Source of the DNA: a virus
Reading direction: 5' to 3' (one strand)
IMG/VR virus record: IMGVR_UViG_3300029908_000112
Coordinates: 1 to 28,966 of that record
Length of the DNA: 28,966 nt
In this document: piece after piece, positions 1-28,966 of the stretch
Position numbering within the stretch: position 1 is the first letter of the stretch
Layout: the number at the start of each line of letters is the position of its first letter
The notes under the pieces: generated by a model
Seen by the model: the letters and a program-made list of their open reading frames with translations, nothing else
What the model was told of the DNA's origin: nothing
Database searches by the model: none
Made by a program: the position numbers and the translations under genes

Positions 1-2
1 CT

Positions 3-206
3 AACCTACTTGTTTGTTTTGATGATGGAAATGTTTCGTTTAGCCTTACCAAAGATGAGAGTATTATTTTGGAATCCTACTGGAAAGTCGCAATAGAGCG
101 CAAAAATAAGCCTGTTGAAAAATCTCCTAAATATAAGGAGAACCGTGATAAGGCTTTGGAGATATTGCAAATATGGCTAGGAAACGTAAAGAAAAGCAGG
201 AGTTAA
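3..206 (+). CDS. Partial hypothetical protein (3' end of gene)
   Basis: An open frame enters at the left edge and stops with TAA at 204-206, giving 67 residues of a charged C-terminus (it includes ESYWKVAIERKNKP and a lysine-rich tail ending KKSRS). The start lies outside the window. It overlaps the next gene by 34 nt, more than the 1-11 nt usual here, but the frame has no internal stop and the composition looks coding. I recognise no family. The mix of acidic and basic residues suggests a small soluble protein. Confidence 0.6.
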   Translation, partial: NLLVCFDDGNVSFSLTKDESIILESYWKVAIERKNKPVEKSPKYKENRDKALEILQIWLGNVKKSRS

Positions 207-493
207 TTCCTACACAAAATAATAATGAACGATATCTATCTACACTTCAAAATGAATCAATGATAGCTCTTGGAAAAGCCGTTTTTGATCTTAGAATGGT
301 AGGAAGCAATTTTATTGCTGGCAATATTAGTCCGCAAATTATGTTTCCTATCGATGATGCATATCAAGCATATTTTGACAAAGTAATAGATGAATTATTA
401 AACTGTCATGATTTAAGTATGGATAGGGAAGTTTTTCGGGGTTTACTTAAGATGATGAACACCAAGCGTGGATTTATTAAAGAGGTTGTTTGA
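173..493 (+). CDS. Hypothetical protein, 106 aa
   Basis: The ATG at 173 follows a GGAGATATTGCAAAT stretch that supplies a GGAG ribosome binding site. The protein starts with a very basic segment (MARKRKEKQE) and then appears mostly helical, with hydrophobic patches around residues 28-60. It has no signal peptide or membrane segment. The stop TGA (491-493) shares a base with the ATG of the next gene (TGATG), so the two are probably translationally coupled. I do not recognise the family. Confidence 0.7.
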   Translation: MARKRKEKQELIPTQNNNERYLSTLQNESMIALGKAVFDLRMVGSNFIAGNISPQIMFPIDDAYQAYFDKVIDELLNCHDLSMDREVFRGLLKMMNTKRGFIKEVV

Positions 494-975
494 TGGCTAG
501 ATATGTATTTTATGTTGATAATGAGGTGTATATTCCTTCTTGTTGTACACAATGTTATTTTGTTATTGATGATGATGGTAATGTTTTAGGTAGAGGTGCA
601 TTAACCACAGGCTGGAATGAAGAACCATATCCAGTAGAATTTACTTTAGAAAAAGAAACATATGATAATTTAAGAGTTGTATTTAAAAATAAAACATATA
701 ATGCTTATGTAAAAATGGAGCATAAGTTATACGAATATAATCAAGAAAATATGCATGAACTGTTGCAAGATCTAGAAGCATGTGATTGTGTTTATAGAAT
801 CACAACAAGAAAAGGAATTCCTATTTGGTGGAGATATGCCATATCTCCACCGCGTGGCCCTTGTGAAACAGCATGGCGTGAAGAAATGATCAAAAAGTGG
901 GATGAAACAGCCAAGGCGGCTGATCTTGAATTAAAAGAACCACATAATAAAAAAGTATTTCCAGTAATTTTATAA
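493..975 (+). CDS. Hypothetical protein, 160 aa
   Basis: I start it at ATG 493, which overlaps the upstream TGA by one base; a TTG three bases earlier is less likely. The N-terminus has three cysteines close together (SCCTQC, near residues 16-21) and a short acidic turn DDDGN. The middle alternates charged and aromatic residues, and a WWRY patch lies near residue 113. It reads as a soluble alpha/beta protein. No catalytic motif or known family is visible. The clustered cysteines could bind metal, but there is no second CxxC pair to complete a normal zinc knuckle. Confidence 0.7.
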   Translation: MARYVFYVDNEVYIPSCCTQCYFVIDDDGNVLGRGALTTGWNEEPYPVEFTLEKETYDNLRVVFKNKTYNAYVKMEHKLYEYNQENMHELLQDLEACDCVYRITTRKGIPIWWRYAISPPRGPCETAWREEMIKKWDETAKAADLELKEPHNKKVFPVIL

Positions 976-984
976 GGACATTTT

Positions 985-1530
985 ATGTCACCATATAAAC
1001 AAGGAGAATTAGATTGTACCTGTGGAATTTATTCTGTCATTAATTCCATCAAATATCTTAATGATTTAAATAATAATGAAGGTTCGGTTATTATTGATGA
1101 GATTATCGAACATTATGGAAAGAGATATAATAAAATCACAAAGGAAGGTATTACCTACATTCCAACAGAACTTATTTTAAGAATATTGAAAAGAGGGAAG
1201 AAAACAAAAAAATTAGTTGCTGATATAGAGATACTCAAGCCTAATTTTTCCCTAAATAGTACAGAAACATTTGACATCATTAGAGCAGATTTAAAAAAAT
1301 ACAAAGATAAAATGATTGTATTTGTTGGAATTGTTGATTATGGTATTGGCGCTCACTGGACCTTAATTAATAAAGTTGATAAGAATTTTGCATACTTTTT
1401 TGATTCTGGTAGTATGAGGCGTAGAGTTTTAAAAAACATTATTTTAACCGAAAAAGATGAACACGATCCAACAACTAGAATAACATATATTAAACCTTGC
1501 GAGATACAATATATAATTAAAAATAATTAA
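985..1530 (+). CDS. Papain-like cysteine peptidase fold protein, 181 aa
   Basis: The residues of a papain-like active site can be laid out in order: Gln6 in KQGELDCTCGIY, Cys13 as the most likely nucleophile followed by a helix (GIYSVINSI), His124 in GAHWTLIN, and Asp140 in YFFDSG. The Q...C-G-x-Y / H-W-x-x-I / F-D-S-G arrangement is that of C39-like and related bacterial papain-fold peptidases. At 181 aa it is close to a single domain. There is no signal peptide, so it probably acts in the cytoplasm, as a protease, deconjugase or transglutaminase-like enzyme. RBS AAGGAC precedes ATG 985. It sits just before the lysis genes. The substrate is unknown and the fold call is inferred from motifs only. 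Confidence 0.5.
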   Translation: MSPYKQGELDCTCGIYSVINSIKYLNDLNNNEGSVIIDEIIEHYGKRYNKITKEGITYIPTELILRILKRGKKTKKLVADIEILKPNFSLNSTETFDIIRADLKKYKDKMIVFVGIVDYGIGAHWTLINKVDKNFAYFFDSGSMRRRVLKNIILTEKDEHDPTTRITYIKPCEIQYIIKNN

Positions 1531-1550
1531 GAAAGAAAGAAAGAAATATA

Positions 1551-2039
1551 ATGTCAAACTTTTATTTAGACGTAATCAAAAAAGATCCTCGCTTCCATAC
1601 AAATAATACTATTTCGGATGTTGCATTACTTGAACCGGGAACACGCTCCGCTGTTGAAAAGTTAATCCTTCTTGCACACTCAGAAGGTTATGAACTTAAA
1701 GTTGCTGAAACTTTTCGCTCACAGACTCGACAGCAATATGTTTTTTCAAAAGGATGGTCAAAATTAAAGAATGTTGGTTGTCATGGTTATGGACTAGCAT
1801 GTGATCTCGAATTATATGTCGATGGTAAATATATTGAAGATGGTTCAAAGTACCAGTTCTTGGTTCCGCTTTGTAAACAAGTAGGTTTGGTCTCCGGTAT
1901 CGATTGGGGTCTACCAGATCAGAAACATACATTCCATGATTGGGATCATGTTCAAAGAATTACACTGGCACGTCAGAATTCAGTATTTAATGGTAAATGG
2001 TATCCAGCAGTAGATTATAATCCAGTGACTGATAGATGA
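1551..2039 (+). CDS. M15-family peptidase / endolysin (L-alanyl-D-glutamate type), 162 aa
   Basis: The zinc-ligand pattern of M15 peptidases is visible: His78 and Asp85 in CHGYGLACDLEL (the HxxGxAxD motif) and His133 in DWDHVQ. An ETFRS segment (residues 53-57) matches the conserved ExxRS arginine/serine strand. Length is typical of phage VanX/endolysin-like M15 domains. It has no signal peptide, so a cytoplasmic endolysin would need a holin to reach the wall. RBS GAAAGAAAGAAA precedes ATG 1551. The stop overlaps or abuts the following lysozyme gene, and the pair probably forms a lysis or wall-entry module cutting peptide and glycan bonds of host peptidoglycan. Confidence 0.82.
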   Translation: MSNFYLDVIKKDPRFHTNNTISDVALLEPGTRSAVEKLILLAHSEGYELKVAETFRSQTRQQYVFSKGWSKLKNVGCHGYGLACDLELYVDGKYIEDGSKYQFLVPLCKQVGLVSGIDWGLPDQKHTFHDWDHVQRITLARQNSVFNGKWYPAVDYNPVTDR

Positions 2040-2107
2040 AATTAATAGATTTTTTTAATGGTGTTTCAGTAAACATTCATAAATTTTTTAGGGCAACAGG
2101 AGTTAAC

Positions 2108-2572
2108 ATGACTAACACAACATATTACGCAAATGCAAAAACAATCTATGATTTCTGGATTGATGTAGGATTAACACCAGAACAGTCATGTGGAATGCTT
2201 GCACAGGCAGATGCAGAAAGTTCATTGGACCCAAAGGCTTTTGGTGATAAAGGTCATGCATACGGTCTACATCAAATCCATATGGATAGAATTGTTCTTA
2301 TTCGTGATGGTAATTCTGTTTATGATGGTTGTGGTATTGATATTTCTACTTTCCCTCCACTTGAAGATCAGTTGAATGGTGTTTGGTGGGAATTACAGAA
2401 TTCAAAACATAAGGCACTAGCTTTTATTCAAAGTGCAAAGACAGCAACCGAAGCTGGTAGTCTAGCATGTCAATATTACGAAGTTCCCGGCGCTCCCGGT
2501 CAGCTTGAAAAGCGTGGTGTTCTGGCACAGAAGTGGTTCGATTATTTTAATAAACCTGCTAAAACTTCTTGA
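2108..2572 (+). CDS. Phage tail-lysozyme-like muramidase, 154 aa
   Basis: The segment around TPEQSCGMLAQADAESSLDP followed by AYGLHQIH matches the phage tail lysozyme family (PF18013 type), where an A-E-S-x-x-(D/N)P motif carries the catalytic Glu and the GLxQ(I/W)H strand lines the cleft. I chose ATG 2108 because AGGAG lies 5 nt upstream. An in-frame ATG at 2036, overlapping the upstream stop (ATGA), would add 24 residues and cannot be excluded. The enzyme is expected to hydrolyse the MurNAc-GlcNAc bond. No transmembrane segment is seen. It follows the M15 peptidase directly and is the last gene before a promoter and tRNA region. Confidence 0.75.
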   Translation: MTNTTYYANAKTIYDFWIDVGLTPEQSCGMLAQADAESSLDPKAFGDKGHAYGLHQIHMDRIVLIRDGNSVYDGCGIDISTFPPLEDQLNGVWWELQNSKHKALAFIQSAKTATEAGSLACQYYEVPGAPGQLEKRGVLAQKWFDYFNKPAKTS

Positions 2573-2597
2573 CAGATTATATAAATAAGATTAGACT
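2569..2597 (+). promoter_or_regulatory. Sigma70-like promoter upstream of tRNA-Asn
   Basis: TTGACA (2569-2574), a 17-nt spacer and TAGACT (2592-2597). It overlaps the stop codon of the lysozyme gene and points at tRNA-Asn. The -35 is perfect and the -10 is moderate. Confidence 0.5.
2580..2587 (+). promoter_or_regulatory. T4-type late promoter octamer TATAAATA
   Basis: An exact TATAAATA lies inside the spacer of the sigma70-like promoter, so early and late polymerase could start nearly the same transcript. A gp33-like coactivator at the right end of the window supports T4-style late transcription. Confidence 0.45.
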
Positions 2598-2624
2598 ATG
2601 AAAGTAATCAGGAAATAAAAGGTT

Positions 2625-2700
2625 TTCCCGGTAGCTCAGTTGGTAGAGCAAGCGCCTGTTAAGCGAAAGGTCATTGGTTCGAATCCAGTCCGGGGAGCCA
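2625..2700 (+). tRNA. tRNA-Asn (GTT)
   Basis: A full 76-nt cloverleaf: acceptor TTCCCGG/CCGGGGA (one G-U), D stem GCTC/GAGC with the GG loop motif, anticodon loop CTGTTAA (anticodon GTT, U33 present), T arm ATTGG-TTCGAAT-CCAGT, discriminator G and encoded CCA. The anticodon stem is weak: the outer two pairs of AGCGC/GCGAA are A-A and G-A mismatches, leaving three G-C pairs next to the loop. Confidence 0.9.
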
Positions 2701-2717
2701 TTTTAAAGGTATGAAAA

Positions 2718-2915
2718 ATGTATGAAGATTTGAAATTTAATCCACTTCAAGCTGTACAGAAGGTAAAGGGTTATCAATGGCCAGGAGTTGTTGTTTCCGC
2801 CTTTCATACGCTTGATGGAAAGGCTCGTTATGTTGTTGAATGTACGGTGCCAGCCGTAGCAGGTGCACTGCATATCTTCTCTGGTGATCAATTAGAATTA
2901 ATTAAGATAAGATAA
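2718..2915 (+). CDS. Small conserved-looking hypothetical protein, 65 aa
   Basis: ATG 2718 lies just after tRNA-Asn, with AAAGG about 10 nt upstream; another ATG is at 2711 in a different frame. The protein (…KGYQWPGVVVSAFHTLDG… then YVVECTVP…GALHIF…) reads as a compact beta-rich domain with no membrane segment. Similar short proteins with a YVVECxVPxxxGALHIF strand occur in alphaproteobacterial phages and genomes, as far as I recall, but no function is known to me. It is sandwiched between two tRNA genes, so it is probably cotranscribed with them. Confidence 0.75.
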   Translation: MYEDLKFNPLQAVQKVKGYQWPGVVVSAFHTLDGKARYVVECTVPAVAGALHIFSGDQLELIKIR

Positions 2916-2922
2916 AATAAAT

Positions 2923-2993
2923 GGCTGTGGTATGGTACATTTCAGGAACTTCAAATCCACGAAATAAGGGTTCTATTCCCTTCACGGTCTCCA
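2923..2993 (+). tRNA. Degenerate tRNA-like gene, anticodon loop reads UCA
   Basis: The 71-nt element has a good acceptor stem (GGCTGTG/CACGGTC with two G-U pairs), a perfect T arm (AAGGG-TTCTATT-CCCTT), discriminator T and encoded CCA. The middle is short: the D arm is reduced to about TGG-TACATT-TCA, and the anticodon stem is only GGA/TCC around ACTTCAAA. Counting from the 3' side of the loop gives U33 and anticodon TCA, which would read the UGA stop codon. Several genes here end in TGA, so general recoding is not in use. It may be a suppressor-type tRNA, a decaying tRNA or a tRNA mimic. Confidence 0.45.
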
Positions 2994-2998
2994 TTTTC

Positions 2999-3006
2999 TA
3001 TAAATA
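2999..3006 (+). promoter_or_regulatory. T4-type late promoter octamer TATAAATA
   Basis: An exact octamer just after the tRNA-like gene and 115 nt upstream of the next gene. The rest of the gap (3007-3117) has a small AGGAT/ATCCT hairpin at 3041-3057 and otherwise nothing I recognise. Confidence 0.5.
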
Positions 3007-3121
3007 GAATGAAACTAATAAAAGGAAATAATAGGATGTATTGAATCCTCAATTAGAGCACCTCCATAGTTATACAATATGAACTGCAAATAAAATGACA
3101 TTAAACTAACGGAGAACTAAA

Positions 3122-3694
3122 ATGAAAGAACTTCTACTCAGAGTTAAGATTAAATCACTAACTGAAGAAACCAAGATCATTCGTCATGAAGATCGTGTCG
3201 CAAAGTGGCATGCACATGCTGCCCGAAACAGGGCGAAGCAGGAAATGGCTGAAAAGCATGAACTGCATAATTTCAATCTTCACCATCATCGCATCGTAGA
3301 TATTAGAGAAGAAGCACGTGCATCTCATCTTGCATATGGTTTCCTTCGCGGAAAGTCTTATCGTGAGATGGAACATTTTTCCTATACGCAGCCAAATTGG
3401 TATAAGATTGAAAAGATGATCAGCAAGTATTGCGATCAGGATTGGCGCACCGTTGGACAGAGATTTGCCCAGTGGAAAGATGAAGCACTTTGTGGTATTA
3501 AGGAAGTTCCTAATGGTGGTGTTGAGTTTTATAATGGATCATTTACTATTCGACCACAGCCACATTCAATTAAGGTGGTAACTCCTTGGTTGATTCGTTA
3601 TTATGCTAATTTCGTTGCTTATAACGAAGCAGTTGTGGAGTCAAGGAAGCAGGTTCTTCCCAAGAATCCTAAATTTGTTGAAGCTGTAATCTAA
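3122..3694 (+). CDS. Conserved hypothetical phage protein, 190 aa
   Basis: ATG 3122 follows a clear ACGGAGAAC ribosome binding site. The first half is helical and highly charged, with a histidine-rich stretch (HELHNFNLHHHRIVDIREEAR, residues ~45-65) leading into HLAYGFLRGKSYREME; the second half is a more globular domain with several aromatic residues. A basic helical start followed by VVDxRxEAR…LAYGFLRG is, from memory, shared by many alphaproteobacterial and phage proteins of unknown function. It has no membrane segment. A strong hairpin terminator begins at its stop codon, so it ends a transcription unit that may start at the late octamer upstream. Confidence 0.8.
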   Translation: MKELLLRVKIKSLTEETKIIRHEDRVAKWHAHAARNRAKQEMAEKHELHNFNLHHHRIVDIREEARASHLAYGFLRGKSYREMEHFSYTQPNWYKIEKMISKYCDQDWRTVGQRFAQWKDEALCGIKEVPNGGVEFYNGSFTIRPQPHSIKVVTPWLIRYYANFVAYNEAVVESRKQVLPKNPKFVEAVI

Positions 3695-3728
3695 TATGAT
3701 GGGAGATTATCTCCCATCATATTTTAAT
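3693..3728 (+). terminator. Intrinsic terminator-like hairpin
   Basis: A perfect 14-bp stem (3693-3706 with 3710-3723) has a 3-nt loop, followed by TTTAATAA. The hairpin overlaps the stop codon of the 190-aa gene. The U tract is weak but the stem is very stable. Confidence 0.75.
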
Positions 3729-3745
3729 AATGTGAGGAAAATGAT

Positions 3746-4072
3746 ATGATTGATTGTGAATTTAAAGTTGGTGATAAGGTTGAACTTATTGAAAAATATG
3801 GTTCTAGACCAGTGGGATTTAGAGGTACTGTTAGTCACATTAGAAAAGGTATTAGTATTCCTGGTGAGGAATATCTTGTTGAGATTGAAAAGTCTGATAT
3901 GTCTTTTGAATGTTTTTATAAGCGTTTGAAGAAAGTTTCAGACAAATATGCTGTGATTGAGGTTTCTAAAACTCCAAATTACATTTCAAGTGGTCTTGCT
4001 GGTGAATATGCTTCATATCAAGATGCGCTAGATTCAGCACAAAATCTTGCAAAAAAAATGCACAGAATTTAA
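3746..4072 (+). CDS. KOW/SH3-like protein, C-terminus lost by a frameshift at an A8 run
   Basis: ATG 3746 follows GTGAGGAAA. Residues 3-40 (FKVGDKVELIEKYG…GFRGTVSHIR) have the KOW/SH3 barrel pattern GDxVxL…G..GTV. The protein is a paralogue of the gene at 4152, but as read it stops after LAKKMHRI. Moving +1 at the A-run 4051-4058 continues the frame as CTEFKYYVVKILTLVETEEP… to a stop at 4140-4142, which aligns well with the paralogue's YCYYIVKLLSKAQSEKPK tail. So the full protein should be about 131 aa, and this copy has one A too many or uses slippage. The function is probably nucleic-acid or protein binding, inferred only. Confidence 0.7.
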   Translation: MIDCEFKVGDKVELIEKYGSRPVGFRGTVSHIRKGISIPGEEYLVEIEKSDMSFECFYKRLKKVSDKYAVIEVSKTPNYISSGLAGEYASYQDALDSAQNLAKKMHRI

Positions 4073-4151
4073 GTATTATGTAGTAAAGATACTCACACTT
4101 GTAGAAACTGAAGAACCAAAAGTAATTGTAACTACCCTTTAAGGGAATATT

Positions 4152-4526
4152 ATGACTGATTATAAAGCTGGTGATAGAGTTGAAATGATTGAAGATTATA
4201 CCGCCCAATCTATGACAGGAGATAAAGGAACTATTCGTAAACAAGAATTTGATATCGTCTATGTTAATATGGACAATCATGCTACTATTGCTTGTTACAC
4301 TACACGAGTAAAACCAATTTCTCTTGGTGGTGTATTTGCAGTATTTGAAACCACCATTGATGGAGGATATACTACTGGTATTGTTGAGAAATATAATTCT
4401 GAAAAAGAAGCACAGGAAGGTGCAGAATTATTTGCTGCAGAATCTCAAGAATATTGTTATTATATTGTAAAACTACTTTCCAAGGCACAATCAGAAAAGC
4501 CAAAAGTTACCATTACTAAGTTTTGA
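4152..4526 (+). CDS. KOW/SH3-like protein, 124 aa
   Basis: The start ATG 4152 has AAGGGAATATT upstream. The N-terminus (YKAGDRVEMIEDYTA…TGDKGTIRKQ) gives the same GDxV…G.KGT barrel signature as the 3746 gene, followed by a second region (GGVFAVFETTIDGGYTTGI) and a helix carrying EKEAQEGAELFAAESQ, ending in a VKLLSKAQ…VTITKF strand. The two genes look like a tandem duplication that has diverged. It has no catalytic residues or membrane segment. The role is unknown; similar small barrels in phages often bind nucleic acid or polymerase. Confidence 0.78.
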   Translation: MTDYKAGDRVEMIEDYTAQSMTGDKGTIRKQEFDIVYVNMDNHATIACYTTRVKPISLGGVFAVFETTIDGGYTTGIVEKYNSEKEAQEGAELFAAESQEYCYYIVKLLSKAQSEKPKVTITKF

Positions 4527-4537
4527 AAGGAAAATAA

Positions 4538-4716
4538 ATGACAAAATTTTATATGGATAGTAAGCCGAGTCTTGTTGGTGATGCATTTGTTTGGCAGAAA
4601 AAAAGTTGGTTGGTAAGTTATGTGTTACATGTGATACACTTGAACGTGCTTCCATGCGCTCAAAATACACAGGTGAAATTCTTCGTGAGATTCGTGCTGA
4701 TGGAAAGCATCGCTAA
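4538..4716 (+). pseudogene. Small protein gene with a frameshift at an A7 run
   Basis: From ATG 4538 (RBS AAAGGAAA) the frame reads MTKFYMDSKPSLVGDAFVWQKK and then, as written, an unlikely hydrophobic tail ending at 4723. If one A is added to the seven at 4588-4594, the frame instead continues KKLVGKLCVTCDTLERASMR and on to …EIRADGKHR with TAA at 4714-4716. That is a coherent 59-residue basic protein with a CxxC pair. So the intact gene was probably 4538-4716 and is either disrupted, mis-sequenced in the homopolymer, or expressed through slippage. No family recognised. Confidence 0.55.
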
Positions 4717-4741
4717 GTTTTAATTGAAAAGGAAATATAAA

Positions 4742-4927
4742 ATGTCTAGTAATCATGTCGTAGGTATGCGTGTCTCTGATAAGGAACCGTTGAATATGCT
4801 GAATATGAAGCCATATCGCACACCTTCACAGAAGGAAGAAGCTCGTGCGAATGCAAAGAAGGGTAAGGACGGAACTTGGCATTCCACTGCACCTGTTTCC
4901 CATCATGTTCGTCCGAAGGATGCTTGA
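4742..4927 (+). CDS. Small basic hypothetical protein, 61 aa
   Basis: ATG 4742 has GGAAATATAA upstream with good spacing. The protein is basic and polar, with a run of Lys/Arg/Ala (QKEEARANAKKGKDG, residues ~34-48) likely to be one helix and a His-rich C-terminus (SHHVRPKDA). It has no hydrophobic core for a membrane segment. It is possibly a small nucleic-acid-binding or structural accessory protein; this is a guess from charge alone. It overlaps nothing but is followed two bases later by the next ATG. Confidence 0.65.
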   Translation: MSSNHVVGMRVSDKEPLNMLNMKPYRTPSQKEEARANAKKGKDGTWHSTAPVSHHVRPKDA

Positions 4928-4928
4928 T

Positions 4929-5201
4929 ATGAGCGCCGATAACTTTGTTGCCCTTCTACAGACCAAAAATGAATTCCGGGTTATGAAGGCACAGTGTTTT
5001 GAAAACCTTCTTAATGAGGAAGGTTATTATTCACCACAGAAGGTGTATGATGCTTTCTCTAATACCAAGCCAATTATTGATCAGCTTGAAGCAGGGTTGT
5101 ACGCAGAACAGCTTGAAAATGAAGACGAAAATACCGAATATGGTATCTTTGTTATCTCATTTTCTGATGTTCCTTTTGAATCTCTTTCGGTTTTTGAATA
5201 A
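4929..5201 (+). CDS. Acidic hypothetical protein, 90 aa
   Basis: I place the start at ATG 4929 because GAAGGA lies 8 nt upstream. An in-frame ATG at 4920, inside the previous gene, is too close to that site. The product is acidic and helical (ENLLNEEGYY…IIDQLEAGLYAEQLENEDEN), followed by a beta-like segment YGIFVISFSDVPFESLSVF. It has no cysteine pairs or membrane segments. It sits directly before the glutaredoxin gene in what looks like one operon. I do not recognise it. Confidence 0.7.
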   Translation: MSADNFVALLQTKNEFRVMKAQCFENLLNEEGYYSPQKVYDAFSNTKPIIDQLEAGLYAEQLENEDENTEYGIFVISFSDVPFESLSVFE

Positions 5202-5218
5202 TTAAAGGAATATATAAT

Positions 5219-5443
5219 ATGCTTATTGAAGTCTATTCACGAAAGGGTTGCGAGTATTGTGTTAAGGCTAAGAAGCTCCTAAAAAATAGGAATCTGCCTT
5301 ATACAGAATATCTCGTAGGTGAAGATCTTACTATTGCGGAAACAAAAAGTTTGTTTCCAGGTGTTACAATACTTCCAATTATTAAGGTTGACGGAAAGTA
5401 TATTGGGGGGTTCCAACAACTTCTGTTGATTTTAAATAAATGA
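5219..5443 (+). CDS. Glutaredoxin-like protein, 74 aa
   Basis: It shows the glutaredoxin/NrdH pattern: beta strand IEVYSR, redox site CEYC (Cys11 and Cys14), the cis-proline strand ILPIIKVDG, and the GGFQQL motif near the C-terminus that holds the helix. Length is normal for phage glutaredoxins. It likely reduces disulfides with glutathione or thioredoxin reductase, for instance supplying electrons to ribonucleotide reductase for phage deoxynucleotide synthesis. RBS AAAGGAATATATA precedes ATG 5219. The dithiol CxxC form favours full oxidoreductase activity over a monothiol iron-sulfur role. Confidence 0.9.
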   Translation: MLIEVYSRKGCEYCVKAKKLLKNRNLPYTEYLVGEDLTIAETKSLFPGVTILPIIKVDGKYIGGFQQLLLILNK

Positions 5444-5462
5444 CCATTTTAGGATTAAATTC

Positions 5463-5582
5463 ATGCACGGACTAATGTATTATATGATGCTATGTTTGCA
5501 TCTACAGCAAGGAATGCTGAAGTCTTATTTGAAGATTCAGCAGCAGGAATTCCGTAAGAAATTAAACAAGAAGGATAAATGA
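5463..5582 (+). CDS. Small hypothetical protein, 39 aa
   Basis: The frame from ATG 5463 has AGGA nine bases upstream. It starts with a hydrophobic, Met-rich stretch (MHGLMYYMMLCLHLQQGML) and ends with a very basic tail (FRKKLNKKDK). This may be a membrane-associated micropeptide or simply a small helical protein. The stop at 5580-5582 is one base before the TTG start of the next gene, fitting the tight packing of the region. Confidence 0.5.
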   Translation: MHGLMYYMMLCLHLQQGMLKSYLKIQQQEFRKKLNKKDK

Positions 5583-5583
5583 T

Positions 5584-5874
5584 TTGTCAGGTATAGTCGA
5601 TAGAAATGCCTTCCTCGCAGATTTGAGGGAAGGCATTATGGAAGTAATCTTCACAAAGGTGGATGGTTCTAATCGAATCTTAAATTGTACGCTTAATAGA
5701 TTTGTGGTTCCACCGCCACCTGTTCTGTCTGAAGAAGAACAGGCTAAGAAAGATGCCAAGAAGCCACGTAAGGTAAACCCTGATGTGTGTGCTGTTTGGG
5801 ATGTAGATTTGAAGGAATGGCGTTCATTCCGTTATGATTCGGTTGTATCTGTACAGTCGCGTTATACCACCTAA
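5584..5874 (+). CDS. WYL_2/DUF2693-like SH3-fold phage protein, 96 aa, TTG start
   Basis: The sequence REGIMEVIFTKVDGSNR…CTLN early on and AVWDVDLKEWRSFRYDSVVS near the end match the T4-like phage DUF2693 family, described as a WYL-like small SH3 barrel that also occurs in cyanophages. A central proline-rich and charged linker (VPPPPVLSEEEQAKK) joins the two halves. The only usable start is TTG 5584, with AAGGAT nine bases before it. Its role is unknown; WYL-like barrels often bind nucleic acid or nucleotides. It is followed by the 3'-phosphatase gene. Confidence 0.75.
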   Translation: MSGIVDRNAFLADLREGIMEVIFTKVDGSNRILNCTLNRFVVPPPPVLSEEEQAKKDAKKPRKVNPDVCAVWDVDLKEWRSFRYDSVVSVQSRYTT

Positions 5875-5885
5875 AGGAATATATT

Positions 5886-6323
5886 TTGGATATAGTATGC
5901 GACTTGGATGGGACAATTTGTGATTGCTCCCATCGTATTCATTATATCAGGTCTAAGCCAAAGAATTGGCGAGCTTTCTTTGCTGGTATTCCAGATGATA
6001 CAGTTCATGAAGACATCCATGATCTTGTGTGGGCACTTTCAAGAGATGGACATCAAATTATTCTTTGTACGGGTCGTGAAGAAGAAAACAGAGAAGCAAC
6101 AGAGAATTGGTTGATTATGAATGTGAATTTTGAGTGGGAAAAGCTGTATATGCGTCCACCTAAAGATAATCGTCCTGATTCAATTGTTAAGGTCGAACTT
6201 CTTGCGCAGATGCGTAATGATGGGTTCTCCCCAACTCTAGCAATAGATGATCGACAGCAGGTTGTCGATGCATTTAGGGCTGCAGGACTTCGTGTCCTGC
6301 AGGTTGCAAAAGGAGATTTCTAA
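5886..6323 (+). CDS. pseT: Polynucleotide 3'-phosphatase (C-terminal half of T4-type PNK), 145 aa
   Basis: The N-terminus carries the HAD nucleophile motif VCDLDGT (Asp6, Asp8), followed by CTGREE (motif II) and AIDDRQQVV (acidic motif). The C-terminus ARGLRV-type ending (LRVLQVAKGDF) closely matches the end of the T4 PseT phosphatase domain, which ends in …QVASGDF. It therefore should remove 3'-phosphate or 2',3'-cyclic phosphate from cut RNA. In T4 this domain is fused to the kinase; here the kinase is a separate gene at 8591. The start is TTG 5886 with AAAGGA upstream and no nearby ATG in frame. Confidence 0.85.
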   Translation: MDIVCDLDGTICDCSHRIHYIRSKPKNWRAFFAGIPDDTVHEDIHDLVWALSRDGHQIILCTGREEENREATENWLIMNVNFEWEKLYMRPPKDNRPDSIVKVELLAQMRNDGFSPTLAIDDRQQVVDAFRAAGLRVLQVAKGDF

Positions 6324-6415
6324 TGCGTCGATTTTTAATCCTTTGTTTTTGTTGGTTATGTCAATTTCTTCCAGAGTCTTTATTAGATAAGTTGGGTAAA
6401 AAATATAGAGGTTAA
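6323..6415 (+). CDS. Small hydrophobic peptide, 30 aa
   Basis: ATG 6323 overlaps the preceding stop (TAATG) and follows a very good AAAGGAGA ribosome site, so translation is likely. The product MRRFLILCFCWLCQFLPES begins with a short positively charged and hydrophobic stretch long enough to be a membrane anchor or signal-like segment, then a polar end. It may be a small membrane peptide; no family can be assigned at this size. Confidence 0.5.
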   Translation: MRRFLILCFCWLCQFLPESLLDKLGKKYRG

Positions 6416-6418
6416 AAA

Positions 6419-6568
6419 ATGCGAGAACGTTTTATGAATGATCTTATATTTGCAACACTATTAACTGTTGGTGGGGTGAGTTATAAGATTTATGATATGG
6501 TTCATAAGCCATATATTAAATTCAAATATCGGAAGCTATCTGCAGAAGTAAAAAGAAAGTATCTTTAA
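6419..6568 (+). CDS. Small membrane-anchored protein, 49 aa
   Basis: ATG 6419 is four bases after the previous stop, with a TAGAGG site upstream. Residues ~7-20 (NDLIFATLLTVGGV) form one probable transmembrane helix, followed by a basic tail (KFKYRKLSAEVKRKYL). The positive tail suggests an N-out/C-in anchor. It lies between the phosphatase and deaminase genes. No known family. Confidence 0.55.
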   Translation: MRERFMNDLIFATLLTVGGVSYKIYDMVHKPYIKFKYRKLSAEVKRKYL

Positions 6569-6570
6569 AT

Positions 6571-6897
6571 ATGTCAGGACCATGCGTAAAGACTCGTGTG
6601 ATCGCCACTTTGATCACACGAGATGGACAACGATTTGTTGGTGAAAATGATTGCGAGAATCCACAGGACGTTTGTCCTAGAGCAGATTATGCGTTTGGTG
6701 AAGGATATCATTTTTGTTGGGAAGTATGTGAGCAGAAAGCACATGCTGAAATCAATGCCATTCATAAGGCAGGTAAGTTTGCTTGTGAATCGACAATTTA
6801 TTTGGAAGGTCATACTCGCTGTTGTGACAACTGTCAGGGGGAGTGTGATGAATTAGATATTAATGTAATTATAGGATCTCCTCCAAATGATCACTAA
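6571..6897 (+). CDS. Cytidine/deoxycytidylate deaminase-fold protein, 108 aa
   Basis: The zinc-binding deaminase signature is present: His58-Ala-Glu60 in KAHAEINAI and CDNC (Cys85, Cys88), the usual PCxxC with Cys in place of Pro. Before it lies a strand VIATLITRDGQRFVGEN typical of the fold. At 108 aa it is smaller than most dCMP deaminases (about 150-190 aa) and lacks an obvious allosteric region, so a free-base or nucleotide substrate cannot be fixed. It may serve phage nucleotide metabolism (dCMP to dUMP). Two further cysteine clusters (CEVC-like EVCEQ and CQGEC) are unusual. It overlaps the next gene by 11 nt. Confidence 0.75.
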   Translation: MSGPCVKTRVIATLITRDGQRFVGENDCENPQDVCPRADYAFGEGYHFCWEVCEQKAHAEINAIHKAGKFACESTIYLEGHTRCCDNCQGECDELDINVIIGSPPNDH

Positions 6898-7183
6898 AAA
6901 ACAATGGAAACGGTTTGTATATCGTGTATATGAACTGTGGTATAAAGATATTGATGTCAAGATTTTTAATGAAGGTGTGATTGAAGTTGATACAAATAGG
7001 ATGGTTATTTATACATCATCTTATTTAAAGGATACAGAAGGAAGGTATAAGAGAACAGAATATTCACATGAACAATCTGTTAGAAATTCGTTAACTCTGC
7101 CTCGCCTCTATGATATGATAAAAATCCAAATGACGTTAGAGGATCTTCATAAGAAGATTACTTATTTTAAAAAATGGTGTTGA
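6887..7183 (+). CDS. Hypothetical protein, 98 aa
   Basis: ATG 6887 lies inside the end of the deaminase gene (11-nt overlap), with GGATCTCC upstream as a plausible site. The product is basic and aromatic-rich (WKRFVYRVYELWYKD at the N-terminus, then RTEYSHEQSVRNS), with a helical C-terminus DLHKKITYFKKWC. No motif recognised. The stop is immediately followed by the RNA ligase ATG, so it is probably part of the same operon as the RNA-repair genes. Confidence 0.7.
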   Translation: MITKKQWKRFVYRVYELWYKDIDVKIFNEGVIEVDTNRMVIYTSSYLKDTEGRYKRTEYSHEQSVRNSLTLPRLYDMIKIQMTLEDLHKKITYFKKWC

Positions 7184-8365
7184 ATGACTTATCTGTTTAA
7201 ATTTCCTACCATTATTCATATCGATCAGGTTAAAAAGGCAATTAAAGATAAGCCAGAGTTTATTGTGGCTGAACGGGAAGATTATGATATTGTAAACTAC
7301 ATGGTTAGCGATATTGAGACATTTCCAATAGTCACCAGTGAAGATGAAGCAATTCTTAGAGAATGCAGAGGACTTGTATTCTCTAAGTCCGGTAAGGTAA
7401 TTGCGCGCCGATATCACAAGTTCCATAATATTAATGAACGGACTGAAACCGAGATCAAGAATATTGATTGGTCGCGTCCATTTGTTATTCTTGAAAAACT
7501 TGATGGCTCAATGATTACTCCAATTCCTTATTTTGATGAGGATTTTAGAGTAGAATATGTCCGTTATGGCACCAAGATGGGCATTACGGAAGTTTCAATG
7601 AATGCAGAAGAGTTCGTTTCCAAGAGTGTAAACCTTTATAATGATTTTTGTATTGATTGTTTAGGTTGGGGTATGACTCCAATCTTTGAATGGTGTTCAA
7701 GGAAGAATCGAATTGTTATTGATTATGCCGAGGATAATCTAGTATTGACTGCTGTCAGATCCACTAATAATGGTCAATATATGAAATATTCGGATATGGT
7801 TCATCTGGCAAATACTTGGAAAATTCCTGTAGTTAAGGCATATGAAGGTACATTTGACGGAATTGAAAACTTTCTAAGTCATGTTAAGACGCTAGAAGGG
7901 GCTGAAGGATACGTTCTCCGCTTTGACGACGGCCATATGCTTAAGACTAAGGGGGAGTGGTACGTCGCGATTCATAGGGCTAAGGATCAAATTAATCTTG
8001 AAAAGAATGTGGTTAGTGCAATCATCAATGAACGAATTGATGACATTAAACCTTTCCTTCTCCATGATGATCGGGTGAGACTGGAAGAATTTGAAACTAA
8101 GTTTTGGAACAATATCAATGATGTAATATTTGAATTGGATATGAGTTTTAATCAATTCAAAAATCTTACTAGAAAAGAATTTGCTCTTGATTATGCCAAC
8201 AAATTTGGTTCAATGCAAAAGACTATTTTGTTTAAGATGTATGATGGCGAAACCCCTATTAATGCTATCAAAAATCTTATTAAGAAAAATTGTGGGAGTC
8301 AAACTCAAATTGATAAAGTAAAACATCTTTGGGGATATGAAAACTGGAGTTATTATAATGATTGA
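7184..8365 (+). CDS. rnlA: T4 Rnl1-type RNA ligase, 393 aa
   Basis: The nucleotidyltransferase motifs are readable: motif Ia-like ECRGLVF (residues 60-66) before the active site, motif I EKLDGSM with the adenylated Lys105, motif III-like PIFEWCS, motif IV EGYVLRF and motif V MLKTKGEWY (the KxK pair). Order, spacing and length (T4 Rnl1 is 374 aa) fit the RnlA family. It should seal 5'-phosphate and 3'-OH RNA ends, such as tRNAs cut in the anticodon loop. It stands between the separate phosphatase (5886) and kinase (8591) genes, together a complete T4-like RNA repair pathway. It starts directly after the upstream TGA. Confidence 0.92.
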   Translation: MTYLFKFPTIIHIDQVKKAIKDKPEFIVAEREDYDIVNYMVSDIETFPIVTSEDEAILRECRGLVFSKSGKVIARRYHKFHNINERTETEIKNIDWSRPFVILEKLDGSMITPIPYFDEDFRVEYVRYGTKMGITEVSMNAEEFVSKSVNLYNDFCIDCLGWGMTPIFEWCSRKNRIVIDYAEDNLVLTAVRSTNNGQYMKYSDMVHLANTWKIPVVKAYEGTFDGIENFLSHVKTLEGAEGYVLRFDDGHMLKTKGEWYVAIHRAKDQINLEKNVVSAIINERIDDIKPFLLHDDRVRLEEFETKFWNNINDVIFELDMSFNQFKNLTRKEFALDYANKFGSMQKTILFKMYDGETPINAIKNLIKKNCGSQTQIDKVKHLWGYENWSYYND

Positions 8366-8591
8366 GCATAAGAAAGGTTATGTACTCGGTGATTGGGAAT
8401 ACGGAATCACTATTGAAGATGGTGTTTTTTATTGTGAATGGTCACGACTTATGAATAGCCTTCCAAGTAAGGAACATATTGACTTTTCGAAATATCCATT
8501 GTATGGTGTTTCTATGAATGATAGAGGTGTTACACCTTCTGATGATTATTATGATGTAGTTAAGAAATTTCCAATTAAAGGTAATAAGTAA
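8358..8591 (+). CDS. Small hypothetical protein, 77 aa
   Basis: ATG 8358 overlaps the ligase gene by 8 nt and has GGAG eight bases upstream, better than an in-frame ATG at 8337. The product is a mixed alpha/beta small domain (YVLGDWEYGITIEDGVFYCEW, then SKYPLYGVSMNDRG). Its TAA shares bases with the ATG of the kinase gene (TAATG), so it is translationally coupled on both sides within the RNA-repair group. The function is unknown to me. Confidence 0.7.
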   Translation: MIEHKKGYVLGDWEYGITIEDGVFYCEWSRLMNSLPSKEHIDFSKYPLYGVSMNDRGVTPSDDYYDVVKKFPIKGNK

Positions 8592-9097
8592 TGTCTTTGT
8601 CTCCGACTTTGTATATGATGATTGGTTTGCCGGGATCTGGTAAGTCTCATTGGGTTAAAGAATTCCTTTCTAAAATGAAGGGTGATGAAAATGGACAGAT
8701 CTATTATCCAATCATTGCCAGCACGGATGATTATATTGAAAACATTGCCAAGCGCAATTGCAGAACCTATAATCAAATGTTCAAGGAGTTGATTAAGGAA
8801 GCACAAAAAGAGTGTCATGCCGAAGTTCGTTATGCAATTGCACATGATAAGGATTGTATTTGGGACCAGACTAATCTTACCCAAAAATCTCGCATGAAGA
8901 AGCTGGACAGATTTCCTGATTATTATAAGAAGGTTGCTGTGGTTGTTTCTTGTACGGACCATAATGAATGGATGCGACGTATCAATAATCGTCCGGGTAA
9001 AATTATTTCATTATCTATTTTGGATAGCATGGCGAAGAGTTTCGAGTATCCCATGCCATCCGAAGGGTTTGACGAATATGTGGAAATTTTTAATTAA
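8591..9097 (+). CDS. pseT: Polynucleotide 5'-kinase (N-terminal half of T4-type PNK), 168 aa
   Basis: The P-loop IGLPGSGKSHW (residues 11-21) is followed by ASTDDYIE, an RxxxQMFKELIKEA helix and WDQTNLTQKSR, all features of the T4 PseT kinase domain, where D in the DDY segment acts as general base. The C-terminus ends …SEGFDEYVEIFN without the phosphatase domain that T4 fuses here; that activity is encoded separately at 5886. It phosphorylates 5'-OH ends of RNA or DNA to prepare them for the ligase. TAATG overlap with the gene before. Confidence 0.88.
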   Translation: MSLSPTLYMMIGLPGSGKSHWVKEFLSKMKGDENGQIYYPIIASTDDYIENIAKRNCRTYNQMFKELIKEAQKECHAEVRYAIAHDKDCIWDQTNLTQKSRMKKLDRFPDYYKKVAVVVSCTDHNEWMRRINNRPGKIISLSILDSMAKSFEYPMPSEGFDEYVEIFN

Positions 9098-9110
9098 TAG
9101 AGGAAAATAA

Positions 9111-10103
9111 ATGAATACAGACTTAATGATTACCCATGAAATGGCGAAGAATTCGTCAGGTGGTTCCGAATATATGCATCGAAAGCTGTATGATGGACGG
9201 ATTCCACGTGAACTTCTGGAAAACTTCCAGATTCAGTCTTCGCGTGTAAGTCAGGCTCCAGATCCAACAAAGATTCGTATTTTCTTTGTACAGGATCTTC
9301 CAGGTGATCCAGCGGCAAACGAAGCACTGGCAAATGGAAAATGGGAACAGTTCCATCGTATTGTAGCTGTTTCTAACTGGCAGATGCAAGCCTATGTCCA
9401 TTATTATAACATCCCATATTCAAAGTTTGTTGTACTTCATAATGCAATTGAACCTATTGATTATGTTGAAAAGCCATCGGATGGTCCAATCAGTTTGGTT
9501 TATACATCCACACCACAGCGTGGATTGACAATACTTGCTCCAGTTTTTGCTAAACTGTGTGAGAAATATGATGATATTGAATTGGATGTCTTTTCATCAT
9601 TTAAGATTTATGGTTGGGATGATCGGGATAAGGAATTTGAACCACTTTTTAAATTCTTAGACGAACATCCAAAGATTAACAATCTAGGGTTTCAGCCAAA
9701 TGATGTAGTTCGTAAGAATCTACAACTATCTCATATTTTTGCTTATCCATCGATCTGGCAAGAGACTAGTTGTATTGCATTAATTGAAGCAATGTCTGCA
9801 GGGCTTCTGTGTGTTCATCCAAATCTTGGTGCTCTCTCAGAAACTGCTTGTAACTGGACACTGATGTATCAGTATCAGGAAGATGTAAATGCACATGCTA
9901 ATCTTTTCTATAACATGCTTGAGTTTGCAATTGATACTGTTAAGAAGAATCGGTCGCTAGGTATTCTAGCATCACAGAAGAGTTATACGGACGCATTTTA
10001 TTCTTGGGTTAGACGCACTCCAGAGTGGCTTGTTTTTCTTCATTCGATTGTGAATGAACCAAGAGATCTTCCGACACCGAAATTCGTTTATCAGACAAAC
10101 TGA
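9111..10103 (+). CDS. Glycosyltransferase (GT-B, GT4-like), 330 aa
   Basis: The C-terminal half shows the GT-B nucleotide-sugar site: IEAMSAGLLCVHPNLGALSE (EAMAxGxPxV…xGGxxE pattern; the catalytic/ribose Glu is in SCIALIEAM). The first half has VAVSNWQMQ and VLHNAIEP, typical of GT4 acceptors domains. Its length of 330 aa is a little short for GT4. RBS GAGGAAAATAA precedes ATG 9111. It may glycosylate phage DNA or a virion protein, or alter the host surface. The N-terminal GGSEYMHRKL resembles the glycine-rich GG loop of the acceptor domain. It is followed by a hairpin and a late-promoter octamer. Confidence 0.85.
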   Translation: MNTDLMITHEMAKNSSGGSEYMHRKLYDGRIPRELLENFQIQSSRVSQAPDPTKIRIFFVQDLPGDPAANEALANGKWEQFHRIVAVSNWQMQAYVHYYNIPYSKFVVLHNAIEPIDYVEKPSDGPISLVYTSTPQRGLTILAPVFAKLCEKYDDIELDVFSSFKIYGWDDRDKEFEPLFKFLDEHPKINNLGFQPNDVVRKNLQLSHIFAYPSIWQETSCIALIEAMSAGLLCVHPNLGALSETACNWTLMYQYQEDVNAHANLFYNMLEFAIDTVKKNRSLGILASQKSYTDAFYSWVRRTPEWLVFLHSIVNEPRDLPTPKFVYQTN

Positions 10104-10106
10104 TTG

Positions 10107-10114
10107 TATAAATA
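10107..10114 (+). promoter_or_regulatory. T4-type late promoter octamer TATAAATA
   Basis: An exact octamer begins 3 nt after the glycosyltransferase stop and about 65 nt upstream of the hydrolase start. Confidence 0.5.
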
Positions 10115-10124
10115 TAAGAAAAGA

Positions 10125-10148
10125 GTGGGAAGGAAACCTCCTTCCCAC
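10125..10148 (+). terminator. Strong hairpin (possible terminator or leader stem)
   Basis: GTGGGAAGGA pairs perfectly with TCCTTCCCAC around a 4-nt loop AACC. There is no U tract after it. Because it lies just downstream of the late octamer it may be an mRNA 5' stem, not a terminator. Confidence 0.45.
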
Positions 10149-10179
10149 CTTCGTAAAACAGAAAAGGTGCCTAAGCAGG

Positions 10180-10749
10180 ATGATTATATACATCCACGGG
10201 GCAAACGACAGTCCAAGATCTTTTAATTTCATTAGAAATGCTTTAGGAAAGCATGAATATATCAATTTCGAATACAATTATTTAAGCCCATTACAAAAAA
10301 TAATTGATCGATTTATTGAAGAAATGAAAGATGTCGAATCACCAATACAAGTAATCGCTCATTCTCTTGGTGGTGTTATTGCATTAGCTGCACGAGATAA
10401 AATTGACTTTGATAAAGTAGTAACTCTATCAGCACCATTTGGTGGGTCAAGGTCAGCAGCATTAATGAGTTGGTTTATGCCAACAAGTGTAATGCAAGAT
10501 ATATCAACCGACAGTAAAATTATCGTAAAATTAAAAAGTGAACCAATTAACTTTCCAGTTTTAAGTTATGTTACGACTGGAGGAAGCATGTATGGTATGT
10601 TTGCAGAACCAAATGATGATGTTCTAACTGTTTCATCACAAATGGATTTGGATGGTCCAGAATACATTAAAATTAATGAGAATCATTTTGGAACATTAAA
10701 AAGTGTAAGAGTTGTTGCTGAAATTAAAAACTTTCTTGAAAGGAAATGA
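10180..10749 (+). CDS. Alpha/beta hydrolase (lipase/esterase-like), 189 aa
   Basis: The start I chose is ATG 10180, which gives the usual hydrolase opening MIIYIHGANDSP (HG oxyanion loop). The nucleophile elbow is AHSLGGV with Ser62, followed by LSAPFGG; an acidic segment EPNDDVLTV and NENHFG provide the likely Asp and His of the triad. The architecture resembles PGAP1/LipA-like small esterases. It has no signal peptide, so it would act inside the cell unless released with the virion. The frame upstream of ATG 10180 is open but overlaps the terminator-like hairpin and is not likely coding. A start with weak RBS (AAGGTG, 12 nt away) is accepted for lack of alternatives. Confidence 0.75.
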   Translation: MIIYIHGANDSPRSFNFIRNALGKHEYINFEYNYLSPLQKIIDRFIEEMKDVESPIQVIAHSLGGVIALAARDKIDFDKVVTLSAPFGGSRSAALMSWFMPTSVMQDISTDSKIIVKLKSEPINFPVLSYVTTGGSMYGMFAEPNDDVLTVSSQMDLDGPEYIKINENHFGTLKSVRVVAEIKNFLERK

Positions 10750-10750
10750 A

Positions 10751-11131
10751 ATGAGTAGATATGATGAATACACTGAACTAACACGTCCTGTTATAAAAGC
10801 ATCGCCGGGGATGGTATCGTTATCTAATAATAATCAATGCTGTACAAATAATTCTCTTGAAATTGGTAATAGTGTAGAAGTAACTTTAGATACCATCGAA
10901 ACTAAAATTAATTCACTCTGTAATCTTTTCGAAGATAAACTTTCTACTCTTTATCTAATCAATTCAGTTTTTGAAGGACCAAGGCCAATAAATACCCCAA
11001 AAGGTTGCGACCCATGTAAAGCCGCAGATGGTTATCTAAACCGAGTTAGTTCTAGATTAGACGATCTAGATGAAATCCAGCGTATGATTTACAATGAACT
11101 TATTAAACAGAAAAAATGGGTTAACCTATAA
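10751..11131 (+). CDS. Hypothetical protein with coiled-coil-like region, 126 aa
   Basis: ATG 10751 follows AGGAAATGAA, an ideal site overlapping the end of the hydrolase gene. The middle of the protein (VEVTLDTIETKINSLCNLFE then RVSSRLDDLDEIQRMIYNEL) has the heptad-like spacing of coiled coils, separated by a turn holding CDPC. A CC pair lies near residue 30. It may oligomerise, and the cysteines could bind metal or form disulfides. No known family. Confidence 0.7.
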   Translation: MSRYDEYTELTRPVIKASPGMVSLSNNNQCCTNNSLEIGNSVEVTLDTIETKINSLCNLFEDKLSTLYLINSVFEGPRPINTPKGCDPCKAADGYLNRVSSRLDDLDEIQRMIYNELIKQKKWVNL

Positions 11132-11146
11132 AAAAAAAAAATAAAC

Positions 11147-11174
11147 ATTTGAGAGATTTAATAGTCTCTCAAAT
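11147..11174. terminator. Hairpin with A-run on one side (possible bidirectional terminator)
   Basis: ATTTGAGAGA pairs with TCTCTCAAAT across an 8-nt loop. An A11 run lies 6-17 nt to its left, so it would look like a rho-independent terminator on the minus strand. No minus-strand gene was found here, so on the plus strand it may only separate transcripts or protect mRNA. Confidence 0.4.
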
Positions 11175-11194
11175 ATGGAAGGATAAAAATAACA

Positions 11195-11581
11195 ATGACA
11201 GAAGCAAAAATTATCCATTTTCCACGTAAACCCGGTTCAAAAATTCCACCAACTAAAGCAGAATTAGAAAATGATTTGGATGGACTTCGTTTCGACCATA
11301 TTAATGATACAATAGATTTTATTGTTCCACAATTATTCCAAGATCTAAAAAGTGTTGGTTTTGAATTTAATGAAGATGCAACAAAATATGGTGCATTTCT
11401 AATTGAAGCATTAAGGTCAATGCTTTGTAGTCATTATGGAGCATTACATCCTTTTCAAGAAATTGCTGAAGAAGTCTTCCAAGAAGGTGAAGATGGTGAT
11501 TTTAAGATTGCAGATTGTTTGAATATTAATTTCAATAAACAAGCTAATGATACGGCAGAAGCTGAAACAAATAAGGTATGA
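11195..11581 (+). CDS. Conserved T4-like hypothetical protein, 128 aa
   Basis: Starts at ATG 11195 with GGATAAAAAT upstream. The N-terminus MTEAKIIHFPRKPG followed by a helical acidic core (INDTIDFIVPQLFQDLKSVG… then LIEALRSMLCSHYG) is of the type found next to RNase H and sliding-clamp genes in T4-like phages, judged from memory. It ends in an acidic tail. The stop is four bases before the RNase H start. No catalytic motif is seen. Confidence 0.72.
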   Translation: MTEAKIIHFPRKPGSKIPPTKAELENDLDGLRFDHINDTIDFIVPQLFQDLKSVGFEFNEDATKYGAFLIEALRSMLCSHYGALHPFQEIAEEVFQEGEDGDFKIADCLNINFNKQANDTAEAETNKV

Positions 11582-11584
11582 AAG

Positions 11585-12112
11585 ATGATACTTTTGGATT
11601 TTAATCAGATAGCAATAGCTAATCTGATGGAATCGATTAAGGGTGAGAAGAATCCTGTAATCGATTTACCCATGATTAGACATATGATTTTAAATACAAT
11701 CAGATCAATAAAAATGAAATTAACTGGTTCAGGTGAATTAGTTATTTGTTGTGACTCTAATCATTATTGGAGAAAAGATTTATTTCCATACTATAAAAGT
11801 TCTAGAAAGAAAGATAGAGAAAAATCTCCACTTGATTGGAACAAGATATTTGAATGTTTTAACCAAGTAAAGTCTGAACTAAAGGAAGTATTCCCATATC
11901 GAATTATTGAAGTTGCTGGTGCAGAAGCTGATGACATCATTGGTGTGTTATGTAAAGAGCATCATGAAAACGAAGAAATTGTAATTGTATCAAATGATAA
12001 AGATTTTTTTCAATTACTTAAATATAGTGATGTAAAATTATATAGAACTCGTACTGAAGATAAGGGTTTTTTAATATCGGATGATAATCCTATGAGTGCT
12101 TTTTATGAGTGA
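11585..12112 (+). CDS. rnh: RNase H (T4-type, 5'-nuclease family), N-terminal part of a split gene, 175 aa
   Basis: The protein has the FEN-1/T4 RNase H order of acidic residues: LLDFNQIA at the start, CCDSNHYWRKDLFPYYKSSR, GAEADDIIGVL (metal-binding E and D residues) and VSNDKDFFQLLKY. These match the T4 rnh N-terminal half (LIDFSQIA, YWRRDFAYYYK, SSDGDFTQLHKY) in order. T4 RNase H is about 305 aa and continues into a helix-turn-helix part with further Asp ligands; here the frame ends after …TRTEDKGF… at 12112 because a GIY-YIG endonuclease gene has been inserted. The missing part is the gene at 12754. It removes RNA primers from lagging-strand fragments. Confidence 0.85.
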   Translation: MILLDFNQIAIANLMESIKGEKNPVIDLPMIRHMILNTIRSIKMKLTGSGELVICCDSNHYWRKDLFPYYKSSRKKDREKSPLDWNKIFECFNQVKSELKEVFPYRIIEVAGAEADDIIGVLCKEHHENEEIVIVSNDKDFFQLLKYSDVKLYRTRTEDKGFLISDDNPMSAFYE

Positions 12113-12761
12113 ATGTTGTGTCTATGTTCTCGAATTTCCAAACAATAAAGTTTATGTTGGTTTTACTACTAATTTTAAAAATAGAATGAGAACTCATAAA
12201 AGGTGTTCAAGATTTAAAAATTCACATAATCCTAGATTGTATAATGCAATTAGAAAATATGGTTGGGATAATATAAAGAAAAACATAGTTTATAGTGGTT
12301 GTAATAAAGATATATTATTAAATGAAGCCGAACCATTCTTAATTGATGTATTAAGTGCTACTAATGAAATGTGTGGTTATAATGTTTTAGATGGTGGAAA
12401 TATTGGCCCATATACAACTGGTGAAACAAATCCTTCCTTTAAACGAAAAGGAAGGAAAATAGAAGAATATTTTACAAAAGAACAAATTGAAAATAAAAGG
12501 AAAGCTACTTCTAACGCTGTTGCTGGTTCAAAGAATGTTCATGCAAATAAACTAAAAATAACTTCTCCTAAAGGTGAAGAATATTTTATTAATGGTGGTC
12601 TTGTAAAATTCTGTAAAGAACATTCACTTGGTTTTAATAAAATGTTCAAATGGATAAATAAAGGAATAATACCATCAATAAAGAAGTCGCATACAACAAA
12701 ATTAAATAATATGGAATTATTGAATAATTGTATTGGATGGAAAGTTGAAAAATATGGATAG
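12105..12761 (+). CDS. GIY-YIG homing endonuclease inserted in RNase H gene, 218 aa
   Basis: The N-terminus shows the GIY-YIG nuclease core: VYVLEFPNNKVYVGFT (the GIY and YIG strands in degenerate form), then KNRMRTHKR with the conserved Arg and the helix RLYNAIRKYGW. The C-terminal half (KITSPKGEEYFINGGLVKFCKEH, then FNKMFKWINKG) is a NUMOD-like DNA-binding repeat segment, as in T4 and cyanophage homing enzymes. The ATG at 12105 lies 5 nt before the upstream stop and the gene ends 8 nt inside the next RNase H piece. There is no room for a group I intron around it (only about 40 nt spare), so it is a free-standing endonuclease that split the host gene. Confidence 0.85.
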   Translation: MSECCVYVLEFPNNKVYVGFTTNFKNRMRTHKRCSRFKNSHNPRLYNAIRKYGWDNIKKNIVYSGCNKDILLNEAEPFLIDVLSATNEMCGYNVLDGGNIGPYTTGETNPSFKRKGRKIEEYFTKEQIENKRKATSNAVAGSKNVHANKLKITSPKGEEYFINGGLVKFCKEHSLGFNKMFKWINKGIIPSIKKSHTTKLNNMELLNNCIGWKVEKYG

Positions 12762-13137
12762 AATTGTAACAGTAAAAGAAGCAAAGTTGTTCTTGAAAGA
12801 ACAAATTATTAGAGGTGATCGTGGGGATGGAGTTCCTAACATTCTTTCACCAGCAAATTGCCTAGCAATAGGCCAGCGTCAAAAATCAGTCATGTCAGTC
12901 AAATTAAAAGAATGGGTAAAACAAGATCCGATTGATTTTTGTGATCCTCATATGTTAGAAAGATATCTTACTAACGAAAAATTAATTGATCTCAATTATA
13001 CTCCGGAACATATTAGACTTTCAATATTAGAAGAATTTGATAAGCAGGAAAATAAAAAGTCAGGGAATTTGTTCAATTATTTCTTTGAACATTCACTCAA
13101 ACAACATATGCAAAATTTACAAGATTTTAAACAATAA
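12754..13137 (+). CDS. rnh: RNase H (T4-type), C-terminal part of split gene, 127 aa
   Basis: The sequence resumes with IVTVKEAKLFLKEQIIRGDR GDGVPNI, matching the T4 RNase H stretch after its insertion point (…KGDKKDNV) that carries the remaining metal-binding Asp residues and the H2TH-type motif, then helices ending in NLQDFKQ. It has its own ATG (12754) overlapping the stop of the endonuclease by 8 nt and so is likely made as a separate polypeptide. An active enzyme would need both chains to assemble, since the active-site acids are divided between them. No intron-like sequence flanks it. Confidence 0.8.
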   Translation: MDRIVTVKEAKLFLKEQIIRGDRGDGVPNILSPANCLAIGQRQKSVMSVKLKEWVKQDPIDFCDPHMLERYLTNEKLIDLNYTPEHIRLSILEEFDKQENKKSGNLFNYFFEHSLKQHMQNLQDFKQ

Positions 13138-13147
13138 AGGAAGAGAA

Positions 13148-13588
13148 ATGATTTTGGGTGTAGCAGAAATTCTAGATAAGACAAGTAAATTAACCGCACG
13201 TAAAGATAAGATCGCTTTTCTTCAGAAGAATGATAATCCTGCTCTACGCACAGTGCTGCAACTTGCCTTCCATCCCGGCGTTAAGTCAGCAATTCCAGAA
13301 GGTGTTCCTCCATATAAGCCTTGTGAGTTCCTTGACCAAGAAGGAAGGCTCCATACAGAATGGAAGCGACTTTATCTTTTCTGTGCAGGTGGCAATGATG
13401 CATTGAAACCACTGAAACGTGAAATGCTTTTCATTCAACTGCTAGAATCTATTGCACCAGCAGATGCTTTACTTCTTTGTGAAGCTAAGGACAAGAAGAT
13501 TCCGTATAAGGGAATTACTCCAGCATTAGTAAATGAAGCATATCCTGGATTACTTCCAGAAGCACCAGCCAAGGGAAAAACAGAGTAA
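13148..13588 (+). CDS. DUF6433-type conserved T4-like phage protein, 146 aa
   Basis: The start ATG 13148 follows GGAAGAGAA. The sequence MILGVAEILDKTSKL…NDNPALRTVLQLAFHPGVK, then PEGVPPYKPCE, RLYLFCAGGN and …DKKIPYKGIT reads as the well conserved DUF6433 family of T4-like myoviruses (cyanophages, pelagiphages and others). No enzyme motif is known; in related phages it sits next to replication genes such as RNase H. Length agrees with the family. It is followed six bases later by a small charged protein. Confidence 0.85.
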   Translation: MILGVAEILDKTSKLTARKDKIAFLQKNDNPALRTVLQLAFHPGVKSAIPEGVPPYKPCEFLDQEGRLHTEWKRLYLFCAGGNDALKPLKREMLFIQLLESIAPADALLLCEAKDKKIPYKGITPALVNEAYPGLLPEAPAKGKTE

Positions 13589-13593
13589 AAAAG

Positions 13594-13776
13594 ATGAAGA
13601 AGAATTATAAACCTGTTGAAGTTAAAGAAGAAGATATTTATGAACCATGTGATGATAGATATGATCAGGCAAATAAACGAGTAGCCAGATTAAACGCCAA
13701 TTATTACAAAAAGAAGAAAAATAAAAATAAACAAGGTAGAAGTGACTGGGCGGATATTGAAGATAATGAGTACTAA
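13594..13776 (+). CDS. Small lysine-rich hypothetical protein, 60 aa
   Basis: A short basic and acidic protein: an acidic start (VEVKEEDIYEPCDDRYD), then a helical Arg/Asn segment and a lysine cluster (YYKKKKNKNKQG). Its place after DUF6433 and before the HNH endonuclease suggests it belongs to the conserved T4-like replication cluster. No known motif. The ATG of the HNH gene overlaps its end by 11 nt. Confidence 0.65.
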   Translation: MKKNYKPVEVKEEDIYEPCDDRYDQANKRVARLNANYYKKKKNKNKQGRSDWADIEDNEY

Positions 13777-14293
13777 CTCATGTAATATCCAAACTTTACA
13801 TGAGTTATTAATATGTAATCCTATTTCTGGTATATTGACTTGGAAAAGTCGACCAGAAATAGGACGACTTGATAAAACATGGAATACGAGATATGCAGGT
13901 AAAACTGCAGGTTGTTTGCATAAAGATGGGTATATTACTGTTAGTATTAATTCCAAAACTTATAAAGTTCATAGGGTTATATGGGCAATGACTTATGGTT
14001 ATTGGCCTATTAATGATATTGATCATAAGGATGGAAATCCATCTAATGATCGAATTGGTAATTTACGTGAGGCAACTACATTAGAAAACGGACAAAATAG
14101 AAAAATAAATTCTAATAATAAATCCGGTTATAGGGGAGTTCATTGGAATAAACCAAGTAATAAATGGATGGCAATGATTAAAGTTAAAGGAAAATGTATT
14201 CATCTTGGTTATTTTGACGATATACAAGAAGCAAGTCAATCTTATCTGACTGCAAAATCTGAACTTCATCAATTTCAACCAATACCAAGATAA
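13766..14293 (+). CDS. HNH homing endonuclease with AP2 DNA-binding domain, 175 aa
   Basis: The central HNH-type region is VHRVIWAMTYG…DIDHKDGNPSNDRIGNLREAT (His ... His ... Asn, HNH_3 form), preceded by a NUMOD-like strand region (ISGILTWKSRPE) and followed by an AP2-like fold SGYRGVHWNKPSNKWMAMI then IHLGYFDDIQEAS. This domain order is standard for free-standing phage HNH endonucleases. It starts at ATG 13766 inside the end of the previous gene (11-nt overlap) and ends 20 nt before a conserved T4-like gene, i.e. it is a mobile insertion that did not interrupt a coding frame. Confidence 0.88.
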   Translation: MSTNSCNIQTLHELLICNPISGILTWKSRPEIGRLDKTWNTRYAGKTAGCLHKDGYITVSINSKTYKVHRVIWAMTYGYWPINDIDHKDGNPSNDRIGNLREATTLENGQNRKINSNNKSGYRGVHWNKPSNKWMAMIKVKGKCIHLGYFDDIQEASQSYLTAKSELHQFQPIPR

Positions 14294-14313
14294 ATAATTA
14301 AAGGAGAAGTAGT

Positions 14314-14550
14314 TTGCCTACATACAATTTTATAAAACGAGATACAAGAGAAGTCGAAGTTCACTTTCTTAAAATTTCAGAATATGATGCATTTCTGGAA
14401 GCTAATCCACATCTCGAGGCAGGAGTATGTGGTACGCCATCCATAGGTGATCCAATTAAACTTGGAATCACAAAACCATCTGAAGGTTTCAGAGATGTAT
14501 TACGCAACATGCAAACTAAACATAGGGGGAACACGATCCGCGTTCGGTGA
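14314..14550 (+). CDS. T4-like conserved protein with MPTYxF N-terminus, 78 aa, TTG start
   Basis: The opening PTYNFIKRDTREVEVHFLKIS… then GDPIKLGITKPSEGFRDVLRN matches short T4-like phage proteins often annotated FmdB-like, although the cysteine zinc ribbon of FmdB itself is not present. The only start with a ribosome site is TTG 14314, with AAAGGAG seven bases upstream. The function is unknown. Just before the PhoH gene, with a 77-nt gap that holds no gene I trust. Confidence 0.72.
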   Translation: MPTYNFIKRDTREVEVHFLKISEYDAFLEANPHLEAGVCGTPSIGDPIKLGITKPSEGFRDVLRNMQTKHRGNTIRVR

Positions 14551-14627
14551 TCATTTCAAATTTTGTCATGTAATTGATGATCCATTAGATCATTTTCAAT
14601 CAAGAACAATAAGGAATGTAAAACAAT

Positions 14628-15419
14628 ATGTCCATTTCCAAAACTCACTACGCCAAAACCGTCAAGCATGGAAGAAAACCAAGAGGACAATCCCAAAATA
14701 ATATAGAAGAAGTATTTGAAACTGAGAAAAAAATTAAAAATGTTCTCAAAATTCATGAAATAGAGCCACTGACTGATAATCAAAGAAAAGTTTTTGATGA
14801 TTATGATGATGGAAAGAACCTTTTTCTACATGGTTTTCCGGGAACAGGTAAGTCATTTCTTTCAATTTATTTGGCGTTAGATGAAATTTTGGAAGGTGGA
14901 TCAGTTTATGATAAATTGATTATCGTTAGATCGACTGTCCCTTCAAGGGATCAAGGATTTATGCCGGGTAAGGCAGAAGAAAAAGAATCCTATTATGAAA
15001 CCCCTTATGTGGAAATTTGTCATGAATTATTTGGTCGTAGTGACGCATATCCTTTACTTAAAACTAGAGGTGTTATCCAATTTACCTCTACATCATTCCT
15101 AAGAAGCCTTACCTTAAGGAATGCAATTGTTGTTTTTGATGAAATGCAGAATGCGACAGCACAGGAATTAGGAACTTTAATAACAAGAATAGGTGAAAAT
15201 TGTAAAGTTATTTTTTGTGGTGATCTACGACAGAGTGATTTATTGAATACACGTGAAAAAACTGGTTTACCAAGTTTTATGAAGATTATAAAACAAATGA
15301 GTCTTTTTAATTTTATTGAATTTGAAGTACAGGATATTGTTCGTAGTAATCTTGTTAAACAATTTATTATAGCAAAATGTGATCTAGAGGATAAGGGAGT
15401 AATCCAACTATTTATGTGA
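14628..15419 (+). CDS. phoH: PhoH-like P-loop ATPase, 263 aa
   Basis: Walker A HGFPGTGKSFLS (residues 68-79) and Walker B VVFDEMQNAT (Asp171, Glu172), with a sensor-like VIFCGDLRQSD and an RSTVPSRDQGFMPG segment, give the SF1-like helicase domain of PhoH proteins. The length matches phage PhoH (about 250 aa), with a basic N-terminal tail. Such proteins are common in T4-like phages and are thought to act as RNA helicases or nucleases in stress or RNA metabolism. The start is ATG 14628, AGGAATG upstream. It precedes the PD-(D/E)XK nuclease gene. Confidence 0.9.
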   Translation: MSISKTHYAKTVKHGRKPRGQSQNNIEEVFETEKKIKNVLKIHEIEPLTDNQRKVFDDYDDGKNLFLHGFPGTGKSFLSIYLALDEILEGGSVYDKLIIVRSTVPSRDQGFMPGKAEEKESYYETPYVEICHELFGRSDAYPLLKTRGVIQFTSTSFLRSLTLRNAIVVFDEMQNATAQELGTLITRIGENCKVIFCGDLRQSDLLNTREKTGLPSFMKIIKQMSLFNFIEFEVQDIVRSNLVKQFIIAKCDLEDKGVIQLFM

Positions 15420-15534
15420 TATTCATCAAGGTTGGTATTTAATAAATAGTACACAAAAAAGATTAATAACTTCAAATGTTTTTAATAGATGGCACAATGA
15501 TAACTGTAAAGATAAACCAATATGTCAACTCTAA
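15403..15534 (+). pseudogene. Start-less coding-like segment, possible mobile-gene remnant
   Basis: Between the PhoH and nuclease genes, one frame is open for 43 codons and reads YLCDIHQGWYLINSTQKRLI… ending in CKDKPICQL, with no start codon in it. The C-x-x-x-G-W and following strand look like the tail of homing endonucleases such as the one at 12105. It could be a decayed endonuclease, or the old C-terminus of PhoH in a shifted frame. It overlaps the nuclease start by 13 nt. Confidence 0.3.
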
Positions 15535-16214
15535 GGGATAAAATTTTTAGAAAGGCAGATAGAACTAAATTCTTCAATCATGCCTTTCTCCCAATAGGAA
15601 ATATAACAAGTGAGGATACACCAAAAGGTAGGTTTTACACCACACCTTCTGGTGTTTTTCCGTCTGTAACAACTGTATTAGGACGGTACTTCAATAAAGA
15701 AGCATCATTGGATAAGTGGCGTCAAAAAGTTGGATATGAAAATGCAGCAAGAATTACCTATCAGGCAGGTGTACGAGGAACATCGCTACATAACATTTGT
15801 GAAAGATACCTCCGAAATGAACAAGATTACGTTGGAGGCGAGATGCCTGTTAACGAAAGCACTTTTAAGACTATCCAACCATATCTTGATGAACACGTCG
15901 GAGACATCTACGGAATTGAGTTGCCACTCTACTCCAAATTCTACAAAACAGCAGGTAGATGTGATCTCTTGGGAATATATAATGAACAACTTTCCATCGT
16001 AGATTTTAAAACTTCTTTAAAGGTGAAGAAAGAAGAATGGATTGAATCCTATTTTTGTCAGGAAACAATATATGCTTTAATGGTTGAAGAATTGTATGGT
16101 ATCAAGGTTCCACAGATAGTAACTTTAATGGCTGTTGACAACAATCCACCACAAGTATTTGTAAAAGATAAAGACCAATTTATGGAAAAAGTTTTTGAGA
16201 TTTTCCTCTTATAA
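15522..16214 (+). CDS. PD-(D/E)XK exonuclease (Cas4/RecB-like), 230 aa
   Basis: The core reads RGTSLHNICERYL (conserved His helix), then AGRCDLLGIYNEQLSIVDFKTS, where G-x-x-D…V-D-F-K-T is the catalytic PD-(D/E)xK signature (D, D-x-K), and QETIYALMVEEL as motif III with Gln. This layout is that of the phage single-strand exonuclease family related to mitochondrial MGME1/RecB nucleases. It may act in recombination-dependent replication or host DNA degradation. An ATG at 15522 with AAACCAAT upstream is used. It is the last gene before a non-coding, promoter-rich stretch. Confidence 0.85.
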   Translation: MSTLRDKIFRKADRTKFFNHAFLPIGNITSEDTPKGRFYTTPSGVFPSVTTVLGRYFNKEASLDKWRQKVGYENAARITYQAGVRGTSLHNICERYLRNEQDYVGGEMPVNESTFKTIQPYLDEHVGDIYGIELPLYSKFYKTAGRCDLLGIYNEQLSIVDFKTSLKVKKEEWIESYFCQETIYALMVEELYGIKVPQIVTLMAVDNNPPQVFVKDKDQFMEKVFEIFLL

Positions 16215-16219
16215 TATGC

Positions 16220-16248
16220 TTGACTACTTAAGGGAATGTACCTATAGT
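16220..16248 (+). promoter_or_regulatory. Sigma70-like promoter (TTGACT-17-TATAGT)
   Basis: -35 TTGACT (16220-16225), 17-nt spacer beginning with ACTTAAG, -10 TATAGT. Just downstream lies a near palindrome GGAATACGTATTTCC (perfect core AATACGTATT, 16265-16274) that could be an operator. Confidence 0.65.
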
Positions 16249-16426
16249 GATTTTCAGATGACGGAATACGTATTTCCCGATACTAGCATTGGATGATTGA
16301 ATCATGATAGATTACCAAAAAAATATAACCACACAGTAGATTTACCCATTATATGGTTGACTATAACCCGAATAAGTCTTAAATAAGGTTCAGTTGGCGA
16401 ACTGATCTAATTCGTTGGGGGTTAAT
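16249..16426. other. Non-coding leader region between nuclease and zincin genes
   Basis: No gene is seen in about 180 nt. It holds the palindrome at 16263-16276, a small inverted repeat ATGATT-G-AATCAT (16293-16305), a second promoter (16357-16385) and a hairpin TCAGTT-GGCG-AACTGA (16390-16405) next to the second start site and 11-15 nt upstream of the GGGGG ribosome site of the zincin gene. The arrangement suggests regulated expression. Confidence 0.5.
16357..16385 (+). promoter_or_regulatory. Sigma70-like promoter (TTGACT-17-TAAATA)
   Basis: -35 TTGACT (16357-16362), 17-nt spacer, -10 TAAATA (16380-16385). Tandem to the promoter at 16220, and placed to drive the HExxH gene. Confidence 0.5.
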
Positions 16427-16903
16427 ATGTGTGAGTCGAGTATCACTGGAAAACCGAATCGTATTACTATTCTTGAGACGAAGAAATGCCTAGATTGGTA
16501 TCTAGGTTTGTTGTTGCCGGATCTTAATACACTTGTCCATGTTGATGTGGTTTTTAGACCGTATCTGAAAAGAACGTATGGTACAGAAGCACAGGTAAGG
16601 TCTACTGACCATTGTGAGTCACCACGGGATTTTACCCTTGTTCTCGACAATTGTATGTCTCGTATCAAGACTCTGAAAAGTATAGCGCATGAATGCGTTC
16701 ATATTAAACAACTTGCTATCAATGAGCTTAGTTGTGGTAGTGAAGATGGGGATAATATTTGGTGGTTTGGTAAGGCGGTAGATCCAGATCTGGATTATTG
16801 GTTTACACCACATGAAATTGAAGCTATGGGTATGGAAGTTGGTCTGTACAAAAAGTATATGGAAATGATTCGGAGGGAAAAAATAAATCTAAAAAGAGTT
16901 TGA
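16427..16903 (+). CDS. Zincin-type metalloprotease-like protein, 158 aa
   Basis: The motif SIAHECVHIKQL (His88, Glu89, His92) is a clear HExxH zinc site on a helix, and PHEIEAMGMEVG downstream could supply the third ligand (Glu130 or Glu132), as in SprT-like and other gluzincin-type domains. It lacks a signal peptide and membrane segment, so it is cytoplasmic. ATG 16427 has GGGGGTT upstream, better than a TTG twelve bases earlier. It follows two tandem promoters. The gene is 158 aa, about one domain. The substrate is unknown; a role in cleaving a host protein is conceivable. Confidence 0.65.
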   Translation: MCESSITGKPNRITILETKKCLDWYLGLLLPDLNTLVHVDVVFRPYLKRTYGTEAQVRSTDHCESPRDFTLVLDNCMSRIKTLKSIAHECVHIKQLAINELSCGSEDGDNIWWFGKAVDPDLDYWFTPHEIEAMGMEVGLYKKYMEMIRREKINLKRV

Positions 16904-16928
16904 CTTATAACGGTGACTGGGTTACTAT
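16900..16928 (+). promoter_or_regulatory. Sigma70-like promoter (TTGACT-17-TACTAT)
   Basis: -35 TTGACT (16900-16905) overlaps the stop of the zincin gene, with a 17-nt spacer and -10 TACTAT (16923-16928). Confidence 0.5.
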
Positions 16929-17070
16929 AACAATGTTCCTAAAGAGATATAAAGGGGAGGAACGAGGAGCAGAAACGTAACAGATACCTGTAAATGGAAT
17001 TGAAACTTTATTATGAAAAATAAAGAAAGGATTATCCTATCCTGACTTATCATGAGCGGAGTTAAACATT
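16929..17070 (+). other. Structured 5' leader of the 67-aa gene
   Basis: No gene seen. The leader contains GTTCCT/AGGAAC (16935-16940 with 16958-16963), an outer GTTAC/GTAAC pair, and AGGAT-T-ATCCT near 17028. Loop bases ATAAAG (16949-16954) could pair with CTTTAT (17006-17011), a possible long-range pseudoknot. The pairing is weak evidence for a regulated leader or small RNA. Confidence 0.35.
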
Positions 17071-17274
17071 ATGAACACCGAAAACAACCCTACTGTGCGT
17101 TTGTCTAAAGTTCAGCGGAATATTTCGGAACTATTGGGTATCGAAATCGTAAGACCATCTGATGACTTTTGGTCTGCATCGAAACGGTTTGATAAGAAAA
17201 TAATCAATCCATCCGTTTCGAGAAAGTCTCTAGGCAAAACTGATAAGAGAGTGCGCAGAATCGTTGTCAGGTAA
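17071..17274 (+). CDS. Small basic hypothetical protein, 67 aa
   Basis: ATG 17071 with AGCGGAGTT upstream. A highly basic protein (…KRFDKKIINPSVSRKSLGK…DKRVRRIVVR) with a helical start (VQRNISELLGIEIV). The charge suggests binding to nucleic acid. It ends 35 nt before a strong terminator, so it forms a single-gene unit with its own promoter at 16900. No family recognised. Confidence 0.6.
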   Translation: MNTENNPTVRLSKVQRNISELLGIEIVRPSDDFWSASKRFDKKIINPSVSRKSLGKTDKRVRRIVVR

Positions 17275-17308
17275 AAGGATATTAAAACGATCTGGTTGAA
17301 AGCCATCT

Positions 17309-17345
17309 AAAAGGCCGAATCTGGGAAAGATTCGGCCTTTTCTTT
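17309..17345 (+). terminator. Intrinsic terminator
   Basis: A perfect 14-bp stem, AAAAGGCCGAATCT with AGATTCGGCCTTTT, loop GGGAA, then CTTT. Bidirectional by symmetry (A4 and T4 ends). Confidence 0.9.
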
Positions 17346-17365
17346 ATCAAACGATGAAATAATCG

Positions 17366-17393
17366 TTGACGTTTTAACAGAATCCTATATAAT
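17366..17393 (+). promoter_or_regulatory. Strong sigma70-like promoter (TTGACG-16-TATAAT)
   Basis: -35 TTGACG (17366-17371), 16-nt spacer, perfect -10 TATAAT (17388-17393). A GAGC/GCTC hairpin (17402-17415) would sit at the very 5' end of the transcript. It drives the DUF932 gene. Confidence 0.8.
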
Positions 17394-17441
17394 AAAAATA
17401 TGAGCTAACGCGCTCGCGGTGAAATTTAAGGAGTTGATTAT

Positions 17442-18377
17442 ATGCATGAAGTTGAAACGATGGCCTACAATATGATTGAAACCCCTTGGCATGGTCTTGG
17501 TAAGGCTGTTCCCGGAGATTTGACTCCCCAACAGATGCTGGAAGCTGCACAGTTGGATTGGACTGTTCATAAGATTCCTGCATTTGTTACCATTGAAGGC
17601 AAGCAGGTTTCATTAGGTAAGTCGGCACTCGTTAGGTCGAGTGATAGCTCCATCCTTGACGTTGTGTCCGAGGATTGGAATCCGACGCAGAACATTGAAG
17701 CCTTTGAGTTTTTCAATGACTTTATCTCTGCGGGCGATATGAATATGGAAACTGCCGGTTCGCTTCATAATGGTAAAATTGTGTGGGCACTGGCAAGGGT
17801 GAACGAAGAGTTTACCATTTTCGGTGGAGATAAAGTGGAAGCCTATTTGCTTTTCACGAATCCCCATAAGTTCGGTCAGTCAATCGATATCCGGTTTACG
17901 CCGACTCGTGTGGTGTGTAACAACACTTTGACCCTTGCTTTGAACAGCAGGTCGGCTTCACAGGTTCGTGTAACTCATCGGGCCAAGTTTGATGGTGACA
18001 AGGTGAAGGAAGTTCTTGGAGTTTCCCACAAGAAACTCGAAGCCTACAAGGAAACCGCTGCTTTTCTTGGTCGCAAGCGTTACAATGGGCAGAGCATTGT
18101 TGATTACTTTAATCAGATTTTCCCGGTTGCTGGTGAAGCCAAGAACAAGGAAGTTTCCAAGAACGCCAAGCGCGCTCTTGAACTTGTTGATACGCAGCCG
18201 GGTTCGCAGTATGTGCCGGGGACTTTCTGGCAGGCTCTTAATGCCGTGACTTATATCACGAATCATGAGCTTGGACGGTCTGCTGACAACCGCGTTGCTT
18301 CCCTTTGGTATGGTCCTTCCAAGGATTTGAATGCAAAGGCTCTTGCCCTTGCCGTTGAATTTGCGGATGCGGTTTGA
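17442..18377 (+). CDS. DUF932 family protein, 311 aa
   Basis: The start MHEVETMAYNMIETPWHGLG is the hallmark of the phage/plasmid DUF932 (TIGR03299-type) family, with the following ALVRSSDSSILDVV, RVVCNNTLTLAL and the C-terminal ITNHELGRSADNRVASLWYG blocks also typical. Length fits. It is on a strong own promoter and has AAGGAG ahead of the ATG. The codon use is richer in G/C than most neighbours, hinting at a different recent origin. The role is unknown, though it is common on mobile elements. A stem-loop lies just downstream, inside the next gene. Confidence 0.9.
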   Translation: MHEVETMAYNMIETPWHGLGKAVPGDLTPQQMLEAAQLDWTVHKIPAFVTIEGKQVSLGKSALVRSSDSSILDVVSEDWNPTQNIEAFEFFNDFISAGDMNMETAGSLHNGKIVWALARVNEEFTIFGGDKVEAYLLFTNPHKFGQSIDIRFTPTRVVCNNTLTLALNSRSASQVRVTHRAKFDGDKVKEVLGVSHKKLEAYKETAAFLGRKRYNGQSIVDYFNQIFPVAGEAKNKEVSKNAKRALELVDTQPGSQYVPGTFWQALNAVTYITNHELGRSADNRVASLWYGPSKDLNAKALALAVEFADAV

Positions 18378-18571
18378 TGTCCAATCATAATGATGATGGC
18401 AGTGTCCAAAAATGTGGACACTGCCATTTCTGGAAGAGTTTTTCTTCACATCAGGGTGAATGTAAGCGTTATCCTCCAAGAAGGACTAATAATGACACTT
18501 CTTCATCATTCCCGGAAACATATATTATGGAATGGTGTGGTGAATACAAGAAAGACGACTCTAAAAAATAG
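18377..18571 (+). CDS. Small Cys-rich probable zinc-binding protein, 64 aa
   Basis: ATG 18377 overlaps the DUF932 stop (TGATG). Cysteines occur as CGHCHFW, then GECKRYPPR and WCGEYK, a CxxC…C…C pattern that many short bacterial and phage proteins share and that probably binds one zinc ion. A strong stem-loop (18396-18427) lies in its first codons and could reduce its translation. It forms one operon with DUF932 and the winged-helix gene that follows. Confidence 0.72.
   Translation: MSNHNDDGSVQKCGHCHFWKSFSSHQGECKRYPPRRTNNDTSSSFPETYIMEWCGEYKKDDSKK
18396..18427 (+). other. Perfect 13-bp hairpin inside the start of a coding gene
   Basis: ATGGCAGTGTCCA pairs with TGGACACTGCCAT around a 6-nt loop. 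It could act as a partial terminator after the DUF932 gene or as a translation brake; the bases after it (TTCTGG) are not a U tract. Confidence 0.6.
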
Positions 18572-18584
18572 AAGGAGTATCTTG

Positions 18585-18998
18585 ATGCGATTTGCTATTA
18601 AAGTGACTGTTGACCAGTCTGAGCTTGGAAGTCTGTTAGCAGACTTGCAGAGGAATCCAACCATTAACTTTTCCGAATTGGAAATTCATCCAATAGAAGA
18701 AATGACACTAACTAACATGAAGGAGTTTATGTTTGCTTCTCATCCACAGAAGGATGATTCCACACCATCCATACAAAAGAAAATACGAAGTCCAATAATT
18801 CGAAAAGACGGGAGTTTGACTGCTAGGCAACATATATTAACTAGCCTAGAACAAGGTCCAAAGGAATTCAGATCTCTTAAAGAGATCCTAAATAACAGAG
18901 GATTTAGTGGAAGTGGTGTTGGTTCTCTTTTAAAAAAGCTACATGAACGTAAGGAAATTGAACGAGTAAAACCGGGAATATGGAAACTTGCAAAATAA
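18585..18998 (+). CDS. Winged-helix DNA-binding protein, 137 aa
   Basis: The start is ATG 18585, chosen because GAAGGAG lies seven bases upstream. The C-terminal half (RQHILTSLEQGPKEFRSLKE… then GVGSLLKKLHERKEIERVKPG) has the helix-turn-helix plus wing layout of a winged-helix domain, similar to small MarR/ArsR-like or phage replication-control proteins. The N-terminal half is a strand-helix domain (MRFAIKVTVDQSELGSLL). Possibly a transcription regulator of the surrounding accessory genes. It is 12 nt upstream of the Xre-type HTH gene. Confidence 0.7.
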   Translation: MRFAIKVTVDQSELGSLLADLQRNPTINFSELEIHPIEEMTLTNMKEFMFASHPQKDDSTPSIQKKIRSPIIRKDGSLTARQHILTSLEQGPKEFRSLKEILNNRGFSGSGVGSLLKKLHERKEIERVKPGIWKLAK

Positions 18999-19010
18999 GG
19001 AGTTTCCGTT

Positions 19011-19265
19011 ATGGCTATCTTTTATCGAACCTACAATTTCGTGGATAAAGATCCCGTCATTGATATTCTTCGTACAGCATGGGAAGATAGTGGTCTAACT
19101 CTAGATGATGTCGCTAAGTTATCAGGTGTATCAGCCTCAACTTTGTATAATTGGTTTCATGGTAATACCAAGAGACCGCAATATGCAACGGTTATGGCAG
19201 TAGGTCGTGCACTTGGTGGAGATTTCAGATGGATTAAGAAAAGAAAGCTTGAAAAAGCCGCATAA
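19011..19265 (+). CDS. Xre-type helix-turn-helix protein, 84 aa
   Basis: A single HTH_3 domain: SGLTLDDVAKLSGVSASTLYNWFHG gives helices 2 and 3 (VAKLSGVSASTLYNW), followed by VMAVGRALGG. Length fits a small Cro/C1-like regulator. RBS AAGGAG lies upstream of ATG 19011. Just after its stop lies a perfect 17-bp inverted repeat around a promoter, a natural candidate operator for this protein. Confidence 0.85.
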   Translation: MAIFYRTYNFVDKDPVIDILRTAWEDSGLTLDDVAKLSGVSASTLYNWFHGNTKRPQYATVMAVGRALGGDFRWIKKRKLEKAA

Positions 19266-19275
19266 AAAGTAAAAT

Positions 19276-19325
19276 ATCGGTTGACTTTGATTGAGAATAG
19301 CGTAAAATAATCAAAGTCAACCGAT
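19276..19325 (+). promoter_or_regulatory. Promoter inside a perfect 17-bp inverted repeat
   Basis: ATCGGTTGACTTTGATT (19276-19292) and its exact reverse complement (19309-19325) are separated by 16 nt. The left arm holds a -35 TTGACT (19281-19286); with a 16-nt spacer the loop carries -10 TAAAAT (19303-19308). Transcripts from upstream would form a long hairpin here; transcripts starting here begin in the right arm. It could be both an operator for the HTH protein just upstream and a transcript separator. Confidence 0.7.
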
Positions 19326-19332
19326 TAACTTA

Positions 19333-19340
19333 TATAAATA
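19333..19340 (+). promoter_or_regulatory. T4-type late promoter octamer TATAAATA
   Basis: An exact octamer right after the inverted repeat and 28 nt before the next gene, suggesting early/late switching from one gap. Confidence 0.55.
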
Positions 19341-19367
19341 AGAAGAAAAACAAAGGATTAAATTAAT

Positions 19368-19628
19368 ATGTCAAACGTAATTAAAACAGTTGTAACTGAT
19401 GTTGAAAATTTTGTTAAAGGTCTTGAAACCAAGGTTGAGAAGCTTTTTGGTGGTGTAAAAGCAGCAGTTGAAGCAAAGGTTGAAGCAAAGGTTGAAGCTG
19501 TTCCAGTAGTTGCAAAGACTCTTACTGCAGTTAATACTGCTGCAGTTTCTACGGCAACAAGTGGTGTATCAACCGCTGTAGGCGCAGTTGCTAATGTTGA
19601 GACAACTGTACAAAATATCGTAAAGTAA
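19368..19628 (+). CDS. Ala/Val-rich amphipathic-helix protein, 86 aa
   Basis: Composition is almost only A, V, T, K, E and G. The core has repeats (VEAKVEAKVEAVPVV, encoded by a tandem 12-bp repeat near 19469-19497) and later TAVNTAAVSTATSGVSTAVGAVANVET. The start MSNVIKTVVTDVENFVKGLETKVEKL is an amphipathic helix. This looks like a phasin- or apolipoprotein-like surface-binding helix bundle, or a virion-associated protein. No known domain was recognised. It is led by the late octamer, so it may be made late and be structural. Confidence 0.7.
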   Translation: MSNVIKTVVTDVENFVKGLETKVEKLFGGVKAAVEAKVEAKVEAVPVVAKTLTAVNTAAVSTATSGVSTAVGAVANVETTVQNIVK

Positions 19629-19635
19629 AAGTTTT

Positions 19636-19710
19636 TGCGGGATAGTCTTCTGGTTGACGACATCGGTCTCATAAGCCGACTAGGTGGGTTCGATTCTCAC
19701 TCCGCAACCA
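19636..19710 (+). tRNA. tRNA-Met (CAT)
   Basis: The anticodon arm TCGGT-CTCATAA-GCCGA gives CAT with U33. T arm GTGGG-TTCGATT-CTCAC, acceptor about six pairs (TGCGGG with TCCGCA), discriminator A and encoded CCA. The acceptor is one pair short or shifted by one, so the exact 5' end is uncertain. It could be elongator Met or, if modified, Ile (CAU). Confidence 0.82.
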
Positions 19711-19716
19711 AACAAC

Positions 19717-19792
19717 GCGACAGTCTTCTAATGGCTAGGAAAGCAGACCTTCACTCTGCAGAATATCGGTTCGAGTCCGTTCTGTCGCACCA
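19717..19792 (+). tRNA. tRNA-Glu (TTC) with C33
   Basis: Full 76-nt cloverleaf: acceptor GCGACAG/CTGTCGC, anticodon stem GCAGA/TCTGC, loop CCTTCAC, T arm with TTCGAGT, discriminator A and CCA. Counting the 7-nt loop puts C, not U, at position 33 (19749). Confidence 0.9.
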
Positions 19793-19793
19793 T

Positions 19794-19872
19794 TCGGAAA
19801 TGTAGGACTCATAGCCTACCTCTTGACTTTCGTGGGAGAGTCGTAGAGTCGTCTAAGGAAGTAGGACGCCGA
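19794..19872 (+). ncRNA. Structured intergenic RNA with three hairpins
   Basis: After tRNA-Glu, a closing TCGG/CCGA pair can enclose three hairpins: GTAGG/CCTAC (19802-19819), GACT/AGTC (19825-19842) and CGTC/GACG (19850-19868), a cloverleaf-like plan without T-arm consensus. The first loop, ACTCATAG, resembles an anticodon loop with CAT. It may be a decayed tRNA or a separate small RNA; stems are short. Confidence 0.35.
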
Positions 19873-19882
19873 TATTATTATA

Positions 19883-19890
19883 TATAAATA
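19883..19890 (+). promoter_or_regulatory. T4-type late promoter octamer TATAAATA
   Basis: An exact octamer 16 nt upstream of the 37-aa gene. Confidence 0.5.
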
Positions 19891-19905
19891 TATAGGATGT
19901 TTAAA

Positions 19906-20019
19906 ATGGCAAAGAAAAAGGTATCTAAATCATTGACTAAGAACCAGAGATTGGCACTTAGAAATGAACTTACTGAACGTGATCGTGCCACTAAGGTAGT
20001 AAAAGAACGAAAGAATTAA
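19906..20019 (+). CDS. Small basic peptide, 37 aa
   Basis: ATG 19906 has AGGATG nine bases upstream. The product MAKKKVSKSLTKNQRLALRN then ELTERDRATKVVKERKN is strongly basic, predicted all helical with no hydrophobic stretch. Possibly a nucleic-acid-binding peptide. It follows the late octamer and precedes a structured RNA. Too short for a family assignment. Confidence 0.6.
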   Translation: MAKKKVSKSLTKNQRLALRNELTERDRATKVVKERKN

Positions 20020-20041
20020 AGAGTATCGCACGCTAGTATTA

Positions 20042-20121
20042 AAATGTCCGCCTAGAGAATATGGTTGCAAACATACTAGGTCGTTTCTTGGATAAGCTTG
20101 AAAAAGCAAAGCGGGACATTT
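20042..20121 (+). ncRNA. Structured RNA closed by an 8-bp stem
   Basis: AAATGTCC (20042-20049) pairs perfectly with GGACATTT (20114-20121). Inside, CCTAG/CTAGG (20051-20055 with 20076-20080) plus TATG/CATA form one branch and GCTT/AAGC (20096-20107) another, a three-way junction. No tRNA features. It is likely a small RNA or a processed leader. Confidence 0.5.
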
Positions 20122-20126
20122 ATTTT

Positions 20127-20188
20127 AGGGAAGTGCTGGAGCCTTCGAAAAGTTGCCAGACGAGCCGGTTCAATTCCGGGCTTCCCGG
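20127..20188 (+). ncRNA. tRNA-like element lacking a D arm
   Basis: Acceptor-like AGGGAAG (20127-20133) pairs with CTTCCCG, a T-arm-like CCGG-TTCAATT-CCGG has the TTCAANT loop, and a single central arm CTGG…CCAG holds CTT-CGAA-AAG. There is no D arm, and the end reads GGTCC, not CCA. At 62 nt it looks like a decayed or minimal tRNA-like structure. Confidence 0.35.
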
Positions 20189-20194
20189 TCCTTT

Positions 20195-20242
20195 AATGTG
20201 TGGATTTTGGTCCTGTTTGTAGACACATTTTAGAAAAACAGG
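20195..20242 (+). ncRNA. H-type pseudoknot A in the leader of the PEP-CTERM gene
   Basis: Stem 1 AATGTGT (20195-20201) with ACACATT (20223-20229); stem 2 CCTGTTT (20212-20218, in the loop) with AAACAGG (20236-20242). Both are perfect 7-bp stems and interleave, a pseudoknot by definition. Loops are 10, 4 and 6 nt. Confidence 0.6.
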
Positions 20243-20246
20243 CTAG

Positions 20247-20285
20247 ACGGATGTGGTGTTCCGTTGTCACAAACTTAAACACCAC
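20247..20285 (+). ncRNA. H-type pseudoknot B in the leader of the PEP-CTERM gene
   Basis: Stem 1 ACGGA (20247-20251) with TCCGT (20260-20264); stem 2 GTGGTGT (20253-20259) with ACACCAC (20279-20285). Loop 1 is one nt, loop 2 is zero, loop 3 is 14 nt and A-rich, the classic geometry of compact H-type pseudoknots. It ends 34 nt before the start codon. Confidence 0.65.
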
Positions 20286-20318
20286 AATTACTTAACACAA
20301 CAAAAGAGGTAAAATATT

Positions 20319-20882
20319 ATGAATAATCTAGTGAAAATTGTACTTGCCTCCACCATCATTGGGACTTCAATGATCACAGGTGCATATGCTACCGAACAAC
20401 TTAAGGAAGTTAATTTCAAGTTCCAGTCATTTACTGATAATGTAAATGTTATTGGCCAGTTTGGTGTTAAACCTGATGGTGAAATTGTTAAGATCAATGG
20501 TACTGTGAATAATACTGTTTTTGGTAAACAGGTTATCAGTGGACTTGTTTCAAATAGTAATTTTCCGGGGATTAGTTATAGTCCTGATGGATTGTTTTAT
20601 TATAACAATCTATTGACTACTTCAACAAATCCACAGATGGATTTGGGTGGTGTTTTGTTCACTACCAAGGGTGATGTTTCTGGTTATTGGAATCTTTGGG
20701 GAACTGGTCCGAACACTTATGAATTGTATGCTTCCAGTAATGGTGGTTATCCTGTTCAGGAAATGGGTTCACTTACAACTGGTGTTCCTGAACTTTCGTC
20801 ATGGATGATGATGCTAATTGGTTTTACCACACTAGGTTTTGTTGGTTATAAGAAGAAGATTTCTGTAACAGCAACTGCCTAA
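20319..20882 (+). CDS. Exported protein with PEP-CTERM-like sorting tail, 187 aa
   Basis: The N-terminus MNNLVKIVLASTIIGTSMI ending GAYATEQ is a Sec signal peptide (cleavage after AYA). The mature part is beta-rich, threonine/asparagine/glycine rich, and lacks enzyme motifs. The C-terminus (residues ~156-180) has the PEP-CTERM plan: VPELSSW, a membrane helix MMMLIGFTTLGFVG, and a YKKK basic end, very close to alphaproteobacterial PExxxW tails. In bacteria such tails are processed by exosortase and exported with exopolysaccharide. The gene follows two pseudoknots and has AAGAGG before ATG 20319. A phage PEP-CTERM protein may modify the host surface or be displayed there. Confidence 0.8.
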   Translation: MNNLVKIVLASTIIGTSMITGAYATEQLKEVNFKFQSFTDNVNVIGQFGVKPDGEIVKINGTVNNTVFGKQVISGLVSNSNFPGISYSPDGLFYYNNLLTTSTNPQMDLGGVLFTTKGDVSGYWNLWGTGPNTYELYASSNGGYPVQEMGSLTTGVPELSSWMMMLIGFTTLGFVGYKKKISVTATA

Positions 20883-20892
20883 ATAAACAACA

Positions 20893-20966
20893 AGGGTTGT
20901 AAGCTAACGGGAAACTGGCGCATTTGCAATGCGCATTTGAGGGTTCGATTCCCTCCAACTCCACCA
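20893..20966 (+). tRNA. tRNA-Ala (TGC), slightly degenerate D arm
   Basis: Anticodon arm GCGCA-TTTGCAA-TGCGC is perfect and reads TGC. T arm GAGGG-TTCGATT-CCCTC is perfect; the acceptor has six of seven pairs (A1-C72 mismatch); discriminator A, CCA encoded. The D arm is poor (only short AG/CT pairing around ACGGG). Confidence 0.8.
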
Positions 20967-21007
20967 ATTTAAATTATTTTACTACAACCAAACGATAGGA
21001 AAATGAA

Positions 21008-21409
21008 ATGCGAAATCTTAAACTTATTTCTACTGTTGCTGCTCTTTCTATTGCAGCTATGACTTCATGTATGGCTGATAATGTCAAAGTCAAGACTCGT
21101 CTGGACCACCTTTCAGGTACACCATATGTTGTTGTTATTAGCACTATTCCAAGTGAGATTACTTCGATTACTTGTGAAGAGTGGACGATGCTTGGTGTTG
21201 GTTCATGGAAGGGTCATAATGAATTTAGTATTCCAAGTGCTGGTAATGGTGTAGCTATCGCAATTCTTGATTCAACTGGTTTTAATGGTCATTGTAAAGA
21301 AGCCGGAACGATTCGTGCCCATACTGATGATGGTGACTTCGAAGGAGTTCTTGACCGTGGGGCTGGTAATTGGGATGCGTCAACCAAGCTAACTTTTAGT
21401 ACGAAGTAA
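21008..21409 (+). CDS. Exported hypothetical protein, 133 aa
   Basis: MRNLKLISTVAALSIAAMTSC is a signal peptide; cleavage is most likely after SCMA, since the cysteine lacks a good lipobox. The mature domain is beta-rich (TPYVVVISTIPSEITSITC, then a Gly/Ser-rich part with a CE and HCKEAG pair) and has three or four cysteines that could form disulfides outside the membrane. Starts at ATG 21008, RBS AGGAAAATGAA. It follows tRNA-Ala and belongs to the exported-protein group. Unknown function. Confidence 0.7.
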   Translation: MRNLKLISTVAALSIAAMTSCMADNVKVKTRLDHLSGTPYVVVISTIPSEITSITCEEWTMLGVGSWKGHNEFSIPSAGNGVAIAILDSTGFNGHCKEAGTIRAHTDDGDFEGVLDRGAGNWDASTKLTFSTK

Positions 21410-21413
21410 ATAA

Positions 21414-21563
21414 ATGGATTTTTTAAAGAAAAACGTAAAGTGGTTTCTATTAGCTTCGGCAGTATTAACCGCATCACAGATGACTCCGGGATTTGTTACC
21501 TTAATTGTGATCATTCTTAATGGTGTACTCTTAGGTTTGGTCTACAAGGTTTTATCTGATTAA
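21414..21563 (+). CDS. Small membrane protein, 49 aa
   Basis: ATG 21414 starts two bases after the previous stop. Hydrophobic stretches at residues ~10-20 (WFLLASAVLTA) and ~27-43 (FVTLIVIILNGVLLGLV) indicate two membrane segments, with a basic N-terminus. A strong terminator follows six bases later. A small holin-like or accessory membrane protein is possible, but nothing diagnostic is visible. Confidence 0.65.
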   Translation: MDFLKKNVKWFLLASAVLTASQMTPGFVTLIVIILNGVLLGLVYKVLSD

Positions 21564-21568
21564 CAATT

Positions 21569-21595
21569 AAAATGGACTCAAAAAGAGTCCATTTT
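21569..21595 (+). terminator. Intrinsic terminator
   Basis: A perfect 11-bp stem AAAATGGACTC/GAGTCCATTTT with an A5 loop and TTTT at the 3' side. Ends the exported/membrane gene group. Confidence 0.9.
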
Positions 21596-21669
21596 ATATC
21601 ACAGGATTGTCCGTATCTCGATGGGGTAAGAGGAATGGTCACTCCCTTTAACAAGGAGTTTAATAAGTA

Positions 21670-22152
21670 ATGATAAAGACACTATTAGTCACTGGAATGT
21701 TGTTGTCAACAACACCTGCTTTTGCTGGTTCATTTTGGGAAAAGTTTTTAGGTATTGACCAATCACAATCTGAAAATGTAAAGGCAATGAATAAATTTGC
21801 TCGTATTATTAAAGGAAATAATGATCTGGTAGCACAAGTTGCTCATAAGCATGGAATGAATCCAGCAGTTGTTCATGCAATTGTTAAGATGGAAAGTAGT
21901 GGAAGGTGTGGTGCCGATAACGGGATTGCCCATGGTATTATGCAAGTTAAAACAGCTACAGCAAGATCAGTTGGTGTTTATGGTAATCTTCATGATTGCC
22001 GAACTGGCCTAGAAGCAGGTGTTCGATATCTAAAGAAAGCCATTGCCATGCACGGTAATACATGTGCAGCATATTCTTCATATAATATGGGTATCGGTTC
22101 AAGTAAGTGTACTGCTTATGGCCGAAAAGTTATGTATCTAGCTAGACTGTAA
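21670..22152 (+). CDS. Exported SLT-family lytic transglycos­ylase, 160 aa
   Basis: MIKTLLVTGMLLSTTPAFA is a signal peptide (cut after AFA). The catalytic domain shows MESSGRCG with catalytic Glu75, then AHGIMQVKTATARSVG, YLKKAIAMHG and AAYSSYNMG, the standard SLT layout (E-S-x-x, GLMQ-like, AY-NxG). Two cysteine pairs could form disulfides in the periplasm. It cleaves the glycan strand of peptidoglycan. Expression starts downstream of a terminator with AAGGAG 12 nt ahead of ATG 21670, without an obvious promoter. It may help lysis, or local wall opening, from the outside of the inner membrane. Confidence 0.88.
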   Translation: MIKTLLVTGMLLSTTPAFAGSFWEKFLGIDQSQSENVKAMNKFARIIKGNNDLVAQVAHKHGMNPAVVHAIVKMESSGRCGADNGIAHGIMQVKTATARSVGVYGNLHDCRTGLEAGVRYLKKAIAMHGNTCAAYSSYNMGIGSSKCTAYGRKVMYLARL

Positions 22153-22176
22153 TATAAAAAGAAGAAATAATATATC

Positions 22177-22205
22177 TTGACTCTTATTTAGAATTCCCCT
22201 ATAAT
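22177..22205 (+). promoter_or_regulatory. Strong sigma70-like promoter (TTGACT-17-TATAAT)
   Basis: -35 TTGACT (22177-22182), 17-nt spacer, perfect -10 TATAAT (22200-22205). The predicted start leaves a leader of only about 17 nt before the TTG start of the next gene. Confidence 0.8.
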
Positions 22206-22228
22206 TTGAAATATAAGGAGTCAGGATA

Positions 22229-22465
22229 TTGCGAACAATTTACACAGCCAACGTTGAGATCAAACACAAGTCACTGACTACCATAAGAACCTTCTACTTC
22301 GATAGTCAACAGGAACGTAATTTGTTTCTCAATACTGCCCAAGGGATGAGCATCAAACTGATAGCGATCAGTTTACAATATGTCTGTGATGCCAATGAGG
22401 CGTTACAGGAGCTTGCCAAAGAAATTGAGGCACCGCTACAAACGCAGTGTTTCGCAGTAAGATAA
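22229..22465 (+). CDS. Hypothetical protein, 78 aa, TTG start
   Basis: TTG 22229 has AAGGAGTC nine bases upstream and a strong promoter close by. A beta strand (YTANVEIKHKSLTTIRTFYF) followed by helices (QERNLFLNTAQG then NEALQELAKEIEAPL) gives a small alpha/beta protein. The reading frame continues after the TAA for 40 more sense codons (see 22487). No family recognised. Confidence 0.68.
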   Translation: MRTIYTANVEIKHKSLTTIRTFYFDSQQERNLFLNTAQGMSIKLIAISLQYVCDANEALQELAKEIEAPLQTQCFAVR

Positions 22466-22486
22466 AGTTTCAGGGCTGCCGTAAGA

Positions 22487-22588
22487 ATGCGGGGTAAAAA
22501 GCGTCTGGTTGAAGTGCATGAGGCACATAAGACCGAAGCGGTTCGTACGAAGGAAGTTGCTACAAAGATTAGTAATCTACTTTCATAA
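22487..22588 (+). CDS. Small basic protein, 33 aa, in frame behind a stop
   Basis: The frame of the previous gene continues after its TAA (22463-22465) without a break to TAA 22586-22588. ATG 22487 would give MRGKKRLVEVHEAHKTEAVR and a short tail ending ISNLLS, a basic helix. It has no clear ribosome site, so it may be a separate peptide or a readthrough extension. Located just before tRNA-Ser. Confidence 0.4.
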   Translation: MRGKKRLVEVHEAHKTEAVRTKEVATKISNLLS

Positions 22589-22597
22589 ATAAACAAC

Positions 22598-22689
22598 GGA
22601 AGATTGGCTGAGTCTGGCTTAAAGCACCCGCCTTGAAAGCGGGCGAGCCTGAAAGGGTTCCGTGGGTTCGAATCCTACATCTTCCGCCA
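22598..22689 (+). tRNA. tRNA-Ser (TGA)
   Basis: A 92-nt class II tRNA: acceptor GGAAGAT/ATCTTCC, anticodon stem CCCGC/GCGGG with loop CTTGAAA (TGA), a long variable arm with GAGCC/GGTTC, T arm with TTCGAAT, discriminator G and CCA. Confidence 0.95.
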
Positions 22690-22707
22690 TTTAATAATGA
22701 GGGTATG

Positions 22708-22914
22708 ATGAATGAACAGGAAGCTAAAGCATACTTAGATAATTGTGAAAAGGCTAAGATAGCTAATTCACTAACAGATAGTAAAGAGTTACGAAAGAAA
22801 TATGACGCTTTACCTGAGTCACAAAAGAAAGATATTAATATCTATGACATTCTAATGGAATGTATTGGTGAGGAACTAGAATACCAGAAGTTTCTAAAGA
22901 CTAAAGGTCCATGA
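22708..22914 (+). CDS. Hypothetical helical protein, 68 aa, overlapping tRNA-Val
   Basis: I start at ATG 22708 (GAGG five bases upstream); an ATG at 22705 is equally possible. The product is charged and all-helical: NEQEAKAYLDNCEKAKIANS, then KELRKKYDALPESQKK and IYDILMECIGEELEYQKFLK. Its last three codons, up to the stop, form the first 9 nt of tRNA-Val. It may act as a small coiled-coil adaptor; nothing more can be said. Placed between two tRNAs, so transcribed with them. Confidence 0.65.
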   Translation: MNEQEAKAYLDNCEKAKIANSLTDSKELRKKYDALPESQKKDINIYDILMECIGEELEYQKFLKTKGP

Positions 22915-22981
22915 GCCAGATGGGAAGGCGGAAGGTCTACACCCTTCCATTGACGCGGTTCGATTCCGTGGTGGATCACCA
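22906..22981 (+). tRNA. tRNA-Val (TAC) with C33
   Basis: 76 nt: acceptor GGTCCAT/GTGGATC with G-U pairs, D stem GCC/GGC, anticodon stem GAAGG/CCTTC, loop TCTACAC, T arm CGCGG-TTCGATT-CCGTG, discriminator A, CCA. The loop puts C, not U, at position 33 (22937). Its 5' end overlaps the preceding gene by 9 nt. Confidence 0.88.
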
Positions 22982-22993
22982 ATTTCATGATAA

Positions 22994-23086
22994 CTGGATT
23001 TATCGAGACATGTTGTACGGTTCAGGGCAACTCCCTTGTAGTAGAGTTGAAAGATACTCGAATGAGTAAGATAGACGTAAATCCGG
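22994..23086 (+). ncRNA. Structured RNA / leader closed by a 9-bp stem
   Basis: CTGGATTTA (22994-23002) pairs with TAAATCCGG (23078-23086) with one G-U. Inside, CAACT/AGTTG (23028-23049) and ACTC/GAGT (23056-23067) form two branches. It lies between tRNA-Val and the 121-aa gene and could be a leader element of that gene or a separate RNA. Confidence 0.45.
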
Positions 23087-23108
23087 TCGCGCGTTTTGAG
23101 GAGTGAAT

Positions 23109-23474
23109 ATGAATAATAATTTTGCAAATGGTTTTCTATGTTTTAATATTATCGTGGCATTGATTTTTATTCTGGTTGGAATTGCTCATGCTGAAAGTAA
23201 CCAACCATCAGTGATTACCAATCCAGATTTTCATCGAACAGGTAATCTTGCTCCCGGTCCTCAAAATAACCCACATGCATATGATTATCTAAATCATCCA
23301 TTTCATATTCCAGTTACACTTTGTATGAGTGATGAATGTGCTGTTGAAATGGTTGAATCAAAAAATCTGAGCATAACTGAGTGCAATGCTCACGCCACAC
23401 AGGTTGTTGGTCAATATGTTTTGAAATGGTCTTATGATAGATATTTAAACATTCAAGGATGTGTCAGGGGATAA
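23109..23474 (+). CDS. Exported/membrane-anchored hypothetical protein, 121 aa
   Basis: ATG 23109 has GAGGAG five bases upstream. The N-terminus MNNNFANGFLCFNIIVALIFILVGIAHA is a signal peptide or anchor (cut after AHA). The mature part is polar, histidine-rich (PHAYDYLNHPFHIPV) and has two cysteine pairs (C-x-x-x-C near TLCMSDECA and a later TECNAHAT...GCVRG), suggesting disulfide bonds in the periplasm. It overlaps the end of the next frame but not its start. Unknown function. Confidence 0.68.
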   Translation: MNNNFANGFLCFNIIVALIFILVGIAHAESNQPSVITNPDFHRTGNLAPGPQNNPHAYDYLNHPFHIPVTLCMSDECAVEMVESKNLSITECNAHATQVVGQYVLKWSYDRYLNIQGCVRG

Positions 23475-23479
23475 AAATC

Positions 23480-23704
23480 ATGAATATGAATGTAGAAGTT
23501 CATTTACTTTTTGGTATTATTTTAATCACAGCTATTTTATTTTTGTCAGGTTGTGTTGAGACACGAGTAGATTTTATTAAGAAAAATGGTGAAGTCTTGT
23601 GTGTTCTTCCTCCTAATGGTATATGGAAGCAAGGATCATTTGTTGGCACCAATACAGTAGAAGCATGCCTGTATGTTGGTGGTATCCCACGTAATACTAA
23701 GTAG
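23480..23704 (+). CDS. Probable lipoprotein, 74 aa
   Basis: The N-terminus ends in LFLSGC, a good lipobox (L-S-G-C), so the cysteine should be lipidated. ATG 23480 has AGGGG nine bases upstream. The mature part is short with one further cysteine pair (VLC...EAC). It may be a spanin-like or superinfection-related outer-membrane lipoprotein, since small phage lipoproteins often are, but no motif proves it. Confidence 0.62.
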   Translation: MNMNVEVHLLFGIILITAILFLSGCVETRVDFIKKNGEVLCVLPPNGIWKQGSFVGTNTVEACLYVGGIPRNTK

Positions 23705-23715
23705 GAAATTAAATT

Positions 23716-24087
23716 ATGAAAGTTTTAGTGTGCGGTGGTCGTGAATATATGGATGAATCTTTTGTCTATAAAACATTAGATGAAATTCATAAGAAAACAC
23801 CAATTACCCTTATTATTGAAGGTGGTGCCCGTGGTGTAGATAGTTATGCTCAAAACTGGTGGGAATGTAGTAATATTGATGATATTAGTCTTAAAACTTA
23901 TCCAGCAGATTGGAAGAAATATGGTATGGGGGCTGGCCCAATTCGTAACAAGCAGATGTTGGATGAAGGTAAGCCAGATCTAGTTGTAGCATTTCCTGGT
24001 GGAGTTGGAACAGCAGATATGGTTCGACGTGCTAAATGGGAAAATGTTCCTGTAATTCAACCAGTAAGGGGTATGTTTGATGACTAA
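23716..24087 (+). CDS. SLOG/DUF2493 (YspA-like) protein, 123 aa
   Basis: The pattern MKVLVCGGREYMDESFV, then IIEGGARGVDSYAQNW, YPADWKKYGMGAGPIRN and LVVAFPGGVGTADM is the DUF2493/YspA SLOG signature: a Rossmann-type nucleotide-binding fold whose GGARGVD and PGGxGTADM loops bind a nucleotide-derived ligand. Length is standard. In bacteria SLOG domains sense or process NAD-derived signals, and several are tied to defence or counter-defence. Cytoplasmic, no signal. It overlaps the next membrane gene by 8 nt. Confidence 0.85.
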   Translation: MKVLVCGGREYMDESFVYKTLDEIHKKTPITLIIEGGARGVDSYAQNWWECSNIDDISLKTYPADWKKYGMGAGPIRNKQMLDEGKPDLVVAFPGGVGTADMVRRAKWENVPVIQPVRGMFDD

Positions 24088-24328
24088 GTGGATTAAAAAT
24101 TATTTAAATTATATTCTCTGTTGTAATGATAGTTTTTTGGGGACTTTTACGAATGTAGCTGCGGTTGGTAGTTTAATGCTGCTCGCTCTGTTTGCATTTG
24201 CTATGACATTATTTCTAATAATGACATATCTATCATCTCAATTCTTATTATTAATTTGTTTTGGTTTAGTTGTAGGTTCTATATGTTATACAATTGTAAA
24301 ATTTAATGGATCTAATAAAAATGATTGA
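24080..24328 (+). CDS. Two-helix membrane protein, 82 aa
   Basis: ATG 24080 overlaps the end of the SLOG gene. Two membrane segments are clear: AAVGSLMLLALFAFAMTLFLIM and QFLLLICFGLVVGSICY (about residues 28-68), with a basic and aromatic N-terminus and a short polar C-terminus. Coupled with the SemiSWEET gene by an 8-nt overlap. Possibly a partner of the transporter or of the SLOG protein; this is inferred only from position. Confidence 0.65.
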   Translation: MTKWIKNYLNYILCCNDSFLGTFTNVAAVGSLMLLALFAFAMTLFLIMTYLSSQFLLLICFGLVVGSICYTIVKFNGSNKND

Positions 24329-24569
24329 TGTACTTGGTTTCCTTGCTGGTTTGTTGATGTTTATAGGTATTATTCCACAAGTATATCAAGTTGTTAAAAC
24401 ACACAACACACATGCATTGAATCTATCAACACAAGTAATTTATCTCTTGGCTGGTTTTATGTGGATATGGTTTGCTATTTTAGTTGGATCGTGGACAGCA
24501 GCAGCATTCAACATTTTGACTACGATATTATCATTTGTTATTATATATTATAAATTAAAATTTAAATAA
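24321..24569 (+). CDS. SemiSWEET-like PQ-loop sugar transporter, 82 aa
   Basis: Three membrane helices are visible (residues ~2-18, ~38-57, ~60-78). The PQ-loop signature sits right after the first: IGIIPQVYQVVKTHNTHALN with Pro19-Gln20. This matches bacterial SemiSWEET proteins (about 85-95 aa), which dimerise to form a channel-like transporter for sugars such as sucrose or glucose. I start at ATG 24321; an ATG five codons upstream (24306) is also possible. Overlaps the end of the preceding membrane gene. Confidence 0.85.
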   Translation: MIDVLGFLAGLLMFIGIIPQVYQVVKTHNTHALNLSTQVIYLLAGFMWIWFAILVGSWTAAAFNILTTILSFVIIYYKLKFK

Positions 24570-24573
24570 TATG

Positions 24574-24601
24574 TTGACTTTTAAGGCTATTGGCGTATAA
24601 T
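24574..24601 (+). promoter_or_regulatory. Strong sigma70-like promoter (TTGACT-16-TATAAT)
   Basis: -35 TTGACT (24574-24579), 16-nt spacer starting TTTAAGG, perfect -10 TATAAT (24596-24601). It drives the 370-aa gene. Confidence 0.8.
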
Positions 24602-24631
24602 AAATCATGATGTTGAATTAGGAAACTGATT

Positions 24632-25744
24632 ATGAAAGTCACACTGCGAAAAATATCTCGCCACACGACAATGGCTGAGTATAAAACCAATGAGAAAGTC
24701 TTTGGTAAGGAGCCAGTGTTTAAGGAAGGCCATCTTCTGACGAATTCGGAATGGCAGGATTCCTTGACGTGGTATAATCGAGTCAAGGGAGCTAAAGAAG
24801 CTCGCCAGTATCTTAATGAATATTATGATTGTAATGAAGATGAAGATATGATCTGTCTCATCAAAACAATCACTGATGATTTTATTCCCACTACTGCTGC
24901 ATGGAACTCCCGCCTCATTTTGAATGGGTATAGTCTTCCTTCTGACCCCATTAAAAGCATCGACGAGCGAGTGAGTGATGCAGCAGCTTCCTCTTCCAAG
25001 ATGGCACCGAAGGAAACAACACAGAATGTTTTGTCCCTTCATGAACGGTTCGTAAATCGCCTAAACAATATCATTGGCGATATTGAAGTGATTATCGATA
25101 ATGAAGACTGGAACTTCAATCTGTATGATTATTTGCAGAGCAAGGAAATTCTTGTACAGTATTCAATAAAGATTGTGGAATATTATAAGCCGCTTCTTAA
25201 TGAATTAATGGAAGCGTATAATGGTACTGATCCCGATTTGAAAGAAGGTTATCGTCATCTTTGCCGTGCTGAACTTAAGAATCGGGTTAACTTTTTCAGA
25301 AAGTTTATCGCAGCAGGTGAAAGGCATATCCAACATAACAAGAAAGAACGTAAACCACGTACTTGTAAACCAGTTACACCTGAACGTTTGTTGAAAACTT
25401 TTCAATATCAGGTGGAAAACAAGGAATATGGTCTTAAATCTTGTGAACCGAAAAGACTTATTGGTGCACAAGAGGTATGGCTTTTTGATAGTAAATACAA
25501 TAAACTTACTGTCTTGAAAACAGCCGCGAAAATTGGTATGACGGTCAAGGGTACAACAATTCTTGGTTTTGATGAAAAACTTTCGATGGCTAAGAGAATC
25601 GGTAGGAATACCAAGTCTATCCTACAAATAGTTGTATCAGGCGGAAAAATTGATCTCCGTAAGGTTATGTCTGATATCAAAACAGATGGAATTTTGTTTC
25701 ATGGACGGTGTGGTGAATCCACAACCATCCTTAGAATCTTTTAA
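24632..25744 (+). CDS. Conserved hypothetical phage protein, 370 aa
   Basis: A long soluble protein under its own promoter (RBS AGGAAAC). The middle (residues ~130-210) is a helical stretch (LHERFVNRLNNIIGDIEVII… then LLNELMEAYN), followed by a lysine/arginine-rich linker (HNKKERKPRTCKPVTPERLL) and a C-terminal beta-rich domain (EVWLFDSKYNKLTVLKTAAK, then KGTTILGFDEKLSMAKRIGR). The order, basic linker between a helical domain and a beta domain, suggests a nucleic-acid or replication-linked protein, as in other large myoviruses, but I recognise no named family. Confidence 0.78.
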   Translation: MKVTLRKISRHTTMAEYKTNEKVFGKEPVFKEGHLLTNSEWQDSLTWYNRVKGAKEARQYLNEYYDCNEDEDMICLIKTITDDFIPTTAAWNSRLILNGYSLPSDPIKSIDERVSDAAASSSKMAPKETTQNVLSLHERFVNRLNNIIGDIEVIIDNEDWNFNLYDYLQSKEILVQYSIKIVEYYKPLLNELMEAYNGTDPDLKEGYRHLCRAELKNRVNFFRKFIAAGERHIQHNKKERKPRTCKPVTPERLLKTFQYQVENKEYGLKSCEPKRLIGAQEVWLFDSKYNKLTVLKTAAKIGMTVKGTTILGFDEKLSMAKRIGRNTKSILQIVVSGGKIDLRKVMSDIKTDGILFHGRCGESTTILRIF

Positions 25745-25757
25745 ATAGGAATAACAA

Positions 25758-26135
25758 ATGAATTTTAATCATATCTGTCTAAGTATGATTGTTGGTGGTG
25801 CTACTCTTTTTGGTTTATCATTTGTATTAGAGAATACAATGGCTAAACCTGTTGTAGCACCAGTGGTAAAGGAAATATGTGGTTCACCGGCAGAAATTCT
25901 GGCCTTTATTGCTGAAAAGGAATTGGTTCCACTTTATATTGGGCAACTAGATTCACCTGTAACAAATAATGATCAAGTCGAATTTTGGCTTGATGTCAAA
26001 AAGAATGTGATTGTTGTACTTACTCATAAGGATGTTCCAGAAGAAGAACTTAAAGAAGTTTGCTTCCTTGGTGCATCGCAAGTTGGTAAGTTTGATTTAG
26101 AATCGCTGAAAAAGATTATCGGGGAACGAGTATGA
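25758..26135 (+). CDS. Membrane-anchored or exported protein, 125 aa
   Basis: Residues ~6-25 (ICLSMIVGGATLFGLSFVLE) form a signal or anchor helix, then MAKPVVAP. The rest is a soluble alpha/beta domain (FIAEKELVPLYIGQLDSPVT, then NVIVVLTHKDVPEEELKEVC) with a Cys pair (C-G and VCF) that may form a disulfide if exported. RBS AGGAATAACAA precedes ATG 25758. Function unknown. Confidence 0.68.
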   Translation: MNFNHICLSMIVGGATLFGLSFVLENTMAKPVVAPVVKEICGSPAEILAFIAEKELVPLYIGQLDSPVTNNDQVEFWLDVKKNVIVVLTHKDVPEEELKEVCFLGASQVGKFDLESLKKIIGERV

Positions 26136-26153
26136 ATGTATCAAGAGTAGGTT

Positions 26154-26354
26154 TTGGTTTATATTAAAAGAAAGTGTGATACACGTGCTTTTCGAAAAGC
26201 ATGGAAGCCGGGTAAGTATATTATATTGAATCCGGGTTCAAATAAGATTTTGTCTTTTATTGAACTTAAATATGATGAAGAAAATCGCCTTGGTGCTCCG
26301 TGGACACCTACACGATGTGATTTAATTGAAAACGATTGGGAGATATTATTGTGA
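26154..26354 (+). CDS. Short protein with a Tad2 (DUF2829)-like C-terminus, 66 aa, TTG start
   Basis: The C-terminal part APWTPTRCDLIENDWEILL closely follows the W-x-P-(S/T)-x-x-D-(I/L)-x-x-x-D-W-(E/x)-(V/I) tail that ends DUF2829 proteins, a family that includes Tad2, the anti-Thoeris sponge that binds gcADPR signals. The first half (TRAFRKAWKPGKYIILNPG) matches their basic strand region. Normal Tad2 is longer, about 90-100 aa, with an N-terminal FxEALxxLKxGxxVxR part; that is missing or in another frame here (an ATG at 26132 is out of frame). The TTG start lacks a good ribosome site. Low certainty. Confidence 0.45.
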   Translation: MVYIKRKCDTRAFRKAWKPGKYIILNPGSNKILSFIELKYDEENRLGAPWTPTRCDLIENDWEILL

Positions 26355-26536
26355 TTTTACTTGTAGTTATTTTGTGGTTACTCTTGGGATTTTCTCTTAT
26401 TATGATTGATTTTGATAAATCGAATCGAGTCCCATCTGTAATGATACATATTTTGTATCTTATATTTGGGCCGTTTGTGTGGAGTTTTTGTTTCTTTATT
26501 CTTCTCATTTCAGTGGTGAAGGAGCTTAATAACTAA
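26351..26536 (+). CDS. Two-helix membrane protein, 61 aa, GTG start
   Basis: The GTG at 26351 overlaps the previous stop (GTGA), with GGGAG eight bases upstream. Hydrophobic runs ILLVVILWLLLGFSLIMI (residues ~1-18) and ILYLIFGPFVWSFCFFILLI (~34-53) suggest two membrane spans with a basic turn DKSNR between. Small phage membrane proteins of this shape include holins, but no functional proof is visible. TAATG overlap with the phosphoesterase gene. Confidence 0.6.
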   Translation: MILLVVILWLLLGFSLIMIDFDKSNRVPSVMIHILYLIFGPFVWSFCFFILLISVVKELNN

Positions 26537-27114
26537 TGGCTGAAATTTATCTTGCAAGTGATCATCATTTCAACCACGCCAATATTCTGAAATTCCTCAA
26601 TCCAGATGGAACAAAACTTCGGCCAGACTTCTCTTGTCTTGATGAAATGAATGAAGAACTTATTAGGCGACATAATTCGGTAGTCGGTCAGTATGACCAT
26701 TTCTATTGTGGTGGTGATTTTGCCTTCGGACCAGCATTTAAAATTGGACCTATCATCTCCAGAATGAACGGTAAGAAGCGTCTGATTCTTGGTAATCACG
26801 ATGATGTGATTAAGCAGGAACTTTATAAGTATTTTGATAAGATTATGCTCTGGCGCGTATTCAGGGAAGAAAAACTGGTTGTAACCCACGTTCCAATCCC
26901 TGTAAGCCAGTTCAAAACTGCAGATGAAGTCAATCTTCATGGGCATCTTCATTCTGGAAAAATGATGGTAGACTCCGTTAAGTGGCCAGCAAAAGAAGAT
27001 CCACATTATATTTCAATGTGTGTGGAGCACACAAACTATACGCCGCTCCACATTACTGAATTTGTGAAAAGAATCGGGATTCCCGCTGTACGTCCGATGA
27101 ATTTGGTGCATTAG
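26536..27114 (+). CDS. Calcineurin-like metallophosphoesterase, 192 aa
   Basis: All motifs of the family are present in order: ASDHHFNH (D-x-H), CGGDFAFG (GD), LGNHDDV (GNHD), TTH-type VVTHVPIP, and NLHGHLHSGK (HGHxH). These coordinate two metal ions. Similar small phosphoesterases occur in many phages and may hydrolyse cyclic nucleotides, Ap4A or 3'-ended nucleic acids; the substrate cannot be told from sequence. Cytoplasmic, no signal. ATG 26536 overlaps the previous stop. Confidence 0.9.
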   Translation: MAEIYLASDHHFNHANILKFLNPDGTKLRPDFSCLDEMNEELIRRHNSVVGQYDHFYCGGDFAFGPAFKIGPIISRMNGKKRLILGNHDDVIKQELYKYFDKIMLWRVFREEKLVVTHVPIPVSQFKTADEVNLHGHLHSGKMMVDSVKWPAKEDPHYISMCVEHTNYTPLHITEFVKRIGIPAVRPMNLVH

Positions 27115-27176
27115 CATGTGTAGCATGTAATATAACAAATTCTTCTTGTATTGAGATTATTACAAGGGCAAGAGAT

Positions 27177-27323
27177 ATGGATTTATCTGAGGCTGCAAAA
27201 AAACATCAGGAAATGGTTTATTCACAAGTTGTTGTAACATTCCCTGAATGGGAGCCAATTGCAAGTTTAGAAAGAGGATTAATCACACCAGCACCGACTG
27301 TGTATCGGACGACAAGCGGATGA
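27177..27323 (+). CDS. Small hypothetical protein, 48 aa
   Basis: ATG 27177 has AAGGG eight bases upstream. The product reads MDLSEAAKKHQEMVYSQVVV then FPEWEPIASLERGL and TVYRTTSG, a helix followed by a strand-like segment. The same frame is open upstream, through a Cys-rich stretch (CVACNITNSSC), into the end of the phosphoesterase gene, so a longer protein with an unusual start is possible. Ends just before the tmRNA promoter. Confidence 0.5.
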   Translation: MDLSEAAKKHQEMVYSQVVVTFPEWEPIASLERGLITPAPTVYRTTSG

Positions 27324-27341
27324 AATAATTTAAAATAAGAG

Positions 27342-27370
27342 TTGACTTCTTAAGCTAGATATTGTATAAA
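27342..27370 (+). promoter_or_regulatory. Sigma70-like promoter of the tmRNA gene (TTGACT-17-TATAAA)
   Basis: -35 TTGACT (27342-27347), 17-nt spacer starting TCTTAAG, -10 TATAAA (27365-27370). The predicted start, about 27377, is a few nt before the tmRNA acceptor piece. Confidence 0.8.
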
Positions 27371-27372
27371 TA
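27365..27372 (+). promoter_or_regulatory. T4-type late promoter octamer TATAAATA
   Basis: It overlaps the -10 of the sigma70-like promoter, so the tmRNA might be transcribed in both phases. Confidence 0.4.
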
Positions 27373-27376
27373 ATAA

Positions 27377-27650
27377 TGAAACGATGACGTTGTTAAAGAA
27401 AAGGTAAGACGGGGTTTCAATACCCCCGCCTCCACCATAAACTCATTAAGGTGAGTTTAACTATGGGGGCGAACGGTTCGATTATCTTGGAAGAGAGCAA
27501 AAGAGTTTCCGGTAAGAAACGACCGCCAATCAGTTCAAAACCTGTAAATGTCAACGACAATTACAACACTGCAGAGTATGCACTAGCTGCATAACCCTAC
27601 TGGAGTTTGGCAGTTTTCTTAGCAACAGAAAAACTGCCGCCTATTTGTGA
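27377..27650 (+). ncRNA. ssrA: Permuted two-piece tmRNA (ssrA)
   Basis: The order is that of a circularly permuted tmRNA: the acceptor piece comes first (T-arm-like GGGGT-TTCAAT-ACCCC, acceptor strand CGCCTCC 27427-27433, discriminator A, CCA 27435-27437), then a joining hairpin TAAACTCA/TGAGTTTA (27438-27464), then the coding piece starting GGGGGCG (27465-27471), which pairs with CGCCTCC, followed by the conserved GGTTCGA. A pseudoknot (GTTTC/GAAAC with CGGT/ACCG, 27505-27525) precedes the tag reading frame, which encodes (V)NDNYNTAEYALAA and TAA (27550-27594). After it, GGCAGTTTT/AAAACTGCC forms a hairpin. The 3' end of the coding piece, and the 5' end, are estimates. tmRNA rescues stalled ribosomes and tags the protein for proteolysis. 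Confidence 0.92.
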
Positions 27651-27937
27651 TGCGAAAGTTCAGGAAGATTACACCATCTAGGTGTTGACAGGGATGTACG
27701 CGCTTCACACTTACGGTTCCATTCCCGGTAATGTTAGCTGCGGTGAAACATTTGAATTGAATGGATGGTAGGGTAATTTTGGTCCCTTATATCCAAATCG
27801 TAGGCAACAGCGTTAATGTTGTAAGCTGGAACAGCAGCAGCTTTAAGTGGAGTGGCGTCCACACTGGCTCGACCAATTTAAAGTTTTAGAACTAACAGGA
27901 AAATTAAATGGTTACTTCCTGTGAATGACAACAAGGT
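27651..27937 (+). other. Non-coding, highly structured stretch; possible first exon of a split gene
   Basis: No long gene. A short frame 27694-27771 reads MYALHTYGSIPGNVSCGETF and continues ELNGW before a stop; it could be an exon. Around it are many stems: TTCAC/GTGAA (27705-27745), GGATG/TATCC with AGGG/CCCT at 27763-27796, CAACA/TGTTG (27808-27824), GTGGA/TCCAC (27847-27862), TTGGTC/GACCAA and ACAGGAA/TTCCTGT (27897-27921). This may be the 5' part of an intron. Confidence 0.3.
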
Positions 27938-28022
27938 GTTGAGAGACTCGGTAAATCCTAACCATAGGGAACATCTAGTCAAGTTCTAAATCTACTTGAA
28001 GTTGGGATTGATAGTCCCAATG
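27938..28022 (+). other. Group I intron-like core (P7-P8-P9)
   Basis: GTTGAGAGACTCGG (27938-27951) resembles the group I R element and AACATCTAGTC (27970-27980) resembles the S element; GACT (27945-27948) and AGTC (27977-27980) form P7. CCTA/TAGG (27957-27968) could be P8, CAAGT/ACTTG (27980-27998) P9, and TTGGGA/TCCCAA (28002-28020) P9.1, followed by G28022 as a possible terminal G. P3-P6 and the 5' splice site are not convincing by eye. Confidence 0.35.
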
Positions 28023-28132
28023 ATACATTCTCTCCAGATAATATGTATTATGCTGAAATTATTAGTTCAGGTCATGAACGAGATTCATCTGGTGATCATG
28101 TAGTTTTATGGAAAAAAAAGAAAGAGATTTAA
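28023..28132 (+). pseudogene. Start-less coding segment, possible second exon
   Basis: The frame reads DTFSPDNMYYAEIISSGHER then DSSGDHVVLWKKKKEI and stop (28130-28132), with protein-like composition but no start codon with a ribosome site (the first ATG, 28043, would give 29 aa). It directly follows the intron-like region. It may be the second exon of a gene whose first exon is at about 27694, or the remnant of a truncated gene. Confidence 0.35.
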
Positions 28133-28660
28133 ATGACAACAATAGCACCAGTAAAGCCAGTAATTTGGCCACACGAAGATGTAAATGCTCTTAATGCATT
28201 TTATGGTAATCCAAGAGGTCGTAACGGTAATTCGTCACCAGCATGGGAATCCGCTAATTTAGTAACTTGGATTCCTCCTTATCCTATGTTTTATTCAGAT
28301 GAGGCAAAAACACCACTTAAGCGATTACGTGTTCATAAGAAGTGTTTAGACGCTTTTAACGCAGCCTTTAAAGAAGTTCTTGATACACTTGGTATTGAAT
28401 ATATCAAGGAGCATCGATTAGATATTTCTGGTGGATTATTTTGTTACCGCGTAGAACGTGGTGGTTCCAGATTATCAGTTCATTCATGGGCATGTGCCAT
28501 TGATATGGACCCCGGTCACAATCCTTTTCCACATCATTATGTTGCTGGTTGTAAAATGATTGATCCGAAGTTTGTGGCTATCTTAACCAAGCATGGATTC
28601 TGCTGGCGCGGCGCTGGAAATGACATAGATCCGATGCACTTCCAATGCGCTAGGCATTAA
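28133..28660 (+). CDS. M15-type peptidase (D-Ala-D-Ala/endolysin-like), 175 aa
   Basis: The zinc motif SVHSWACAIDMDP (His117, Asp124) and DPMHFQ (His169) are the M15 ligand set; an arginine region before (YRVERGGSRLS) fits the fold. It differs clearly from the other M15 protein at 1551, with a longer N-terminal segment containing WIPPYPMFYS. It may be an endolysin or a virion-associated peptidase acting on peptidoglycan cross-links. The start ATG 28133 follows AAAGAGATTTAA and abuts the upstream stop. Lies immediately before the gp33-like gene. Confidence 0.82.
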   Translation: MTTIAPVKPVIWPHEDVNALNAFYGNPRGRNGNSSPAWESANLVTWIPPYPMFYSDEAKTPLKRLRVHKKCLDAFNAAFKEVLDTLGIEYIKEHRLDISGGLFCYRVERGGSRLSVHSWACAIDMDPGHNPFPHHYVAGCKMIDPKFVAILTKHGFCWRGAGNDIDPMHFQCARH

Positions 28661-28664
28661 AATA

Positions 28665-28913
28665 ATGGCTAAGAAAGATAATAATATTACCCAACTCTTC
28701 GGAAAGAATGCTTTTTCCGAAGAAGTTGAAGAACTTGTTTGGATGAAAGATATCACTTATATGGAAGCGATTCTTGAGTGGTGTGATACGAATAAGATTG
28801 AAATTGAACAAATAGTAGGTTATATTAAAAGGGATTTAAATCTTAAAGCTTTATTGCAGATGGAAGGCGAAAAGGCCAATATGATTCAAAAAACTGCAAG
28901 GCTAGACTTTTGA
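28665..28913 (+). CDS. Late-transcription coactivator gp33-like protein, 82 aa
   Basis: The pattern FSEEVEELVWMKDITYMEAI, then LEWCDTNKIEIEQIV and a tail LLQMEGEKANMI matches T4 gp33 and its relatives (F-S-x-x-V-E-x-L-V…Y-x-E-A-I-L…C-D/E…I-E…E-A-E-x-x-N-x-L/I). gp33 bridges the sliding clamp and RNA polymerase at late promoters recognised by the sigma factor gp55. The six TATAAATA octamers in the window would be its targets. Length fits. Overlaps the next start by TGATG. Confidence 0.82.
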   Translation: MAKKDNNITQLFGKNAFSEEVEELVWMKDITYMEAILEWCDTNKIEIEQIVGYIKRDLNLKALLQMEGEKANMIQKTARLDF

Positions 28914-28966
28914 TGTTGACCATCTTTTTAATGCTGCTTTTCTCATATTTTCTTTTGATTCTTCCG
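28913..28966 (+). CDS. Partial membrane protein (5' end)
   Basis: ATG 28913 overlaps the gp33 stop. The 18 visible codons are strongly hydrophobic (LTIFLMLLFSYFLLILP), the start of a membrane segment or signal peptide. The gene runs out of the window. Confidence 0.5.
   Translation, partial: MLTIFLMLLFSYFLLILP

Follow-up and report, generated by a model that had tools for sequence, protein, structure and literature searches.

A two-piece tmRNA gene of alphaproteobacterial type in a T4-like phage contig, with a candidate hybrid promoter and gene 33 downstream

The window, by which we mean the whole 28,966-nt stretch of virus record IMGVR_UViG_3300029908_000112 (IMG/VR), carries a tmRNA gene with its own promoter elements, followed by an M15-type peptidase or endolysin gene and gene 33 (Table 1). 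Several markers identify the contig as T4-like: a PhoH-like protein, RNA ligase 1, a split RNase H-like exonuclease gene and gp33. One contig protein of unknown role has relatives in Ochrobactrum phage OC, Caulobacter phage Cr30, Sinorhizobium phiM12 and Rhizobium RHph_I1_18, and the hosts probably belong to the alphaproteobacteria. A nucleotide search of window positions 26000-28966 against annotated phages gave zero matches; with the tmRNA alone, the same kind of search returned only short pieces of the Melnitz and Mosig SsrA genes (E 0.9).

Two features lie further upstream in the window. The RNase H-like exonuclease gene (11585-13137) is apparently interrupted by a GIY-YIG endonuclease gene inserted at 12096-12761, and its two halves match adjoining stretches of the relative G001 (96742-97176 and 97198-97569). 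At 7184-9097, RNA ligase 1 is encoded near an AAA_33 kinase-like protein, recalling the RNA repair pair of T4; such a pair would fit a phage facing RNA-cutting defences.

Table 1. Features of the tmRNA locus and its downstream genes (positions in the window).
Feature	Position	Strand	Description	Evidence
-35-like box	27342..27347	+	TTGACT (5/6 of TTGACA), exactly 17 nt ahead of the octamer	sequence
Late promoter octamer	27365..27372	+	TATAAATA, T4-type, also in the -10 place of a sigma-70-like promoter; predicted +1 at 27378	
Acceptor piece	27378..27437	+	P2 5' strand, T arm, acceptor 3' strand, A73, encoded CCA	RF04321/RF01849 alignments, covariation
P2 helix, 5' strand	27400..27407	+	pairs with 27482-27488	paired in 30-37/38 sequences, 2 to 5 pair types per column pair
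T arm	27411..27426	+	stem 27411-27415/27422-27426, 6-nt loop UUCAAU (atypical)	fold, alignment
Acceptor 3' strand	27427-27433	+		
Discriminator A73	27434	+		
Encoded CCA	27435-27437	+		
Intervening segment	27438..27464	+	27 nt, predicted to be excised in processing; 9-bp hairpin 27438-27446/27451-27459	fold; model position
Coding piece	27465..27645	+	acceptor 5' strand, D-loop region, P2 3' strand, PK1 hairpin, tag, 3' hairpin; 3' end approximate	models, fold
Acceptor 5' strand	27465-27471	+	G1 at 27465, G3 at 27467	
Tag reading frame	27550..27594	+	GTC AAC GAC AAT TAC AAC ACT GCA GAG TAT GCA CTA GCT GCA TAA; GUC resume codon to UAA; product VNDNYNTAEYALAA	
3' hairpin	27609..27638	+	GGCAGUUUU...AAAACUGCC; loop with alpha-tmRNA motif (UU)AGCAACAGAA	RF01849 alignment
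M15-type peptidase / endolysin gene	28133..28660	+	between tmRNA and gene 33	
Gene 33	28665..28913	+	late-transcription coactivator, 1070 nt 3' of the tag stop	PF16805, 1.4e-18

Covariance-model searches confirmed that region 27378-27645 is, as judged by its sequence, a phage-borne, circularly permuted (two-piece) tmRNA gene of the alphaproteobacterial type. The permuted-tmRNA model RF04321 matched 27378-27594 on the plus strand over its full length (model positions 1-213) with 109.1 bits against a cut-off of 47 (E 1e-20 for the window). A search with RF01849 (alpha_tmRNA) had been proposed by the first-pass annotation, which named the lack of a covariance match as a result that would speak against its call; it returned a full-model match at 27325-27640 with 79.8 bits against a cut-off of 50 (E 2e-20). 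With both scores far over their cut-offs and the contig T4-like, that call of a phage-encoded, circularly permuted tmRNA was upheld. Rfam gave no further match at E<=1 within 27100-28200, and ARAGORN did not report the tmRNA at 27378-27594. The folding free energy of 27378-27645 was -78.8 kcal/mol, compared with -59.6 (sd 4.95) for shuffled sequences (z -3.9), and none of 200 shuffles was equally low.

The acceptor piece, joining hairpin, coding piece and paired acceptor strands were all found where they had been placed, in the permuted order. All seven acceptor-stem pairs form, and G3-U70 (G27467-U27431) together with discriminator A27434 makes up the alanine identity set. This U70-G3 pair is invariant in 38/38 aligned phage tmRNAs, pairing of the P2 helix and T stem in the same alignment is kept across as many as five pair types, and compensated acceptor-stem variation occurs in L281, L328, L329 and L346. 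The 3' hairpin carries the GGCAACAGAA motif of alpha_tmRNA, with AGCAACAGAA in its loop; the motif is identical in viral contig L138 and shows one change in L140. Of the candidate PK1-like pseudoknot, the first hairpin (CGGU/ACCG) was aligned by RF04321, which scores this hairpin only. In the window, the T loop has 6 nt closed by U53-A61, or alternatively 8 nt on a 4-bp stem, where a 5-bp stem and a 7-nt loop are usual, though not a strict mark of the family; lengths other than 7 nt also occur in a few further phage members. This odd loop may explain the ARAGORN miss and could weaken the tRNA-like fold.

Pattern and covariance searches yielded at least 70 parsed phage permuted tmRNAs including that of the window, at least 58 of them distinct. 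Since the relatives were mostly drawn by the seed pattern GCCTCCACCA ... GGGGGC, the frequencies given here describe this sample, that is, the matches listed, and the 58 are distinct but not independent because the redundancy filter was a simple shared-word cut. A 14-base genome scan was too unspecific. Complete permuted tmRNA genes lie unannotated in the GenBank records of Caulobacter phages phiCbK, CcrBL10, CcrPW and CcrColossus and of Rhodobacter phages RcSimone-Hastad and RcRudolph (L319-L324), and Rhizobium RHph_I1_18 also has one; no tmRNA model match was found in phiM12, Cr30 or OC. The RcRudolph record places a hypothetical protein over the tmRNA. Phage OC encodes a putative ArfA, an alternative ribosome-rescue factor, adjoining RNase H (L315 5314-5511), which hints that phages of this group may swap rescue systems.

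Phage tmRNA genes had been described as rare in the first-pass annotation. The gene is indeed phage-borne, but two-piece phage tmRNAs are already known, accounting for 53 of 133 unique phage tmRNA structures in one study (PMC9004378), and a 2025 tmRNA database holds 79 phage sequences (PMC11915505). The window gene thus joins a published class that includes the SsrA genes of Methylophilales phage Melnitz and Pelagibacter phage Mosig (PMC9004378). Both phages are likewise T4-like and carry a permuted alpha-type tmRNA with gene 33 just downstream, a neighbourhood already noted for Melnitz (PMC9004378), and Melnitz has TTGACA-N17-TATAAATA at the same distance as the window. The resume codon, by contrast, is GCA in Melnitz and GGC in Mosig, and Melnitz has an intervening segment of 142 nt as well as a reported glutamine riboswitch, whereas the window has no such riboswitch match. 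Alphaproteobacterial chromosomal ssrA genes (RF01849) share gene order, acceptor and T arms, P2, tag register and 3' hairpin motif with the window; they differ in their alanine resume codon, in a 5' leader hairpin present in most and in the octamer, which was found at 0/33.

The full tag would read (A)VNDNYNTAEYALAA. Its ALAA end, followed by the stop, agrees with the earlier reading and is of the xLAA kind that serves as a protease signal. That reading had also pointed out the lack of a clear alanine resume codon, leaving the start as "GTC or AAC"; alanine is indeed missing, and the register settles the start as GTC, because GUC (Val) lies 2 nt past the conserved UAA, in the same register as the alanine resume codon of relatives. 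An alanine codon at this place is usual in bacteria but does not strictly define alpha_tmRNA. By automatic frame reading, resume codons in distinct phage genes among the matches listed were GCA (37), GTC (7), GCC (5), GCT (4) and others (4). Five GTC cases look unambiguous (the window, L138, L139/L140, CcrPW and CcrColossus), and the remaining ones hinge on frame choice. An unusual resume codon or tag start (TTT, CAC or GAT, again by automatic reading) appears in L295, L340, L308 and L301. The closest Val-tag relatives, viral contigs L138 and L139/L140, share with the window the TGTAAATGTCAACGACAATTAC tag start, the late octamer and a gene 33 located ~1.1-1.2 kb downstream; they differ in their tags (VNDNYPMAMAA and VNDNYNIVGKVLAA), in having no -35 box at 17 nt and in their longer intervening segments (40 and 119 nt).

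All 33 alphaproteobacterial chromosomal tmRNA genes sampled had an alanine resume codon, and none had valine. These model-found genes are the better control; the exact Val-tag pattern occurred in 0/385 alphaproteobacterial genomes and the matching Ala pattern in 14/190, a comparison that is weak by itself because the Ala pattern fits one codon spelling only. The Helicobacter pylori tmRNA shares a valine resume codon, although there it is GUA rather than GUC, in a chromosomal gene with a different tag, and in E. coli both GUA and GUC reportedly work (PMC2862035). A valine resume codon should thus not be disabling. Given its frequency of 0/33 in the sampled alphaproteobacterial genes, the phage origin of the tag could be read directly in proteomes.

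The first encoded tag residue differs from that of host tags, which would suit a decoy or competitor: the phage RNA might titrate SmpB or displace host tmRNA, as proposed for the tag-less RNA of phage DS6A, or its altered tag might let products evade the adaptor or protease of the host. Host tmRNA is inhibited by a tmRNA-like domain on its own, such as that of DS6A (PMC11915505; PMC4131195). However, a decoy would not need the complete ALAA-ending frame that is kept here, with similar ends in nearly all relatives, and Ala-Asn-Asp is retained in most phage tags. We regard a decoy role as quite improbable.

The first-pass annotation had also given the tmRNA its own promoter. A promoter is present and appears to be more than sigma-70-like, with the hybrid arrangement TTGACT-N17-TATAAATA that is common to many phage tmRNA genes. 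The octamer of T4 late promoters has its first T at position -13, and these promoters lack a -35 element (PMC2988020); with the same spacing here, +1 would be 27378, where the covariance model begins. An octamer about one helical turn before the start, with gp33 encoded on the contig, is the sequence arrangement of a T4-type late promoter. TATAAAT starts 11-16 nt (mostly 12 or 13) ahead of the model start in 24 of the 58 distinct phage tmRNAs among the matches listed, compared with 0.09 expected from the flank rate. The eighth base was A in all 24, although the search required seven bases. The other 34 lack the exact octamer, some having one-mismatch versions. Counted over the window, intergenic octamers are moderately enriched only (5, against a mean of 1.4 and a maximum of 5 for permuted octamers).

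A -35 box (>=5/6) precedes 19 of 26 phage tmRNA octamers among the matches listed, always at 17 nt; elsewhere in phage loci, 5 of 86 octamers have one (Fisher p 1e-11). When TTGAC[AT]-17-TA sites in the same contigs were compared, TATAAATA was present at 17/20 tmRNA sites (among the matches listed) and 0/187 elsewhere (p 3e-22), where TATAAT was the commonest -10 sequence; both tests treat sites as independent, which those of related phages are not. The tmRNA promoter escaped a generic sigma-70 scan of the window, in which position 6 of the -10 box had to be T. From these sequence comparisons the promoter appears to combine a host-type -35 box with a T4 late box, a pairing that in this sample is specific to tmRNA genes; some octamers may act as nothing more than -10 boxes. 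Early and late promoters that overlap have been proposed in other T4-like phages, RB49 and cyanophages (PMC2984593). We found no earlier report of a hybrid early/late promoter at tmRNA genes in the literature searched, and the design appears to be previously unreported. A reading of the tmRNA as a purely late gene was dropped once the -35 box was found at 17 nt.

The frequency and fixed spacing of that -35 box would also suit a purely early or constitutive gene, with the octamer as a mere sigma-70 -10 box and the tmRNA tagging host proteins for recycling or maintaining the machinery. Early action was postulated by the authors of the Melnitz study (PMC9004378), and phiCbK-like Caulobacter phages retain TTGACA at 17-18 nt in the absence of the octamer. 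Against this stand the TATAAT of other sigma-70-like sites in the same contigs, the invariant eighth base and the start-site distance, which agrees with a late box; moreover, 7 of the 26 tmRNA octamers among the matches listed, those of L138 and L140 included, have no -35 box. Overall, a purely early gene seems fairly unlikely to us.

The promoter also bears on whether the gene is a passenger or a degenerating host-derived gene, non-functional in the phage. Its patchy occurrence among relatives, the odd 6-nt T loop and the non-alanine resume codon would fit such a remnant, but acceptor pairing, G3-U70, CCA, tag frame and stop are all intact, covariation extends over diverse phages, and the host leader hairpin and promoter have been exchanged for a phage promoter conserved across lineages. 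We give this reading very little credence: an early gene and a decoy are the main rivals, and a dead passenger is unlikely.

Using a gp33 profile built from the window copy, we located gene 33 on the same strand 3' of the tmRNA in 28 of the 28 loci where it was found (23 distinct), at distances of 89-3786 nt. Many viral contigs are short, and a gene 33 or tmRNA missing from a record is not absent from the phage on that account. Neither gp55 nor gp45 was seen in this 28,966-nt fragment. In relative G001 (176 kb), no 7-mer is more enriched ahead of ORFs than ATAAATA, which precedes not only the genes for tail sheath, tail tube, major head and scaffold but also the counterpart (orthologue) of the window endolysin. 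Relatives carrying the endolysin (60-67% identity) have no tmRNA in their records; the tmRNA gene would therefore be dispensable, or gained and lost.

We infer processing, charging, tagging, timing and benefit from the features read in the sequence, namely RNA identity and structure, the promoter elements with their conservation, and the gene 33 linkage. A precursor transcript would start at about 27378, and host tRNA-processing enzymes would cut at the encoded CCA (27437) and at G1 (27465), leaving two pieces held together by the acceptor and P2 helices. Host AlaRS would charge the tmRNA via G3-U70, and SmpB and EF-Tu of the host would bring it to stalled ribosomes; host SmpB is assumed because no smpB was seen in the window. 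Addition of A-VNDNYNTAEYALAA would free the ribosome and mark the product for ClpXP-type proteases. The hybrid promoter would be used by host RNA polymerase from the start of infection, then by gp55/gp33/gp45-directed polymerase once sigma-70 transcription fades. Trans-translation could in this way continue after host gene shut-off, at a time when cleaved mRNAs yield many non-stop messages. Thus, the locus probably holds a working phage tmRNA that relies on host SmpB, AlaRS and processing and is transcribed early to late from the hybrid promoter, sustaining trans-translation. To a broader proposal we give about even weight: that several phage lineages have put a captured tmRNA behind a purpose-built hybrid promoter near gene 33, with one start site at the mature 5' end for host and then phage transcription, so that trans-translation would be phage-controlled throughout infection and the tags, Val-resume tags included, would be phage-specific marks.

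The sole published guess at timing that we found (early; PMC9004378) relies on a single predicted sigma-70 promoter. With a promoter design that is conserved in many phages but missing from chromosomal tmRNA genes and from the other promoters of those phages, the question of why phages carry tmRNA genes becomes simple to test. Such tmRNA genes are overlooked by ARAGORN and by standard phage annotation.

Between the tmRNA and the endolysin gene (27645-28130), about 340-480 nt have no plausible gene. A search for a second RNA in this interval found no Rfam family and no sequence relative beyond the tmRNA 3' hairpin. Excess folding there is modest (z -2.5 for a long stretch in 27645-28130 and -1.3 for 27650-27995). 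A gap of comparable size lies 3' of the tmRNA in L140.
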